From the NCBI GenBank assembly GCA_021773835.1, contig JAJFJQ010000008.1:1-64000 (forward strand): 64,000 nt of DNA. The letters are read 5' to 3'. Every line of letters begins with the position of its first letter. The first letter of the stretch is position 1. The notes under the pieces are model-generated. The model saw only the letters and a list, made by a program, of their open reading frames with translations, did no database searches and had not been told where the DNA came from. This document shows, in pieces, positions 1 through 64,000 of this stretch. The position numbers were made by a program, and so were the translations under genes. The DNA comes from Gammaproteobacteria bacterium. Lineage in GTDB: Bacteria; Pseudomonadota; Gammaproteobacteria; Ga0077536.

Positions 1-14
1 TTGACAGCGTCCGG

Positions 15-39
15 AACCTCCCCCGATTTTGCGTACACC
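15..39 (+). repeat. IS left terminal inverted repeat
   Basis: The segment ends in TTTTGCGTACACC and contains a run of five C. It matches the reverse complement of 1251-1276 at about 21 of 26 positions, with the inner 13 bases identical. It lies just upstream of the transposase ribosome-binding site. Confidence 0.85.
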
Positions 40-67
40 TAATGACAAATTTATTAGGAGTAAGCAG

Positions 68-397
68 ATGGTTCGCAAGAAACGATACGATTTTTACGGG
101 GATGACTTTAAAGCGACAGCGGTAGCACTAGGGGCATTACCTGGCGTTGAATCACGAGCAGTCGCTGGTGTTCTCGATATTCATCCGGTCATGCTTTACC
201 GTTGGAAGAAAGAATTACGGGACGGGAAGATAATGGCTACCAATAATAGCAGCACGCTGAATAGTGAGATGAAACGGGAGTTGTCGCGATTACGTCGTGT
301 GGAACGAGACCATGAGCGCTTGAAACAAGAGCACGAGCTATTAAAAAAAAGCATCCAGTACTCTTTAGCTCAAAAAAAGAAATCTTCGCTTGGATAG
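68..397 (+). CDS. IS3-family transposase OrfA (DNA-binding subunit)
   Basis: A 109-residue protein. The start at 68 is chosen because AGGAG at 56-60 lies 7 bases upstream; an upstream TTG in the same frame has no such site. Residues 5-55 form the helix-turn-helix of the IS3/IS150 OrfA family (typical segment MLYRWKKELRDGK). The C-terminal third, rich in Leu, Arg and Glu, is the predicted coiled coil used for multimerisation. OrfA alone binds the element ends; most transposase is made as an OrfA-OrfB fusion by frameshifting at 373-379. Confidence 0.92.
   Translation: MVRKKRYDFYGDDFKATAVALGALPGVESRAVAGVLDIHPVMLYRWKKELRDGKIMATNNSSTLNSEMKRELSRLRRVERDHERLKQEHELLKKSIQYSLAQKKKSSLG
373..379 (+). promoter_or_regulatory. 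Programmed -1 ribosomal frameshift heptamer
   Basis: A AAA AAG sits in the correct phase of OrfA (codons CAA AAA AAG), 18 bases before the OrfA stop. This is the classic -1 slippery heptamer, also used in dnaX. Slipping back one base enters the OrfB frame, which is open through this point and gives the family-typical junction KKEIFAWIESQRG. A second A8 run at 343-350 is farther upstream and less suitably phased. Confidence 0.8.
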
Positions 398-411
398 AGA
401 GTCAACGGGGG

Positions 412-1230
412 GTGTATTCGTTGGCGATGATGTTTCGATTATATGATGTGAGTCGGACCGGTTATTACAGCTGGCGAGAGCGAGGCGCATCGAGGCACAG
501 TGAACGAGACGGAGAATTGTTGGGTGCGATAGAACGGGTATTCGGAAAGGCAGATGGTTTGTACGGTAGCCCGAAGGTGACCCATGCGTTACGCGAAGAA
601 GGGTTTGTGGTTGGAGAGAACCGTGTGGCGCGATTGATGCGAGAAAACGAGTTGGTGGCGCGTTGTGCACGGATCTACCGACGGCACGCGGGATTAAATC
701 GGTTTTTTGGCCGTATAGGTAACGAGATCCGAGATAAGGAGGCGACAGGGCCGGATCAGATCTGGGTAGGCGATGTGACGTATATTGAAGTGAATGGAGT
801 TTGGCGCTACTTGGCGATGGTGATGGACTTATATTCGCGGAAGATCGTGGGTTGGTCGTTGTCTAGGAGACGAGACGTGAGTTTATCGTTGACGGCATTT
901 AAGCGCGCGACAAGGAAACGAATGTCAACGTCGGGACTATACTTTCATTCAGACCGAGGCGCTGAGTATGTGGCGACGAAGTATCAAGACTGGCTAAAGT
1001 CTCAGGGTGTGATCCAAAGCATGAACCGTAAAGGAAAGATGAATGATAACGCGACGATGGAGTCGTTTTTCCACAACTTCAAGGCAGAGCGATTACATCG
1101 CAACGAATTTATGACGGACAAAGAACTCCGGGCAACGGTGTCGAGTTATGTATCGTTTTACAACGCACGACGATTACACTCATCACTAGGGTACATTTCA
1201 CCGAACGCTTATGAAGTGAAGGCAGCTTAA
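412..1230 (+). CDS. IS3-family transposase OrfB (DDE integrase core)
   Basis: Catalytic subunit with an N-terminal HTH_21-like segment followed by an rve/RNase H fold. The triad is visible: Asp in WVGDVTYIEV, Asp in YFHSDRGAEY, and Glu in NATMESFF exactly 35 residues after the second Asp. The C-terminal YNARRLHSSLGYISP is a family hallmark. The GTG at 412 may initiate alone, but the frame is open farther upstream and the active product is expected to be the OrfAB fusion starting at 68. No internal stop or deletion is seen. Confidence 0.93.
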   Translation: MYSLAMMFRLYDVSRTGYYSWRERGASRHSERDGELLGAIERVFGKADGLYGSPKVTHALREEGFVVGENRVARLMRENELVARCARIYRRHAGLNRFFGRIGNEIRDKEATGPDQIWVGDVTYIEVNGVWRYLAMVMDLYSRKIVGWSLSRRRDVSLSLTAFKRATRKRMSTSGLYFHSDRGAEYVATKYQDWLKSQGVIQSMNRKGKMNDNATMESFFHNFKAERLHRNEFMTDKELRATVSSYVSFYNARRLHSSLGYISPNAYEVKAA

Positions 1231-1250
1231 GATGGCTGAAGATAACAACC

Positions 1251-1276
1251 GGTGTACGCAAAACTGGGGGAACATC
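1251..1276 (-). repeat. IS right terminal inverted repeat
   Basis: Begins GGTGTACGCAAAA and mirrors the left end. It lies 20 bases after the OrfB stop. Its outer part overlaps a perfect 5-bp G/C arm palindrome (GGGGGAACATCCCCC, 1266-1280), which could fold as a hairpin at the element boundary. Confidence 0.85.
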
Positions 1277-1377
1277 CCCCTTCTTGCGCTAACGTTCCAG
1301 TCCGCTACTATCAAACGCATGTTTTCTCGACGTCAGGCAGCTAAATGATTCGTGCGTCATAAATCCAACGGATTAGA

Positions 1378-1727
1378 ATGAGTGAACCTGACGCAATCCA
1401 GGCTATATACGCCGTTCGAGAAGTGGCCGCGAGCGATTCAATGAACTTCATAGCACTAGTGTCGGCGTATCTCGCAGTTACCTATTTTGTAGGAACCAAA
1501 TCACCAAATTTCCAAACCTGGGCCATCACCGGGCTGTACTCCGTGTGGGTAATTGCGCCAATTATGGTGGCTTACATAACAACCTCGGATATTAATAGTT
1601 TGGATGACCCCGATTTCCATCCAATGCTTCGGTATCCAAAATGTTACCGTTTGTAATGGCCGCGTCTTGGCTGATCAGTATTATCTTCATGTTTCAGATA
1701 CGGAAGAACGCTAATGACAACACCTAA
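1378..1727 (+). pseudogene. Small membrane protein gene with a homopolymer frameshift
   Basis: The first frame (1378-1656) encodes 92 residues with two hydrophobic helices and stops with the odd tail YPKCYRL. Shifting by one base at the A4 run around 1638-1641 opens a second frame that adds MLPFVMAASWLISIIFMF, a convincing membrane helix, then QIRKNANDNT and a stop at 1725-1727. One lost A would explain the break. The restored end overlaps the start of the next gene by 14 bases, as in a coupled pair. Function is unknown; either a real mutation or a sequencing error is possible. Confidence 0.6.
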
Positions 1728-2289
1728 AACAAAACCGCCACCTAAAGTTGAAATATCCAAATGGTTGACTTTGCTGACGAATCTGGCAGTACTAGGTGGC
1801 TTGGTCTTAGTAGCATACGAATTGAATCAAAATGCTGAACTCGCACGTACGGCGTTCATAAACGAAGGAAGCGCGTTTGAGAATAATCTTTGGCTCGGAT
1901 TAATGGGGAGTGCGCCTTCCGAGGTCATAGAGCGATCCGTAGCGTGTCCCGAAAAGATGAGTTATTCGGACTTTGTAGCAATGGACTCCTATTTGTATAC
2001 AGGACTCAACACCGTCTATCGTAGCTACGAGATCGCTCATGAAGGGCTTTTTACAGAATCTCAATGGAAGTCAGAAGCAGATACTTACGTTCATTGGTAT
2101 TTGGGAGATAAATTTAGCCGCGCATGGTGGGAAAATTCGAAGTTTTATTTCGAAGAAGAATTTTACTCGCACGTAGACGTGATACTCGCGAAGGAAGGAA
2201 TTAGTATGCTGCAAGCTTGGAAAAATCTTAGAGTGAGATTAGGTTTAGCAGACACTGTACTAGGGGCGGACACCAAAGCGTGCGGGTGA
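1714..2289 (+). CDS. Membrane-anchored hypothetical protein, paralogue family A
   Basis: 191 residues. One N-terminal membrane helix (about residues 18-38) is followed by the pattern AYELNQNAELARTAF and a mostly helical soluble domain with conserved Trp residues. The layout (helix, then E/Q-x-x-x-N, then a helical domain of about 130 residues) is shared with the genes at 10836 and 16669 in this window. I know the family only as uncharacterised. It overlaps the restored end of the frameshifted gene upstream, suggesting coupling. An attC-like sequence follows at once. Confidence 0.75.
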   Translation: MTTPKTKPPPKVEISKWLTLLTNLAVLGGLVLVAYELNQNAELARTAFINEGSAFENNLWLGLMGSAPSEVIERSVACPEKMSYSDFVAMDSYLYTGLNTVYRSYEIAHEGLFTESQWKSEADTYVHWYLGDKFSRAWWENSKFYFEEEFYSHVDVILAKEGISMLQAWKNLRVRLGLADTVLGADTKACG

Positions 2290-2346
2290 CAAAGGGATAT
2301 TGCGCGTAACGAGGGGAGGTGCCTGCAGGTTATCCCAACGTTAGAT
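2286..2346 (+). repeat. Integron attC-like recombination site (candidate)
   Basis: 61 bases starting at the upstream stop codon. The right-hand part GGTTATCCCAACGTTAGAT resembles the L-prime/R-prime half of attC sites, including the core GTTAGAT that fits GTTRRRY. Near the left end, GGGATA plus TGC can pair with GCA and TATCCC, leaving a few unpaired bases as attC hairpins do, and TGAC roughly mirrors the GTTA core. A diverged copy of the right half occurs at 3172-3190 (16 of 19 identical). No integrase gene is in the window. Confidence 0.35.
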
Positions 2347-2406
2347 GTGCCCTGTAGAACAGACGGCATCCTAATTCCGTATCTTTGAAATTGAAGGACC
2401 GTAAGA

Positions 2407-3057
2407 ATGAAATTGCACAGCTCGTTTGGCCCGAACCCTCGAACGGTACGAATGGTGATGATAGAAAAGGGGCTATCTCTAGCTACCGAGGAGCTTGATA
2501 TTTATGCGGGGGAGAATCGATCCCCAGCGTACCTGAAGAAAAATCCCGGAGGTCAAATGCCGGCGCTGGAATTGGACGACGGCACGATAGTCGCGGAAAC
2601 AATTCCGATCTGTGAATACTTGGAAGAACTCTATCCACGTCCAGCAGTCATTGGTGAAACACCCCAAGAACGTGCAGTTACGCGAATGTGGTTACGACGC
2701 GTAGAGCTGAACATAACGGAGCACATGTACAACGGCTTCCGCTACGCGGAAGGCCTTCCTATCCTGAAAGATCGATTGTATTGCATACCGGAAGCGGCTG
2801 ACGGGCTGAAAAAGAAAGCGTATTTCGGTCGAAAATGGTTGAATGATCTAATCGGTGATCGTACGTACATTGCAGGTGACCGCGTGTCAATTGCCGACAT
2901 CGTCCTCTACTGTTGTATGGACTACTGCAAAGACAACGGTCAAGTGCTAGACGCGGACTTACCGAAACTCAGCAAATGGTTCAAGAATATGAACGAATCA
3001 TCCACAGCCAAATCTAGTTTGCATAAGGATTCCGAAGCTATGGGCATAGCCGGCTGA
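2407..3057 (+). CDS. Glutathione S-transferase family protein
   Basis: 216 residues, normal for cytosolic GSTs. The N-terminal thioredoxin-like domain (1-80) shows SSFGPNPRTVRMVMIEKGL, the cis-Pro loop GGQMPAL, and the glutathione-binding VAETIPICEYLEE. The C-terminal all-helical domain (90-205) contains GDRVSIADIVLY, the conserved N-capping/hydrophobic-staple region. The family conjugates or removes glutathione on electrophiles; the substrate is not predictable. AGGA at 2395-2398 fits the start. It stands alone between two attC-like half-sites, consistent with a mobile single-gene unit. Confidence 0.92.
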   Translation: MKLHSSFGPNPRTVRMVMIEKGLSLATEELDIYAGENRSPAYLKKNPGGQMPALELDDGTIVAETIPICEYLEELYPRPAVIGETPQERAVTRMWLRRVELNITEHMYNGFRYAEGLPILKDRLYCIPEAADGLKKKAYFGRKWLNDLIGDRTYIAGDRVSIADIVLYCCMDYCKDNGQVLDADLPKLSKWFKNMNESSTAKSSLHKDSEAMGIAG

Positions 3058-3414
3058 ATCTCCGCGTTGCATGGCATGCCTTACCAGGGGAAGAAAACCT
3101 GGCAACTTACAGGCAAACTTTCCTCAGCGACCGCTCGAGTTTCGCGTCACAGTGCTGACCTGTAAGCTGGGGGTTATCCGAACTTTAGGTATTTCGGCAA
3201 AACCTACATGAATTGGGATGCGATTGGTGGGCGGGCGCGAAAGGTACCTTCGTCCTTGAAGCTCAAAAGTGGGTCGGGAGACAGTTCGAAAAATCGGATC
3301 TGGAGTCCGACTATTGGGAATTGGAATAATAGTTAGATTTTCAACCAAAGTGCAACAGCTACCTAACCAATGCATCATGCTGCCGGTTATGCGGGCTTTA
3401 GATGAGTCCGTAAA
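3058..3414. other. Non-coding spacer with hairpins, attC-like half-site and gene remnant
   Basis: 357 bases without a convincing gene. It holds a CCAGG/CCTGG hairpin (3084-3102) after the GST gene, an 8-bp inverted repeat CTTACAGG/CCTGTAAG (3106-3113 and 3159-3166), and GGTTATCCGAACTTTAGGT (3172-3190), nearly the attC-like half-site at 2328-2346. From 3208 the sequence reads MNWDAIG, the start of the paralogue family seen at 16669, then falls out of frame. A second frame ends in FEKSDLESDYWELE and a stop at 3329. This looks like a decayed coding remnant. Confidence 0.4.
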
Positions 3415-3702
3415 ATGAAACTAGTTAAAGCGACTATTTTAATTACGGGTTTAATTATGTCGGCGAGTATCGATGCGCTTGTTCTAGGTGATATTGAAAA
3501 ACTCGCAGCGAAAGAAGCTGGCTGCTCCAGCAAAACACCCTGTCAAGTGACTGTGAGCCGAGTCGATGGAAAGTTTATGGCACAGGTAAAAAGAAGCAGT
3601 TTTATTTCGCCTGAAGGGGTACTGAAATTTCTAGCCGGTAGCACTGTCTATTACACCTTTAGCTCAAACGGTATCCTGATCAACACCAACAATACCACTT
3701 AA
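3415..3702 (+). CDS. Small secreted hypothetical protein
   Basis: 95 residues. Residues 1-22 form a signal peptide (MKLVKATILITGLIMSASIDA), then a mature domain of about 70 residues with a Cys pair (GCSSKTPC) likely to form a periplasmic disulfide and a beta-rich C-terminus (STVYYTFSSNGILIN). I recognise no family. There is no strong ribosome-binding site, and neighbours on both sides are more than 250 bases away, so it is a single-gene unit. Confidence 0.55.
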   Translation: MKLVKATILITGLIMSASIDALVLGDIEKLAAKEAGCSSKTPCQVTVSRVDGKFMAQVKRSSFISPEGVLKFLAGSTVYYTFSSNGILINTNNTT

Positions 3703-3972
3703 ACATCCGCTCAGAACGTGTATGGAAAAGTCACGTAATAAGCGTATTTACAGTGACTGAAATATTGGCGGCCTCATTCCTTAACTTTCTTCCGCCGGCT
3801 AGCCGCATGACTGCAGTTCGGCAGGTCATGATTTGATGTGATATTTTGTTAGGAGTCCTAGTGCTTATAGGTTGGATCTTAACAATTCACCGCCTAGGTA
3901 CTCTATTCTGCTTGAATTGATATGTTGCTTTTTTGCTGTCAGAATTTGCCCGAAATTTGGATGTCCCGTTAA

Positions 3973-4278
3973 ATGAAAAACACTACATTGCTTGTGATAA
4001 GCGTAGCCGCTTTCTTCGCATTGCTGCTATTTGCAAGATCGGTTCAAATTGAAAAAGTCGCTCTCGCCGAAGGAAAGATGGAAGAATGCCACCTAGGCAT
4101 TGGTAGCGCAGAAATAAAAGGGGCAATCGAGAAAAATTTAGTAGATTTACGAGAGTCGTTACCGGAAACATACGCTTCAACAATAGCGGTTAAAGAAGAA
4201 CTCGGCCATGTTACTGAAGCGGTCGCAGCTACAAAACGCTCAATCGAGAATCTTGAACGAAAAGCTTGTAAACATTAA
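3973..4278 (+). CDS. Small membrane-anchored or secreted helical protein
   Basis: 101 residues. The N-terminus MKNTTLLVISVAAFFALLLF is a signal anchor; the rest is charged and helical with heptad-like spacing (VDLRESLPE, VTEAVAATKRSIENLER) and two Cys residues that could pair. The topology implies a periplasmic coiled-coil stub. No family recognised. It is flanked by long A+T-rich spacers (3703-3972 and 4279-4763). Confidence 0.5.
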   Translation: MKNTTLLVISVAAFFALLLFARSVQIEKVALAEGKMEECHLGIGSAEIKGAIEKNLVDLRESLPETYASTIAVKEELGHVTEAVAATKRSIENLERKACKH

Positions 4279-4763
4279 AGGTACTAGTCGGTGAGCAATC
4301 TCTAGAATAAGAATACACGTAGGGCATCTACAAAGTTTTTAAGCTAATTTCATTGAACTGCTAATCCGAGTAGGTCGAAAATACTCACTGAAGAACATAA
4401 GATAACTACGCCCCGTCCCGACATTGCGTGTCTATCAGACACGCCCTACTACCATAGCTTCTCCTGTTGTATGCGGCGCGCCTACGTGTGTGATGAAGAC
4501 GCTTGTTCCGGTCAATCGTTCAAGCATAGGCATGACTGGTTTTTCAGGTGTTTTGTTAGTGCTAGCGAGGGATCGCTGGGACTGCCCTCCAAGCACATGG
4601 GGGACGCTGTTGAAATTGTTAATAACGCGCAGTAGTGGCTGCCGATCCCTTACAATATTCTCCGATCTGGTTCCGTAGAATCACTAATTCATCAGTGTCC
4701 CGAAAAAGCGAAATGGGCAGCACAGATCGTTCACCTATTTAATCCTATGCTTGGGTAGACAAC
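4279..4763. other. Long spacer, possibly a decayed minus-strand gene
   Basis: 485 bases. A plus-strand open frame at 4424-4678 has an atypical composition and no family signal. The opposite strand is open from 4680 down to a stop at 4435 and reads more like protein (for example MPMLERLTGTSVFITHVG), but two tandem stops precede it and no good start is present. I treat the stretch as a possible gene remnant with no assignable function. Confidence 0.3.
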
Positions 4764-5267
4764 ATGACCGAATCACAACAACACGACGACGTAAGTCAAC
4801 TACTGGGTCGATTTTTTCACGTGAATATTTGCGTGAGAGATATGGAGCGATCCATACGATTTTATGAGCGTCTTGGATTTCGCAAAGTTAACGATTTTAT
4901 TCTTGGCGGCGGCGAACCGAGTATTGGTGCAGCGCTCGGGGTAGAAGTTAAGCAGTTGCGCGGCGTGTTCATGCGCTTGGGTACCGAGCGTGACTCTCCG
5001 ATGATCGATCTTGTTCAGTTCGTCGATCCGCCGCCAGCAGGTGAACCGTATTCGAGCCTAAATAATGTCGGTATTTGCCGCATCGCGTTTTTGGTGAACG
5101 ATATCGACCAGGTGTACCAGGAACTCCAGGCGCAGGAGGTCGAATTTATCCGACCTTTACAGAAACTCGATGGCCCCAAAGGATCGAAAATTGGTGTGGT
5201 ATGTTTTAAGGACCCGGACGGCACAGTGCTAGAACTGCTTAGTAGCGAGATTGAAGCGATGGTGTAA
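4764..5267 (+). CDS. VOC-family (glyoxalase/dioxygenase-fold) protein
   Basis: 167 residues, one two-module vicinal oxygen chelate domain. The first module carries FFHVNICVRDMERSIRFYE, where His is a metal-ligand candidate; the second carries ICRIAFLVNDIDQVY, then FKDPDGTVLELL with the conserved C-terminal Glu ligand. The family includes glyoxalase I, fosfomycin-resistance proteins and extradiol dioxygenases; the reaction here is undetermined. Its start lies 485 bases after the previous gene, so it is probably transcribed alone. Confidence 0.88.
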   Translation: MTESQQHDDVSQLLGRFFHVNICVRDMERSIRFYERLGFRKVNDFILGGGEPSIGAALGVEVKQLRGVFMRLGTERDSPMIDLVQFVDPPPAGEPYSSLNNVGICRIAFLVNDIDQVYQELQAQEVEFIRPLQKLDGPKGSKIGVVCFKDPDGTVLELLSSEIEAMV

Positions 5268-5460
5268 CCGCCCTGGTGGGGAGCCGATCCTCGATGTTCT
5301 CGTAATGTATTTTACCGAATTTCTGGACTTGGCGGCTCACTACAATCCTTGCTGATTTCTTTAAGTTTGACTCGGAAAAAACAATTGGACAGATGCCTAC
5401 TTGGGCCATCGAGACCCATAAGTAGTAGTGGCCTCAGGAAATATAGGACAGACGCAAATT

Positions 5461-6105
5461 ATGAGTACAGAATTTGAGCGAGTACCAACGCAGGACGTGG
5501 TCCTAGTGTTAACCCATATTCAAAATGATTTCTGGCACCCGGACGGCCGTGGCTATGAATTCACTCGCGATACGTTGCCGTTTCCAGATACGAAAGAACG
5601 GATTGTTCGCGTCGCAGCCGTGAGTCGGAAACTCGGTATCCCGATAATCTTCCACAACGAAACCTTTCGTCCCGGTCATCCGGAGTTGCGCATTCGACGA
5701 GGTGGTTACGTTCGTGGCTCTGGTCGGGTTCTGCGGTTACCAGAGGAGAATATGGCAGTCCGGGGAGAGTGGGGTTCTCGAACGCTAGATGAACTTAAAC
5801 CACAGGACGACGATCGGGAGTTTGAGATTGATAACTCAAAAGTAGATCCGTTTACGTGTAGCGAGTTTTCGACGCTATTGGCAAATCTCAATCGGCATGT
5901 CGTTGTTCTGGCCGGCCTTGCAACAAATTTCGGAATTGAAATGACCGCTCGGAGCGCCAACGAGCGTGATTATGGGGTGATCGTTCTTTCCGACTGCGTC
6001 GACCGAATGCTTGGCGAATATAGTGAAATGACGATAACGGAGCTGCTTCCGTATTACGGACGGGTCATGACATCTGATGAGTTCATTTCGGAAGCCGGGG
6101 CGTAG
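5461..6105 (+). CDS. Isochorismatase-like protein lacking two catalytic residues
   Basis: 214 residues with an isochorismatase/nicotinamidase alpha-beta fold: VLTHIQNDF (19-24 region), the Lys loop NSKVDPF (Lys127), and the final strand-helix LAGLATNFGIEMTAR. In the active family the triad is Asp, Lys, Cys. Here the Asp position is His19 and the nucleophile Cys position is Gly158; only Lys127 remains. So the usual hydrolase chemistry is unlikely. The start at 5461 is preferred because an AGGA lies upstream and homology begins there. Confidence 0.85.
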   Translation: MSTEFERVPTQDVVLVLTHIQNDFWHPDGRGYEFTRDTLPFPDTKERIVRVAAVSRKLGIPIIFHNETFRPGHPELRIRRGGYVRGSGRVLRLPEENMAVRGEWGSRTLDELKPQDDDREFEIDNSKVDPFTCSEFSTLLANLNRHVVVLAGLATNFGIEMTARSANERDYGVIVLSDCVDRMLGEYSEMTITELLPYYGRVMTSDEFISEAGA

Positions 6106-6321
6106 GTAACGATGCGGTTGATGTCGCTATCGAACATGCGCATGGGCACCAATCCATCCTGTACGTAACACAGGAGCTCATTCCCCGGCATGCTCCTCGG
6201 TTTTTGAAACAAAGGGACAAGCATGGAATTTATGCGGCTAGGTTTTCGATCTATCCCTGCCCCTAAATTCTAGGATGCCGCTCATCCATAACTATCGTCG
6301 AGATAGCCGTGGCCAACTGTC

Positions 6322-6831
6322 CTATTCCAACGCTTTCCGCGCCGCTGCTGCCTTTTCCGCATCTTGCTCAACATGCCAGTTAAATTGGCAATGCGAAGCA
6401 CCCTGCATGATCGTCTGCGGTCGATCCAACACGGCCTTTTCATCCATGCCCTCAGTGAATGGATAATCCTGATAGCACACAAACATGAAACCGAGTTCCG
6501 GCGCGTCTAACGCTTTGTATAGCTCAGCGTACTGGCAACGCGTAACGCGAAACTTAAGCCTCTCTTCGGTCATCTCGTCAACTTCATAGTCGAGCACGTC
6601 GCCTTCGGCAAACATGTCCATTAACGCGCGCACACGTTTACCAAAATGCTCCCCGTCGTCCTTCCCGATCTCGGCGAATATGGCTTTGCCAAAGCTGCGA
6701 AAATGATCCCCTAGCGCATCACGCATCAACCGTTGCGCGCGCTCCTGTCCCATTTCATTAGCAAGCGCTTTCACAACGGGCACGAGCACGTCCGCCTGAG
6801 CCTTGTAGATTTCAAATGCTGTCGCGGTCAT
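6322..6831 (-). CDS. L-2-amino-thiazoline-4-carboxylate hydrolase-like protein
   Basis: 169 residues, alone on the minus strand, preceded by a good GGAGG site. The C-terminal half fits the AtcA-like family: FRVTRCQYAELYKALDAPEL with conserved Cys, LGFMFVCYQDYPF, then MQGASHCQFNWH. The characterised member opens the thiazoline ring on the way to L-cysteine, but most relatives have unknown substrates. The conserved Cys and His residues are all present, so it may be active. Confidence 0.75.
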   Translation of the reverse strand: MTATAFEIYKAQADVLVPVVKALANEMGQERAQRLMRDALGDHFRSFGKAIFAEIGKDDGEHFGKRVRALMDMFAEGDVLDYEVDEMTEERLKFRVTRCQYAELYKALDAPELGFMFVCYQDYPFTEGMDEKAVLDRPQTIMQGASHCQFNWHVEQDAEKAAAARKALE

Positions 6832-7223
6832 CGGCTTCCTCCACTTTGAATGTTGTGTTGGGTGTTCAACATAGCATAGCAGCGCGACGTCGTTAGACCT
6901 TATGCAGGGACACGAGCAAAAGGACAGGCACCTACATTAGCCATCGAAGCCATTAGATTTTGGCAATCTACGAAGATATTCTAGACCCTTAGCCCTCCAC
7001 AGCAGGTATGTTGGCCAACGATGAGTGGTGCGTATCGACGGTTAATCCGATCGTACTCGGGTTGTGACTTGGGTCCGAAATTATGCTGGTAGCACAGCCC
7101 CTATGTATAACAATGGTGGCCGCCGACGGACGACTCAGTCCAGCAAATATATTACGTGCGACAATACGTACTGGCGATAAATGCTTAGTTATCTGGCCTC
7201 AGAGAACAAATTGGAGACGCACC
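6832..7223. other. Intergenic region between divergent genes
   Basis: 392 bases between the minus-strand hydrolase-like gene and the RDD gene. It should hold the promoters of both. A GTTAGAC at 6893-6899 fits the attC core but has no matching partner, so I do not call a site. No RNA gene or ORF with family support is seen. Confidence 0.4.
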
Positions 7224-7643
7224 ATGAACGAAGAAGTTAAATATGTAGGCTTCTGGTTGCGAACATTAGCGACGGTTATTGATTCTATTTGGCTTTACGG
7301 AATTATCTACACAGCACTGTATTTCATAGTCGGTCCGGAATTATTTGATCCCGATATGCCCTATTCGATTACACAACTAGTTTTCGAGGTGATAATTCCA
7401 GCTGTGGTCGTAATGGCTTTTTGGATGTGGAAAGCAGCGACGCCAGGCAAGATGCTCTTGGGGATAAAAATTGTGGACGCAGAAACGTACGAAAAAGTAC
7501 CTGGAGGACGATTATTTTTGCGCTACGTTGCGTATTTCATCTCTATGATTCCACTACTTTTGGGATTTTTCTGGGTTGGATGGGACAAAAGGAAGCAAGG
7601 TTGGCACGACAAAATTGCGCGAACAGTTTTGATCAAAAACTAG
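7224..7643 (+). CDS. RDD-family membrane protein
   Basis: 139 residues with three membrane helices. FWLRTLATVIDSIW carries the Arg and Asp of the RDD signature in helix 1, and PGKMLLGIKIVD is the conserved loop after helix 2; GWHDKIARTVLIKN is the usual C-terminus. RDD proteins are small inner-membrane proteins; a few affect Na+/H+ transport, most are uncharacterised. The start at 7224 has TTGGAGAC upstream; a longer in-frame start at 7083 lacks homology and a ribosome site. Confidence 0.88.
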   Translation: MNEEVKYVGFWLRTLATVIDSIWLYGIIYTALYFIVGPELFDPDMPYSITQLVFEVIIPAVVVMAFWMWKAATPGKMLLGIKIVDAETYEKVPGGRLFLRYVAYFISMIPLLLGFFWVGWDKRKQGWHDKIARTVLIKN

Positions 7644-7828
7644 TATGTGTGGGTGAACACAAAAAACAATAGGGTAACGATCTCCATAGAAAAACTGTCC
7701 TTTCGAGAATTTTATATAAAATCGGAATGTGTACGAAAGAAAGTATCATCAAAGTTCGGATATAAGGCGGCTCATCGGAACGTTATATGGCAATGCCTGC
7801 ATCACCTCGTGTTCTCTAACCTCACACC

Positions 7829-8254
7829 ATGGCTGAGCTAAAAACAAAGAAGACTAATGCCAGCGTTCCGGCTTTTCTAAAAGCCGTCGACAATGGGCAG
7901 CGCCGTAAAGACAGCCTTGAGCTGTTGGAAATATTCACACAAGTTACAAAAATGCCGCCGAAGCTCTGGGGCAGCAGTATCATCGGGTTTGGTGAGTATC
8001 ACTACAAGTCGGAACGAAGCCGCCAAGAGGGGAATTGGCCACTCACCGGATTTTCTCCGCGCAAACGAAATATGACGGTATACATAATGCCCGGATTCAA
8101 AAACTATCAGGACTTACTGTCTAATCTTGGCAAGCACAAAACCAGCGTCTCTTGTATTTACTTCAACAAACTGGCGGATATCGATACAAAAGTACTTAAG
8201 CAGCTCATCCGGAAATCAGTTGCCGATATGAAGAAGATGTACGATTGGAAGTAG
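7829..8254 (+). CDS. DUF1801 (YdhG-like) protein
   Basis: 141 residues. It matches the DUF1801 pattern: VPAFLKAV near the start, PKLWGSSIIGFGEYHYK in the middle, ending with KLADIDTKVLKQLIRKSV. The family is a small soluble beta-alpha domain of unknown function, frequent in integron cassettes and accessory regions. Upstream (7757-7800) is a weak attC-like pattern (AAAGTTCGGATA ... GGAACGTTATATGGC). The gene stands alone. Confidence 0.85.
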   Translation: MAELKTKKTNASVPAFLKAVDNGQRRKDSLELLEIFTQVTKMPPKLWGSSIIGFGEYHYKSERSRQEGNWPLTGFSPRKRNMTVYIMPGFKNYQDLLSNLGKHKTSVSCIYFNKLADIDTKVLKQLIRKSVADMKKMYDWK

Positions 8255-8412
8255 AGTAGTAGCATCCCAAGTTCGTGCGGCTTTCGAGGCACCCATTCAA
8301 TCACGGACAGGCTGTTATCCGTACCTGAGTTGCTTAAATGTAGTCCTAGGTCGCCTCGAGACACTTAAAGACTAGCTCACCAAAAACTACTGATTAAAGG
8401 TACACCGCAAAT

Positions 8413-9480
8413 ATGGACTTCGGCATCAGTTTCCCCAGTTATATCCGCGCGTATCAGGACGCGAAAATGGCCGAAGATCACGGTTTCTCGCATGCGTGGT
8501 TTTACGACTCACATATGCTGTTCTGTGACGTTTACTGCGCGATGGCATTGGCAGCGGAACATACCGAGCACATTAAATTAGGGTCTATGGTTTCTATTCT
8601 CGGGAATCGTATCGCCCCAGTTACGGCACATTCGATTGCGACGATAAATGAACTGGCGCCAGGACGCGTGATCCTCGGTGTTGGCACTGGATTTGGCGCA
8701 CGAAATGCGATGGGCATGCGGCCAACATCGCTGAAGACCATGCGAGAACATGTCACGGTCATTCGTGATTTGTTGAGCGGTGGGGAAGCGACCTATCGCG
8801 AAGGGAAAACTGAAAGAGTGATTCGATTCCTCCATCGACCTGACGAATACATTAATCTCAAGGACGAAATCCCGATTTATATGGCGACTAATGGCCCAAA
8901 GGGATTGCAACTCACAGCCGAAATTGCAGATGGGTGGGTTACGATTGGACTAGACCCCGCCTACCTTTCGTCTTTGATTGGTGGCGTTAACAACGCAAGG
9001 GATAGTCAGTCCAATAAACCACTCTACACGGTTAATCTCAGCGCCGGTTGCGTCCTACGCCCCGGCGAGGAACTCACTTCTGCGCGCGTCGCCAAAGAGG
9101 TCGGGCCGTACGCGATATTGGCTTTACATACCAATTGGGATCCGAAAGAAATGGCGATCGGCCCGTTTGCTCCACCTGGTGTGGCCGCGCTTGCGCAGCA
9201 ATATTTCGACGAGCACGTGATGCACATGGAAACGCCCATGGAGAAACGCTACCAAGAAATGCATTCTGGACACTTGATGTATTTGCGTGAAGGCGAACAG
9301 AAATATCTGACCCCTGAGCTGCTCAAATTAACAACGCTAACCGGCCCGCCGGGTGAAATTATCGATCGAATACAAGCGCTTGAGGCAGCCGGCGTCTCAA
9401 ATATTTCGCTCAACGTTTGTGGCACGGACGCGCACACCTTGATCCGCGATTTTGGTAACCACATTATCCCCCATGTTTAG
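8413..9480 (+). CDS. LLM-class flavin-dependent oxidoreductase
   Basis: 355 residues with a luciferase-like TIM barrel. Family features: MDFGISFPSY at strand 1, AEDHGFSHAWFYDSHML, the strand 4-5 signature GRVILGVGTGFGARNAMG, IADGWVTIGLD, and a C-terminal GPPGEIIDRIQALEAAGVSNI. Members use FMNH2 or F420 to oxidise small substrates or reduce methylene-cofactors; which cofactor is used here cannot be read. AAAGG precedes the start. One of three LLM proteins in the window (also 39802 and 55589). Confidence 0.93.
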   Translation: MDFGISFPSYIRAYQDAKMAEDHGFSHAWFYDSHMLFCDVYCAMALAAEHTEHIKLGSMVSILGNRIAPVTAHSIATINELAPGRVILGVGTGFGARNAMGMRPTSLKTMREHVTVIRDLLSGGEATYREGKTERVIRFLHRPDEYINLKDEIPIYMATNGPKGLQLTAEIADGWVTIGLDPAYLSSLIGGVNNARDSQSNKPLYTVNLSAGCVLRPGEELTSARVAKEVGPYAILALHTNWDPKEMAIGPFAPPGVAALAQQYFDEHVMHMETPMEKRYQEMHSGHLMYLREGEQKYLTPELLKLTTLTGPPGEIIDRIQALEAAGVSNISLNVCGTDAHTLIRDFGNHIIPHV

Positions 9481-9562
9481 GCACCAGTTGCTCTAGACGT
9501 AGTAATGCGGGTAAAACGAATGGAGAACAGCCGTTAACGCTTTCGATATGAGTATCTGGCAA

Positions 9563-10720
9563 TTATTGTCCTAACTCGACGCGCCCAATCCGTTCTCCGG
9601 CAAATGAACCCAAATATAAGGTTTGACCAATTTGCACACCAACCGTCGCGGCGGCCATTGGCGCACCGATGCCCTGGTAACGCAAGGTGTAGCTGCCGGT
9701 GTTCGGATCAATCGCCATAATTTCGTAGGCGATTGGGCAGTAGGGGATATCCGCGCCGGCGCACTCTAGAACGTCTTTTAGTGTGGTGTGCTGATGCGTC
9801 GCCACCAATAACTTCCCGTCTGGCGCCCAACTAGTGTTGTCTGGTCCCTCAAGTTCTATCGCCCATAAATGTTTCCCCGTTTCGCGCTCAACGGCAACAA
9901 TTTTGCTGCCCAAATAGTAATTGATGAACAGCACCTTTCCGTCCGGCGAAATTTCAATCCCATTGGTCAGCGCACCATCGGTGCCGGGTAGCTTGCGCCA
10001 ACCACTGTCGTGGTGCCATTCCAGCGCGTAACCCGAATCGTCTTTCGATGCCTCGGTCGCCATCATCTGCTCTAGCGTAAAATCACGCGGCATCATATTG
10101 GTTGCGACAAAGCCGCCGTTGAGTGATCCAACAACGTCGTTTAACCATGTGCCTGGCGCCGCAACGACGCATCCACGCCACGCTAGCGATACGTTGTTAC
10201 CGCCAGCATCGAGCGTGACCTCGAATATTTCGATGGACTCGCGGCCGCCGTGATTCACAACCAGCAATCGCTCTGGCGCAAGATCGATGTTGTGATGTAT
10301 GCCGTGCGGACTAAATGCGGCCGTCGGTGGTCCTGGACAATTCTTGTCACCCCACATGCTATTCTCCGAGCTAGGTGCATGAATAGTTGCGCTAGCGTCA
10401 GGAAAAAGCCGCATGATCGTACCGTCTTCGGTGTGGTAACTCGACAATGAACCAGGGATCTTTCCGCTGATACTACCGTATTCGCTGACTATCATGAGCC
10501 GCTCGCCGGCCATGACCTCCAGATCTTCCGGATGCTTAAAGCCGCAAATTGGGGTAACGCCGTTCGCTGATTCGCAGTCGCTCGTGTCATCCGCAAGGGC
10601 ATGGCTCAACCAAGTGCAAGACAACGAAACAATTACTAATCCCAGCGACAAACTGGGTAAGCGCATTGCGTGAGAAGATCGATTCAACATAAAGCCCATA
10701 CCGGTTCGATTGATCATCAA
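9563..10720 (-). CDS. Secreted SMP-30/strictosidine-synthase-like beta-propeller
   Basis: Up to 385 residues. A signal peptide ends at SHALADD (about residue 44 from the longest start; Met11 at 10690 is an equally good start). The rest is a six-bladed propeller with repeated metal-site-like stretches: GIHHNIDLAPERLLVVNHG, TWLNDVVGSLNGGFVATN, NGIEISPDGKVLFINYYLG. The family includes lactonases and calcium-binding esterases of the periplasm. Conserved Cys residues suggest disulfides. It converges with the LLM gene and stands alone; substrate unknown. Confidence 0.85.
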   Translation of the reverse strand: MMINRTGMGFMLNRSSHAMRLPSLSLGLVIVSLSCTWLSHALADDTSDCESANGVTPICGFKHPEDLEVMAGERLMIVSEYGSISGKIPGSLSSYHTEDGTIMRLFPDASATIHAPSSENSMWGDKNCPGPPTAAFSPHGIHHNIDLAPERLLVVNHGGRESIEIFEVTLDAGGNNVSLAWRGCVVAAPGTWLNDVVGSLNGGFVATNMMPRDFTLEQMMATEASKDDSGYALEWHHDSGWRKLPGTDGALTNGIEISPDGKVLFINYYLGSKIVAVERETGKHLWAIELEGPDNTSWAPDGKLLVATHQHTTLKDVLECAGADIPYCPIAYEIMAIDPNTGSYTLRYQGIGAPMAAATVGVQIGQTLYLGSFAGERIGRVELGQ

Positions 10721-10835
10721 TAATTACGCATCTGGACTCATTTCACAATCAACGAAATAATGGTTCGACACACCTGCAGTCGGGTCTATCACGGGCTGGT
10801 TAACGTAACACTTAGGCCACTTAGAGATATCACAT

Positions 10836-11354
10836 ATGGCATGGGAAATTATTGGCGTTGTAGCTGAGGTCATCGGCGCAGTCGCTGTCGTAGTCACTTT
10901 AATATTTCTTGCCGTAGAGGTTCGAAGGAATCGACATGCGACTCAAGCTGCCTCGGCTGATGCGCAAGCATCTGGTATTAACTCGCTAAACTCTGTATTG
11001 GTATCTGATCCCGGTCTCGTCGATCTCTGGTTGGCCGGCCTAGCAGATCCCACCCAACTCGATGCCCAAAGCCGTATGCGGTTGGCGATGCATCTTCAGA
11101 GTTACGTAAACCATTACATTGCATTACGCCGGCACTATGATGCGGGTTCGCTCGCCGAAGGCAACTGGGATTTTGGTTGGCAGCCGTTTTGCGCCTTATT
11201 AAATACCCCCGGCGGTCGCATCATGGCAAAAGAACTAGCGATCCCACCGGAATTGATCGCAGATATCGTGGCGTATGGCGATGCGAATGGTGAATATTCC
11301 TGGATGCCCACGCCAGCTAAGGCAGACGATACGGGACAGTCGCGTTTGAATTAG
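10836..11354 (+). CDS. Membrane-anchored hypothetical protein, paralogue family A
   Basis: 172 residues. An N-terminal helix (VVAEVIGAVAVVVTLIFLAV) is followed by EVRRNRHATQAASADAQ and a helical soluble domain. Same design as the genes at 1714 and 16669, closest in style to the latter. The upstream sequence GGTTAACGTAACACTTAGGC (10799-10818) resembles an attC right half but with C instead of the crucial G. Function unknown. Confidence 0.75.
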   Translation: MAWEIIGVVAEVIGAVAVVVTLIFLAVEVRRNRHATQAASADAQASGINSLNSVLVSDPGLVDLWLAGLADPTQLDAQSRMRLAMHLQSYVNHYIALRRHYDAGSLAEGNWDFGWQPFCALLNTPGGRIMAKELAIPPELIADIVAYGDANGEYSWMPTPAKADDTGQSRLN

Positions 11355-11373
11355 TAAGTAGATCGACGTTACG

Positions 11374-11739
11374 ATGACAATGGACTTTATGGACGCGAAA
11401 GCAACTTCCTTCAAGTACATTTGGTTGGTTACCATACTGATCTGCGTGGGTGGCTGTGGCGATAGTGCGATCGAAGAAAGACTAAAAACGTTGTCCGGAA
11501 ACGACTATTTAGCGTTGAGTCAGGAACAAAAGAATGACCTCGTTGAAATGTCACTGAATCGTTACACAAGCTGGAAGTTTTGGGATAGACCGGATTTGTG
11601 CGACCACGTGCTAAGTGAAACTTCACTTAGTTCGCTGTACGAAAAATCTGCGCAGAATGCCAAAGATAATTTATTCATCCATTCGTTTGTAGTGTATGCG
11701 AATGAGGAATGCATTGAGCAAGGTCAAATGTGGAAATAG
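11374..11739 (+). CDS. Small lipoprotein, hypothetical
   Basis: 121 residues. A hydrophobic segment ends in the lipobox VGGC (YIWLVTILICVGGCGDS), so it should be lipidated and membrane-anchored after signal peptidase II. The mature part is helical with two further Cys residues. No family recognised. It follows the paralogue-A gene by 19 bases and may share its transcript. Confidence 0.6.
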   Translation: MTMDFMDAKATSFKYIWLVTILICVGGCGDSAIEERLKTLSGNDYLALSQEQKNDLVEMSLNRYTSWKFWDRPDLCDHVLSETSLSSLYEKSAQNAKDNLFIHSFVVYANEECIEQGQMWK

Positions 11740-11779
11740 CCATTCGCTCGGCAAATATACACAAAGGAGGTATTTGGAA

Positions 11780-12253
11780 GTGAACACAAAAGATGCAGCC
11801 TCAGGTCACTGCTATTGTGAATCGGTGACATTTAAAATTCGTGAGAACACCGAGCTACTATTGAATGGTTATTGCCATTGTTCGGATTGCCGCAGAGCGA
11901 ACGCCTGTAATTTGTACCACTATGTTTACTTAAAAGAAGAAGATTTCGAAATTACTGGTGGTGAAGATCTTCTAAGTTGGTACGTAAAGGACGCAGATAC
12001 GAGCGATTCTTTCAGACGTTATTTCTGCTCTAAGTGTGGCACCCGGACTCACAATTTCCGCATTGTCGACATTGGTGGCAAACCAGAACGCTTGATCGGT
12101 ACGTTTCCCTCGCTACTTGGAGATCTCGAGGTCGCAAAAAGTGAAGCATGGCGGCCGACAGAACATATTTTCACCTCCGAGAGCATTCTCAACGTAAACT
12201 TGTTCAACGATGGCTTGCCCCGGCATCCGGCGATGCCAACCCGAGGCTCTTAG
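11780..12253 (+). CDS. GFA / CENP-V-type zinc-binding protein
   Basis: 157 residues. The GTG start at 11780 is chosen because AGGAGG (11765-11770) lies 9 bases upstream. Zinc-ligand motifs of the glutathione-dependent formaldehyde-activating fold are all present: GHCYCESVTF, NGYCHCSDCRRA, and FCSKCGTRT. The founding member was linked to the reaction of glutathione with formaldehyde, but most homologues have no proven activity. The start lies 40 bases after the lipoprotein stop. A second, diverged GFA gene is at 27198. Confidence 0.9.
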   Translation: MNTKDAASGHCYCESVTFKIRENTELLLNGYCHCSDCRRANACNLYHYVYLKEEDFEITGGEDLLSWYVKDADTSDSFRRYFCSKCGTRTHNFRIVDIGGKPERLIGTFPSLLGDLEVAKSEAWRPTEHIFTSESILNVNLFNDGLPRHPAMPTRGS

Positions 12254-12441
12254 TTGGAACGTTCTAATGGGCGACTTTTAGATGTTCGTGCGGGTTGCTC
12301 CTACCGCTTAACAATCAAAGTCGCTCGTCATGGCTCGAGCATCTCGATGGTAAGTCGGTCATTTTAGAATAGATGGACCGGGAGTGCTGGGGCTTTTGGG
12401 TCGACCGTCCGATTGGTACTTTTGCATTAATCGTCGTGGGT

Positions 12442-12885
12442 TTAAGCAACGACGACGAAGGCGGTTTGAGTAACAATTTTTTCGTTTTCTACAACATACG
12501 TATCGGTACCCTTACCGCCATTGCTGGTGTACCAAGTCGTATAGATGATGTTGCCGTGCTGATCGGCACTGTCAAATGTCAGTTCAGTCCCTAGTGGAAA
12601 ACCGCCATCGTCTGCAAAAAACGCTTTAAAAAGTGGTTGAATTTCACCTTTGCCGTTAGCGGCAAGGATATTCAACGGCGTTCCTTCGACTGGGCCTACA
12701 ATTATGCGGGCATTTTCATCATAAAAATCTGGCATCGCGCTATCGTCGCCCAGCGCAAACGTCCGATTCTGCTCGAGGATAAGCGCTATGCGTTTATCGC
12801 TACTCAAGACGAAAAAATCCTTTAGCGCTTGTGTTGCATATTTGAGTGCGGGTGCAACGTCGTCGTCGATCGGTAAGGCGTTCAT
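12442..12885 (-). CDS. NTF2-like (SnoaL/ketosteroid-isomerase fold) protein
   Basis: 147 residues. Pattern of a cone-shaped NTF2 fold: an N-terminal helix, DFYDENARIIVGP, then beta strands HGNIIYTTWYTSNG and TDTYVVENEKIVTQTAF. Such proteins act as isomerases, cyclases, dehydratases or ligand binders; no catalytic set is certain. It is the last gene of the UGSC operon, 60 bases after the selenoprotein stop, with a GGAG/AGGAAG site, so it probably works in the same pathway. Confidence 0.75.
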   Translation of the reverse strand: MNALPIDDDVAPALKYATQALKDFFVLSSDKRIALILEQNRTFALGDDSAMPDFYDENARIIVGPVEGTPLNILAANGKGEIQPLFKAFFADDGGFPLGTELTFDSADQHGNIIYTTWYTSNGGKGTDTYVVENEKIVTQTAFVVVA

Positions 12886-12945
12886 CTTCCTATCTCCGTT
12901 TTAATCCTGGGCGCGCCACAAAATTAGGATCGCTCTGGCCGGGCA

Positions 12946-13470
12946 TTACACCCCTAGCAGGATCCCAACGGCATCCTGCGCCGCTTGATGGGCATGCTCA
13001 GCAAGTTGTGATTCCGTCGCGCTTGAAATCGGATGCGGAGTCACCACGAATCGATAATCTTGCGCGCCTAGTACCCGCGCCATCAGTTCTCCAGCGCTGA
13101 CAAATGCTGATGTCATGATCCCTACTGCCGGCAAGCGCAGGCGCTCGCCGATGATTGCGTCATGCAAACTGCACGACGAACAGCTGCCTCAGTCGCCGAC
13201 CCCCGCGATCAACGCATGCCACCGTTCTGCATCGCCAAGTAAGGTGGTATCGACCGGGGTGCTGTAATTGTACTTCGTGATCCGCACGACCTCAGCGACT
13301 TTATGCGTTGTTGTGAGCGCGTGTTCGAAGGCATCAAAAAACGGGATCGTGCCTTTCTTGCCGTTCGAGACGATGGCGATCACTTTATCTGCGATTGTGT
13401 TTAAGCGCGGCGCCAAAATGAACTCGCCGGCGGCGTTTTCGTGGGTTGGATCGAGAAATTCGATACTCAT
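12946..13470 (-). CDS. UGSC-family selenoprotein (in-frame UGA = Sec94)
   Basis: 174 residues if TGA at 13191-13189 is read as selenocysteine. Both sides are in one frame and join as HALIAGVGD-Sec-GSCSSCSLHDAI, the hallmark of UGSC proteins, a redox family first noted in marine metagenome selenoproteomes. Cys97 and Cys100 complete a Sec-x2-Cys-x2-Cys centre, reminiscent of glycine/proline reductase selenoproteins. An 8-bp hairpin starts 10 bases after the UGA. The start has GGGAG 9 bases upstream and lies 15 bases after the partner gene. Naive annotation gives two fragments (13189-13470 and 12946-13167). The reaction is unknown. Confidence 0.9.
13158..13178 (-). promoter_or_regulatory. Bacterial SECIS-like hairpin
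   Basis: After 10 bases from the UGA, CGUCGUGC pairs with GCAUGACG over 8 bp (one G-U), closing the five-base loop AGUUU. The apex GC-AGUUU-GC resembles the fdhF SECIS apex (GC-AGGUCU-GC), including a G near the start of the loop. Position and size fit a SelB-binding bacterial SECIS inside the coding region. Confidence 0.75.
13189..13191 (-). other. Selenocysteine codon (UGA)
   Basis: In-frame TGA between the codons for Asp93 and Gly95 of the UGSC protein. The downstream 80 codons remain open, continue the family motif and carry no start of their own with a ribosome site. Cys homologues would have TGC or TGT here. Confidence 0.88.
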
Positions 13471-13485
13471 GCGTGGAACTCCCGC

Positions 13486-14544
13486 TCAGATCTCGCAGTC
13501 GACGCAGGCGCCGATTGCCATCGTAACCGCTTGGCTCGTCTTGCCAAACCAGGGCGGAATAACCGCACCGAAGCCACCGGCCGGTCCCCCGGCGGCGATC
13601 ACTAACAGATGATCTGACGACACTAGTGCTGCGTGTTCGCGATCACCTTTGTCCGCGACTACAGCGCCTTTGCCGCACTCCGCCCATTCGCGACGATGGA
13701 TGCGGGCGTTGGCGAAGACATACTCTCGGATGTCTGCCTTCGACCATCCCGCCGCATCGAAATGTGCGCGCAACTGCGGGGGTATGACGATTGCGTAGTT
13801 ACCGGGCCAGATCGAATAATGCCGCATCGATGCTTTCATTTCCGCGACGTAGGTATCGAGTAATTCTTCCGGTTTGGTCGTCCATTCGTTCAAAATTTGG
13901 CGCGGCGCGCCAGCGGCCATCACTGTTACCGCCGAGGCATGCGGTGGCACGCCACGCTCTTCGGCCAATGGCAACCATGGGGTGTTTTCTTCGTCCTCGG
14001 CCAGGCAATAACTGATCTTGCCTGGGTGTCCTAAGGTAGAGCGGTCAACTTCACCCGGACGCACATCGAGCAAGTTGTATAGGACTAAACGCACCGCACG
14101 TCCGATCGCAGTGGTCGCGCGGTCTGTCGCGCCCAAAGCACTGAAAGTCGGATCCATGCCCTGCTCGCGACGAACCCGGCCATTGACGACAATCAGCACC
14201 GCGCAACCGCCGGTGCTTGACGTCGCACCATGGAGTACGAAGGGTTCTTGCAGCATGGCCGTTAGCGCTGCGACGACAACCGGGAAATGCATCGGTAAAC
14301 AACCGGCCATCACGGCGTTGATCGCTACCTTCTCTGCCGTGATAGCGCGTTCGCGTACGGGTTCTATCCCAATTAGATGTTGCGCGGGCAGTAGCGCCCA
14401 GTCGAGACAGGCAGCAACCAGATCCGGGGTCGGCGGGACAATGGGCAAACCGTCGCTCCACTCGCGCGAGTGGAACCATTCTTGTGCCGCGCCGAAGTCC
14501 GCGACACTGTACCGTTTGGCGGTGAATGTTTGGGTCTGGCTCAT
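13486..14544 (-). CDS. UGSC-partner protein with C-terminal CxxC
   Basis: 352 residues. Conserved-looking stretches: SDGLPIVPPTPDLV near the N-terminus, KVAINAVMAGCLPMHFPVV with a central Cys (about 80), IGRAVRLVLYNLLDV, and STLGHPGKISYCLAEDEENT with another Cys. It ends in GACVDCEI, a CxxC two residues from the C-terminus that could exchange electrons with the neighbouring Sec centre. I recognise it as an uncharacterised family next to UGSC genes rather than by function. AAGGG precedes the start; the gap to the selenoprotein is 15 bases. Confidence 0.8.
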   Translation of the reverse strand: MSQTQTFTAKRYSVADFGAAQEWFHSREWSDGLPIVPPTPDLVAACLDWALLPAQHLIGIEPVRERAITAEKVAINAVMAGCLPMHFPVVVAALTAMLQEPFVLHGATSSTGGCAVLIVVNGRVRREQGMDPTFSALGATDRATTAIGRAVRLVLYNLLDVRPGEVDRSTLGHPGKISYCLAEDEENTPWLPLAEERGVPPHASAVTVMAAGAPRQILNEWTTKPEELLDTYVAEMKASMRHYSIWPGNYAIVIPPQLRAHFDAAGWSKADIREYVFANARIHRREWAECGKGAVVADKGDREHAALVSSDHLLVIAAGGPAGGFGAVIPPWFGKTSQAVTMAIGACVDCEI

Positions 14545-14561
14545 AACCCTTAGCTATTGGA

Positions 14562-15719
14562 CTAACAGACGCCTTCGTCTTTCAAACGCTGACGTTCAGC
14601 CGCATCGTAGCCCAAGCGCTCAAGTAGTTCATCAGTATCACCACCGAGTTCGGATAAGTTATCCGACGGCTGACCCGGTTCGACCGCGTACTTAACCGGC
14701 GTGCCGAGGCGCTCGACCCCATCGGCACCGGTACTAATAATGCCCCTTTCGCGCAGAAACGGCTGATTCCAGCCCTCGTGGAGATCGAGCACGGGGGCGT
14801 AACACACAGAAATGTCGGCCATGAATGTGTCCCACTCGGCCAAGGTGCGGCTGGCAAATGTTTCCTTGAGAAATGCTTTTACCGGTTCCTGCTCCGCGCC
14901 CCATGGTCTGCGGCAAAGCTCGATCAAGTCCGGCCGCTCGAGTGCGGTGAGTAGATTCTCCACGAAGTTCATTTCGGCCCCAGAGAGCACAAGATGGCGT
15001 CCGTCCTTTGTGCGATAGACGTTATAGAACGCCGCGCCACCGAACAGGCGTTCATCTTCGAGCACCGGCGCACGTCCCTCCACGAGGACATCGCTGATAA
15101 TGTGCGGACTCCACGACAGTAAACAATCGGTCATCGACATGTCAACGAAATCGCCTAGGCCGGTTTGTTCACGACGATATAATGCCATCAGGATCCCGAC
15201 CAATCCGAGCGATCCCATTGCGATATCGGCAGCCGGCGCCGGTGGCAAACAGGGCTCGCGGCCCTCGCCTTGCATCAAACTCAAGATTCCCGTGATCGCC
15301 TGTGCGCCAACGTCGTGTGACGGGCGTTGCGCTTGGGTGCCGTGCTGCCCGAAGGCCGAAAGTGAACAATAGACGATGCGCGGGTTGCGTTCCTTGATCG
15401 CTTCGTAACCAATACCGAGGCGGTCCACTACCCCGGGTCGAAAAGAATCGATAACGACATCGGCATCCTCGGCGAGCCGAAGGAAGATTTCTAAACCATC
15501 GGGCGATTTGAGATTGAGTCGTAGGCTCATCTTGCCCCGCTGGGTATTTCTGAAGTATGCGGTATGACCTTTGATTTTGGGGCCGAGCTTACGTGTCGTC
15601 TCGCCTTCAAAGCTTTCTACCTTAATCACTTCGGCGCCGTGGTCCGCCATCATTAAGCTGATATAGGGGCCGGGTAGGAAACGTGATAGATCGAGTACGC
15701 GGATGCCTTCGAGTTTCAT
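14562..15719 (-). CDS. CaiB/BaiF-type (family III) CoA-transferase
   Basis: 385 residues, family length. N-terminal signature IRVLDLSRFLPGPYISLMMADHGAEVIKVE, with Asp169-region candidate nucleophile in PAADIAMGSLGLVGILMALYRRE, and RDGRHLVLSGAEMNF later. These enzymes move CoA between carboxylic acids through an enzyme-bound acyl anhydride on a conserved Asp. It is the first gene of the UGSC operon (17-base gap to the partner gene), hinting that the selenoprotein pathway handles a CoA-activated substrate. A second family III CoA-transferase is at 19849. Confidence 0.93.
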   Translation of the reverse strand: MKLEGIRVLDLSRFLPGPYISLMMADHGAEVIKVESFEGETTRKLGPKIKGHTAYFRNTQRGKMSLRLNLKSPDGLEIFLRLAEDADVVIDSFRPGVVDRLGIGYEAIKERNPRIVYCSLSAFGQHGTQAQRPSHDVGAQAITGILSLMQGEGREPCLPPAPAADIAMGSLGLVGILMALYRREQTGLGDFVDMSMTDCLLSWSPHIISDVLVEGRAPVLEDERLFGGAAFYNVYRTKDGRHLVLSGAEMNFVENLLTALERPDLIELCRRPWGAEQEPVKAFLKETFASRTLAEWDTFMADISVCYAPVLDLHEGWNQPFLRERGIISTGADGVERLGTPVKYAVEPGQPSDNLSELGGDTDELLERLGYDAAERQRLKDEGVC

Positions 15720-15994
15720 AGTTGTAGTCCGATGACGTTAGGGATTGAAATCCGTGATGTAGGTTAGGGTGGGTCGGCATGATAGCGGACGGCGGCAAAC
15801 ATTTTGTAGCTATATCGAAATATTAATCGAAGAATTTTGCGCGCGCGCCACCTTAGGGGTCGCATTGCGGACGAGAATCGGGCGGATATCAGGAACCGCG
15901 ACCCGTTAACCGAATGACAGCGTACTCACGAGAACTCGAAAATACGCTCAACGAAGACTATGCTGTCCGGAACTTTTCAGCGGTGGAGGATCCG

Positions 15995-16633
15995 ATGGCA
16001 GACACACCAAGTTGGCAATTAAAAGGTGATTGGTTCGATGTATGTAGTTGTAACATCGCCTGTCCTTGTGAGTTCGCAGAGCCACCGACTGGCGACCATT
16101 GCGAGGGCGTCCTCGCGTGGCATGTGCGAGAAGGCAGCTTTGGCGATGTCGGACTCCAGGATCTCAACGTCGTTGCGGTCTCGAAATTCGACGGTAACGT
16201 ATGGGCTGGGGCGCAGACGGTGGTTTTAGGGATGTTTATCGACGAGCGGGCCGATGATGCTCAGCGCGAGGCGTTGGGCAAGATTTTCTCCGGCGCCGCC
16301 GGCGGTTTTATGGCGACCTTCGCCAACATCATCTGCGATACCTTAGGCGTCGAACCGGCGCCAATCACATTCGATATCGCCGACGATCTGGCCTATTGGA
16401 GCGTCAAGATCCCGGGCAAGGTGGACGCAAGCGCCGATGCACTCGGCGGGCCCACTACCCCACCCGGTAAACGCGTACAAACGTTCAATATGCCCGGATC
16501 AGAAGTCGGACCTGGCGACGCGCCGGCAACTTGGGGGAAGGCCACGGCAAATACCGTCGATGCATTCGGCTATGCATGGGATTGGGTTGGTAAATCCAGC
16601 AAACACATCCCATTCGATTGGGTCGGGCCTTAG
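15995..16633 (+). CDS. DUF1326 domain protein
   Basis: 212 residues. The start at 15995 follows GGAGGA (15985-15990) and matches the family N-terminus SWQLKGDWFDVCSCNIACPC. This Cys-rich segment (DVCSCNIACPCEF) is the DUF1326 hallmark and probably binds metal. The domain continues with VLAWHV, AQTVVLGMFIDERADDAQ and the GxxKxxTF-like KRVQTFNMPGSE. Function unknown. A longer start at 15914 is in frame but adds a non-family leader. It diverges from the UGSC operon. Confidence 0.88.
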   Translation: MADTPSWQLKGDWFDVCSCNIACPCEFAEPPTGDHCEGVLAWHVREGSFGDVGLQDLNVVAVSKFDGNVWAGAQTVVLGMFIDERADDAQREALGKIFSGAAGGFMATFANIICDTLGVEPAPITFDIADDLAYWSVKIPGKVDASADALGGPTTPPGKRVQTFNMPGSEVGPGDAPATWGKATANTVDAFGYAWDWVGKSSKHIPFDWVGP

Positions 16634-16668
16634 TCTCGACTATCAATCGAACGGTATAAGACGGTCTT

Positions 16669-17157
16669 ATGAACTGGGACGCGATGTCAGCGATGGCAGA
16701 AATCGTTGGCTCTGCCGGAGTCATCATCACATTGATCTATCTGGTGATTCAAATCAGAGCCAATACAAATGCAATGACGAGAACGGAAGCCCGCGAGGTC
16801 CAGGCTAATTGCATGACCGCCTACTATGCCGTTGCTAATGACAGAGAATTATCCGACATCATCGTTCGCGGAACGAAGGCAATGAACGATCTAGACGACG
16901 TTGAGCGCTATCGCTTCGACCTAGCGGTTGCTGGCTATTTGTTGCCGGTAGAGCAAGCGTTTGCTGCCAGCCGGTCGAATTTATACCTACAAGATGATCT
17001 CGCACCGCTCAAAACGATCGTCAAAGGCATCTTGGATTCGCCCGGCTGCAAGGAATGGTGGGCTGAACGCAAGCAATGGTTCACCCCCACGTTTATCACG
17101 ATGATTGACGGCATCCTCGCCGATGAATCCATCCAAGGCAGTTTCATGCCTAAGTGA
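16669..17157 (+). CDS. Membrane-anchored hypothetical protein, paralogue family A
   Basis: 162 residues. MNWDAMSAMAEIVGSAGVIITLIYLVIQIRANTNA: one membrane helix then Q/E-x-R-x-N, followed by a helical domain. Third complete copy in the window after 1714 and 10836. The same MNWDAI start occurs in a remnant at 3208. Located 35 bases after the DUF1326 gene, so it may share a transcript. Function unknown. Confidence 0.77.
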   Translation: MNWDAMSAMAEIVGSAGVIITLIYLVIQIRANTNAMTRTEAREVQANCMTAYYAVANDRELSDIIVRGTKAMNDLDDVERYRFDLAVAGYLLPVEQAFAASRSNLYLQDDLAPLKTIVKGILDSPGCKEWWAERKQWFTPTFITMIDGILADESIQGSFMPK

Positions 17158-17324
17158 GTTATCGCCTAAAGACCATTAGATAAGGGGACCGGGCGCCGAT
17201 CCGACAGGCAGATCATAATACCTAAGCGCGCAATGTTTGAGGACACCTACAAAAAGCACCGTGAGGAAAACGAAGAAATCGTGACGATTTGCTAATAGTT
17301 CGCGATCCGCGTCGTTATATCTTC

Positions 17325-17343
17325 GTGGGTGTCCTTAAATTTC
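17325..17343 (+). repeat. Direct repeat copy 1
   Basis: GTGGGTGTCCTTAAATTTC; differs from copy 2 (17400-17418) at one position. Confidence 0.65.
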
Positions 17344-17399
17344 CCCTAAATCGCACTTTATTTTCATGGATGATCCTAATTTTCGATGCCTAAATTTCG

Positions 17400-17418
17400 G
17401 TGGGTGTCCCTAAATTTC
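17400..17418 (+). repeat. Direct repeat copy 2
   Basis: GTGGGTGTCCCTAAATTTC; 75 bases downstream of copy 1. Confidence 0.65.
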
Positions 17419-17473
17419 GCTGAGACCAGATTTCGACTACTGGTAACGAAATTCTAGCCCACCGGGGCTTTAA

Positions 17474-18220
17474 TCAATCCAACAATCCGGTCGCCTGACC
17501 GCCGTCGACAAGCAGACCGGTACCGGTGATAAATTTCGCCTGTTGGGAGCACAAAAACGCGACGGCAGCACCGAAGTCATTCGGGTCACCGGTAAGACCC
17601 GCCGGGATCTTGCTCGCCGCTGCCTCTTTGCTTTTCGCGACCTTCGCCGCTCGTTCGGTCCAGTGTGTACCCGGTTGACAGGAATTGACGGTGACGCCAT
17701 CGACGGCTACTTCGCGTGCTGTGATTTTCAAAAAGCTGGTTAGACCAGCTCGCGCGACCGAGCTTGCCATGAGCATTCCGATTGGTTGCTTCACACCAAT
17801 GCTCGTGATCGCACACACCCTACCCCACTGACGCTCACGCATCGCCGGGATTGCTGCACGACACATCTCGATCATGGACAGACAATTCATCTCCAATGCG
17901 AGGCGATAGGCATCTGGTTCGGTGGTGGCGAAGGTACCACGGGGTGGACCGCCGGCGTTGGTGACAAGAATATCGACCCGGCCGAGTTGCTTGGTCGCGG
18001 CATTGATGAATGCGACGCCGCCATCCGCTGACGATACATCCGCCTCGATGGTAATTACCTCACCGGTAATTGCCGCGGCCGCAGCTTGTAAACGTTCCGG
18101 ATCGCGGCCGCAAATAGCGACCCGAACGCCTTCTGCTGCAAGCGCTTTCGCGGCGCCGAAACCTAAGCCCGCCGATCCAGCGGCGACCGCCGCACATTTA
18201 CCTGTGATCCCGAAGTCCAT
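17474..18220 (-). CDS. Short-chain dehydrogenase/reductase, atypical active site
   Basis: 248 residues, Rossmann fold. The cofactor loop AAGSAGLGFGAA, NAGGPP, and C-terminal GTGLLVDGGQATG are typical of classical SDRs. The catalytic Ser is present (ITSIGVKQP) but the Tyr-x3-Lys pair, expected 13 residues later, reads SSVAR. This change is seen in a known atypical SDR group, so NAD(P)-dependent oxidoreduction by the usual mechanism is doubtful. GAAGGG precedes the start. It is the first gene on the minus strand facing the DUF4870 gene 69 bases upstream. Confidence 0.9.
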   Translation of the reverse strand: MDFGITGKCAAVAAGSAGLGFGAAKALAAEGVRVAICGRDPERLQAAAAAITGEVITIEADVSSADGGVAFINAATKQLGRVDILVTNAGGPPRGTFATTEPDAYRLALEMNCLSMIEMCRAAIPAMRERQWGRVCAITSIGVKQPIGMLMASSVARAGLTSFLKITAREVAVDGVTVNSCQPGTHWTERAAKVAKSKEAAASKIPAGLTGDPNDFGAAVAFLCSQQAKFITGTGLLVDGGQATGLLD

Positions 18221-18289
18221 TGTTGTGCCCTTCTCAAAATTGATCCGGCGCCTTTCAACAACGTTCGAATCACATAACGTGTCCGTGGT

Positions 18290-18721
18290 TTATTTGATCA
18301 AGCGCAGGGTAAACGGATATTGATAGGACTCGCCCTCATTTGCTTTCAGGGCCGCGATGATGGTGAAAATGATCCAATAAATAGCCAATGCCGGCAGCAA
18401 CAATAGGCCGATGAATACAAGGATCAACAGTGCACACACGATCCCTATCAGCGCCACGGTGATCTGAAAATTAAGCGCCTCCTTGCCATGTTCGTCAACC
18501 ATGGGAAACTCTTCTTTTTTTATCAGCCATATCACCAGCGGTCCGATGATATTGCCAAACGGGATAAGGAATCCGGCGAACGATGCCAAATGACAACCCA
18601 TGGCCCAGTTGCGCTCTTCCTTGTTCGAATCTGCGCCGCTCGATGGCGCTGCACTCGCTTGCACTTCTTCGGTGGCTGCTACTTCGCTACCGCTGCCTTC
18701 ACTGTTATTTTCTTCACTCAT
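18290..18721 (-). CDS. DUF4870 (Tic20-like) membrane protein
   Basis: 143 residues. A low-complexity acidic N-terminus (1-36) precedes WAMGCHLASFAGFLIPFGNIIGPLVIWLIKK, the DUF4870 signature, then DEHGKEALNFQ and two further helices. About four membrane segments. Function unknown; the family is common in proteobacteria and distantly like chloroplast Tic20. GAGGAGA gives a strong start. Confidence 0.9.
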   Translation of the reverse strand: MSEENNSEGSGSEVAATEEVQASAAPSSGADSNKEERNWAMGCHLASFAGFLIPFGNIIGPLVIWLIKKEEFPMVDEHGKEALNFQITVALIGIVCALLILVFIGLLLLPALAIYWIIFTIIAALKANEGESYQYPFTLRLIK

Positions 18722-18871
18722 TTTCGATTCTCCTCAAAATCGTGAAATACCAGTAAGTTGTCTTGCTGCTGTTGTTAACCCTGTCCCATCTGCGTTATTA
18801 GTTACTGTGGTCTATATGATAAATCAGAAGTGATTCAATGTATTTAGTTTGCCATGGCACCCCAGGCCGGG

Positions 18872-19759
18872 TTAGCGACCGGCGTCAAAGAATGTCCCAT
18901 CCATATTACCGAACTCGCGCTTCGCGGTTCGGATCGCGTCGTTCGCCACATCGGCGAACGGTCGGCTGCGTTGTTGTTCAGAGATTATCTCGATCCCGAA
19001 TGGACCGTCGTAACCGTGTGCTGCCAAAGCGTCGAGAAAGCGTGGGACGTCAAGGTCACCGTCACCACAAAACTTACGATGGTTGAGCGTGTCTTCCAAC
19101 AAGGTCCCACGGATCTCGCTGTCCGCATCATCAATTTCAACATAATTGACGAGTCCACGTGGGATGTTGGCGATGTCGTCGTAAGAGACGCCACCGCGCG
19201 CAAGGTGCCAAATATCGAGAAGTAGACCGCCGTTGTCGCGGCCAGCACCTGTGGCGACGGCCACGGCCGTTTCTATGTCGGTTATATTGCTCCACGGCAT
19301 CAACTCCAGCGAGACCGATGTGCCCACGGCTGCGGCGCGGTCGCACAAGCCGGCAAAGCGCTCGGCCATGCGCTCGATGGGCCACTCCGTCGCATTCATA
19401 TCGGGGCCAACCTTTAGGTGCCGAATGTCTAATTGCGCTGCCGCCTCAAGCATATCGCTGAACACAACTTCAGATTCCGCAAGCTCATCGCCGTCGGCGA
19501 TCCACCCCACCAAGAACTCGAGTTCCAGGTATTTCATACCGTGGTCGGCAAGCATCGAACGGATGGTTGCGAAGTCATAGCGTTTGCGGATACTCAGCAA
19601 ATCAGAGCGCATCAGGCCAATGCCGGCGTACCCCGCTTTGGCCGCTACGGCTAGCCGGTCGCGTAGATCATGCGAACTTGCTTCTTGATCCGGTGGTCCG
19701 AGTGGTACGACATCACCCGCCAAGGTCCAGTAGCTTGCGATAAATTCTGGTGAGCTCAT
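18872..19759 (-). CDS. Sugar-phosphate isomerase/epimerase (xylose isomerase-like TIM barrel)
   Basis: 295 residues of the AP-endonuclease-2 fold. Metal-ligand residues are visible in order: LELEFLVGW, HLKVGPD, VSLELMPWSN (Glu), GLLLDIWHLARGG (Asp-x2-His), VNYVEIDDAD, and FGIEIISEQQ (Glu). The family isomerises or epimerises keto sugars or related hydroxyketones. Substrate unknown. It lies between a DUF4870 gene and a CoA-transferase, both on the same strand, the latter 89 bases upstream. Confidence 0.9.
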   Translation of the reverse strand: MSSPEFIASYWTLAGDVVPLGPPDQEASSHDLRDRLAVAAKAGYAGIGLMRSDLLSIRKRYDFATIRSMLADHGMKYLELEFLVGWIADGDELAESEVVFSDMLEAAAQLDIRHLKVGPDMNATEWPIERMAERFAGLCDRAAAVGTSVSLELMPWSNITDIETAVAVATGAGRDNGGLLLDIWHLARGGVSYDDIANIPRGLVNYVEIDDADSEIRGTLLEDTLNHRKFCGDGDLDVPRFLDALAAHGYDGPFGIEIISEQQRSRPFADVANDAIRTAKREFGNMDGTFFDAGR

Positions 19760-19848
19760 TGTTTAATCATCGCTAATGTTAAGTCTGCACTTTATACACG
19801 TTTCTAAGCGTTGTGTTGATATATACACACTGCGTCCGGACGACAATT

Positions 19849-21066
19849 TCAGCCAGAAATGACCTTCGTCGCTGCAAATCGATCAATCTCGACCTGTGAA
19901 TACCCGAGGTCGCTTAACACTTCTGCGTTGTGCTGCCCTAGCAAAGGCGCGACTGGCGGTTCGGTTTCCGCTACACCGTGAAATTTTGCACCGCTTCGGG
20001 GTTGCCTCACGCGTCCGAGGCCAGGCTGCTCGTACTCCCGAATGATATCGTCGGCAACAACCTGCGGGTGGGTCAACATTTCGGTGCGGCTCAGCACAGG
20101 TGCACACGGTACGGCGAAGCGATCGAGGCGTGCCAACCATTCTTCGTTAGTCTTGGTCGCGATAATGGCCGCGGTTGCCGCCAAGCGCTCTTGCGCATTT
20201 TTGAATCTAAGTTGAGTAGTTTTAAATCGCGGATCGATGATCCACTCCGGTTTGTCCAATGCGCGGCATAAGCCGTCCCACTCTTTGTCGGACATGGCGC
20301 CGGTCGTGATATACCCATCTTGCGTTTTGAAGATAAGTTCTTTGACCGGCTGACCGAAGACAGGCTCTCGATCGTCGTCGACTAATGTCTGGTTAACCAT
20401 GCCTTCCGGCCACAGATAGGCGATGGTGGCATTGAGCATGGCGATCTCAACGTGCTGCCCGATCCCGGTTCGTGCTCGACCTAATAGCGCCGCGGTGATC
20501 GCCTGTGCGGCAGTGAGCGCCGTTGTTTTGTCTGGAATCACCGTACGCACCATTCGGGGGCGGCCGTCCTCGGCATCAGCTTGAATCTCGGTGAGTCCGG
20601 ATAGCGCTTGGACAACCGGATCATAGACGCGCTTGTTGGCATAGGGACCTTGATCACCGAAGCCACTGATCGAGACATAGATGATGTCGTCCCGCAGCGC
20701 GCGAACGGAATCAAGGCCGAAGCCAAGTTTATCCATCACACCGGGGCGGAAATTTTGGACGAGGACATCGGCGGTTTTGATCAACCGGGACACAACTTCG
20801 CTGCCTTCTTTGGTCTTGATATCCAACGCAATTCCCCGCTTACCCCGGTTCGCATTGAGGAAAAAGGTGCTCATGGCATCGCCGCCGACGCCCAATTTAC
20901 GTGTGATGTCACCGGTTAGCGGCTCAACTTTGATGACCTCAGCGCCTTGGTCAGCCAGTAGCATCGTCGCCGCAGGTCCGGAGAGCACCTGGCTTAGATC
21001 AACGATGCGGTAGCCGGTAAGCGGGCCGCCGTCACGGGTGACATTGGTATCCATAGTTAATCTCAT
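19849..21066 (-). CDS. CaiB/BaiF-type (family III) CoA-transferase
   Basis: 405 residues (401 if Met5 at 21054 is used). YRIVDLSQVLSGPAATMLLADQGAEVIKVEP is the N-terminal family motif; VLVQNFRPGVMDKLGFGLD, ISGFGDQGPY, and TTALTAAQAITAALLGRAR follow. It transfers CoA between carboxylates through a conserved Asp. The sugar isomerase gene follows 89 bases downstream. Divergent from the methyltransferase gene. Confidence 0.93.
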   Translation of the reverse strand: MRLTMDTNVTRDGGPLTGYRIVDLSQVLSGPAATMLLADQGAEVIKVEPLTGDITRKLGVGGDAMSTFFLNANRGKRGIALDIKTKEGSEVVSRLIKTADVLVQNFRPGVMDKLGFGLDSVRALRDDIIYVSISGFGDQGPYANKRVYDPVVQALSGLTEIQADAEDGRPRMVRTVIPDKTTALTAAQAITAALLGRARTGIGQHVEIAMLNATIAYLWPEGMVNQTLVDDDREPVFGQPVKELIFKTQDGYITTGAMSDKEWDGLCRALDKPEWIIDPRFKTTQLRFKNAQERLAATAAIIATKTNEEWLARLDRFAVPCAPVLSRTEMLTHPQVVADDIIREYEQPGLGRVRQPRSGAKFHGVAETEPPVAPLLGQHNAEVLSDLGYSQVEIDRFAATKVISG

Positions 21067-21168
21067 GCTAACGATGCAGTTGCGATGACATAGATCTACT
21101 TCAACAGAAGCAACACTACCAGCGTTTTGGATCTTGAATACGGTGTCGATCGATGCGAACTTGCACCG

Positions 21169-21834
21169 ATGACGAATGCGAATTCGGAACCGCTGCCACC
21201 CGCGTTATTCGATCGACTCGATAACGCACCCGATCGGCTATTCTATTTACAACCGCGCTTCGTCGCGCACATCGACGAGGCAACGATCGCGGCCCTAACG
21301 AGCTTCTACGGCGAAAGACTATATGAAGGTGCGGCGGTACTGGATCTGATGTCGTCTTGGATATCACACCTACCGGCAACACCCCAACTCGCGCGTGTGG
21401 CAGGACTTGGGATGAACGCCGCAGAACTGGCTGAAAATCCTCGTTTGGACGATCACGTGGTGCATGACCTCAACGCCGATCAAGCCCTACCGTATGCGAG
21501 CGACGCGTTCGATTTTGTAATGATAGCGGTGTCAATTCAGTATCTGGTACAACCGATCGAGGTCTTTAAGGAAATCGCACGAGTACTCCGCATCGGTGGT
21601 CAGTTGATCATTTCCACGTCTCACCGTTGTTTTCCAACGAAAGCGATCCGAGCGTTTCACGAACACAGCGTCAAAGATCGGATCGGGCTCATTGCCGAAT
21701 ACATCCGCCGCACCGGTGGCTTCGGTGATCCGGAATTGATCGACCGTTCTCCGCAGGGTGCGGATCCGCTATGGCTGGTCTGCGCCACGCGTTGTGCGCA
21801 ACGTGTTAATCGACACAAAGATAGTATTGAATAA
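21169..21834 (+). CDS. SAM-dependent methyltransferase-like protein
   Basis: 221 residues. VLDLMSSWISHLP fits motif I of class I methyltransferases but lacks the usual Gly-rich GxGxG, which is also true of one known uncharacterised group. DLNADQALPYASDAFDFVMIAVSIQYL and IARVLRIGGQLIISTSHRCFPTKA are motifs III-V. Substrate unknown. The ATG at 21169 is preferred over a TTG at 21127. Confidence 0.85.
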   Translation: MTNANSEPLPPALFDRLDNAPDRLFYLQPRFVAHIDEATIAALTSFYGERLYEGAAVLDLMSSWISHLPATPQLARVAGLGMNAAELAENPRLDDHVVHDLNADQALPYASDAFDFVMIAVSIQYLVQPIEVFKEIARVLRIGGQLIISTSHRCFPTKAIRAFHEHSVKDRIGLIAEYIRRTGGFGDPELIDRSPQGADPLWLVCATRCAQRVNRHKDSIE

Positions 21835-21882
21835 ATTGATACCTGATAATCTTGCAATGAATAACCGCGAGCAGAAACGATT

Positions 21883-22524
21883 ATGGAATTAAACGAAATC
21901 ATGCGGACCAACGGCACCTGCCGATTCTATAAACCTGATCCGGTTTCCGACGAGATACTGGCGAAGGTGCTCGACGCCGCACGCTGGGGGCCAAGCGGTG
22001 GAAATAGGCAACCGTTGCGTTTTATTGCCGTTCGCGACCAGAAGAAAAAAACCGCGCTGAAAAATCTCTATTTACCGATCTGGAACTCATATCTCGAGGG
22101 CGTTAACGCGGGAAAAAATCGGGTCGGCGGGCGAGCGAAAATTATAGACGACGCCGACTATTTCGCTAATCACCTGGATGAAGTTCCGATACAGCTTGTC
22201 GTCTGCGCGCGCCTCGATGACGTACACCCGACTGATGTCGAATTAGATCGTTTAAGTATTGTCGGCGGCGCGTCGATTTATCCAGCGGTGCAGAATGTGT
22301 TGTTAGCGGCACGCGAGTGCGGATTAGGTACAGCGTTGACGACGTTGTTGTGCGTTGTTGAACCTCAAGTCAAAGCGCTGCTTGGCATCCCAGAGGATGT
22401 CTCAACCGCCGCCATGGTTACGATAGGCTGGCCTGTAAACGCGTTTCCGAAAAAACTCACGCGCCGACCACTAGCTGAGTTTGCCTTCACCGACCATTAC
22501 AACGAGGGTGCGATTGAATCGTAG
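21883..22524 (+). CDS. Nitroreductase-family flavoprotein
   Basis: 213 residues. FMN-binding features: TCRFYKPDPVSDEILAKVLDAARWGPSGGNRQPLRF, then YPAVQNVLLAARECGLGTALTT, and ALLGIPEDVSTAAMVTIGWP. Members reduce nitro groups, quinones or enones with NAD(P)H. It lies 48 bases after the methyltransferase and 120 bases before the ThDP enzyme, all on the plus strand. Confidence 0.93.
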   Translation: MELNEIMRTNGTCRFYKPDPVSDEILAKVLDAARWGPSGGNRQPLRFIAVRDQKKKTALKNLYLPIWNSYLEGVNAGKNRVGGRAKIIDDADYFANHLDEVPIQLVVCARLDDVHPTDVELDRLSIVGGASIYPAVQNVLLAARECGLGTALTTLLCVVEPQVKALLGIPEDVSTAAMVTIGWPVNAFPKKLTRRPLAEFAFTDHYNEGAIES

Positions 22525-22644
22525 GCGACAGCCATCGCGCCGCGACCGGCTGAAGCATCGCCCTACGCTGGGGGCGATCTAGCCTGCGCCTCATTTGTCC
22601 CATCGTGATAGCATCGTTGGTCCTTTAAATCAGAGGATCAGTGA

Positions 22645-24294
22645 ATGAGCGTTCATGGCGGAAAGCTCGCGGCCAAGGCGTTAAAACAGGCTGGCGTTGA
22701 GTGCATTTTTACCCTAAGTGGTGGCCACGTAATGGCTATCTACGACGGCTGCATCGATGAGGGAATCAAGGTCGTCGACGTGCGTCACGAGCAGGCCGCT
22801 GTCCATGCCGCCGATGCTTGGAGCCGCTTAAATCCCGGAAAAGTCGGCTGCGCTGTACTCACCGCGGGCCCCGGAGTCACCGATGGCGTCACTGGCGTCG
22901 CGAACGCCTGGCGCGCGAATAGTCCCATTTTGGTCATCGGCGGCCAGGGTCCACTGAACAATCATCGACGCGGTTCATTACAGGAGATGGACCACGTGGC
23001 GGTGATGAAACCCATCACGAAGTGGGCCGACACCTGCTACGCCACCGAGCGCATCCCCGAATATATTGAAATGGGGATCCGCCAAGCAGTCTCTGGTAAT
23101 CCTGGCCCCGCGTTTCTTGAGATCCCAATGGACATACTGGGTGCGGAAGTGGAGTTGGATCAGATCCGCTTTCCGACGATCCGCACCGTGCCACCACTGG
23201 TGTTGCCGGCGCAGCCAGACATCGATGAGGCGCTCGACATTCTCGCAGGCGCACAACGTCCCGTCATGATGGTTGGAACGAGCGTGAAGTGGTCGAACGC
23301 GGCCAGTGCTGTACAAAACTTTATTGAACGTGTGCACATCCCAACATTTGTGAACGGCATGGGACGTGGTGCCGTGAAGCCCGGCACACCGGAGCTCCTA
23401 AACCGGGTACGTAAAGACGCAATTAAACAATGCGATGTGTTCGTGTGCGCGGGAGTACTGCTCGACTTTCGCTTGGCCTATGGAAATACGATCCCCGCGG
23501 ATGCAAAAATTATCCAAGTGGAAATCGAAAACGAATTGATCGGGACAAACCGCTCTGCAGATGCCGCGGTGGTCGGAAATATCGCGGCATCATTCGACGC
23601 GCTCACGGCATCGATCGATACGGGCAGCGCTAAATTGGATTACAGCGCATGGTGTGAAACCTTAATCGCGAAAGAAGCGCAAATGGAAGCAGCGTTTGCG
23701 GCCGAACTCAATTCTGACGAAGTACCCATCGACCCTTTACGTCTGTGTCGCGAAATCCGCGACTTTGTCGCCGACAAGGATGTGATCCTGATCGGCGACG
23801 GCGGCGACATTGTTGCCCAAGCATCTAAAGTGTTGCCGGTTCCCGAAGAAAACTGCTGGATGGACCCCGGCCCGCTCGGGACCTTGGGCGTTGGCATGCC
23901 ATTCGCGCTCGCGGCGCAGCTCGCGAAACCGGACAAACGCGTATTGATCATTTACGGCGATGGCGCGTTTGGTTTAAATGGCTTCGAATACGATACGGCC
24001 GTGCGTTTCGGTCTACCGATCGTTGGCATCGTTGGGGTCGACGGCGCGTGGGGACAAATGGTGCGGCCACAAGCCCAGTTCTATGGCAAGGACCGAATAA
24101 TCGCGACTAAACTCAACTACACCCGCTATGACAAAATAGTCGAGGCGATGGGCGGCCATGGCGAGTATTGTGAACGTCCTGAGGAGATCGGACCGGCACT
24201 TGCGCGCGCATTTGCAGCTGGGAAACCCGCCCTAGTGAACGTTGTGATGCGGCAAGATGTCGAAACTGGTATGAAGGGTAGCACCTACACCTAA
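22645..24294 (+). CDS. Thiamine-diphosphate enzyme (acetolactate synthase / oxalyl-CoA or hydroxyacyl-CoA lyase-like)
   Basis: 549 residues with the three ThDP domains. Residues 1-170 include VVDVRHEQAAVHAADAWSR, with the catalytic Glu of the activation network, and AVLTAGPGVTDGVTG. The central domain has the MVGTSVKWS fold. The ThDP motif is GDGAFGLNGFEYDTAVRFG, about 437-456. The overall pattern is closer to acetolactate synthase and 2-hydroxyacyl-CoA lyase than to pyruvate decarboxylase. With CoA-transferases and an acyl-CoA dehydrogenase nearby, a CoA-linked lyase is plausible but not shown. AGAGGA precedes the start. Confidence 0.9.
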   Translation: MSVHGGKLAAKALKQAGVECIFTLSGGHVMAIYDGCIDEGIKVVDVRHEQAAVHAADAWSRLNPGKVGCAVLTAGPGVTDGVTGVANAWRANSPILVIGGQGPLNNHRRGSLQEMDHVAVMKPITKWADTCYATERIPEYIEMGIRQAVSGNPGPAFLEIPMDILGAEVELDQIRFPTIRTVPPLVLPAQPDIDEALDILAGAQRPVMMVGTSVKWSNAASAVQNFIERVHIPTFVNGMGRGAVKPGTPELLNRVRKDAIKQCDVFVCAGVLLDFRLAYGNTIPADAKIIQVEIENELIGTNRSADAAVVGNIAASFDALTASIDTGSAKLDYSAWCETLIAKEAQMEAAFAAELNSDEVPIDPLRLCREIRDFVADKDVILIGDGGDIVAQASKVLPVPEENCWMDPGPLGTLGVGMPFALAAQLAKPDKRVLIIYGDGAFGLNGFEYDTAVRFGLPIVGIVGVDGAWGQMVRPQAQFYGKDRIIATKLNYTRYDKIVEAMGGHGEYCERPEEIGPALARAFAAGKPALVNVVMRQDVETGMKGSTYT

Positions 24295-24335
24295 GCGTTA
24301 GGGCCCAATGCCAACAAGTTGTATGGTGGAAGCAG

Positions 24336-25766
24336 ATGTCTGCAGTAAGCTCACCGGCAAAATCGATTCACGAACTTCCTGGCCCTAAGGGCCTGCCGTT
24401 GGTCGGCAATTTGTTCCAGATCGACCTCTCGATATTTCACCAACAACTTGAGCGTTGGTGCGACGAACTCGGACCGATTTTCAAGATTAAAATGGGCAGC
24501 GCCGCCATCGCGGTAATTGCCGATCCCGAGATCATCAATCAAATCCTGCGAGATAGACCGACGACTTGGCGACGTCGGCGCACGATCGAAAACGTGATCG
24601 CTGAAATGGGTTTCAACGGCGTGTTCTCATCCGAGGGTGAACGCTGGCGGCGGCAACGAAAGGTCGTTGCACTGGCATTAAATAGCGCCCACCTGAATCA
24701 ATTCTTTCCAAAGATGTTGGCAACTACCGAACGGTTGATGCGACGCTGGGAGGCGGCCGCCGCTAGCGGCGAGAGCGTCGATCTGTGTCGCGATGTGATG
24801 CGTTATACGGTGGACATCACCACGCAACTCGCCTTCGGGGTCAACGTCAACACGCTGGAAACCGACGGACCGGTGATCCAACAACAACTCGACAAAGTCT
24901 TTCCAATGATTGGCAAAAGAATGAACGCGCCTTTTCCGTATTGGCGTTATTTTCGCGGGCCAAAGGATCGAGAGTTAGAGCAAGCGATTGCGGGGATTGA
25001 GGAGACGGTCAATGGCTTCATAACAGATTGTCGCCAACGGATGCGCGATCAGCCGGAGCTGTATGAGGCACCCACCAATTTCCTCGAAGCGATAATCGCG
25101 GCGCAAACCGCAGAACAAGGGGAGAACTTTGGCGACGATGAGATCTACGCAAACGTCGTGACCTTACTGCTGGCGGGCGAAGACACGACGGCCAACACGA
25201 TCGCGTGGGCGGGTCATTACTTTATGGAGTTTCCGGAATACTTAGAGCAAGTACGTGCCGAAGTCGACGCGCTTTGCGGGACTGCACGGTCATTGACTGA
25301 GCACAAACAACTATCGGAACTACCATATCTCGAGGCATTCGCAAATGAGACGATGCGCTTAAAACCCGTCGGGCCGTTGTTTCCAATGGAACCGAACGAA
25401 GACGTAGAGCTACTCGGCTATCAGATCCCCAAGCGTACGCCGGTGATCGCACTAACCCGGCACATAGCTATAAACTCATCTAATTTTGGCAAGCCCGACA
25501 CGTTCAATCCAGAGCGCTGGCTGAAATCCAGCGAGGTCGATCTGGCGCCACACAACACCCAAGCATTTCTGCCGTTTGGCACCGGCCCGCGCTTTTGCCC
25601 CGGACGCAATCTAGCGCTCGCGGAAATAAAAATGGCGCTTGCCATGTTGTGCCGTAACTTTGACCTAACACCGAGTGATCCGAACGTCCCGGTCAAAGAA
25701 AAACTTGCCTTTGCGATGCTTCCAATGAATCTTAAGGTTCGATTTTCTCGTCGGAAGCAGAATTAG
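24336..25766 (+). CDS. Cytochrome P450
   Basis: 476 residues. All P450 marks are present: proline-rich LPGPKGLPLVGNL near the N-terminus, I-helix LLLAGEDTTANTIAWA, ExxR in ETMRLKPVGP, PERF-like NPERWLKS, and heme loop PFGTGPRFCPGRNLALAE with axial Cys near residue 420. No membrane anchor, so a soluble bacterial monooxygenase. Electron partners are not adjacent. It follows the ThDP gene by 41 bases and probably shares its transcript. Substrate unknown. Confidence 0.96.
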   Translation: MSAVSSPAKSIHELPGPKGLPLVGNLFQIDLSIFHQQLERWCDELGPIFKIKMGSAAIAVIADPEIINQILRDRPTTWRRRRTIENVIAEMGFNGVFSSEGERWRRQRKVVALALNSAHLNQFFPKMLATTERLMRRWEAAAASGESVDLCRDVMRYTVDITTQLAFGVNVNTLETDGPVIQQQLDKVFPMIGKRMNAPFPYWRYFRGPKDRELEQAIAGIEETVNGFITDCRQRMRDQPELYEAPTNFLEAIIAAQTAEQGENFGDDEIYANVVTLLLAGEDTTANTIAWAGHYFMEFPEYLEQVRAEVDALCGTARSLTEHKQLSELPYLEAFANETMRLKPVGPLFPMEPNEDVELLGYQIPKRTPVIALTRHIAINSSNFGKPDTFNPERWLKSSEVDLAPHNTQAFLPFGTGPRFCPGRNLALAEIKMALAMLCRNFDLTPSDPNVPVKEKLAFAMLPMNLKVRFSRRKQN

Positions 25767-25904
25767 ACAGCTCGCGATTTAGCCGCCCGCACAGTTTTAG
25801 CTGGAAACGCTCAAGAACATACCTGCGGCCGCAAAATTACCGCGGCACTATCGCACCGAACGCCCAAGATCCGTCATACTGCGTGGTCACAATGGAGAAT
25901 GCCT

Positions 25905-27152
25905 ATGTCTGAACAAGAACGTGATCTTTTTAACCTTGCGATGTCGTCAAAAGCACAGCCGCTGATGTACGCCGTGCAGAAACATGTGAACGAGAACGTC
26001 GAACCGATCACCGAGGAGTTCTTCGCGCTCGATAAGAGCAAGGAAGACCGCTGGTCGTGGCACCCACGCCAACTCGAATTGCTCGACGGCGCAAAGGCAA
26101 AGGCGAAGGAATCCGGCTTGTGGAATTTCTTTCTGCCGGATTCCGAAATGGGTGACGGCCTAACCAATCTAGACTACGCCTACATCGCCGCCGAGTTGGG
26201 TAAATCACCGCTCGCCTCGGAGACGCTTAACTGCAGTGCACCGGACACCGGCAACATGGAAGTGCTGGAGCGGGTTGGTACCGAGGCGCAGAAACGTGCT
26301 TGGCTAAAACCGCTACTCGACGGTGAAATTCGCTCTGCTTATGCGATGACGGAGCCAGATCTCGCCTCTTCCGATGCGAAGAATATCTCGACCACGGCAG
26401 TGCTCGACGGTGACGAGTGGGTCATCAACGGTGAGAAATTCTATATTTCGGGCGCCGGCGATCCGCGTTGCAAGATCATGATCGTCATGGTCAAGACCGA
26501 TCCGGACGCGCCGCCGAGCAAACAGCAATCGCAGATCCTGGTGCCGAACGATACCCCCGGCGTCGAAATACTCGAGGCAATGGAGGTATTTGGACACGAC
26601 CACGCACCACTCGGTCACATGCATATGCGTTTTAACAATGTACGCGTGCCAAAAGAAAATATTCTGCTTGGCGAGGGGCGGGGTTTCGAAATCTCGCAGG
26701 TGCGCTTAGGGCCCGGACGCATCCACCATTGCATGCGCTCAATCGGCAAGGCCGAGAAGGCGCTGGAATTGATGGTTAAACGGGCCGGTACGCGTGTCGC
26801 ATTTGGCAAACCAATCGCGAAGCTCGGCAAAAACTTGGAAGTCATCGCCCGTGCACGGATCGAAATCAATGCGATGCGCCTGTCGGTGTTACAAGCGGCC
26901 AAGGCAATGGACGTACTTGGCAACAAGGAAGCGAGAGTCTATGTCAGCGCGGTAAAGGCAATGGTGCCGGAGAAGGTTTGTTTGATCATTGACCAAGCGA
27001 TCCAGATGCATGGCGCGGCGGGGATCTCTCAATGGACACCGCTAGCACAGATGTACACAGATCTCAGACATTTGAGGTTCGCTGATGGACCCGACGAAGT
27101 GCATCACATGGTGGTCGGACGTGCAGAGGTACAAAAGTACGGACTTTGGTAG
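25905..27152 (+). CDS. Acyl-CoA dehydrogenase family protein (ACAD10/11-like)
   Basis: 415 residues. AYAMTEPDLASSDAKNISTTA is the FAD/substrate motif, VINGEKFYISGAGDPRCKIMIVM follows, and HCMRSIGKAEKALELMVKRAG and IQMHGAAGISQWTPLAQMYTDLRHLRFADGPDEVH are C-terminal signatures. It oxidises acyl-CoA esters at alpha-beta, passing electrons to ETF. The start at 25905 is used because GGAGA (25894-25898) fits it better than ATG 25899. Downstream GFA and amidohydrolase genes follow at 45 and 37 bases. Confidence 0.95.
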   Translation: MSEQERDLFNLAMSSKAQPLMYAVQKHVNENVEPITEEFFALDKSKEDRWSWHPRQLELLDGAKAKAKESGLWNFFLPDSEMGDGLTNLDYAYIAAELGKSPLASETLNCSAPDTGNMEVLERVGTEAQKRAWLKPLLDGEIRSAYAMTEPDLASSDAKNISTTAVLDGDEWVINGEKFYISGAGDPRCKIMIVMVKTDPDAPPSKQQSQILVPNDTPGVEILEAMEVFGHDHAPLGHMHMRFNNVRVPKENILLGEGRGFEISQVRLGPGRIHHCMRSIGKAEKALELMVKRAGTRVAFGKPIAKLGKNLEVIARARIEINAMRLSVLQAAKAMDVLGNKEARVYVSAVKAMVPEKVCLIIDQAIQMHGAAGISQWTPLAQMYTDLRHLRFADGPDEVHHMVVGRAEVQKYGLW

Positions 27153-27197
27153 TCTTTATATGACGATCGGTAATGCGAATTAGCAAAGGAGAGAACG

Positions 27198-27656
27198 ATG
27201 ACTGATGAAAATGCCCAACATCACGGTTCCTGCTATTGCGGCGCGGTCAAAGTATCCGTATCCGAGCCACCAATGGCCGCTGGCTTCTGCCATTGTCTGT
27301 CATGCAGAAAGTGGCACTCAGCACCGATCAACGCGTGGGCGATCTGGCCCGCCGATAAGGTGACGGTTAGCGGTGATGTCGTTGGCTCAGAAGTCGACGC
27401 CGGAAGTCGCCGCCTTTCCTGCGCCAAATGTGGTGGCGCTATCGGAAATGAAAAACCGACGCTCGATATGACTGCTATCTATGCAATGGGCTTTGCCGGA
27501 TCCGATTTTAAGTTTGAACCGACCATGCATATTTGGTATTCCGAGCGCGTCATGGACGTCAACGATAACTTACCAAAATTCGCAGATTTTCCGGAGGGCT
27601 TCGGCGGCACCGGCAAATTGATGGAGGAAGCGAGCAAAAGCGGATGGTGCGCCTGA
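27198..27656 (+). CDS. GFA / CENP-V-type zinc-binding protein
   Basis: 152 residues. Zinc motifs GSCYCGAVKV, AGFCHCLSCRKWH and LSCAKCGGAI are complete. AAAGGAGAG gives a strong start. It lies between the acyl-CoA dehydrogenase and the amidohydrolase in one probable operon. The family is often called glutathione-dependent formaldehyde-activating, but the role of most members is unproven. Confidence 0.93.
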   Translation: MTDENAQHHGSCYCGAVKVSVSEPPMAAGFCHCLSCRKWHSAPINAWAIWPADKVTVSGDVVGSEVDAGSRRLSCAKCGGAIGNEKPTLDMTAIYAMGFAGSDFKFEPTMHIWYSERVMDVNDNLPKFADFPEGFGGTGKLMEEASKSGWCA

Positions 27657-27693
27657 GTCACTGTTACACCAATAGTATTGTGAGGAAATCGAC

Positions 27694-28698
27694 ATGCCCT
27701 TAGAAGTCCGTGAAAAATGGCTGGCGCAGGTCCAAGAAGACATCGTTGAACCCGATCGGCGCATCGTCGATCCCCACCATCACTTCTTTGTAGCCGGCGG
27801 GGTCTTCCCCTTCTACGACCTCGATACGCTGTGGGCCGATACGGCGACGCACAAGGTCGAACAGACAGTCTACATCCAATGCTGGGAAGGCTACCGTGAA
27901 GGCGGGCCGGAAGAGCTTCAGTGTGTGGGTGAAACCGAATGGGTCGACTCGATTGCCAAGACCGCTAGTAAGCGGCCAGAGGCGGCACAGATCCGCGGCA
28001 TGATCGGCACCGCCGAGCTGCGCCTCGGTGCTGGTGTACGCGCGGTACTCGAAGCGCACCAGCAGGCGAGCAAACTATTCCGCGGGATCCGCATGGGCGC
28101 AGCTTGGGACGCGAGCGACGAAGTTATCTCGATGCCCGGGGTTGATAATGCAAATCTCTATAGCGATGCAAAATTTCTTGAAGGGTTTGCCGTCTTTGCA
28201 GAAATGGGCCTGGTGTTCGATGCGTATCACTTCTTTCATCAAACCCCGGGTCTGACCAAGCTTGCTCGGGCATTCCCGCAGGTTGAGTTCGTGCTCGACC
28301 ACTTGGCCACGCCACTTGGGGTCGGGCCCTACGCCGGTCGGCAAGACGAAATCTATGCACAATGGGCGCGCGACATTGCGGAGATTGCGACATGTCCAAA
28401 TGTGTCGATGAAGCTCGGTGACCTAGTGATGCCATGGTGTGGTTTTGGATTTGACGACCACGACCGGCCTCCAACATCAGATGAACTCGTGGCGCAACAA
28501 GCACACTACTACCACTACGCGATCGAGCAGTTTGGCCCCGAGCGGTGCATGTTCGAAAGTAATTTTCCGGTGGACAAATGCGCATTGTCGTACACCGTAC
28601 TTTGGAATGCGTTCAAAAAAATTGCGGCTGACTATTCCGAGTCCGAAAAGGACGCCATGTTTCGCGGTACAGCGACTCGAGTTTATCGCCTCGAATAG
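27694..28698 (+). CDS. Amidohydrolase-related (PF04909) TIM-barrel protein
   Basis: 334 residues. RRIVDPHHHFF holds the N-terminal His-x-His metal ligands, VFDAYHFFHQ and FVLDHLATPLG give the third and fourth His, and CMFESNFPVDKC carries the final acid. Members decarboxylate or hydrolyse cyclic and aromatic acids and lactones. It is the last gene of the plus-strand ThDP-P450-ACAD-GFA cluster. GAGGAAA precedes the start. Confidence 0.92.
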   Translation: MPLEVREKWLAQVQEDIVEPDRRIVDPHHHFFVAGGVFPFYDLDTLWADTATHKVEQTVYIQCWEGYREGGPEELQCVGETEWVDSIAKTASKRPEAAQIRGMIGTAELRLGAGVRAVLEAHQQASKLFRGIRMGAAWDASDEVISMPGVDNANLYSDAKFLEGFAVFAEMGLVFDAYHFFHQTPGLTKLARAFPQVEFVLDHLATPLGVGPYAGRQDEIYAQWARDIAEIATCPNVSMKLGDLVMPWCGFGFDDHDRPPTSDELVAQQAHYYHYAIEQFGPERCMFESNFPVDKCALSYTVLWNAFKKIAADYSESEKDAMFRGTATRVYRLE

Positions 28699-28710
28699 GC
28701 GCGCTAATCG

Positions 28711-30609
28711 CTAGCCGGCGCGCGGCTCCACGACAAACTCCGAGAGATTTGCCTCCCGCGTCATCTCGTAGAAGTCGACGTTGCGAAACGGCGAATTGAC
28801 CACTATCCGACCCCGAGCATTGCGGTAATAGGTGGTCATACCTTCGTGCGTCCACACCATATTCTCGTGCGCCTGATCTACCCGTTCATTGTACGCTTCG
28901 TGCACGTCTTGCCGACACTCAACCGCACCGAGGTTTTCGGTACTCATCTTTCGGATCACGTCCATCACAAAACGCATTTGCATCTCGACTACGAAAATCA
29001 AACTGCCGCCGTGGCCGGGTTGTAGATTCGGCCCGTAGAGTGTGAAGAAATTTGGGAAATCCGGTACGACCGTACCCAGATAGGCCTTCGCGTTATCGTC
29101 TTCCCAAGCCTCACGCAGGCTCTGACCTGAGCGACCGGTAACATTAAACGTCGTGATAAACCGTAGAACATCGAATCCCGTTGCTAACAACAATACGTCT
29201 GCTGGGTGCGATGCGCCATCGGCCGTGACCAAGCAGTCGGGCTCGATCTTCGTGACGGATTCGTCGACAAGTTCTACCCGCGGGTTGCGTAGCATTCGAT
29301 ACCAACCATTATCCATTAGCATGCGTTTGCCAAATGGTGGATAGCTTGGCAGGACCTTTTCGAAGAGATCGATCCGGTCCCCGAGTTCGTCTTTGATATG
29401 TTGCGTGAAGTAGGCCCGATGGCCATCGTTTATCGCATTTAGCGAGCGATCTTTATCTTTCCAGTCGGGATCCTTTTGCAGCGCCGAGTGGATACGGTCA
29501 TTGAATGTCCACCCGAGTCGTACGCGATACCAGGCCTGATAAAGCGGCACTTCGCGCATCAGGAATCTCAAGGCGTCGGGAACCTTGCGGCGAAATTGCG
29601 CAAACGGTGCGGCCCAGTGTAGTGATCGCTGAAAAATTGTTAGCGACTTTACTTGATGCTGGATCTCCGGCCCGATCTGCATACAGCTCGCACCGTTACC
29701 AATTATCGCAACCCGCTTATCGGTAAGGTCGACATCGTCGCGCCATCGGGCAGTATGGAAAGCAGGCCCTGCAAATTGGTCAAGACCATCAATCTTAGGC
29801 AATACCGGCGGATTGAAGATACCGGTCGCACTGATCAAAATGTTCGAACTCAGTGTGTCGCTTCCACCATCTTCCGTAGTGAACTTTACTTGCCAGCGTT
29901 GATTCGCTTGATCATAGGTCGCGTCGTCGACATTGGTGTTAAAGCGAATGTGTCGTTTGAGATCAAATTGATCGGCCACCTGTTCTAGATAACCGTGCAA
30001 GTCGTCGCGCAGTGCGAAGAACATCGACCAGTCGTGCATCGCGAACGAATAGGAATACAAATGATTCGGCGTGTCGACCCCTGCGCCTGGGTAGCGATTC
30101 TCGTACCAGACGCCGCCGACTGTTGCGTTCTTCTCCAAGATCGTGAACGGGATGCCAGCCGCTTTTAGATTAACTGCGGCACAGATCCCTGAGACGCCGG
30201 CGCCAACGATCACAACATGGAAATCTTCCGCCACCGGTATTGCTTCATCTGATACCGGCCGGTGACCCAGTAGGCTAGAGGTAAACGTCCCGTACTCGGG
30301 CGGCACCGGTTCGCCCATTGCACAACTCAACATGTCCACCAACAGTTCGGGCGAGGGATCCGGTATCGCGACCGGCTGCCCGTCGCGCCACGCAAGGATC
30401 GCGTCTAAGGTTGCCGTGCGGATCTCGTCCTGAATTGAATCGGAAAAACCACCGCTATCATTATCCCCAAGGCCGTTGCCGCGCGAGGGGCGATAGGGTG
30501 GTTGCAACCAGCGTAACTCTCCCGTTAGTTGCACGAGCACCATTAATAATGTGGGAATATTGGCGACAGCGACAGCGTCGCGAAACTGTTGGTGATCAGC
30601 GGTATTCAT
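28711..30609 (-). CDS. Flavin monooxygenase, Baeyer-Villiger / hydroxyacetophenone type
   Basis: 632 residues. An N-terminal extension (1-120) precedes the FAD Rossmann motif VVIVGAGVSGICAAVNL. The Baeyer-Villiger fingerprint FxGxxxHxxxW is present as FAGPAFHTARW, followed by the NADPH motif IIGNGASCMQIG and LLLATGFDVLRF. It should insert oxygen next to a ketone or act as an FMO-type oxygenase. Facing the amidohydrolase (12 bases between stops) and 33 bases after a CmcJ-type gene on the same strand. Confidence 0.93.
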   Translation of the reverse strand: MNTADHQQFRDAVAVANIPTLLMVLVQLTGELRWLQPPYRPSRGNGLGDNDSGGFSDSIQDEIRTATLDAILAWRDGQPVAIPDPSPELLVDMLSCAMGEPVPPEYGTFTSSLLGHRPVSDEAIPVAEDFHVVIVGAGVSGICAAVNLKAAGIPFTILEKNATVGGVWYENRYPGAGVDTPNHLYSYSFAMHDWSMFFALRDDLHGYLEQVADQFDLKRHIRFNTNVDDATYDQANQRWQVKFTTEDGGSDTLSSNILISATGIFNPPVLPKIDGLDQFAGPAFHTARWRDDVDLTDKRVAIIGNGASCMQIGPEIQHQVKSLTIFQRSLHWAAPFAQFRRKVPDALRFLMREVPLYQAWYRVRLGWTFNDRIHSALQKDPDWKDKDRSLNAINDGHRAYFTQHIKDELGDRIDLFEKVLPSYPPFGKRMLMDNGWYRMLRNPRVELVDESVTKIEPDCLVTADGASHPADVLLLATGFDVLRFITTFNVTGRSGQSLREAWEDDNAKAYLGTVVPDFPNFFTLYGPNLQPGHGGSLIFVVEMQMRFVMDVIRKMSTENLGAVECRQDVHEAYNERVDQAHENMVWTHEGMTTYYRNARGRIVVNSPFRNVDFYEMTREANLSEFVVEPRAG

Positions 30610-30642
30610 GGGATTACTTCGAACGTTTTGGGTGGAAGAAAC

Positions 30643-31641
30643 TTAATCGTAGATAACGATACAGCGAGTCTCGATGCTCCAGCGATCAGGCGCATTAGCT
30701 GGCGTCGCCGGATCTTCAAAGGCGGTGTGAAAACTAAATGTACAGGGTGCCTGGCGGTCGCTGGAATCTGCTTCCGCCCCGTCTGATCGAGCCAAGGGCC
30801 CGGCCGAGTCCCACTGCTTGATCAAAATCGCCTCATCGCCAGTCATCTCGGGGAAGAAATACCACTGGTGACCAGGCGCATGTTTAGCGAAATAATTTTC
30901 CCCGATCCGATCTTGGTAATGGATCTCGAATACCACTAAGTCGTTCGGATCCACACTTTGGCCATCGCAAAGGGCCAACGGATGGGTTGCAACCGGTTCT
31001 TTGGCGATATTCCGCCAGACGTTGATGATCGAGAAGCGCCCACCGTCGGCAAGCGAGCGCTCGACCATGTTAGCGTCGATAAGCGATTGACCCTCACTTA
31101 GTACTGATTTAAGTGTGTCGTTGCCGCCGGGTGGCTTGGCCAAATCGCGCAGACGCTGCGGCGCGCTATAGAGCGTGTAATCACCGTGGACAACGTGGGC
31201 CGGTCCTTGCACCTGTTGCCCACCCTGGATCCGTCGCTGAGTCTCCTTTCCCGACGCTGAACGTATATTGTGATCGAACGCAAACGCTGTCGCGCCAGTT
31301 ACCTGCGAGACGATGTCCGCACAGTGTGCGTAGTACTCGCGCACAACTTGCTGATGGTCAAAAAAATCGAGACTCGGTTTTTGCAATGGCTCGGTAATTA
31401 ATTCGAAGCCGTTGGCACGGACAGTGCGGCGCTCAGCGCCATGCAAGTTTCGTCCGTTGTGCACGATCATCTCTCGGTCTTCGAGATTCACGCCCTGGGA
31501 CCCCCCATCGCTGCCGTCCGGGTCTCGGCGGGTGAGTACCTCACCATTGCGATAGAGCGACGGCTGGACCGTTGCGTCTAAGTAGTTAAACACCCCCGCC
31601 GTCGTTTCGTCGCGGAGCTGCTGTGCTGGGCTGCTATTCAT
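30643..31641 (-). CDS. CmcJ/NvfI-family oxidoreductase-like protein
   Basis: 332 residues from Met at 31641; longer starts exist at 31674 and 31698 (GTG). It matches the CmcJ/GA4-desaturase-like family: NYLDATVQPSLYRNG, DREMIVHNGRN, VVHGDYTLYSAPQRL with His-x-Asp, NVWRNIAKEPVATHPLALCD, and WYFFPEMTGDEAILIKQWDS. Relatives include a partner of cephem methoxylase and fungal meroterpenoid enzymes; several are related to Fe(II)/2-oxoglutarate-type folds. It is just upstream of the Baeyer-Villiger-type gene. Confidence 0.85.
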   Translation of the reverse strand: MNSSPAQQLRDETTAGVFNYLDATVQPSLYRNGEVLTRRDPDGSDGGSQGVNLEDREMIVHNGRNLHGAERRTVRANGFELITEPLQKPSLDFFDHQQVVREYYAHCADIVSQVTGATAFAFDHNIRSASGKETQRRIQGGQQVQGPAHVVHGDYTLYSAPQRLRDLAKPPGGNDTLKSVLSEGQSLIDANMVERSLADGGRFSIINVWRNIAKEPVATHPLALCDGQSVDPNDLVVFEIHYQDRIGENYFAKHAPGHQWYFFPEMTGDEAILIKQWDSAGPLARSDGAEADSSDRQAPCTFSFHTAFEDPATPANAPDRWSIETRCIVIYD

Positions 31642-31710
31642 GCGGAAAACCAAGTGGTCCGGAGCTGGGATCATACAGTGCTGGACAGCTTGGATCACCG
31701 GTCGGCCTGT

Positions 31711-32739
31711 TCAATATACTTTCATGCACTCGCGTACTTCATCATAGTTTGCGTTTTGTAAGTCCAGGATCCCCGCTGAATGTAGGTTGATATGTGCCTC
31801 ACCCTCCCGCTGCCATTGACCATCTATTCGACGCAGACGCCAAAGCTCGGTTCGGTAATTGGACAAATCGGTATCGTCCGATGCGCGCAGACCGAACAGC
31901 ACATCAAGCCGATCCGGCGATGCCGACGGCGGGCAGGCATAGAACGATACGATGCGCACGTCATCGATCACCGGCTGTCGATTGCCTTGGAGCGGTATCG
32001 ACGGCTCCTTATAGAACAAGTTTTCGACTTCGCCAAGCAGACTTGCACTCGCCCACTCCGGCTCGAAGCGCCCTCTATTTCTCACCTCGAGCGGCGCGCG
32101 CTCAACCCCGACGAGTTCTAGCGCACGCCCATCCGCCGTCAAGCGAAATTGGAGCTCACGCACAACGTAGCCACCGTGACGGTAGAAAGTAAACGTGAGA
32201 TCAGCAATATCAACGCCTACGAGCTCGCTGAAACCGCCGTGCTGTACGTCCGACAAGCCGAGATCCGCCTGCCACGCCGGAAAGGCTTCAAGACTATCGT
32301 CATCGAAATCAAAGATCCGCCAGTCACCAGATCCGGTGCGTACGATCAAACGTTCGGATCCGTGGCGTGATTGCGGAAAACGTAACAGTATCCGCTCTCC
32401 GGCGAGGATGACGAGGTCTTCGAGGTTGAGTTGCTCGAACGCGAGCATGGTAGTTCTATCGCCGCGTACGACACGCGGAAGCGAATTACCACCGTAGCGC
32501 TCAACGACCGATTCTGCCGCGCCGCCCGAAAGTGGTTCGAAGGTAAACGTGCTCAGATAGTTTTTTCCCCAGGTGTCGACCATCTCGATATCGATAACCA
32601 TGGTTCCATATCCCGGGAGTTCGATACGGTGATGTGTTGGCGGTGGCGCAGACATCTCACAGGCAAGTAAGGTCGCGACGCATGCTAGGCATAGGATTTG
32701 ACGGAATATCGAATTTAATCTGTTGCTAAGTGCTACCAA
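31711..32739 (-). CDS. Hypothetical lipoprotein
   Basis: About 342 residues. A signal peptide ends in the lipobox LLAC (CLACVATLLACEMSAPP). The mature part is beta-rich (many short strands such as LTFTFYRHGGYVVRELQFRL). No family recognised. The only in-frame ATG, at 32793, would overlap the divergent deformylase gene by 33 bases; TTG at 32739 removes the overlap but has no good ribosome site, so the start is uncertain. Possibly co-transcribed with the CmcJ-type gene. Confidence 0.65.
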   Translation of the reverse strand: MVALSNRLNSIFRQILCLACVATLLACEMSAPPPTHHRIELPGYGTMVIDIEMVDTWGKNYLSTFTFEPLSGGAAESVVERYGGNSLPRVVRGDRTTMLAFEQLNLEDLVILAGERILLRFPQSRHGSERLIVRTGSGDWRIFDFDDDSLEAFPAWQADLGLSDVQHGGFSELVGVDIADLTFTFYRHGGYVVRELQFRLTADGRALELVGVERAPLEVRNRGRFEPEWASASLLGEVENLFYKEPSIPLQGNRQPVIDDVRIVSFYACPPSASPDRLDVLFGLRASDDTDLSNYRTELWRLRRIDGQWQREGEAHINLHSAGILDLQNANYDEVRECMKVY

Positions 32740-32760
32740 TTTTTCGATACTCTTTCTCCT

Positions 32761-33306
32761 ATGGCAATTCGACGCATCATCCGCATGGGCCACCCGTTAT
32801 TGAGGGAGGTTGCCAGACCACTTGCCCCTGAAGAGATCGGCAGCGATGAAGTCAAACGCTTGCTCGGCGATATGGTCGATACCTTGCACGATTATGGTGG
32901 CATTGGGCTCGCCGCGCCGCAAATCGGCGAAAGCGTGCGCCTTGCGATCATCGAAATTCCGGGCGGTGCGACGCGTTATGGTGAGCTCGCACCGATGTCG
33001 CTCGGCGTGTTCATCAATCCGACAATCGAGGTCGTTGATGCGGCTGCATCCGGGTACTGGGAGGGTTGTCTATCGGTACCTGGCCTGCGCGGCTACGTAG
33101 AACGACCGCAACACATCAAAGTGCGTTATTTGAATGAACAGGGTGAAGCGCAGGAGATCGAACTCACTGGCTTTCCCGCCACTGTATTTCAACATGAATT
33201 CGATCACCTCGACGGTAAGCTATATCTCGACCGGATAAGCGATACTCGCCTGCTCGCCTTCGAGCACGAGTACGAGCGCTACCTACTACCGCAGACAGAG
33301 GGATAG
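32761..33306 (+). CDS. def: Peptide deformylase
   Basis: 181 residues. The three deformylase motifs are complete: GIGLAAPQIG (motif 1), EGCLSVPG (motif 2, Cys metal ligand), and HEFDHLDG (motif 3, HExxH-like His ligands and catalytic Glu). It removes formyl from the initiator Met using Fe2+. It stands alone, not in the usual def-fmt operon, so it may be a second copy. No clear ribosome site precedes the ATG. Confidence 0.95.
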   Translation: MAIRRIIRMGHPLLREVARPLAPEEIGSDEVKRLLGDMVDTLHDYGGIGLAAPQIGESVRLAIIEIPGGATRYGELAPMSLGVFINPTIEVVDAAASGYWEGCLSVPGLRGYVERPQHIKVRYLNEQGEAQEIELTGFPATVFQHEFDHLDGKLYLDRISDTRLLAFEHEYERYLLPQTEG

Positions 33307-33321
33307 GTTCACACCATTGGT

Positions 33322-33346
33322 TTAGGCGCCCGACTGTAGCGCCTAA
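33322..33346. terminator. Hairpin between convergent genes
   Basis: TTAGGCGC and GCGCCTAA form an 8-bp stem with a 9-base loop, overlapping the stop codon of the selenoprotein gene. It could end transcription of both the deformylase and the selenoprotein gene, although there is no U tract. Confidence 0.4.
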
Positions 33347-34440
33347 GTCGCACCCAAGGTATTGGCCGCTGACGGAAACCGGTTGATACCGAGCCGCTCG
33401 CGAAAATCCTTGCTAGGCGTCAACACCATTTCATCAACGCTGATGCCGATCGCATTGGCCGCGCGGTCGACCAAACTGAATCCCGCTGCAATAATCGAAG
33501 CGGACACGACTGCAGCTGGGCCCATGCAATCGAGTAACTGGCGACGAGCCGCGGCGAGTTGATCGAGGTCTGGCGATAGCACCGATCTGGCAAACGTCAC
33601 CAGCTCGCGACCGTGTTCCACGCCGCTGTCGAGATCGGGATCAAAGGCGCCACCGAGATTGAAGTTTTCACCTATTGCGCTACCACTCTCACGGAGGATA
33701 AAGGTGTGCCAGGTGGTTCAGTAAAAGCACTGGTTATATTCCGAGATTTTCGCCGCAACAATTTCGATTTGCGGTCTCGTTAAGGCTTCGTGGGTGCTTA
33801 AAGTGAAGTCGCCGATCGTCTCACCGGAAAAATACTCCTGGTCCATGATCGCAATTAGCCGGCGCGCTTCTTCGGGGACCAGACTTAAGGATCGCAAGAT
33901 ATTGGGTGCCGGATTTTTTCCAAACAAAGATTCGGCCAGCACGCCACCCTCCGGCCAATTCGGAACAGTGGCGGTAAAGTAGCCCTCGCGTTTCGCTTCT
34001 ACTGGTCGTTCGCGCGATGGTTCCGTGTCATCCACCGGCTCCGCCAGTTTTCTCGACGGCACGCCAATGCCACGGGCGAATACATCGAGGTGCGCGAGCC
34101 GCGCGACCAAACCGACAATCTCAACATAGGCGCCTTCCGTCACCCCCTCTGCTTGTACTTGCGTGCAAAACGCTCGGTCGATACCGATGCCGCCGAGCGC
34201 TACAGCGCTCGCGACTCGAACTGCTGCGTCCGGCAAATTACCCAACGACGCCAGTTCTTCATCACCGACCGACTCTTGCACACACGTATCGCACCGGGCC
34301 TTGCGTGCTGTGGCTGCAATTGCGGTTCGTTGCGCCGCTGTCCCCCACGTGCCGGGACGCGCAAAGGAACGGAGTTGGTCCGCATGTAGTGTCTCGGTGT
34401 GGGCTGAGACCGGATATTCGGCGTCTGCGTAGAGACTCAT
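33343..34440 (-). CDS. AhpD-type selenoprotein (in-frame UGA = Sec241)
   Basis: 365 residues if TGA at 33720-33718 is read as Sec. The frame is open on both sides for 240 and 124 codons. The junction is E226-x11-C238-x2-Sec241-x3-H245 (SEYNQCFY-Sec-TTWH), exactly the AhpD/carboxymuconolactone-decarboxylase-like signature E-x11-C-x2-C-x3-H with Sec in place of the second, peroxidatic Cys. The N-terminal half looks like a degenerate AhpD repeat (GTAAQRTAIAATARKARCDTC). Expected role: selenium-dependent peroxide reduction or a related thiol reaction. GGGGATAGG precedes the start. Naive annotation splits it at 33718. Confidence 0.9.
33682..33717 (-). promoter_or_regulatory. Possible SECIS structure, weak
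   Basis: Immediately after the UGA, ACCAC can pair with GUGGU, with an inner CAC/GUG pairing and a loop of about 13 bases. Bulges make it much less convincing than the UGSC hairpin; other folds are possible. Confidence 0.35.
33718..33720 (-). other. Selenocysteine codon (UGA)
   Basis: In-frame TGA in the AhpD active-site signature. The 124 following codons are open, keep the conserved His four residues later and contain the rest of the domain. Confidence 0.85.
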
Positions 34441-34665
34441 CGTTACCTATCCCCTGAATTCATTGCACGACAGATACTAAATCATCCCCAAAACGCGTGC
34501 CACGGGCGGCATAAAACACGCGTCGCTACGAGGTGTATTGCTGCGAATATTGCACCGTTTAGTGGCTGGCGCCTGGCTGCGGAGCCTCGCTGCCTTTCGG
34601 GCACAGCGAAATTGTGAGAGATTAGGCCGCTATGCCAGATAATTGATACGTCCCAGGAGAGAACC

Positions 34666-36522
34666 ATGAAATCCGCCATGTTGCGCCTTGGTATGCTCGC
34701 GATAATTTGTTTCAGTGCCCCTGTGTTCGCGGACGACCGCGACGGGGAAACGGTGTATAAGGCCGAATGCGCGAGTTGCCATGACTCGAACACGCCACGC
34801 ACGCCGTCGTTTTCGACGCTCACTGAACTCCAAACTAGCCGCATAGTAGGAGCGCTCGAAACCGGCGCCATGCGCCTCATTGGAACGTTCAATCTGACCG
34901 GGCCGGAACGCGTAGCGGTATCCGAATTTATTACCGGTAAACCCTACGACCAGAAATGGAACGACAGTGGCACCAATATGTGCAAGCCGGCATCTTGGCC
35001 CGCGACTGATCCGTTCGCCGCACCGTATTGGAACGGTTGGGGCAACGGCCTTGCGAATACACGCTTTCAGTCCGCCGACCGTGCAAACTTAGACGCCGCC
35101 GATGTGCCCAATCTTGAACTTAAATGGGCCTTCGCGTTTCCCGGTGAGACCTTCATGGAGTCGCAACCCACTGTTGTAGGCGGACGAATATTTATGGGCA
35201 GCCCGAATGGCACGGTGTATGCGCTCGATGCGAAAACCGGCTGCACTCATTGGCGCTTCAAGGCAAAGGGCCCGGTCAAAGCGCCGGTGAGCATTGCCTA
35301 TCTAAGAAACGGAAAGTACGGCGTGTTCTTCGGTGACCAAAGTGGTCGCGTGTATTCGCTCGATGCCGCCAGCGGTAGCTTGCGCTGGATGGACGTCGGA
35401 GACGATCACCCGAGTGCGCGAGTCACCGGCGGGGTCCAGATCCATAACGGCAGAGTGTATGTGCCGATGGCGTCATTCGAAGAAGTCTTGGCGATGGACC
35501 CTGATTACACTTGCTGTGTGTTTCGCGGCAGTGTGATCGCCTATGAAATAGACTCGGGTAAACGATTGTGGAAGCAGTTTACGATTGAACAACCCCCGAG
35601 CCCGATCGGTAGAGACACCAACGGCAAAGTGATGCACGGTCCTTCGGGTGCCGGCGTGTGGTCGGCTGTCACTATCGATCCGAAACGGCAGTTGATCTAC
35701 ATCGGCACCGGCGACAACTATTCGAACCCAGCGTCGGACACTAGTGATAGTGTTGTCGCGCTCGATTTGGACAGCGGCAAAATAACATGGATCTACCAAG
35801 GTCTCGGCGGCGACGCCTGGAACGTCGGCTGCATGGCCAAAGAGCAGGTGAATTGCCCACAGAATACTGGTCCTGACGAGGACATGGGCGCGTCACCGAT
35901 TTTAGCCACGCTTGCCGACGGCAGTAATGTACTCATCGGCGCGCAGAAATCCGGCGTTGCCCATGTACTCGATCCGGATGCCAAGGGCGCGCTTAAGTGG
36001 CAGAAAAAATTAGCCGAGGGCGGCGTCCAAGGCGGATTACAATGGGGCCAGGCGACTGATGGCCGGGCGCTTTATGCCTCTAGATCTGACGTCCGCTGGC
36101 TATCCGAGGAGGGCGTATTAAGCGACCAAATCCAACTCGATCCGAATGCCGGCGGTGGGCTCGTCGCGGTTGACCTTACCTCCGGCGAGATCCTATGGGA
36201 CGCACCACCGGTGAGCTGTGAAGGCCGCCCGCGCTGCAGCCCGGCTCAAGGCGCCGCCGTGACGGCGATCCCGGGCGTTGTTTTTTCCGGCTCACAAAGC
36301 GGTGAGATGCGTGCGTTCGAGTCCGCAACCGGAAAAGAGATCTGGCGCTTCGATACGCTACGCGAGTTCGACACGGTGAACGGCGCCAAGGGCCGGGGCG
36401 GATCGATCGACCAAGCAGGCACTGTGATCGTCAATGGGATGGTTTATTTCAATTCGGGTTATTCCAAATTCGGCGCAAATCCAGGCAACGTTTTGCTGAG
36501 TTTCGGCCTGCCAGGCTCGTAA
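34666..36522 (+). CDS. PQQ-type beta-propeller dehydrogenase with N-terminal cytochrome c
   Basis: 618 residues. A signal peptide (1-22, ending VFADD) precedes a class I cytochrome c domain with heme motif CASCHD, then an eight-bladed propeller with tryptophan-docking repeats such as GTVYALDAKTGCTHWRF, GRVYSLDAASGSLRW and SGEMRAFESATGKEIWRF. The arrangement resembles polyvinyl-alcohol dehydrogenase and related periplasmic alcohol dehydrogenases. A CysCys pair (YTCCVF) is present as in many quinoproteins. CAGGAGAG precedes the start. Substrate unknown. Confidence 0.92.
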   Translation: MKSAMLRLGMLAIICFSAPVFADDRDGETVYKAECASCHDSNTPRTPSFSTLTELQTSRIVGALETGAMRLIGTFNLTGPERVAVSEFITGKPYDQKWNDSGTNMCKPASWPATDPFAAPYWNGWGNGLANTRFQSADRANLDAADVPNLELKWAFAFPGETFMESQPTVVGGRIFMGSPNGTVYALDAKTGCTHWRFKAKGPVKAPVSIAYLRNGKYGVFFGDQSGRVYSLDAASGSLRWMDVGDDHPSARVTGGVQIHNGRVYVPMASFEEVLAMDPDYTCCVFRGSVIAYEIDSGKRLWKQFTIEQPPSPIGRDTNGKVMHGPSGAGVWSAVTIDPKRQLIYIGTGDNYSNPASDTSDSVVALDLDSGKITWIYQGLGGDAWNVGCMAKEQVNCPQNTGPDEDMGASPILATLADGSNVLIGAQKSGVAHVLDPDAKGALKWQKKLAEGGVQGGLQWGQATDGRALYASRSDVRWLSEEGVLSDQIQLDPNAGGGLVAVDLTSGEILWDAPPVSCEGRPRCSPAQGAAVTAIPGVVFSGSQSGEMRAFESATGKEIWRFDTLREFDTVNGAKGRGGSIDQAGTVIVNGMVYFNSGYSKFGANPGNVLLSFGLPGS

Positions 36523-36582
36523 ATTGCCTATGGCCTGATCACGAGTACCGGAATACCGTGGAAATCACGCGCCGTTTATCAC

Positions 36583-37956
36583 TTAAAGCCGGCGGGTAAA
36601 TTGATACGCCTTTAGCGCGGCATTGAAGAGTTTCGGATGCCGTTGCAACCACGGGCGGATCCGGGATTGGCTTCCAGTTTCAAGCAGGTGCAAAAGATAG
36701 TGCATTGGCGCGCGACGGCGATACGTTGCGAAATATGCGGCGAGTTCCGCCTCGGTACGCGCGAGACCATTGTCGGCGTACTTTGGCACGAGCGGCATAA
36801 AATGTGGGTATAAGGTTTGCGTTGACCAGTCGCCGTGCAAGGTCGTTTTCGCGTAATTACCGATCATCAAATCGTCGAATAAACAGTGTTCAACTGCCGT
36901 CATCAGTGAATGGCGTGGTAGTTCGAATGTCACCCCCCGGTTTACCCGCGCCGAGTTGCCAACAGAGACCGTGAAGTCGTGTCCGCCAACGCGCAAAGTC
37001 ACATAGTCGAGCTTGGTCGATAGTGCGGCGATGTCGGTAAAATATTTCGTGATTTTCTGTTTATCTTCCGCTTCCAACACATCTGCCCAGTTATCATCGA
37101 ATGCTTCTGGCGCAAACAGTTGAACCTCGACCGCGGGCGGATTGAGTTCCTCAAAGGTTCCGCTCGAGCAGTCCCAGCGGATAAACGCGGGTAGCATTTC
37201 CGTAACACCTTCACCCCATCCATCTAGATAAGCCGAAAGCGGTGTCGTAAATTCATTCGCCCACGCGCTATCCGAGCGTTGATAGACATGGAAGGAGCTA
37301 AACGGTACGAAGTAGCGGGGTTGGTAATATTCCGTATAGAAACGGATCTTGCGTCCAACCTGAATGTCTTTGATCCGAGGCGGTATGCGGACATCGTGTT
37401 CGTTGTGATAGTTGATCATATTGGCGTCGCCGTAGCCGGCGATCTTGAGCATAAACGAATGCTCGTATGCTTTTACAATCTGTTTAACTTTGCGTTTCCA
37501 AAAAAATGCCTCATGCGATGAGTCGTTGAGGTTAATGAGCAAATGGCCGTCGACATCAATAAGTAGCACCGCGTCCTGGTTGTAATCCGATAAGCTCATT
37601 ACTTTCACGCGTGGGCTAAGCGTCATCCATTCGGCGTCACGCAACACCTGCACGCTAAAACCACTTGCGCGCAGGCCATCTTCGATACGGCCACCGGCAT
37701 GGTTCGGCAACAGCAAGGTCGCTGCGCGCAACTGCTCCAAGCACGGTCCGCTCAAGTGATCGGGATGACCGTGGCTAATAAATATGTAGGGGCAGGCTTT
37801 GATGTGATCGATCTGCTCGGCCGGAACATGATGCGACAGCCCCCAGCTCCCGAAATAGGCATCACCCTCAAACCAGGGGTCGGTCGCGAGCAACGGTTTG
37901 TCGTCGTGAACGATCACCGTTGCGTTGCCAATAGTCTCGAATCCAATCATGGTCAT
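36583..37956 (-). CDS. Metallo-beta-lactamase-fold hydrolase
   Basis: 457 residues from Met at 37956; the frame extends to 38052 but would overlap the preceding gene. The metal motif HGHPDH (in FISHGHPDHLSG) is intact, with DPWFEGDAYFGSWG upstream and LLINLNDSSHEAF as later ligand candidates. A long C-terminal domain (about 230-457) is not typical of lactamases and may bind lipid or sugar. The family contains NAPE-phospholipase D-like and CMP-sialic-type hydroxylase-like enzymes; the substrate is unknown. Possibly co-transcribed with the SGNH hydrolase gene. Confidence 0.88.
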   Translation of the reverse strand: MTMIGFETIGNATVIVHDDKPLLATDPWFEGDAYFGSWGLSHHVPAEQIDHIKACPYIFISHGHPDHLSGPCLEQLRAATLLLPNHAGGRIEDGLRASGFSVQVLRDAEWMTLSPRVKVMSLSDYNQDAVLLIDVDGHLLINLNDSSHEAFFWKRKVKQIVKAYEHSFMLKIAGYGDANMINYHNEHDVRIPPRIKDIQVGRKIRFYTEYYQPRYFVPFSSFHVYQRSDSAWANEFTTPLSAYLDGWGEGVTEMLPAFIRWDCSSGTFEELNPPAVEVQLFAPEAFDDNWADVLEAEDKQKITKYFTDIAALSTKLDYVTLRVGGHDFTVSVGNSARVNRGVTFELPRHSLMTAVEHCLFDDLMIGNYAKTTLHGDWSTQTLYPHFMPLVPKYADNGLARTEAELAAYFATYRRRAPMHYLLHLLETGSQSRIRPWLQRHPKLFNAALKAYQFTRRL

Positions 37957-38005
37957 TTTTGCGGGATCAATTTTGACGCGCGACAATCGTGCTCGCGCGA
38001 GTTCC

Positions 38006-39133
38006 TCAATTATTAATATGTTCCCAGAGTATTTCCGCCAAGCGACGCTCACCCGCCGCGTTTAGATGCCCGTCTACCGCCCAATAATATCGCTTTGCAT
38101 CGGCGGCGCCCGATATCTCATCAATTAGGTCGACAACCGCTAAACCGAGATCCCGAGCGCAAGCAGCGACACCTGATCCAGCCACGGCGCTTTCAGACCA
38201 CCTAGCTAAAAAACCATCTGCTACCGCGTGTTTTGGGTAGAAAATGACGATGTCGAATTGCGCGCCGAGCGCGCGCGTCTCTTTCGCCACCGCTTCGATC
38301 CAGCCGCAACTACGATTAAGAACGGCCGGCCTCAAGCTTAGACGATAGCGCGTGCGCACGACTAGACCGCGGAGATTAAGCGTGCGGTAAACGCGACTGT
38401 GCCACAGCGGGCCTGGATGCGCCTCGCGTAACCAGCTTTTCATCTGGTCCACCCTATCGTTCGAAAACTGATATTCGCCGGCGGGGGTGATTGTCGCCGC
38501 ATAATTCGACAGAAAATCGTTACCAACGAAAAAACCAAGTATCACGCGATCCGGACGCAACGCTGCGCCGAAACGTCGCAGGACCGCTAGCGCCTGGGCA
38601 GTATCGTAGCCACGCACGGCGAAATTGTATGCCTCCACCGGGGTACTGTTTGCATCTGAACGCGACAATTTCATTAGCCGGTTCGCTACGCGGTCGTCCT
38701 CCTGCGTCCCAACGCCCTCAAACATTGAATCGCCCAGTAACACAAGGCGTTGTACATCATTGCTCAGTGGCGACAATTCCCGCGTACGAAAGCCCAAACT
38801 ATTGGTTAACACTTCGTACTCAAACTCCGGTGTCTTTATCGTGCGACGCACGTTCGGCCGGTGCTTAAAACCGAGAATAGGATCGAAGTTCGGATGATTA
38901 CGTCCTACCCCGGTATCTGAATTCAACACGCGCCCATAGAGCGCCTGCAGATAAACATCGTTGTCCGAGATTTGTGGCCACATAATGCGCGCACCAAACT
39001 CAGCCGCAACGACCACGACAAGCGTTAATAATGCGAACAATACCGCGTAGAAGCTAAGCGTACGGCTCCGGCTACGGTTTGACCTCGCACTCCCCGAATC
39101 TCGTGTATTGGTATTTGTCACCGGCCGTCCCAA
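38006..39133 (-). CDS. Membrane-anchored SGNH/GDSL hydrolase
   Basis: 375 residues from TTG 39133 (a GTG at 39121 is equally possible). An N-terminal helix (LSFYAVLFALLTLVVVVAAEF) precedes the esterase domain. Block I is VLLGDSMFEGVG with the nucleophile Ser, block III is FFVGNDFLSNY, and the catalytic Asp/His block is YWAVDGHLNAAGERRLA. It probably acts on a periplasmic ester such as an acetylated polysaccharide. The stop is 49 bases before the metallo-beta-lactamase start. Confidence 0.9.
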   Translation of the reverse strand: MGRPVTNTNTRDSGSARSNRSRSRTLSFYAVLFALLTLVVVVAAEFGARIMWPQISDNDVYLQALYGRVLNSDTGVGRNHPNFDPILGFKHRPNVRRTIKTPEFEYEVLTNSLGFRTRELSPLSNDVQRLVLLGDSMFEGVGTQEDDRVANRLMKLSRSDANSTPVEAYNFAVRGYDTAQALAVLRRFGAALRPDRVILGFFVGNDFLSNYAATITPAGEYQFSNDRVDQMKSWLREAHPGPLWHSRVYRTLNLRGLVVRTRYRLSLRPAVLNRSCGWIEAVAKETRALGAQFDIVIFYPKHAVADGFLARWSESAVAGSGVAACARDLGLAVVDLIDEISGAADAKRYYWAVDGHLNAAGERRLAEILWEHINN

Positions 39134-39166
39134 GGCACGCGCGAGGGCGATAGACTCATGTCACGA

Positions 39167-39664
39167 TTATTTGATCACCTGCGTCGCGATATCCGGCACC
39201 ACATGTACTAAATCGATATCAAGACCGGCCTGCGTAATTTCTTGTAGTTCAAAAATATTACCATCAGGATCACGGGCATAGGTGGTCCTGACATTACCCT
39301 CGTAATCTAATGGTTCGGTATGAAACTCCACTCCGGCGGCTAACAGTCGCTCGTATTCATGGTCGACGTCGAGCACGTCAAAACAGATATGCGTCAAACC
39401 CGCATCACATGCCGGCCGATTCGGGATCGGATCCTTGCCTACTGGGTTGGTGTACTGAAATATCTCAACGAAGGTGTTGCCGGCACGTAACAGTGCTGTC
39501 CTAACGGCGCTGTCCTTTAGACCGGTGACCTTGTCTGGAATTTTACTACCGATGTCCCAGTCGTAGCTGGCCGCAAAGGGCAAACCGATCAGATCGCGGT
39601 AAAAATGCAACATTTCGTCAAAATTGTTAGTAGATATAGAGATATGGTGTACGCCTCGGATCAC
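39167..39664 (-). CDS. VOC-family (glyoxalase-like) protein
   Basis: 165 residues. The GTG start has AGGAGG 6 bases upstream. IRGVHHISISTNNFDEMLHFYRD carries the first His ligand, LTHICFDVLDVDHEYERL the second, and DPDGNIFELQEI the Glu ligand. Likely an isomerase, lyase or dioxygenase of small aliphatic or aromatic substrates. Single gene facing the same way as its neighbours. Confidence 0.92.
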   Translation of the reverse strand: MIRGVHHISISTNNFDEMLHFYRDLIGLPFAASYDWDIGSKIPDKVTGLKDSAVRTALLRAGNTFVEIFQYTNPVGKDPIPNRPACDAGLTHICFDVLDVDHEYERLLAAGVEFHTEPLDYEGNVRTTYARDPDGNIFELQEITQAGLDIDLVHVVPDIATQVIK

Positions 39665-39801
39665 GACAGTCCTCCTATTAGTAAATCTGTTCGTGCGTCA
39701 ATATGACAGTTCCTTTGGCGCAAACCAATAAAACATTAATGTGTCATTTAACGGATCTGAGCGGTACGCCATCCGGCCAACCGACGAGCGCTTTGAGTTG
39801 T

Positions 39802-40791
39802 CTACGCGAGAAGCGGAAGTACTTCCGAGGCTGCTTTTTCTAATAACTCGGCTGCCGAGGCTGTCGGCTGCGGTAGCAACACCAGGTTATCGACGCCGGC
39901 TGCGCCGAATCGTCTGATTTGCTCCGCACATTGTTGCGGGGTCCCAGCCACTGCCAACTCATCGAGCCAGCTATCCGGGAAATGATCTTGCACATACGCC
40001 ACGCCGCCCGTTTCAAGCAGCTGCAGAAGATGGTCGGTGTAGTCATAAACATCGACATGCGCTGTCTTGCCGCAGATACCTAAATAAAAGCCTATTAGCG
40101 GGCGAACCGCCTGACGCGCGATCTCGCTATCGTCGTCAACCGAAAATACGACATAGCAGGTGATCTCATGGTCAATATCGCGGCCGCTTTTCAGCGCGCT
40201 CTCGCGCATTAGCAATTTGGCGTGCTCGATAAACTTTGGTCCAGCGGTATTCCCAGCGATAAAGCCATCAGCGAGCGAACCGGTTAGTGCAATCATACGA
40301 TTGTTCATCGCACCGATATGGATCGGAATCGGTACCGATGGCGGATGGATCAACTGCGCATTATTAAACTCGAAGTATTCGCCCTTGGTCGAATATTCTT
40401 CACCGTTGAACAGCGCGCGCAGCGCCGTTACGCACTCAGTCATTGCGCCGATTGGAGACTTTGGCGCAAGGCCCATTTGCTGAAGCCACGATACGACGCC
40501 AAGTCCGATCCCGAAATTAAATCGCTCTGGATACAGCTCGGTGATCGTTGCGACCTCCATGGCCAGTAGCGCCGGATGGCGTGTCTGGGTTGCCAGAATA
40601 CCGGAGCCCACCTGGACCCGAGACGTCGCATTCAAGGCTGCGAGCACGCCCGCAATACCACCGGTGTAGAAGTAATCCTCGATGACCCAGATATCGTCAA
40701 ATCCAAGCGCTTCGGCCTTTGCCGCCGTGGCTCGTATTTCCTGGGCACTGGAGGTGCCGCCGGACTGAACGCCGATCTTTATCCGCCGCAT
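39802..40791 (-). CDS. LLM-class flavin-dependent oxidoreductase
   Basis: 329 residues from Met at 40791 (a longer frame starts at 40884 without homology). RIKIGVQSGGTSSAQEIRATAAKAEALGFDDIWVIEDYF, ATQTRHPALLAMEVATI, and FNFGIGLGVVSWLQQMG fit F420- or FMN-dependent luciferase-like enzymes; AVAGTPQQCAEQIRRFGAAGV is the C-terminal signature. Cofactor and substrate not determinable. It diverges from the molybdopterin enzyme gene. Confidence 0.93.
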   Translation of the reverse strand: MRRIKIGVQSGGTSSAQEIRATAAKAEALGFDDIWVIEDYFYTGGIAGVLAALNATSRVQVGSGILATQTRHPALLAMEVATITELYPERFNFGIGLGVVSWLQQMGLAPKSPIGAMTECVTALRALFNGEEYSTKGEYFEFNNAQLIHPPSVPIPIHIGAMNNRMIALTGSLADGFIAGNTAGPKFIEHAKLLMRESALKSGRDIDHEITCYVVFSVDDDSEIARQAVRPLIGFYLGICGKTAHVDVYDYTDHLLQLLETGGVAYVQDHFPDSWLDELAVAGTPQQCAEQIRRFGAAGVDNLVLLPQPTASAAELLEKAASEVLPLLA

Positions 40792-41012
40792 GGCATTGAG
40801 ACCATTAAGATTACGTCTGCCTTCAGTATAGAACTTTCGTCGCCTGTGTTCTGCCGGGTCAATACATTGGAGAACGCCTAGCACTATCGATGTTCGGTCG
40901 ATCGTCCCAGGGTTCCTCCTAGGCCTTGACGCCGCCGCGCTCGCCTATAGACGTGCAGGACCACTGGCGCTTTGGTAGGCTGCCTTCTGTCCAAACTGTT
41001 TGGAGCCACCAA

Positions 41013-43271
41013 ATGTCCGAATGGCACGCAACCGCCTGCATGTTGTGCGAGAACAATTGCGGCATTGAAGTAAAGCTGAGCGACGATGGTCGCCGCATCG
41101 AAAAGGTGCGCGGCGACGCAGCGCACCCCGCCTCCAAGGGCTACTTGTGCCAGAAGGCATCACGCATCGATCTCTATCAAAACGGCCCCGCCCGTGTGAC
41201 CCACCCACTACGACGAACTGCCGACGGCGACTACGAACGAGTCGACTGGGACACCGCGATCAAAGAAGTTGCCGCGCGCCTTGCGGCCGTTCGGGACGAA
41301 TACGGTGGTGACAAAGTTTTCTACTTCGGCGGTGGCGGTCAAGGTAATCACCTACCCGGCGCCTACGGGGTTAGTACGCAGTCTGCACTTGGTGGGATCT
41401 ACCGCTCCAATGCGCTAGCGCAAGAAAAGACCGGCGAAGCCTGGGTCGCCGCCTCGATGTTCGGCGCTTACGTGCGTACAGGGGATTTCGACAATTGCGA
41501 GGTGGCCGTATTCATCGGTAAAAACCCATGGCATTCACACGGGGTAAACCGTGCGCGGATTACCTTGCACGAGATTGCGAAGGACCCCGAACGTACGCTT
41601 GTCGTATTCGATCCGCGGGTTTCCGAAACCGCCGAACTCGCCGACTTCCACATTCAACTAAAACCCGGCACCGACGCTTGGGTACTCGCAGCTTTGATTG
41701 CCATCATCCTCGAGGAAAATATCGCGCACGATGATTGGATCGCAGAACATGTGAGCGGCTTCGATAGTGTCCGCCCATTGTTTGATCGTGTGGCGGTCGC
41801 ACAATATTGCGAATGGAGCGGCGTAGATGAGACCCAGTTACGGCTTCTTGCGCGACGCTTGGCGGGAGCGAAAAGTGTCGCATGGTACGAGGATCTCGGG
41901 GTGCAGATGAATCGCCACTCGACGCTGGTTAGCTACATCCACCGTCTCGCTTGGCTGGTTACCGGTAGCTTTGGCAAAGCCGGCTCTCAATTTGTGATCA
42001 ATCCTTTACGCCCGTTGGTGAATAGCAACCCCAGCCTTGCCCGAAAATCACCAGTTGCCGACAAACCGCTGCTTGGCAACCTGGTGCCGTGCAACGTGAT
42101 CGCAGAAGAAATTCTGTCGGGCCATCCGGATCGTTATCGCGCGATGATTATCGAGACTGCCAACCCCGCACATTCGCTTGCCGATTCCGGCAAGTTTATC
42201 GAAGCGATGCGTAAACTCGACTTCAGTGTTGTGATCGATGTTGCCATGACCGAGACCGCGCGGCATGCCGATTACATTCTGCCAACCGCGACCCAGTACG
42301 AAAAGGCCGAGGCCACGTTTTTCAACTTCGAGTTCCCTCACAACTATTTTCACTTGCGCCACCCGATTATGGCCCCACCGGCCGACGCCGATGTCTTAAC
42401 CGAAGCAGAGATCCACGCACGCATTATCGAAGAGCTCGGTGAGATGCCCGAGGAAGTCGAAGGCTTGCGTAAAACGCTGGAACATCAAGGCCGCGAGGCC
42501 TTCGCGCAGGCGTTCAATGTTGCCCAAGCGAATAACCCGGCTGTACGCCGGCTTGCCCCGGTGGTGTTGTACCGGTCGCTCGGCGCTTGTCTGCCAGAGA
42601 ACGTCGCCCCCGCTGCGGCGCTATGGGGTGTTGCCCATTTTGTCGCGCAACGCGAGCCCGGCGCACTGCAACGTGCCGGACTTGAAGGTGAAGGTAGCAC
42701 CCTTGGCGACGCATTATTTAATCGCATCATCGACAGCCCCCGGGGTTTCACCTTCTCGGTTGATGAATACGAGATGTCGTGGGAGCGCGTGCGTACCGCC
42801 GATGGGCGTATCAATGCGAAGGTCGAGCATCTCATTTCAAGTATCGAGGATCTCGCCAACGGACCGCAGGCGATCACGAGTCCGGAATATCCATTCGTAT
42901 TGTCGGCCGGTGAACGTCGTGCCTATACCGCCAATACGATATTTCGTGATCCGGATTGGCGTAGAAAAGACCGCGACGGTGCGCTCCGGATGTGTCCCGC
43001 AGATGCCGCACGCTTGTCGTTAAATGACGGCGACGTCGCCAAACTCAGCACCGTAAGCGGTCATACAGAAGTTGTGGTGGAGATCTCCGAACGCATGCAA
43101 CCGGGACATGTCTCTCTACCGAATGGTATGGGCTTAGATAATGCCAGCGGTGCGGGCAAGTTATCACGCGTTGGAACGGCACCGAATGAACTTACCGCAT
43201 CCGGGCATCGAGATTTTTTCGCCGGCACCCCATGGCATAAGATGGTACCAGCGCAGATCGAAGCGGCATGA
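41013..43271 (+). CDS. Molybdopterin-dependent oxidoreductase
   Basis: 752 residues from Met at 41013 (GGAG upstream). The N-terminal 4Fe-4S site is CMLCENNC with a distant GYLCQKA. The Moco domains include VFIGKNPWHSHG, LVVFDPRVSETAELADFHIQLKPGTDAW, RHADYILPTATQYEKAEAT and the C-terminal dinucleotide-binding domain (LSAGERRAYTANTIFRDPDWR). No Cys or Sec metal ligand is obvious in the expected loop (SNALAQEKTGEAWV). A stand-alone catalytic subunit of the formate-dehydrogenase/nitrate-reductase superfamily; the substrate is unknown. Confidence 0.92.
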   Translation: MSEWHATACMLCENNCGIEVKLSDDGRRIEKVRGDAAHPASKGYLCQKASRIDLYQNGPARVTHPLRRTADGDYERVDWDTAIKEVAARLAAVRDEYGGDKVFYFGGGGQGNHLPGAYGVSTQSALGGIYRSNALAQEKTGEAWVAASMFGAYVRTGDFDNCEVAVFIGKNPWHSHGVNRARITLHEIAKDPERTLVVFDPRVSETAELADFHIQLKPGTDAWVLAALIAIILEENIAHDDWIAEHVSGFDSVRPLFDRVAVAQYCEWSGVDETQLRLLARRLAGAKSVAWYEDLGVQMNRHSTLVSYIHRLAWLVTGSFGKAGSQFVINPLRPLVNSNPSLARKSPVADKPLLGNLVPCNVIAEEILSGHPDRYRAMIIETANPAHSLADSGKFIEAMRKLDFSVVIDVAMTETARHADYILPTATQYEKAEATFFNFEFPHNYFHLRHPIMAPPADADVLTEAEIHARIIEELGEMPEEVEGLRKTLEHQGREAFAQAFNVAQANNPAVRRLAPVVLYRSLGACLPENVAPAAALWGVAHFVAQREPGALQRAGLEGEGSTLGDALFNRIIDSPRGFTFSVDEYEMSWERVRTADGRINAKVEHLISSIEDLANGPQAITSPEYPFVLSAGERRAYTANTIFRDPDWRRKDRDGALRMCPADAARLSLNDGDVAKLSTVSGHTEVVVEISERMQPGHVSLPNGMGLDNASGAGKLSRVGTAPNELTASGHRDFFAGTPWHKMVPAQIEAA

Positions 43272-43286
43272 ATACCGTCCTTGCAG

Positions 43287-43811
43287 TTAATGCTTGATCT
43301 TCCAGCCCCCACCCTGCTTGATAAAGGTCATAAACGACTCTTCGCTGTAGCCGGGGTCGGCTTTAATACCGGAACGCACCACGACCGTGCGTATTTCGTT
43401 TTCTGAGATCGCTTCCCGGCTTTTCAGTTCGATATTTCTAATAAGCCATTCGGGTGGCGCATTTCTTTCCGTGTTCCAAGTTTGCCGGGCAAACAGTTCC
43501 GCCGCGCTCATTTCACGCAGCTCCGCCAGTGGAATCTTTTCGCCAAAAGAAATCATCAGCGCGTTTTCTCGATGTTCCTCATTCTCAACGTCATCCAATA
43601 CGGCATTGCGAAGATTGTTGAGATATTCGTCGCTGTACATTTCGGCAAGGACGATATGACACGTAAGATCGCAAGATTTTGATTGTAGCCGCTGCATCTC
43701 TTCGAGCAGCGCCTCGGGGCTTGCATAGCCATCGGCCAGCACCGAGCTTGGACAAAGTAAAATTAAAACGATAACGCCGAAAATCCGCGGGATCTGACCG
43801 ATATCCCTCAT
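43287..43811 (-). CDS. Secreted hypothetical protein
   Basis: 174 residues. A signal peptide ends at VLADG; the mature part is helical with Cys pair SKSCDLTCH and a C-terminal FMTFIKQGGGWKIKH, a short DUF-like beta-strand pattern. Its ATG overlaps the stop of the Rieske oxygenase gene (ATGA), so translation is probably coupled. Function unknown. Confidence 0.75.
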   Translation of the reverse strand: MRDIGQIPRIFGVIVLILLCPSSVLADGYASPEALLEEMQRLQSKSCDLTCHIVLAEMYSDEYLNNLRNAVLDDVENEEHRENALMISFGEKIPLAELREMSAAELFARQTWNTERNAPPEWLIRNIELKSREAISENEIRTVVVRSGIKADPGYSEESFMTFIKQGGGWKIKH

Positions 43812-45034
43812 TCGACGAATGTCTCAAGTACCGGCGCAATACGCAATTCGGCGGGTACCTGCTCGATACCGATACGACGATCGATTTCCTCGTGCCAATG
43901 GTAGATCCGGCGCTCCTGGTAACTCAGCGGAACGCCGCGGAAGCCAGGCGATTCGAGGGTTTTCTGCATTGGCTCAGCGAGCTGTATGTCTTCATCTACA
44001 ATACGATCAAAGTTTGCGATCCGGGTATCCCAGAGCGGATCGCGTTCGCCACCGCCCCAATCGGGCGCGAACCACAACACTTCCATTGCCGATGTGCGGA
44101 TGGTCTTCGGCCAGATCGCAACACAAGGTATGCCGGTTGGTGCGATCGGCCAGATCATATTCGGAAACACGCTGTAGCTCGGATTGAAGTCGCGTTCTAT
44201 CTCAGTGCTGTTGTCCATCGCGGGCATACCGACGGTACCAGGATCGACCCAATCTGCACGGCGGTTAGGCGACAGCATCATCGAATGACCATTCTTCCAC
44301 AGGTGCACACTGGTACCCTGACTGTCGAAGATACGGTCGGTGGTACCTGGGTGCAGCAACTTGAAATGATAGGCCTCAAGAAAGTTTTCCATCAGGACTT
44401 TCGCATTGCAACTCACGTCGAATTCTCGACGATTGACCAGGCGGAGGCTCTCCAGCGGCAGGTGGCGGACGAAGCGCGCAAGCGGTGCGACAAAATCACC
44501 CAGCGGCTCTGCATTGACATCCTCGCAAACAAACACCCAGTTGGCGAAACGTTCGCAGCGCACAGGAATGAGCCCCCGACAAGCTTTGTCGACGCCGAGC
44601 CAATCGCGCGGTTCGGTCATTGCGCGTAGCGCACCTTGTCGGTCGTAGGCCCAACCGTGATAGCCGCAAACCAAGGATTTGCCGGCGCGACCACTCGGGT
44701 TTCGAACAACCGGTGCGCCGCGATGGCGACAAGTGTTGTAGAACGCGCGAACTTCGCCATCGTCACCATGAATAATTAAGATCGGCGCGCTGCCGTGTGT
44801 CCATACCAAATAGCTGCCGGGCTCGGGCAATTGGTCGATATGCGCGGCATACAGCCAGGTACGTTGCCACAACGTCGCCCGTTCGAGGGCAAAAAACGCT
44901 TCGTCAATATAGCGGCCTGCCGGCACATCCGGTAGATCGGGGAATCCATCTGGCCTACTTGTACGGGCGCGTTCGCGTTCGACGCGAGTGATCCATTCTT
45001 TTATCGTTGTCTCATCGAGGCCTAAACTGCTCAT
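43808..45034 (-). CDS. Rieske-type ring-hydroxylating oxygenase alpha subunit
   Basis: 408 residues. The Rieske site is complete: C102-x-H104 (TCRHRG) and C123-x2-H126 (CGYHGW). The mononuclear iron site is in ENFLEAYHFKLLHPG (two His) with an Asp in DEDIQLAEPM. It should hydroxylate aromatics or related compounds using electrons from a reductase not seen here. It is coupled to the secreted protein gene downstream by ATGA overlap. Confidence 0.95.
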   Translation of the reverse strand: MSSLGLDETTIKEWITRVERERARTSRPDGFPDLPDVPAGRYIDEAFFALERATLWQRTWLYAAHIDQLPEPGSYLVWTHGSAPILIIHGDDGEVRAFYNTCRHRGAPVVRNPSGRAGKSLVCGYHGWAYDRQGALRAMTEPRDWLGVDKACRGLIPVRCERFANWVFVCEDVNAEPLGDFVAPLARFVRHLPLESLRLVNRREFDVSCNAKVLMENFLEAYHFKLLHPGTTDRIFDSQGTSVHLWKNGHSMMLSPNRRADWVDPGTVGMPAMDNSTEIERDFNPSYSVFPNMIWPIAPTGIPCVAIWPKTIRTSAMEVLWFAPDWGGGERDPLWDTRIANFDRIVDEDIQLAEPMQKTLESPGFRGVPLSYQERRIYHWHEEIDRRIGIEQVPAELRIAPVLETFVE

Positions 45035-45610
45035 CGCGTTAGCCTAGCACTGGGGAATTCGTTCCCAAAGGGATTTTGGGCGCGCCGTCACTACGAGCCG
45101 ATCGTTCGAACAACACAAATTACTGTCGACGCGCGCACGGAAGAAATTTTTGTGGAATATTGCCTTCAATTTCGCACTTCCAGTTTAAGCTCTTGTCGCC
45201 GACATTAGTCCTCAACAAGATTGATCCGTTTTTGAGCCCGGGTTTTACCGAAAATCGGATCCTTATCTTGCCACCCCGATCCGAAGTGTAGTGCAGGCAT
45301 CCGGACAAACTCCTTACCCTCGAGACCGAACAAGACCAATGCATCATTGAGCACGCCGAATATTGACGGGCGGCGCACCTTTTGCACTGCGGCAGTACTA
45401 AACGTTCCGTTTTGAAATATTTCGATCGGCCTGGTCACGATGATCACGATCAATACATCGAATGCAGTGCACAACATACGACTGCTGACGGGCGCCAATC
45501 ACGATACAGGCTTAGTCGACGATCGACTTGGCAGGATGCTGTCGGGTGTTTTAGCTAACTCGTCGTTGGACACACTAAACGCGGTCCAGAACAGTCGCCA
45601 TGAGCAGCGG
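45035..45610. other. Long spacer with an unassigned minus-strand frame
   Basis: 576 bases between the Rieske gene and the end of the SPFH operon. A minus-strand frame at 45205-45498 encodes 97 residues (ending FGKTRAQKRINLVED) with no family match and no ribosome site; it may be the tail of a lost gene. The plus strand shows nothing convincing. Confidence 0.35.
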
Positions 45611-47323
45611 TTACTGCGCCAGCGCGCGCCCGTTTTCCAGATCGATGTCCGCGTTTTGCCAAGCTTGTTCGAATCGCACCGCGACCTCTGCGGCTTGCGC
45701 CGATTTACCCTGTTGAATCAAACCTTGCCAAGCACCATGCAAGGCCCAACCGTTCTCTGGATTACGCCGTAAGTCTTCCCAAAAAACCGTCTCGGCCTCG
45801 GCGGCACGGCCAAGTACAAGTAGTAGTGCACCGAGTTCGTGTCTGACGGGATGTCCCCAAGATGGCGGTTCCATATAGTTCAATCCGTCTTCGAGCCTAA
45901 TGCCTGCCTCTAAATGAAATATCGCCTGCTCGAATTTTTCATTCTTAATGGCAAGTTCGGCTGTGAGCACGTGAGTTGCGATGTCCAATAAGGTTCGACC
46001 TGAATTGACCCAGGTGCGGAAGTCTTTCATATCGTTGCTTACGGCAATCGATTTTAACGCGGCGAGTTCGCGCTCGGCGTCGTCCAATCTATGCTGGGCC
46101 ACAAACGCGCTGCCGCGAACGAAATGCCAGATCGCTGTAATAAACGGATAGGTTGCATCAGGTGGCGGCAACTTGAGTATCCGGCCCCAGTCGGCATAAC
46201 GCCTAAAGGTTAGCATTGGCCGTACATAACGACGCTGCAGCCCGCCGCTGATGGCGAGATGCGGTTCGGACATCTCAGCGAGCGTTTGCGCGATGGCCTG
46301 CGATCTTGCGTAGTTACCCTGAAGAACCGCAGCCATGTGAATAAAATCTGCCGGGTGCGGATCATTGCGTTTAACATTAGACGATAGACTCGCCACCCCC
46401 AGCGGCACCTCGTGGTCACCCCATTGGTCGAGGAACGCGCGATCGGCTTCGATTGATTGCTCGTTACTGTCGATCGCTTTCGCATAGCGGCCGGTGCGGA
46501 TGTAGATATGCGATGGCATATGGACCATATGACCGACCATTGGCATCGTCTGGGCCAAACGTTCCGCGCTCGGGAGTGCAGCCGCAGGGTTTTGCGAGTC
46601 TTCTAGGATATGGATGTACAGATGATTCGCGCCGGGGTGATTCGGATCCTGCTCTATCACCGATTTCAGCGCGGCTATTGCGCCTTCTATCCCAGGACGT
46701 GGCTTACCATCGGGGGTCCAGTAATCCCACGCGAATTTTTTCATTACCGCTTCCGCGTATAGGGTTTGCACTTCCGGATCATTTGGATAGGTATTCGTCA
46801 GCGCGTTTAGTAGTTCGATATAAGCCTGATCCCTTTGGCCACGCCCAGGCTTGGTTAAGGCGTCGTATAGCGTATGCAGCACTTTGATTAATCCCCGCTC
46901 TTTTGGCGACGCGCGATTTTGCAATGCTATCGCTCGTTTGATCGCGGCGGCGCCGGCCCCAGTGGGGTCGTCGGGAAATCCGAGATAGCGACTGTTTGGA
47001 TTTGGACCTATCGCTAGGGCTTCGCCCCAATGCGCCATCGGACAGTTCTCATCCGATCGCACGGCCTCACGAAACGACACCATCGACTCCGGGAAACGGA
47101 AGCCGTAGAACAAACGCAAACCCTGGTCGAAATATTGCTGGGCACGACTCGAGCAATTGGACACCGGATAGGTGTAATCGCCGAGACCGGTGAGTAGCGG
47201 CGCCAACTGCCCGCTGGTCTGTCCAGCAAACAGTACGTTTGGGCAAAGCGCCACAAATGCGATCGTTACAACGAAAGCACGGCGTGCCCGTTTCAAGCAC
47301 GCCGCAGGTTCGAAATTTCTCAT
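45611..47323 (-). CDS. TPR-repeat periplasmic protein
   Basis: 570 residues. The start at 47323 overlaps the SPFH stop (ATGA), so it is coupled; a longer frame reaches 47434 but lies in the SPFH gene. A signal anchor (FVVTIAFVALCPNVLFAGQ) precedes repeats such as FDQGLRLFYGFRFPESMVSF, CPMAHWGEALAIGPN, HLYIHILEDSQNPAAAL and AELAIKNEKFEQAIFHLEAG. TPR scaffolds bind partner proteins. It is the last gene of the SPFH/DUF4178 operon. Confidence 0.9.
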   Translation of the reverse strand: MRNFEPAACLKRARRAFVVTIAFVALCPNVLFAGQTSGQLAPLLTGLGDYTYPVSNCSSRAQQYFDQGLRLFYGFRFPESMVSFREAVRSDENCPMAHWGEALAIGPNPNSRYLGFPDDPTGAGAAAIKRAIALQNRASPKERGLIKVLHTLYDALTKPGRGQRDQAYIELLNALTNTYPNDPEVQTLYAEAVMKKFAWDYWTPDGKPRPGIEGAIAALKSVIEQDPNHPGANHLYIHILEDSQNPAAALPSAERLAQTMPMVGHMVHMPSHIYIRTGRYAKAIDSNEQSIEADRAFLDQWGDHEVPLGVASLSSNVKRNDPHPADFIHMAAVLQGNYARSQAIAQTLAEMSEPHLAISGGLQRRYVRPMLTFRRYADWGRILKLPPPDATYPFITAIWHFVRGSAFVAQHRLDDAERELAALKSIAVSNDMKDFRTWVNSGRTLLDIATHVLTAELAIKNEKFEQAIFHLEAGIRLEDGLNYMEPPSWGHPVRHELGALLLVLGRAAEAETVFWEDLRRNPENGWALHGAWQGLIQQGKSAQAAEVAVRFEQAWQNADIDLENGRALAQ

Positions 47324-48441
47324 GAGTCCTGCGGTGGCGGCGGTGGTGGTGCCGGCGGTGGCGGCGGTGCGAACAATCCCGCTAGGGCGGGGACTTGCTG
47401 GGCCTCGGCCCACGCCGCCATGCCGGCGCTCCAAACCATCGTTGTTGGTAGTAGGCGACCGGCGCTTGCTGCCTGTGACAGCCCTTGCAGATCGAATGGC
47501 CCCGAAGTCTGACCATTTTCCGCGACGTGCCAGGCGGGGGCCAATGGCGGCGGCGGTGCGGCACCTGCGGGTGCGCCTTGTTGCATCATCCCCGGCACCA
47601 TTTGATTAGCCATCGCCATACCCATGCCGAGTCCTACGCCCGCGCCCGCGAGTCCTCCGGCAGGATTGGCCGCGGCGATCGGCATCGAGGTACCCATTTG
47701 GTAGGCCTGATATTCCTGCATGTTGCCAATGACATTCATACTGCTGCGTGTATCGAGTGCCTCTTCTACCTCCGGCGGCAGCGAGACATTAACGATCTGC
47801 AACTGCGGGATGTCCAAACCATATTCGTCATCGACTCGTTCAACGACCGTCTGTCGTACTTGTTCGGACAATTCCATATAGCTGGTGGCAAGATCCATCA
47901 CCGCGATCTTCGAGCTAGCAACGGCGTCGGAGAAGCTCTGCACGACGATCGCGCGCAAGAGTTCGCTCACTTCGTCTGCTTCGAAGCTTGAATCGGTGGC
48001 GACCAATTCCGTCAGCAAGGCCTTTGGATCTACTGCACGCAAGGTGTAGTTGCCGAAGGCACGGATCCGCACTGGCCCAAAGTCTGGGTCGCGCATGATC
48101 ACCGGATTCGGTGTGCCCCACTTCAGATCGGTCACCTGACGGGTCGCGACAAAATACACTTCACAGCGAAACGGGCTGTCGAAGCCGTACTTCCAGCCCT
48201 GCAAGGTGCTGAGGATAGGTAAGTTGTCCGTCTCTAGTGTGTATTGTCCGGGTTCGAACGCATCGGCGATCTTGCCCTGGTTGACGAACACTGCGACTTG
48301 GCCGGGACGCACGATAAGTTGCGCCCCATGTTTGATTTCATTTTGATGACGTGGGAAACGCCACGCTAAGGTATGGCGACTGTCATCAATCCATTCGATG
48401 ATATCGACGAGTTCATTGCGGATAGTGTCGAACAAGCCCAT
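47320..48441 (-). CDS. SPFH-domain protein with C-terminal GYF_2 domain
   Basis: 373 residues from Met at 48441 (start of homology; longer frames lie in upstream sequence). The N-terminal segment MGLFDTIRNELVDIIEW and AQLIVRPGQVAVFVNQGKIAD belong to the virion-core/YdjI-type SPFH proteins; the prohibitin-like core spans about 40-260. A Gly/Met/Ala-rich linker follows, then GYF_2 (about 305-360, WHVAENGQTSGPFDLQGLSQ) and a proline run. SPFH proteins form membrane microdomain rings; GYF_2 binds proline-rich ligands. It sits 16 bases after the small membrane gene. Confidence 0.92.
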   Translation of the reverse strand: MGLFDTIRNELVDIIEWIDDSRHTLAWRFPRHQNEIKHGAQLIVRPGQVAVFVNQGKIADAFEPGQYTLETDNLPILSTLQGWKYGFDSPFRCEVYFVATRQVTDLKWGTPNPVIMRDPDFGPVRIRAFGNYTLRAVDPKALLTELVATDSSFEADEVSELLRAIVVQSFSDAVASSKIAVMDLATSYMELSEQVRQTVVERVDDEYGLDIPQLQIVNVSLPPEVEEALDTRSSMNVIGNMQEYQAYQMGTSMPIAAANPAGGLAGAGVGLGMGMAMANQMVPGMMQQGAPAGAAPPPPLAPAWHVAENGQTSGPFDLQGLSQAASAGRLLPTTMVWSAGMAAWAEAQQVPALAGLFAPPPPPAPPPPPPQDS

Positions 48442-48457
48442 GGTCTGGTACTCCCGA

Positions 48458-48733
48458 TCAAAGTTTGCTCGTGGCCGCGCTGTAGGCGAGCCACAGTGAA
48501 TTAGGGATAGAACCGAAATCGATGCAGAATGGCACCCACCAATACTCGAACACGCCGGGTACCGGGCATATCCATAGCGCGAATAAACCCGCCACGCCTC
48601 CGACCCAGGGTGCGGGCGACATTCGGACATCGCCTTGGCTGATCTTCTGGAAGAAAAATCGCCAATTAAAGATCGTTAACCCGACGAAGAACCCGCCAAC
48701 AATTACGGTCCCTATCCAACGCATTGTTTCCAT
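48458..48733 (-). CDS. Small three-helix membrane protein
   Basis: 91 residues. Helices about 6-26, 40-60 and 65-85, with VPGVFEYWWVPFCIDFGSIP at the C-terminal side. No family recognised. Located 97 bases after the spermidine-synthase-like gene and 16 bases before SPFH, on the same transcript. Confidence 0.75.
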   Translation of the reverse strand: METMRWIGTVIVGGFFVGLTIFNWRFFFQKISQGDVRMSPAPWVGGVAGLFALWICPVPGVFEYWWVPFCIDFGSIPNSLWLAYSAATSKL

Positions 48734-48830
48734 CGACGCATTGCCTCGCTAGTTCGACGGTAATATTCGCATATTCCGCAGCGGTATTCGAACCCACCAC
48801 CCGTGTAAGCAACGAATGTGATCGCTAGAT

Positions 48831-50387
48831 TTACTCATACCAGCGTGCCCAGCCTTGTTCATAGTATTTCGGCAAGACATGCGTGTGAATGGTGTTCACC
48901 TGCGTTTCTGTCTCAGCGATGTCGCGAGGGAACCCATGCATCGACTGCAGCGTATTGGAATCGAGAAATCGGGTCGGTACGCTTAATTCGATTTGGTCCC
49001 AAGCGGGCAGATGTGGCGCAGCCAGGATAAACCCCCATTCGCCGAACGACGGGATATAGGCGTGATACGGGCGCACTTGCAGGAACTCATTGGTCTGAAA
49101 CGGTGACGGTACGGCGCGTAAGGTCGTGGCAATACTCCAGAACGCCTCTAGCGCAAACACGGGAGAGGTCGCCTGGGTAACCAGCAAACCATCGGCATTT
49201 AAATGTTGCGCCAACAAAGTGTAGAAACTCTTTGAATAGAGCTTGCTCAGGCTGAGGTTATGTGGGTCCGGCAAATCGATGACCACGACATCGAATCGGC
49301 GATCGGTGGCCTCCAGATACCGCCACGCGTCGTCATTAACAATTGCGACTCTCGGATCGTTAAGCGAGTCCGCGTTGATCTTCTTGAGCAATGGATTGCG
49401 TTGGAAAAGGTTCGTAATGGCAGGGTCGAGGTCTACCAAGGTAACTTGTTCCACCTCTGGATACTTAAGCACCTCGCGTACGGCTAAGCCATCACCACCG
49501 CCGAGGACGAGTACCTGATGTCGACGACGTGATAGCGACATGACGGGGTGCACCAACGACTCGTGATAACGGTACTCGTCGATCGAACTGAACTGCAACG
49601 CACCGTTGATAAATAGATTGACTGTCTGGGTATTGCGCGTAACCACAATGCGTTGATACGGGCTTGTGGTAGCGGAGATAACTTCGCCTGCAAACAGCCG
49701 TGACTCGAAGTATCCCAAGAGACGATTCGCCTGAACGAATGCGCCAACCAAAACAACAACACAAGCGGCACAACACACGGTCAGGATCCGAGGCTTCAAA
49801 ATCTCTACCCGAAATATCCAGATCGCCATACCCGCAACGGTTGCATTGAACAGCCCGAACAACACACTTGTTTGGATTAATCCGAGTTGCGGAACGAGGA
49901 CCAGCGGAAACAATAACGATGCAAACAACGCGCCCAGATAGTCGACGGTAAGCACGTTGGAGACATTCACCTTCAACACTTGGTAATTCTGAAGAATTCT
50001 AATGACTATCGGGATTTCAAGCCCGACCGCCGCACCGATAACGACCAATTCGAGTAGCAGAAAGGCGCTGTAGTTATCGAGCACACTGAAGGCGTGAAAC
50101 AAGACCAAGGCGCTGGTACCGCCGACCAGCCCAATGAACAATTGCACGACGATGAATACTTCCAATAGACGCTCGCCAACATAGCGCGAGGCGTATGAAC
50201 CAAGGCCCATGGCGGCCATGAACAAACCGATGACAATGGAGAACTGATAGACGGAGTCGCCGAGCAAATAGCTCGATATCGTGCCGGCAAGTAGTTCGTA
50301 GACGAGACCGCATACTGCGATAACGAATGTTGACGTCAGCAGTAGTGCGTTGGTGTGCCGCGGCGATGGACCGGTGGCCGAACTCAT
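48831..50387 (-). CDS. Membrane spermidine-synthase-like protein
   Basis: 518 residues. The N-terminal half has about seven membrane helices (11-215). The C-terminal half is a class I methyltransferase-like aminopropyltransferase domain: VLVLGGGDGLAVREVLKYP, VTLVDLDPAI, and VVIDLPDPHNLSLSKLYSKSFY. Such fusions probably act on a membrane-associated substrate; genuine spermidine production is not shown. Within the SPFH/DUF350 operon. No S-adenosylmethionine decarboxylase gene is in the window. Confidence 0.93.
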   Translation of the reverse strand: MSSATGPSPRHTNALLLTSTFVIAVCGLVYELLAGTISSYLLGDSVYQFSIVIGLFMAAMGLGSYASRYVGERLLEVFIVVQLFIGLVGGTSALVLFHAFSVLDNYSAFLLLELVVIGAAVGLEIPIVIRILQNYQVLKVNVSNVLTVDYLGALFASLLFPLVLVPQLGLIQTSVLFGLFNATVAGMAIWIFRVEILKPRILTVCCAACVVVLVGAFVQANRLLGYFESRLFAGEVISATTSPYQRIVVTRNTQTVNLFINGALQFSSIDEYRYHESLVHPVMSLSRRRHQVLVLGGGDGLAVREVLKYPEVEQVTLVDLDPAITNLFQRNPLLKKINADSLNDPRVAIVNDDAWRYLEATDRRFDVVVIDLPDPHNLSLSKLYSKSFYTLLAQHLNADGLLVTQATSPVFALEAFWSIATTLRAVPSPFQTNEFLQVRPYHAYIPSFGEWGFILAAPHLPAWDQIELSVPTRFLDSNTLQSMHGFPRDIAETETQVNTIHTHVLPKYYEQGWARWYE

Positions 50388-50439
50388 CGACGTTGCATGC
50401 GATCGCCGATCATTAAAAATGATCGCTCGCGAGAGTAAC

Positions 50440-50667
50440 TCAGCTGCGTATTGCGGCGGCGATAATAATGGCTAACGAAATTAATCCTGAGCCAATAATA
50501 ATACCGAGAGCGACGTTATGATCTTCCTCAATTTCTTTTCGAATCGAAAACGGCGTCAATTTATCGAAGGCGACAAAACCGATATAAAAAACGATACAGC
50601 CGAGCAGACTGTATACGATCGTGCCGACCATCGGGGCAACGTGCAATTCCTGCAAAATGCTTTCCAT
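50440..50667 (-). CDS. DUF350 membrane protein
   Basis: 75 residues from Met at 50667 (a longer start at 50793 has no homology). SLLGCIVFYIGFVAFDKLTP is a typical DUF350 segment, followed by a charged EEDHNVALGIIIGSGLISLAIIIAA. Two membrane helices. The family is recurrent in PspA/SPFH-type envelope operons. It lies 52 bases before the spermidine-synthase-like gene. Confidence 0.88.
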   Translation of the reverse strand: MESILQELHVAPMVGTIVYSLLGCIVFYIGFVAFDKLTPFSIRKEIEEDHNVALGIIIGSGLISLAIIIAAAIRS

Positions 50668-50704
50668 AGTTACTGATTCCCGTACGTTGTGTTTGTGTAG
50701 AAGC

Positions 50705-50887
50705 CTACTTACCGCCGCGGCCACCGCCGAACGATGGCAGACGATTGCGAGCGCTACCGAGGCGCACGCTTTGCGCCCCTTTATATTGTTCAAATGAAGA
50801 ATCTTGGATACCGGTATTGGTTGCGGTGGTCACCCCAGCCAGCGCCGTCATACCGGCGAAGACAGCCGCGAATAATCTATTCATCAT
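50705..50887 (-). CDS. Small secreted Gly-rich peptide
   Basis: 60 residues. A signal peptide (MNRLFAAVFAGMTALAGVTT) precedes a short mature part ending in RLPSFGGGRGGK. Its start overlaps the end of the upstream DUF4178 gene by 11 bases, so it is likely coupled. It lies 37 bases before the DUF350 gene. No function known. Confidence 0.65.
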   Translation of the reverse strand: MMNRLFAAVFAGMTALAGVTTATNTGIQDSSFEQYKGAQSVRLGSARNRLPSFGGGRGGK

Positions 50888-52142
50888 CGTCCTCCAATAC
50901 TGGTGCCCATCGCCGCGCCTCGAAACGATAACGCGACAGCGGCTCCCAGACCGATGCAGCGAGAAAAATCAAAGCCAATATAAAGAAATAGCGTGAGACA
51001 ATCACATCTTCATATAACTGAAACCGGACACCCCGATTTTGCGGCTGATTGCTGTTCGCGCCCGTGCCCCCGGTGCCTTCGATATAAAATCGGTAAGTTC
51101 CAGGATCAGCCAGCGTGAAGTAGGCGCGTGCTGATTGCGAACCCTCGCTCCAACTCTCACCGCCCTCGACGCCGTGGTAGTACGAAATGCCCTTGCTCAA
51201 GCTAGCCACGGGCTGTTCACCTTGAACGACAGAGATGTCGTACCATGACCAAGCGTTGCTCAAATTCGAGCTCAACTTCAAGGCCATCATCGAATCCTTA
51301 CCAGAAACCGTAAACTCCTCGGAGTAAGTACCATCGAGTATCTGTTGCAGATTGAATTCGCGATCAAGTAGGCGTGAACCACCACCAAAAACCATTATGC
51401 CGATGGCAATAAGTATCGTTGGGATCGCGAACCATCGTGCCATGCGCGAGAGGCTAACAGAAGCGGGCTTGGCAACGTAGGGTTGGCAAGCGTGGACCGA
51501 GCGCGGTGGGCGTGGAATCTTACGGACCCCAAATGCACGATAGACTCCATTCGCATCCAGGTATTCTCCGAACTGAAACTCCTCCTCGGTGTCGCTGCGT
51601 TCGCGGCTAAAATTATATGGTGGGCAGATCCCTTCTGTAACGGCGATTCGGTTGCCGACCTCAGCAACATAGGTCAACTCACCTTCGACGAAATACACTG
51701 ACGCGGTGTAGGACTCATAGACCTTAAAGGTCATGCCCTTGGCTTTAAAAGTCGTCTTCTGGATCAAACTCACATCGACGATCTCACGCACGCGACGTGA
51801 GAAAACAAAATGCCCGTCAGAAAATACGAGCCAGTGGTAACCGTGGGTCGGCGAAAATATTTGATACTCCAACCATGGATAGCCTTCGCTATCGCGATAT
51901 TGCACGACGCCAATGATGGTAAATTCGATGCCCTTGATGCGGCCCTGCATACCGAGTTCTAGCGGCATCTGCGGGCGATGAAGGTCGGTAAATTGTTTTA
52001 CCACCGCATACTCCGACTTGGCGTCGAGCACTGCTCCGCAAAAACCGCAGTTCAAGGAGCGCACACGGTGGCCACCGTGCAGCTTAAGTGGCGCACCACA
52101 TTGGGTGCAATTAACCGCGCGCGCAGGAGTCGGATCGTTCAT
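50877..52142 (-). CDS. DUF4178 protein with N-terminal zinc ribbon and membrane helices
   Basis: 421 residues. The start at 52142 overlaps the preceding stop (ATGA). Zinc ribbon VNCTQCGAPLKLHG ... LNCGFCGA (about 8-35), DUF4178 core about 60-200 (WLEYQIFSPTHGYHWLVFSDG), then a membrane helix (ARWFAIPTILIAIGIMVF), a beta-sandwich-like lumenal domain and a C-terminal helix (YFFILALIFLAASVWEPL). Second DUF4178 protein of the operon. Confidence 0.9.
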   Translation of the reverse strand: MNDPTPARAVNCTQCGAPLKLHGGHRVRSLNCGFCGAVLDAKSEYAVVKQFTDLHRPQMPLELGMQGRIKGIEFTIIGVVQYRDSEGYPWLEYQIFSPTHGYHWLVFSDGHFVFSRRVREIVDVSLIQKTTFKAKGMTFKVYESYTASVYFVEGELTYVAEVGNRIAVTEGICPPYNFSRERSDTEEEFQFGEYLDANGVYRAFGVRKIPRPPRSVHACQPYVAKPASVSLSRMARWFAIPTILIAIGIMVFGGGSRLLDREFNLQQILDGTYSEEFTVSGKDSMMALKLSSNLSNAWSWYDISVVQGEQPVASLSKGISYYHGVEGGESWSEGSQSARAYFTLADPGTYRFYIEGTGGTGANSNQPQNRGVRFQLYEDVIVSRYFFILALIFLAASVWEPLSRYRFEARRWAPVLEDDDE

Positions 52143-52765
52143 GCCACTTTGATTTCGAATGGATCCAACCAAACGCCTTCGAATACGAATATCGCATCCT
52201 CTTCGTATTCCGTCGTTACCAATTCACTGTTTTGACCTTCGAGATGTGCATAACGATGGGTGTCACCAGGATTCACTATCTCCGGTAGCTGACCCTCGAT
52301 TCCGATACAGGTCGCGTGATTGATCTCGGTTACGCGTAAATCTTTACCGAGCAACTGAATCGATGCGCCGATCTCCAATTGCTCGTAGGCCGGGACCTCG
52401 CCATCAAAATCAACCTCGTTTTCGATAACGTATTCACCCTCATCGTTGCTGATCCATTTCGTGCTGCCTGTGGACAACTGCACCCACCACTCGTCCCAGT
52501 AACCTTCGCTCGCACCGTACTCATAGCGGATGCGACCGACTGGTTCGAAGATCCAATTGCCGACTTGGAATTGCTGTCCGAGACGCAAGATCGAAGGTAT
52601 CTCGGTAAGTACGGACTTTTCACCAGCACTGGCGACCTGTGCGTCTTCAATGAATAAGGTACTGTTGCAATACGCACACACGGCAAGCTTGCTGTGCTTG
52701 AGTAACGGCGGAGTAGCGGCGCCGCAAGACGGGCAATTGGTATCCGAAATGTTAGGCGAACTCAT
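52139..52765 (-). CDS. DUF4178 protein with zinc ribbon
   Basis: 208 residues. Zinc ribbon TNCPSCGAAT ... AVCAYCNST (about 10-35) followed by a single DUF4178 domain (FEPVGRIRYEYGASEGYWDEWWVQL, TKWISNDEGEYVIENEV). No membrane helix. First gene of the operon, coupled by ATGA to the larger DUF4178 gene. The DUF4178 fold is uncharacterised but recurs with PspA/SPFH, DUF350 and spermidine synthase. Confidence 0.88.
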   Translation of the reverse strand: MSSPNISDTNCPSCGAATPPLLKHSKLAVCAYCNSTLFIEDAQVASAGEKSVLTEIPSILRLGQQFQVGNWIFEPVGRIRYEYGASEGYWDEWWVQLSTGSTKWISNDEGEYVIENEVDFDGEVPAYEQLEIGASIQLLGKDLRVTEINHATCIGIEGQLPEIVNPGDTHRYAHLEGQNSELVTTEYEEDAIFVFEGVWLDPFEIKVA

Positions 52766-52903
52766 TCGATCACAATTTTTTTGTCATTTATTCTTGAGCA
52801 CGGACCCGCAAATACGAGGTATTCGATGATACGACACGCGGAATACGATCCTAACGACCTATCGGCTAGAAGAACAGCAGAATGTGGCGAGAGGCAATTG
52901 CAT

Positions 52904-54622
52904 TTAGTCGCGTTCGATAATCGGCAGCACGAGATGCGATGGATGGTCTGCGCCGTGCAGGATCTCGTTCGTCGCTAGCTTGAAGTCGGCTTCTGTTTCG
53001 GTAGCAATGACGCCGCCGGTGTTGGTGTTGCGATCGAAGCGTGGAAAATTACTACTGGAGACCTCTAGGCGGATCCGGTGACCTGCCGCGAACACATTGG
53101 CGGTCGCGACGAGATCGACCTCAATGCAATAGATTTCCCCCGGCGTAAGCGACTTCGGCTTGTCAAAACCATCGCGGTAGCGTGCGCGCAAGATCCCATC
53201 GGTTAGTATCATCGCCCGGCCATCCGGATAGACATCGACCAATTTCCCGGTGAAATCGGTATCTGGGGCCGACGAGCGGACGTACAAGACGAGCGTCACC
53301 GGCCCCGTTACCTCAAGTTCTTGCTCTAGTACGGCGCTCGTGTAACACAAGACGTCGGATCGACTTTCAACTACTTGTTGGTCTCGCGGTCCCGCGTTGG
53401 CGGCGACGAATAGGCCTGGTAGGAAGGTCGCGCCGCCGACTGTCGGTACCGGATCACTCGGGTCATACACGTAGCTATCTAGCGCGGCGCGCGTTGGCAT
53501 GTCGCTTGAAAGTTTGCCGCCGTCCGCTGTCGCTTGCCCATCACTATCTAAGTAGTACTTGTGCCATTGCGTATCCGGTAGCGGCCAGTCTTGTTCTTCG
53601 CGCCACTGATCCAATCCCATGATGAACAATTTCACCGGTGCCTCAGTGTCGACACCGTTGTCGTCGCCTTTAAGCCAATGATCAAACCACCGGATCTGAT
53701 CGGTGGTCACGTCGGCAACGCCATCATGTGCCATCAGACCGAAATTACGCTCAGCGAATACACCGCCGTTGTAACCATGCACCCACGGGCCGATAACAAG
53801 CTTTTGCGCTGTCCGAGATTTCATCGCCTGATAGTTGGCCAACGTGCCACCGAGGAATAAATCATACCAACCGCCGAAATTGAGCGCGGGAACGGTGATG
53901 TTTTCGTAGCGCTCACATGGTGCGATCTCCCGCCAGTAATCATCGTAGTCGGGATGCGCGATCCAATCACCGACATAGGGCGCAAGGTCCGCAAGTTCCG
54001 GTAGATCGGTAAGCGGCAAATGCCAGTAACGGTCGGCAACGTCATCTCCGGCCTCAATTGCCGCACCAACGTCTGCGCCGGTCGCTTGACCGTTACCTAA
54101 ACGTCGCACGACTTCGCCAACGCCAAATGTCGCGGTTGCCCATTGCAAGATAAAGCCAAGTTGAAAGGCGCCGCCTTGATAGGTCCACTTTTCATAGTAC
54201 TGATCGGTCGTGATAAACGGTGCGATCGCTTTTAGGGCCGGCGGATCTTCGATCGCGGCTAGTAGTTGTGTCGCGCCATAGTAAGACGCGCCCATCATGC
54301 CGACGACCCCGCTCGACCACGGTTGCGCTGCGGCCCATGCGATTGTATCTACGCCGTCGCTGGCTTCTTGAAAATAGGGATCAAACTCACCGCCGGATTG
54401 AAACGTACCACGGCAATCCTGCACCACGACCGCGTATCCCGCCTGGGCGATGCGTAGAATATCGCCGGCAAGAAACAGTAAAACAGGCTGCTCCTTGTTA
54501 TACGGCAAGCGCATTAAAACCACCGGATGAGGCCCGTCATTTGCCGGACGGTAGACGTCGCTCGCCAGGGTGACGCCGTCGCGCATCGCGACCTGCAAAT
54601 TTTTTTCAATCGTCAGCACCAT
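52904..54622 (-). CDS. CocE/NonD-family hydrolase
   Basis: 572 residues. Alpha/beta hydrolase with nucleophile elbow GMMGASYYGATQ, Gly-rich DCRGTFQSGG for the oxyanion hole, Asp in NFGGWYDLFLGG and His in VIGPWVHGYNG. The C-terminal galactose-binding-like beta domain (LRARYRDGFDKPKSLTPGE onward) is typical of cocaine esterase and X-Pro dipeptidyl peptidases. It cleaves an ester or amide; substrate unknown. GGAG precedes the start. Confidence 0.94.
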   Translation of the reverse strand: MVLTIEKNLQVAMRDGVTLASDVYRPANDGPHPVVLMRLPYNKEQPVLLFLAGDILRIAQAGYAVVVQDCRGTFQSGGEFDPYFQEASDGVDTIAWAAAQPWSSGVVGMMGASYYGATQLLAAIEDPPALKAIAPFITTDQYYEKWTYQGGAFQLGFILQWATATFGVGEVVRRLGNGQATGADVGAAIEAGDDVADRYWHLPLTDLPELADLAPYVGDWIAHPDYDDYWREIAPCERYENITVPALNFGGWYDLFLGGTLANYQAMKSRTAQKLVIGPWVHGYNGGVFAERNFGLMAHDGVADVTTDQIRWFDHWLKGDDNGVDTEAPVKLFIMGLDQWREEQDWPLPDTQWHKYYLDSDGQATADGGKLSSDMPTRAALDSYVYDPSDPVPTVGGATFLPGLFVAANAGPRDQQVVESRSDVLCYTSAVLEQELEVTGPVTLVLYVRSSAPDTDFTGKLVDVYPDGRAMILTDGILRARYRDGFDKPKSLTPGEIYCIEVDLVATANVFAAGHRIRLEVSSSNFPRFDRNTNTGGVIATETEADFKLATNEILHGADHPSHLVLPIIERD

Positions 54623-54693
54623 CGTCCAATCTCCATCAACCGCTTATTATTTATCACTTGATGTCACAAAGAACTTCGGCGTCTGGCTTCGTT

Positions 54694-55176
54694 TCATAGC
54701 GAGCTCAAGCTATTTTTTCCGGCCCAACCGGCAGCCAAGGTCGTCATGGCAAGGATATGCACAACCTCTTTGGTGATCAGCCAGCGCTCCTCTGTCAGCT
54801 TGAATCCCCATTCGTAAGAACCCCAACCCATGACCGAATCGTCCCCGCGCGATTGAGTCACATGCCAATACATGGTGGCCTCGGCGTGAGCGCCGCGCAC
54901 GGTGATTTCCTCATTCGCATAGTAGCGCCGCGGATCATCGAAACGACTCCAATAGTCATCGAAAAACGCCATGACGGCATCACGGCCGCGCGCTTCGATG
55001 TTCCAGTTTGGGATCGATAACACGGCCTCGGGGTCAAACAGTTCGCGCAATATACCCGGGCGTTTGCTGTCCACACCGACCGCATAGCGCGATAAAGCCC
55101 GACGTACAGCGTCCTTGCCGCGTAGTTCGGCGACCTCAGATTCGAGGGCCACGAGGCGTTCTTCAACCGTCCCCAT
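54694..55176 (-). CDS. NTF2-like (SnoaL_4) protein
   Basis: 160 residues. The start at 55176 follows TTAGGAGG at 7 bases. A coiled N-terminal stretch (ERLVALESEVAELRGKDAVRRALSRYAVGVDSK) leads into RRYYANEEITVRGAHAEATMYWHVTQSR and EERWLITKEVVHILAM. Related to SnoaL-like and dioxygenase beta-subunit-like folds; catalytic role unclear. Single gene, 71 bases before the CocE-type gene. Confidence 0.88.
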   Translation of the reverse strand: MGTVEERLVALESEVAELRGKDAVRRALSRYAVGVDSKRPGILRELFDPEAVLSIPNWNIEARGRDAVMAFFDDYWSRFDDPRRYYANEEITVRGAHAEATMYWHVTQSRGDDSVMGWGSYEWGFKLTEERWLITKEVVHILAMTTLAAGWAGKNSLSSL

Positions 55177-55305
55177 AACGCGTCCTCCTAACAACAGTGA
55201 CATGGCCAGAATAACCCCGCGGAGGGTGATTACAACTCAATCGCGGACCGACTCAGACAGCCAGCGGCTCGCCGAACGACAGATAATTGATAATGTTTCA
55301 TGGAT

Positions 55306-55345
55306 TTAAATTTTTATTTATCATATAGTTATTAAATAAATTTAA
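55306..55345. repeat. A+T-rich inverted repeat in a divergent promoter region
   Basis: TTAAATTTTTATTTA and TAAATAAATTTAA face each other around a 12-base spacer, with a 2-base bulge. It lies in the A+T-rich spacer between the NTF2-like gene and the small lipoprotein gene; it could be a regulator site or promoter element. Confidence 0.45.
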
Positions 55346-55401
55346 GGTTATTTATTATTATTATTCGTGCAACCCGATCATACGGCGCAGCGCTTTTCAT
55401 C

Positions 55402-55536
55402 ATGTCGCTGCTACTGGGCGGCTGTGCCGGGACAGTCATTGGAACGGCTACCGATGCCGCACTTGCGGTGGCGAAAGTCCCCTTCAAAACCGGTGGCGCG
55501 ATCATCGATGTAATTGACGGCGATGAAGAGGACTAG
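55402..55536 (+). CDS. Small lipoprotein (about 44 residues, start uncertain)
   Basis: A short gene ending GAC TAG at 55536. The product carries lipobox LLGGC and a tail DAALAVAKVPFKTGG ... IIDVIDGDEED, matching a known tiny-lipoprotein family. From the ATG at 55402 the signal peptide would have almost no n-region. Codons upstream stay open (RATRSYGAALFI, preceded by four Ile codons ATT) and look like a proper leader, but contain no ATG, GTG or TTG; initiation at ATT is possible. Confidence 0.6.
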   Translation: MSLLLGGCAGTVIGTATDAALAVAKVPFKTGGAIIDVIDGDEED

Positions 55537-55588
55537 GATCCGTTAGTAGTAGCGAAGCTGCCGCCGCTTCGGTTAGTTTTAGGCGGTT

Positions 55589-56440
55589 ATGATTTCAGCC
55601 GGCGTGTGTCTGTTCCTTAGGAACCATCGGGTTTCTCCAATGGATCTTGCCGTAGCGGTCGAGGAACGCGGATTCGGCTCGCTATTCGTCCCGGAAAACA
55701 CCCACATGCCGGTCCAACGCCGCCATGCATCACCTTACCCGGAAGATAGGATGCGGATATTGGCCAGCTTGCCAGATCCGTTTGTGACCCTGAGTGCCTG
55801 CGCCGCAGTAACCAAGCGCATTCGTCTTGGCGTAAGTGTGTGCTTACTGACGCATCGCGATGCAATCGCCACTGCGAAGAGCGCGAGTTCGCTCGACGCA
55901 ATCTCAAACGGCCGCTTGATCTTGGGCGTCGCGGGGGGCCGCATCGCCGAAGCAATGGAAAACCACGGCGCCTCGTTCAAACATCGTTGGAAGATCGTGC
56001 GCGAGAAAACGCTCGCGATGCGCGCCATTTGGAATCAAAACGAACCCGAGTTTCATGGCGAATACGTTGATTTCGATCCGATTGTCGGCAACACCAAACC
56101 ACTACAACAAGGCGGCCCACCGATTTGGATAGGTTCGAACTCTGCCGCGGTGCCCGATCGCGTGGCGGATTATGCGGATGGTTGGATCGTGTTTGACGGG
56201 CGTTATGAAGGCGACGCCATCGCCGACCTGAGGTTGGCCTGCGAAAAACGAGACCGAGAGGCCGACGAGGTCAGTGTCGTACTAATGGATCCGCCACAAG
56301 AATACGGCGGACTGCAGCAACGCTACAACGCGGGCTTTCGCGATTTCATCTTCATGGTCACGGTCGATCAGACGAACGACGTAGAGCGTACACTTGATAA
56401 GCTCGCACGTCTGACGGAAAAATTAGATCGGCTTAGTTAA
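55589..56440 (+). CDS. LLM-class F420/FMN-dependent oxidoreductase
   Basis: 283 residues, a compact member. DLAVAVEERGFGSLFVPENTHMPVQ, PDPFVTLSACAAVTKRIRLGVSVCLL, and RLILGVAGGRIAEAMENHGASFKHRWKIVREK are family signatures of the probable F420-dependent type; PPIWIGSNSAAVPDRVADYADGW follows. It lies 52 bases after the small lipoprotein gene. Confidence 0.92.
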   Translation: MISAGVCLFLRNHRVSPMDLAVAVEERGFGSLFVPENTHMPVQRRHASPYPEDRMRILASLPDPFVTLSACAAVTKRIRLGVSVCLLTHRDAIATAKSASSLDAISNGRLILGVAGGRIAEAMENHGASFKHRWKIVREKTLAMRAIWNQNEPEFHGEYVDFDPIVGNTKPLQQGGPPIWIGSNSAAVPDRVADYADGWIVFDGRYEGDAIADLRLACEKRDREADEVSVVLMDPPQEYGGLQQRYNAGFRDFIFMVTVDQTNDVERTLDKLARLTEKLDRLS

Positions 56441-56592
56441 TCAAAAAAGTCACCGTCGAATCTTGATCAATAAATTAGCGCTACATCCGATCCAGGGCGA
56501 TGACCTTCGAAAGATCAATCCAGATCAATGGGCCTTCGCGTGTAAAATGTATCTTGTTTTAGCTACTGATAAGAGCCCAAGCAGTTTCGGTT

Positions 56593-57819
56593 ATGACTAA
56601 AATGACATCTCCAATTCCCCAGCCCGAACCTGATTTGACCCCCGAAATAATCGTCGAACGCGCACGCGATATGGTACCGATCTTACGGGCGCGCGCCGCC
56701 GAAACTGATCAAATGCGGACCCTGCCGCAACAAACTGTCGAGGAATGCATCCGTGCTGGGTTCTACCGCATCTTGCAACCGCGCCGCTTCGGTGGCTACC
56801 AGTTTGGACTGCGCACCTTTTGCGACGTCATGAAGAATATTTCACGTGGTTGCACATCCACGGGTTGGGTCCTTACGCTGACCTCCGCACATACCTTCCA
56901 CATGGCGGCGTTTGCAGAAGCGGGTCAAATCGAAATGTATGGTGAGGACGGAGAATTTCGTTCGCCACTAATATTCGCCCCGCAGGGCACGGCGACTCCG
57001 GTCGACGGCGGATATCGGCTAACTGGACGTTGGAACTACAATTCGGGCGGAGAGCACGCAAACTGGCTAGCCGTTAACGCTGCGCTACCAGGTGATTCAG
57101 CTGATGCACCGCCTAAAGACTTTGTCATGACCTGGATCCGTCGAGATGATTACGAAATCTTCGATAACTGGCACGTGATGGGTATGCGCGGTACCGGTTC
57201 GAAGCAAGCAATCGTAGACGATGTCTTTGTACCGCAACGGCGAGTCATTTCTCAACCGCTGTGGTTCACGGGCGAAGCACCAGGATACGGCGTGCATGAC
57301 GACCCTTTTTACATTACACCCCCGATGGAAGTTTTTTGCGCCGAAGTGGGTTGCGTTTGTATTGGTCTAGGAGAAGCGGCCATCGACGCGTTTTATGAGC
57401 GGGTTATGACCAAACAAAACCCCTTTCCACCGTTTGACCTATTACGCCAAGAGCGCAGTTCACAAAGACGCCTTGGTCAAGCGCGGGCTAAAGTCGACGC
57501 GGCGTCGGCGATTCACGACCACATCATTAACAATCAAATGCAATACGCAGCTCAGGCAGCCGACGGCACGCTCGAATATTCCAGCGAATCGCGCCGCAGA
57601 GTGCTCATGTTAACGCAACAAATTGCACACAATGTAAGCGAAGCCGTCGAGCTACTTTTCGCCGCCAGCGGCACCAGTGCTAGCCAGAGCGGCCAGCAGA
57701 TGGAACGAATTTACCGTGATTTGGCCACAATCCGTACCCACTATTTCTTCGATGTTGATCGCAGTGCGGAAAACTGGGGCGCGACGTTCTTAGGGCTTGA
57801 GGAATATTCCACTTACTAA
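56593..57819 (+). CDS. Group D flavin monooxygenase (HsaA-like, acyl-CoA dehydrogenase fold)
   Basis: 408 residues. Acyl-CoA dehydrogenase fold without the acyl-CoA Glu; MRTLPQQTVEECIRAGFYRILQPRRFGGY, LTGRWNYNSGGEHANWL, NWHVMGMRGTGSKQAIVDDVFVP and ASGTSASQSGQQMERIYRDLATIRTHYFFD match two-component flavin monooxygenases such as HsaA and p-hydroxyphenylacetate hydroxylase. It needs a separate flavin reductase, which is not in the window. The extradiol-dioxygenase-like gene at 59809 could act next in a ring-cleavage route. Confidence 0.92.
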   Translation: MTKMTSPIPQPEPDLTPEIIVERARDMVPILRARAAETDQMRTLPQQTVEECIRAGFYRILQPRRFGGYQFGLRTFCDVMKNISRGCTSTGWVLTLTSAHTFHMAAFAEAGQIEMYGEDGEFRSPLIFAPQGTATPVDGGYRLTGRWNYNSGGEHANWLAVNAALPGDSADAPPKDFVMTWIRRDDYEIFDNWHVMGMRGTGSKQAIVDDVFVPQRRVISQPLWFTGEAPGYGVHDDPFYITPPMEVFCAEVGCVCIGLGEAAIDAFYERVMTKQNPFPPFDLLRQERSSQRRLGQARAKVDAASAIHDHIINNQMQYAAQAADGTLEYSSESRRRVLMLTQQIAHNVSEAVELLFAASGTSASQSGQQMERIYRDLATIRTHYFFDVDRSAENWGATFLGLEEYSTY

Positions 57820-57997
57820 ACCGCAGGTATAGACCACGACTTATGTAGCAGGTGGGTGAGGTTGAACGTTTGCTTGGCGTGCCCACGCACCTCAACGAGA
57901 ATTTTACCGGTTCATTTAATCTGTAAACGGTGGCGCCCGAACCTATAGCCGATGTCGTTGGAACGCCCAAAGGTGTAAGTTTCCAATCGTGTAGGGT

Positions 57998-59758
57998 TTA
58001 TAGGCGGCAACGGTCCTCGCGTAGCTCCCTTTCTGATTTCGTTGGGGCCTCATCGACAACGGCCCCGCCGGACGCCAGTACTGCGCCTGATTTGACAGTT
58101 ACTGTGCCAGACGTGAGGACAGTACCGGACGCATCCACGATCAACCCACCGCTCGCCGGTGTTACCGGTTCTGCGGCTGCGATGTTTTCGACAGCACCCA
58201 TTGACTTCATTGTTGCAACGATGCGATCCCGCAATTTAGCAGATTCAGTGTCTTCGCTGCTGCGATATAAGGTTTGCCCAGAGATCAGAATATCTTCCTG
58301 TTCCTTGGTGTAGAAATCATTTTCCAGTACGAATCCGAGATACGATTGGCCGCGCACGACCCCATTGACATCAACCCCGAGTGCCAACAGCGTCTCCACG
58401 ACGTATCCACTCTCTGCCTCCAAGGCATCCTCGAATGCCTGTTGTCGGAAGACTTTGATCTTTTCCTGGTCGACGTCCGCTTCGCTGAAACCGGCGTCAA
58501 TTAGCATCTGTCTCACGCGGTACTGCTTGCGGACGTTATGGTGCCTATGCTGGTCGCGTGTCTCAATGAATTCCATCATTGAGATCTCGCTGTCGTCAGA
58601 AGATTTCGCGGTCAAATGTGGCGCTAAAATACCAGCGGCAATGATCGATTGAATATCCTCCAACGATTTATATTTCAGGAAGTTCGGCATCCACTCGGAT
58701 CGATAGCGGTCCAATTGCGCTCCATTGGTCTGCGCAGGGTCGGCGCCGGCCGCTAGGAGGAGTTGGCGAATTTCCACTAGGTGTTTGCTATTTTGAACGA
58801 TCCTCGGGTGCTCGATAAATTGCAAATACGGTTCTTCGGGTGGCGGTTTTCTTGGATCGAATTTGCCTTCCCAGTGCTTTCGCGACGCGACCCCGTTGAC
58901 ATCGATACCAGCCTTGATGAATCGCGCGACGATTTCAGGCTTGTCGGCACGTAAAGCGCGTTCGAATCCTGCTTTTGTAATGGGTGAGTGTGGATCAAAG
59001 CTTTGCTCGTTCAGCACACGATCCAATAAACGCGCGTTGCCGAAAATGCCTTTGCTGGCCCAGATGTCTACACCTTCTCGCCATGGGTCCGCACCACCAT
59101 CGAGCAAACTCCAAATCCCTGCGTCGCAATCGCCGGCGACGATCAAAGCATTGCGCTTTCTGTTATCAACTTGATCGAGATCCGCGCCCAACTTCACCAA
59201 TGTCGAAACCGTTTCGAGCTGGCCGTTACGCGCAGCCAGCATCAATGCGGTTCGGCCCATGGGGTCGGTATGATTGACGTCGAAGCCGTCGGCGACCAGT
59301 GCTTTAACCCGATCCACCTCGCCATGGTAGGCCGCACCCAACAGCGTCGGCGACCACGGGAGCTTCACCACGCCCTCATTGACCACCGGGTCGATATCGC
59401 CGCCGATGCCGAAGTGTTTCCTGATATAGCTCACTGTGAAGCCGTCTTCGGCAATGTCGTAAAGTCGAGATGTAGCACTGCCGTGATCATCATAATTCGG
59501 GAACTCAATCGGATCGCCTATATTGAGCACCGAATTGGTAGCTACCTGATGGTAAAAAGCGATCGACATCCCACCGTCCAGATGTTCGGCTAATAAAATG
59601 TCGCGGTAGTAATACTGAATTTCCTGGAGGCGCTGTTCAGCGCTTATTTCTGCTTCGGGATCTTGGCCCGCAACCGGATCCGCTTGTCCTTGCACGGTAG
59701 AACTGATGTTGAGGACGACAATAAAAATCAGGATCGATTTTTTACTTAATGACATCAT
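57998..59758 (-). CDS. Secreted ankyrin-repeat protein
   Basis: 586 residues. A signal peptide (SILIFIVVLNISSTVQGQ) precedes an ankyrin array: SPTLLGAAYHGEVDRVKALVADGFDVNHTDPMGRTALMLAARNGQLETVSTLVKLGADLDQ and further degenerate repeats to about 480. Ankyrin proteins bind partner proteins. It ends in a Gly/Ser/Val-rich stretch followed by a charged tail. A convergent spacer of 178 bases separates it from the monooxygenase gene. Confidence 0.88.
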   Translation of the reverse strand: MMSLSKKSILIFIVVLNISSTVQGQADPVAGQDPEAEISAEQRLQEIQYYYRDILLAEHLDGGMSIAFYHQVATNSVLNIGDPIEFPNYDDHGSATSRLYDIAEDGFTVSYIRKHFGIGGDIDPVVNEGVVKLPWSPTLLGAAYHGEVDRVKALVADGFDVNHTDPMGRTALMLAARNGQLETVSTLVKLGADLDQVDNRKRNALIVAGDCDAGIWSLLDGGADPWREGVDIWASKGIFGNARLLDRVLNEQSFDPHSPITKAGFERALRADKPEIVARFIKAGIDVNGVASRKHWEGKFDPRKPPPEEPYLQFIEHPRIVQNSKHLVEIRQLLLAAGADPAQTNGAQLDRYRSEWMPNFLKYKSLEDIQSIIAAGILAPHLTAKSSDDSEISMMEFIETRDQHRHHNVRKQYRVRQMLIDAGFSEADVDQEKIKVFRQQAFEDALEAESGYVVETLLALGVDVNGVVRGQSYLGFVLENDFYTKEQEDILISGQTLYRSSEDTESAKLRDRIVATMKSMGAVENIAAAEPVTPASGGLIVDASGTVLTSGTVTVKSGAVLASGGAVVDEAPTKSERELREDRCRL

Positions 59759-59808
59759 GATTATCTATCGCCAGGGCCGGATGATGCTTATCCAAAGACT
59801 ACAATCAC

Positions 59809-60690
59809 CTATCGTTTGTGGCCCCAAACGCTGCCACTCAAATGCTGCCGCACATCCCAATCGTCAGTTTCTAAATTGATCCCACCCCAACCGTATTCAA
59901 CTGCAAAACCTGACGGTGTTTCCACGTAAAACGAGAGCATCTCGTCATTAGTATGTCTTCCAAGGCTAATGACTATTGGTATGTTTTTGCCCTGACACAA
60001 ATCATGGGTCGCACCAACATCATCGAGTCGTTCCACTTCCACCAGGAAATGGTGTAATCGCTTTGGCGTTTCCACGTCCCAAAAAGCCAAAGAGTGATGT
60101 CGGGAGTTGCAGTGCATAAACGTTAGGGTCCGTGACGAATCGCCCTGCGGGTGAACCCAGTCACTTATACGGAGGCCAAGCAAGTCTTGGTAAAAATTTA
60201 GCGTTTCCTGTCGATCCTGTACGCTTATCACGATGTGACCTAACCCTTGATCCCCAGCGACAAAATTACTGACGGACCTACCAGATTTGAATGGCTTTTC
60301 ACGCGTAATGAGAGGGCCGTAGTATGCTTCTGAGGCTAAGCCATTTGGATCTGAAAACTGAATTAAATCTACTACTCGGCGTTTCGCCTTCAATTCGTCG
60401 CTACCGGGCGTTACTGCGAATCCACGGTCCCCAAGCTTGCCGGCGAGGTCCGCAAGCTCCTGCGCTCCCTGCATTTCCCACCCAACTAGTTGCAGGTCAT
60501 CTAGGTCCTTATCCTCATAAACTATGAAACGATAGTGGTAATCATCCATACGTAACTGCAACGAACCATCGTCATCTCTGCCGTTAGATTCAAGGCCAAG
60601 AACTTCTGTTCCGAAAACCTCCCACGCTTCGATATCGCTAACGCCGAGCCCTATATAGCCGAGTTGGTTTGGCCGTAACCTGGTATTCAT
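59809..60690 (-). CDS. Extradiol dioxygenase-like VOC protein (BphC/HsaC type)
   Basis: 293 residues from ATG 60690 (GGAGAG upstream). Two-module VOC: an N-terminal inactive module (LGYIGLGVSDIEAWEVFG) and a C-terminal catalytic module with iron ligands in GLGHIVISVQDRQ (His), SRHHSLAFWD (His) and GFAVEYGWGG (Glu). RHTNDEMLSFYVETPSGF is the family fingerprint. It should cleave a catechol ring next to the diol. It lies beside an HsaA-like monooxygenase and an ArsR regulator. Confidence 0.93.
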   Translation of the reverse strand: MNTRLRPNQLGYIGLGVSDIEAWEVFGTEVLGLESNGRDDDGSLQLRMDDYHYRFIVYEDKDLDDLQLVGWEMQGAQELADLAGKLGDRGFAVTPGSDELKAKRRVVDLIQFSDPNGLASEAYYGPLITREKPFKSGRSVSNFVAGDQGLGHIVISVQDRQETLNFYQDLLGLRISDWVHPQGDSSRTLTFMHCNSRHHSLAFWDVETPKRLHHFLVEVERLDDVGATHDLCQGKNIPIVISLGRHTNDEMLSFYVETPSGFAVEYGWGGINLETDDWDVRQHLSGSVWGHKR

Positions 60691-60767
60691 ATGCAAGCTC
60701 TCCGTTATTGTCTTAGAGGAATTTAGCTAGTGTGGAATTCTGGGTAATCTATAAATAAATCAGTGCC

Positions 60768-61358
60768 GTGCATTTTATACGCCTTCCTTGGACGAGTAGC
60801 CATTTTCGACACGAGGATACCTGGCGTTTTGTTAACTCGGCGGTCCACTATCATTTTGTTGTCGACACTCCTTCCTACCCGTCGAAGCGACAGAGAACGC
60901 GAATAAGACGAATAAACGTACCTCCCCCATTCCGCGGAGTATTACTAGAGCATAAAACCATCGCGACCAGTAGCTACGAGGAGCTGTTGGCCCAGATTGC
61001 GTCCAGCGTCGAAGCCGACGGTGAAGCCTGGCCGGAGCCGCCTTCGGTGAACCACGTCGATATTGCCAGTGTAGTTGGGGCATTTGGTGCCGCTTCCGCG
61101 CGTGCCCGTGCAGTAGGGTTAAAGGTAATCGACATTCATACCGGAAGCGGTTTTCTGCTGCATCAATTCTGCTCGCCGTTGATCTTTGTCGGCGTTTCTG
61201 TGCGCCCCGATTTATTCGATAAGAAAACCATAGAATCGTGCACGGTAATTCGATCTACCCCTGCGAAACCAGGCTTCGCTAATGTTGTTGCCATTGGCTG
61301 CTCGTCGTTGAAAAAGTCCTTGCAATCCAAATTACGTGAGTTATCATTACATATATAG
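60768..61358 (+). pseudogene. Remnant of an Old Yellow Enzyme-type flavin oxidoreductase
   Basis: A single open frame of 196 residues of which only about 45 (from EAWPEPPSVNHVDIASVV to GFLLHQFCSPL, nucleotides about 61010-61165) match the TIM-barrel Old Yellow Enzyme pattern (VDxxxVVxAFxxAAxRAxxAG..IHTGxGFLLHQF). The segments on both sides do not match. So the gene is truncated and rearranged, probably nonfunctional. Confidence 0.6.
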
Positions 61359-61448
61359 TTATCTGCGTAATCATGCATATATTAATATTTAATAGTATTC
61401 TCGTCTGGAGGGCAGCACTCGATGCCCGGATGGAGACGGAGCAAGGTG

Positions 61449-61796
61449 ATGCCCAGTCGAATTGTCGTAGCGAAAGAATTAGCCGAAATTTTTAAAATTT
61501 TGGCGCACCCGGACCGGATCCGATTGATAGAGGAAATGAAGGAAGGAGAAAAGGATGTCAACACCGTCGCCGAGATCCTCAATCTTTCCGGCCCGCGAGT
61601 TTCGCAACATCTAACTTTGATGCGTGCGCACCGCATTGTCGAAGAAGAACGCGACGGTCGTCACCATAGATATCACTTGGTACAGCCGGAAATTGCACAA
61701 TGGATCATTGACGGTCTGGCGTTTCTGGAAAACCGTTCCCATGTGGTACCCAAATCGAAGATTAAAGCGGTCCGACGATTATGGGCGTCTGAATAG
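61449..61796 (+). CDS. ArsR-family transcriptional regulator
   Basis: 115 residues from Met at 61449 (AAGG upstream; an ATG at 61422 is also in frame). Winged helix-turn-helix: ELAEIFKILAHPDRIRLIEEM, VNTVAEILNLSGPRVSQHLTLMRAHRIVEEERDGRHHRYHLV. The metal-binding CxC of metal sensors is absent, so another ligand or redox signal is likely. It is upstream of the carbonic anhydrase gene and may control it or the ring-cleavage genes nearby. Confidence 0.92.
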   Translation: MPSRIVVAKELAEIFKILAHPDRIRLIEEMKEGEKDVNTVAEILNLSGPRVSQHLTLMRAHRIVEEERDGRHHRYHLVQPEIAQWIIDGLAFLENRSHVVPKSKIKAVRRLWASE

Positions 61797-61857
61797 CGGT
61801 GGCGGCTGGTAATCCATCGATATTTAACTAGGGAAATTTTGATTTCAGGAGTCAGTA

Positions 61858-62499
61858 ATGCTGAATTTCGCCGCCGGGGTAACACGTTTCCAACGGGACG
61901 TTTTTCCTACAAAGCAAGAATTATTTAAGAAACTGAGCAAAGGCCAAACGCCCGAAGCTTTGTTTATCACGTGTTCAGGCTTGCGTATTGAAACGGCGAT
62001 GATTACTCAGACGAATCCCGGAGGCCTATTTATTTGTCGCAATGCCGGGAACATCGTACCGCCGCACACGACCGCCACTGGTGCGATGACGGCATCGATA
62101 GAGTTCGCGGCCGCCTCGTTGAAAGTACCTCATATTGTCGTGTGCGGACACACCGAATGCGTTGCGATGAAAGGCGCTATGGAATCCGATGCGCTAGACG
62201 AACTCCTCAACATCAAAGAGTGGTTGAGTTTCTCGAAAGCGGGAGTCGACCTCGGTACCGACTTAGATGAATGGGGACGCGTGAACACGCTGCTAGAGCA
62301 GAACGTGATCCTACAATTGCAGCATTTAAAAACCCACCCCACGGTGGCATTGCGTCTTGCCAAACACGAGGTGCAACTTCATGGTTGGGTCTATGACATC
62401 GCTTCCGGCAAAGTTCGCGCCTACGATGAGTTGACCAAGAAGTTTTTGCCGGTTGCCGAACGTTACGCTGACGCGGTCGAATTGAGCGAAAGTGCTTAA
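61858..62499 (+). CDS. Beta-class carbonic anhydrase-like protein with altered active site
   Basis: 213 residues. The zinc ligands Cys39, His98 and Cys101 are present (TCSGLR; CGHTECVAMKG), and RNAGNIVPPHT is the family loop. The CxDxR motif reads C-S-G-L-R (39-43), so the Asp of the Asp-Arg dyad is Gly41. Beta-CAs need this Asp for catalysis in most models, so it may be inactive, a bicarbonate sensor, or activated differently. CAGGAG precedes the start; 61 bases after the ArsR gene. Confidence 0.92.
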   Translation: MLNFAAGVTRFQRDVFPTKQELFKKLSKGQTPEALFITCSGLRIETAMITQTNPGGLFICRNAGNIVPPHTTATGAMTASIEFAAASLKVPHIVVCGHTECVAMKGAMESDALDELLNIKEWLSFSKAGVDLGTDLDEWGRVNTLLEQNVILQLQHLKTHPTVALRLAKHEVQLHGWVYDIASGKVRAYDELTKKFLPVAERYADAVELSESA

Positions 62500-62600
62500 G
62501 CGGCACGGCATAAGCCAGAGACTTTTCCGAGCAAACTCGGTTCCCTGCAATCCGTTTCGAGAATTCGCGATTAATCGCGGGAAAGCTACGGTAGTTGTCG

Positions 62601-64000
62601 ATGCCCTATATCAATCGGCAGCAATTCTCCTTGGACGAAAAGCAACTAGCTCTGCTTGACCCCAAGCGGCCGCGTATCGGCCATGACTCAAATTCTGGAA
62701 AGTTACCCGTAATAGTGTCGCCCTTAGTAGTCACCGAATCATCAGCCATGCAAAGAGAATTCACCGCGATCAGCACGTACTCGCTATTCAAGCTGATCCT
62801 ACAACCCGAACGCCGCTTTTATTGGCTAATGCTGGTGTACGGTGGTGCTGTTAGCGCATTGAGTCTATCCGTGCCTTTGTCAGTACAAGTGTTGGTTGCC
62901 ACGGTCGCTAATTCGGCCCTGATACAACAAGTATTAGTACTTGCACTAATACTTTTTGGTCTGCTTGTGTTGAGCGGGTTGTTCACCGCCATTCAAGTTT
63001 ACTTAATGGAGTTGTTTGAACGTCGATTCTACCAACGTGTGGTATCGGAAGTTTCGTTGCGATTGCTCTACGCTCACTATCCATACATGGAAAGCATAAA
63101 CCGCGACGAGTTGGTTAATCGCTATTTCGACATCATGACCGTGCAAAAAAACTTGCCACCGCTGCTGACCGGCGCGCTGACGACTAGCTTGCAAATTTTA
63201 GTCGGAATAGCGGTGACGTCGTTTTACCACCCCGCTTTTCTGATTTTTAATGCCGCGGTTCTAATCACAGCGTACTTAACTTTCCGGGTTTTTCACCATG
63301 GTGCCGCAGTTTCTGCGATCGCACTATCAACATCCAAATACGAAACCGCTAAATGGCTTGAGAACTTGTCGCGCGCGAACTCATTTTTCAAATCACAGCG
63401 AACGATTGCATATGCGCTCACACATACAAATGACGTGCTCGAGAGTTACGACAACGCGCATATACAACATTTTAAGTTTACATTCGCGCAGGTGGTCGGG
63501 TTCCTTATCCTGTACGCAAGCACGAGCGCGGCCTTACTCGGCGTTGGCGGCTGGTTGGTCATTCTCGGACAGCTGAGCCTCGGACAATTGATTGCTGCTG
63601 AACTGATCATGGTAGTGATATTCGCTGGGCTTGCTCGCACGGGTTATTACCTCGAGTTGTATTACGACTTATATGCCGCCATGACGAAACTGCAGCAACT
63701 TTACCTAACGCCAACGGAAGGCAACCGCGCCAACAGATGCAACACCCCGATAGTGGGTGCATTAAGATTTGATAACGTAATTTGTAAGCTTCCTCGAGGC
63801 CGTTTCCATTTTAACCTCGATTTACCCGCCGGAAACCACGCACTAATTCGCACCAGATCTAGTACGCAAATTACAGCGATAGCCGAACTATTACAGGGTT
63901 TTGCAGAGGCGGAATCCGGCGACATATTTTTTGGTTCAACGACAATCGACGATATCGCACAACAACACTTGCGCAACAGCTGTCTCGTAGTCGATTCAAC
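62601..64000 (+). CDS. ABC exporter-like protein with degenerate Walker A, cut by the window edge
   Basis: At least 466 codons, open to the edge. An N-terminal soluble part (1-60) precedes a six-helix export-type membrane domain (about 75-355: RFYWLMLVYGGAVSALSLS, LLVLSGLFTAIQVYLMEL, AALLGVGGWLVILGQLSLG). The start of the nucleotide domain follows, but the Walker A position reads HALIRTRSSTQITAI (about 411-425), lacking the GxxGxGK[ST] loop. GDIFFGSTTIDDI is the usual next segment. So this half may not hydrolyse ATP and may pair with another ABC protein beyond the window. Confidence 0.8.
   Translation, partial: MPYINRQQFSLDEKQLALLDPKRPRIGHDSNSGKLPVIVSPLVVTESSAMQREFTAISTYSLFKLILQPERRFYWLMLVYGGAVSALSLSVPLSVQVLVATVANSALIQQVLVLALILFGLLVLSGLFTAIQVYLMELFERRFYQRVVSEVSLRLLYAHYPYMESINRDELVNRYFDIMTVQKNLPPLLTGALTTSLQILVGIAVTSFYHPAFLIFNAAVLITAYLTFRVFHHGAAVSAIALSTSKYETAKWLENLSRANSFFKSQRTIAYALTHTNDVLESYDNAHIQHFKFTFAQVVGFLILYASTSAALLGVGGWLVILGQLSLGQLIAAELIMVVIFAGLARTGYYLELYYDLYAAMTKLQQLYLTPTEGNRANRCNTPIVGALRFDNVICKLPRGRFHFNLDLPAGNHALIRTRSSTQITAIAELLQGFAEAESGDIFFGSTTIDDIAQQHLRNSCLVVDS

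Follow-up and report, generated by a model that had tools for sequence, protein, structure and literature searches.

RESULTS

The gene and its family

The window analyzed here is a whole stretch of 64,000 nucleotides (positions 1 to 64,000 of contig JAJFJQ010000008.1, GenBank assembly GCA_021773835.1), and its minus strand carries at 33343-34440 a complete selenoprotein gene that begins with ATG, ends with TAG, and encodes a product of 365 residues. With TGA read as selenocysteine (Sec), translation of this frame encountered one internal stop-like codon, the TGA at codon 241 (33720-33718), at which a standard ORF list ends an ORF of 240 residues; the preliminary description had joined two minus-strand frames across this codon, and the joint frame was recovered as proposed. 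The product contains the motif E226-x11-C238-x2-U241-x3-H245, including the segment C238-F-Y-U241-T (CFYUT), in which U is encoded by the in-frame TGA. This is the AhpD signature with Sec in place of the second Cys, as had been read from the letters, and translation, the family profile, and the predicted fold described below all agree with it. The initial observation of a read-through AhpD-type selenoprotein is therefore confirmed.

Elsewhere in the window, two minus-strand ORFs at 30643-31698 and 31711-32793, of 351 and 360 codons, respectively, gave no Pfam match. The latter overlaps the start of a divergent peptide deformylase gene on the plus strand (32761-33306), so the true start probably lies downstream of the GTG that is listed. 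A plus-strand gene at 40926-43271 for a molybdopterin oxidoreductase with an Fe4S4 domain lacks in-frame TGA codons; its genome is Sec capable.

By profile search, the product matched NF041238 (AhpD_rel_CFYUT, titled 'alkylhydroperoxidase-related (seleno)protein') with an E value of 4.7e-92 and a score of 309 bits against the curated cut-off of 175 bits, in one alignment over residues 12-356 that covers profile positions 2-356 of 357. Because this single alignment runs across the TGA, homology is continuous through codon 241 rather than lost after it. The Pfam CMD profile (PF02627) scored 16.2 bits, below its gathering cut-off of 23, so that by sequence the product is AhpD related rather than a PF02627 member, and TIGR01926 was reached weakly (26.7 bits versus a cut-off of 81.8).

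The gene is a further member of a catalogued family, not a new selenoprotein type: it shares with NF041238 the CxxU motif, the Sec position, and a full-length match, and no defining difference was seen. A CXXU family was reported in 2005 in the Sargasso Sea selenoproteome as 'hypothetical protein 1' (PMC1088965), and a 2026 review lists NF041238 and equates the two (PMC13188914). The AhpD-like 1, AhpD-like 2, and CMD-domain selenoproteins (PMC2398784, PMC13188914) also have CxxU at an AhpD-type active site but are catalogued as families apart from NF041238 (COG2128, pfam02627, and TIGR01926). No biochemical test of any NF041238 member was found in our literature search.

Selenocysteine decoding

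The genome to which the window belongs (6.1 Mb, 98% complete) encodes the complete Sec machinery, with selA, selB, and the tRNA-Sec gene selC (anticodon TCA) clustered at 431451-434935 of one contig (C47) and selD on another (C55). It has three paralogs including the window gene, the other two being full length with one TGA each; this copy number, and the lack in the window's branch of an N-terminal CxxC that distant members have (see below), are differences within NF041238 rather than defining ones. Within the window's order, the family was found in 13 of 36 genomes; every copy has the TGA, and selA is present in all 13. In five genomes of the sister genus g278 (loci L102, L103, L105, L106, and L107 of genomes G395-G399), the selenoprotein gene precedes selA in the same orientation, its profile match ending about 80 bp before the selA start, an arrangement suggesting co-transcription of a selenoprotein gene with the Sec machinery. 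The window's genome also encodes (contig C67, 75708-76142) an AhpD-like protein of the ordinary kind, with one module and Cys (CFYC), which offers a natural counterpart to set beside the Sec enzyme.

Sixty-three loci came from 84,980 scanned species genomes, and after removal of duplicates and addition of the copies from the window's order, 74 distinct sequences were obtained, with relatives from several phyla. Of these, 73 have TGA and one has TGC at codon 241. Real stops at this codon in many relatives would, by the preliminary description, have refuted the reading; among the relatives found there were none. Downstream of the TGA, comparison with the closest homolog (75% identical) gave a dN/dS of 0.11, which indicates that purifying selection acts past this codon. 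The profile match across the TGA, this dN/dS value, and the near-universal TGA together exclude chance. When the class and the phylum were sampled evenly, the family was above cut-off in the window's own genome only, so it is a rare family.

Two of the relatives deserve mention for their origin. A contig of Fictibacillus nanhaiensis (6001-6918 of L092) holds a diverged Sec member in Bacillota, with the TGA and the same hairpin as described below, pointing to horizontal transfer or wide ancestry. A second member, from a record titled as a Klebsiella pneumoniae MAG (L067), resembles betaproteobacterial ones, and the bin label is probably wrong.

The SECIS-like hairpin

We searched for a recoding signal downstream of the UGA and found a SECIS-like hairpin at 33681-33700 (minus strand), with the core CUC-CGUGA-GAG and, in the window copy, a bulged U36. 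Counted from the T of the TGA, the stretch from 25 to 35 is CTCCGTGAGAG, or a close variant of it, in 71 of 71 sequences, and the core pairs 25:35, 26:34, and 27:33 are formed in every one of them. The apical loop begins 24 nt after the UGA and is CGUGN or CGGGN, with G second; in the window copy it is CGUGA with G at position 2. The published bacterial SECIS model asks for a G in the first two loop positions, a loop of 3-9 nt, a spacing of 16-37 nt, and an upper stem of 4-16 bp (PMC13188914). The loop and spacing of the window hairpin agree with this model, and its stem extends beyond 3 bp only with U36 bulged. The pattern occurs once in the window.

Synonymous codon use across 70 sequences singled out the same site. 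Among 40 conserved degenerate columns, the three most frozen codons, Leu249 (CTC in 63, CTT in 7), Arg250 (CGT in 60, CGG in 10), and Ser252 (AGC or AGT only), all lie in the hairpin. Moreover, pair 27:33, both of whose members are silent (third positions of codons 249 and 251), covaries with no exceptions, being C27:G33 in 64 sequences and T27:A33 in 7; the seven T:A sequences all belong to a single taxonomic family and thus count as few independent events. The sole Cys member found (L097, 5922-7100), which has a frame break at about 6565, upstream of the TGC codon in the record, replaces the otherwise invariant Leu-Arg and following Ser with Met-Tyr-Gln-Val-Thr-Ser; in this single case, loss of Leu-Arg-x-Ser is as expected if an RNA signal holds those residues in the Sec members.

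Global hairpin energy, tried as further evidence for a SECIS, proved uninformative. The local hairpin has an energy of -3.2 to -4.4 kcal/mol, against a SECIS criterion of -7.5 kcal/mol or lower, while the -9.7 kcal/mol obtained for 55 nt belongs to a different fold and is no better than shuffles. Global folding energy was likewise no better than chance in the window (z of -0.35) and across the family (mean z of -0.39 against recoding, similar to control stretches), and an Rfam search of the window returned no match. The case for a SECIS consequently rests on codon freezing and covariation. Altogether, the sequence comparisons indicate that this is almost certainly a functional NF041238 selenoprotein, in which the hairpin 24 nt downstream would direct the organism's own SelA/SelB/SelC/SelD to read UGA 241 as Sec.

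Predicted fold and active site

An AlphaFold2 model of the product, built with 25 family members in the alignment and with Sec read as Cys, reached a pLDDT of 94.7 and a pTM of 0.94. In the C-terminal module (residues 151-345; 33406-33990, minus strand), helices 222-235 and 239-255 carry the active site, forming a catalytic hairpin over residues 222-255 (33676-33777, minus strand) on which E226, C238, U241, and H245 are placed; the geometry of the last three is what the preliminary description had proposed to check in a model. This module matched the AhpD-like structures 6k40, 2oyo, and 2prr with a Z of about 13 and the debrominase Bmp8 (6ohi) with a Z of 12.9.

Among 70 full-length members, Glu226, Cys238, Sec241, and His245 are invariant and Tyr240 is present in 69. 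These residues correspond to the AhpD relay of Glu118, Cys130, Cys133, and His137, and Tyr240 takes the place of AhpD His132 as Tyr does in PA0269 (PMC3141380). Mycobacterium tuberculosis AhpD (1knc, 1gu9) thus has in common with the window product the relay Glu-x11-Cys-x2-[Cys/Sec]-x3-His, and its fold is shared with each module (Z of 10.4 for the C-terminal and 7.8 for the N-terminal one); it differs in being a single module, with Cys for Sec and with His rather than Tyr just before the second Cys. Cys occupies the Sec position in AhpD-like structures as well as in the TGC homolog above.

The N-terminal 150 residues (33991-34440, minus strand), modeled alone, gave a pLDDT of 93.1, and the top 17 solved matches were all of AhpD/CMD type, with Z scores of 7.3-8.9, which are modest for helical proteins, before a fall to 4.1 at the next match. 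It is the uniform identity of these 17 matches and the clear drop after them that assign this module to the AhpD fold. Over the full length, the best solved match was human Sestrin2, with a Z of 17.1 and an rmsd of 3.4 over 248 residues at 11% identity. The earlier suggestion of a two-module protein is borne out by the predicted fold and by this match; according to the models, the product very probably consists of two fused AhpD-fold modules with the active site in the C-terminal one, the N-terminal one serving in the window's branch as a noncatalytic partner.

The comparison with Sestrin2 also reveals a reversal. Both proteins have two AhpD-like modules in one chain, but Sestrin2 relies on Cys125 of the N-terminal domain and no longer has a C-terminal helix-turn-helix (PMC4674687), whereas the window product has its site, with Sec, in the C-terminal module and keeps both helices. 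In Sestrins, the C-terminal helix-turn-helix has become an electronegative hinge (PMC11429811), a feature that the model of the window product lacks, helices 222-235 and 239-255 being predicted in its stead. Sestrin analogues have been described among bacteria as well (PMC11429811): these are fused two-domain AhpD proteins whose two Cys are confined to the C-terminal domain, and like the window product they have an active site there only.

The preliminary description had further taken the N-terminal half for a degenerate AhpD module. The AhpD fold stands, given the structural matches. The window's own CDTC (C50, C53) was rejected as a second active site: it is private to this one gene, close relatives lack it, and its register is shifted by one residue relative to the CxxC that distant members have. 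An N-terminal CxxC followed a few residues on by S-P was found in 37 of 70 members, all of them distant, and not in the window's branch; the TGC homolog retains this CxxC, followed by I-S-P. An invariant Arg38 lies 12 residues before Cys50, just as Glu226 lies 12 before Cys238 in the catalytic module. A speculative reading, to which we give limited credence, is that in an ancestor an N-terminal redox CxxC relayed electrons within the chain to the C-terminal CxxU, that many distant members keep both, and that the window's branch lost the first, its N-terminal module turning into a structural or regulatory partner; such a bacterial Sestrin-like selenoenzyme lineage would be the mirror of Sestrins.

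DISCUSSION

The results are best explained as a whole, with a probability of roughly 0.6, by an NF041238 selenoprotein of two AhpD modules that would perform Sec-based hydroperoxide reduction. By analogy with AhpD-fold enzymes, selenol-based reduction of hydroperoxides or disulfides is likely. We infer that the Sec241 selenolate, set in the AhpD relay of Glu226, Tyr240, and His245, would reduce an organic hydroperoxide, that the resulting selenenic acid would form a selenenylsulfide with Cys238, and that this Cys238-Sec241 bond would be reset by a cellular dithiol. A selenol is expected to raise direct peroxide reactivity. Among relatives of the fold, Sestrin2 reduces alkyl hydroperoxide (PMC4674687).

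The preliminary description had placed Sec at the peroxidatic Cys. That Sec sits at the second AhpD Cys holds, while the word 'peroxidatic' applies by analogy only: the bond to AhpC is made by Cys133 in the M. tuberculosis AhpD (PMC6626918), but in its Burkholderia thailandensis counterpart the more important residue is the first Cys (PMC6626918), which is also the only one that Sestrin2 has and the one that matters there (PMC4674687). In view of these two cases, a peroxidatic role for Sec241 is likely rather than established.

The Sec241 site may instead act mainly as a reductant of peroxiredoxin rather than as a peroxidase itself. In its general form, this alternative holds that the protein is chiefly a selenol-disulfide oxidoreductase, an AhpD-like adaptor that takes electrons from dithiols of the lipoyl or thioredoxin type, hands them to another protein, and itself has little activity as a peroxidase. 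We regard it as the less likely account, though one to be taken seriously, since AhpD of M. tuberculosis and of B. thailandensis is mainly an electron donor of AhpC via its CxxC (PMC6626918), the AhpD-like PA0269 has weak peroxidase activity (PMC3141380), and CxxU resembles thioredoxin-like redox motifs. Against it, no gene for AhpC or another partner was recognised adjoining the window gene, and the heightened peroxide reactivity expected of a selenol favors direct reduction. Gene neighbors were considered as a clue to function and set aside; no neighbor is conserved outside the genus among the relatives compared, so gene context gives no substrate or reductant.

Other chemistry at the Sec site, such as reductive dehalogenation, appears improbable. 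Deiodinases are a known instance of dehalogenation by a selenol, and the AhpD-fold debrominase Bmp8 ranks with the solved structures closest to the catalytic module; however, Bmp8 scores no better there than ordinary AhpD-like structures, and the surroundings of the gene showed no recognisable linked halogen metabolism. Finally, a reading of the TGA as a genuine stop or as the lesion of a pseudogene, with the downstream frame a relic, as the 240-residue ORF of the standard list would have it, is practically ruled out by the same TGA in nearly all distinct relatives, the low dN/dS after it, the complete Sec machinery, and the codon freezing and covariation in the hairpin.

With respect to earlier knowledge, what is added for the proposed NF041238 selenoperoxidase is the two-module Sestrin-like fold, the N-terminal CxxC lost or retained, and the silent SECIS covariation. 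Earlier work does not appear to describe a two-module, Sestrin-like shape for NF041238; our literature search found no paper linking the family to Sestrin, and the one paper there that names NF041238 is silent on Sestrin, a weak absence given that subscription papers lay mostly outside the search.

The gene is a clear case of one that standard annotation would truncate, with a recoding signal resolved by silent covariation. The poorly known 'hypothetical protein 1' of 2005 is now given a predicted fold, a geometry for its active site, and chemistry that can be tested. Because Sec is kept almost exclusively, the family is a useful system for asking why Cys does not replace Sec.
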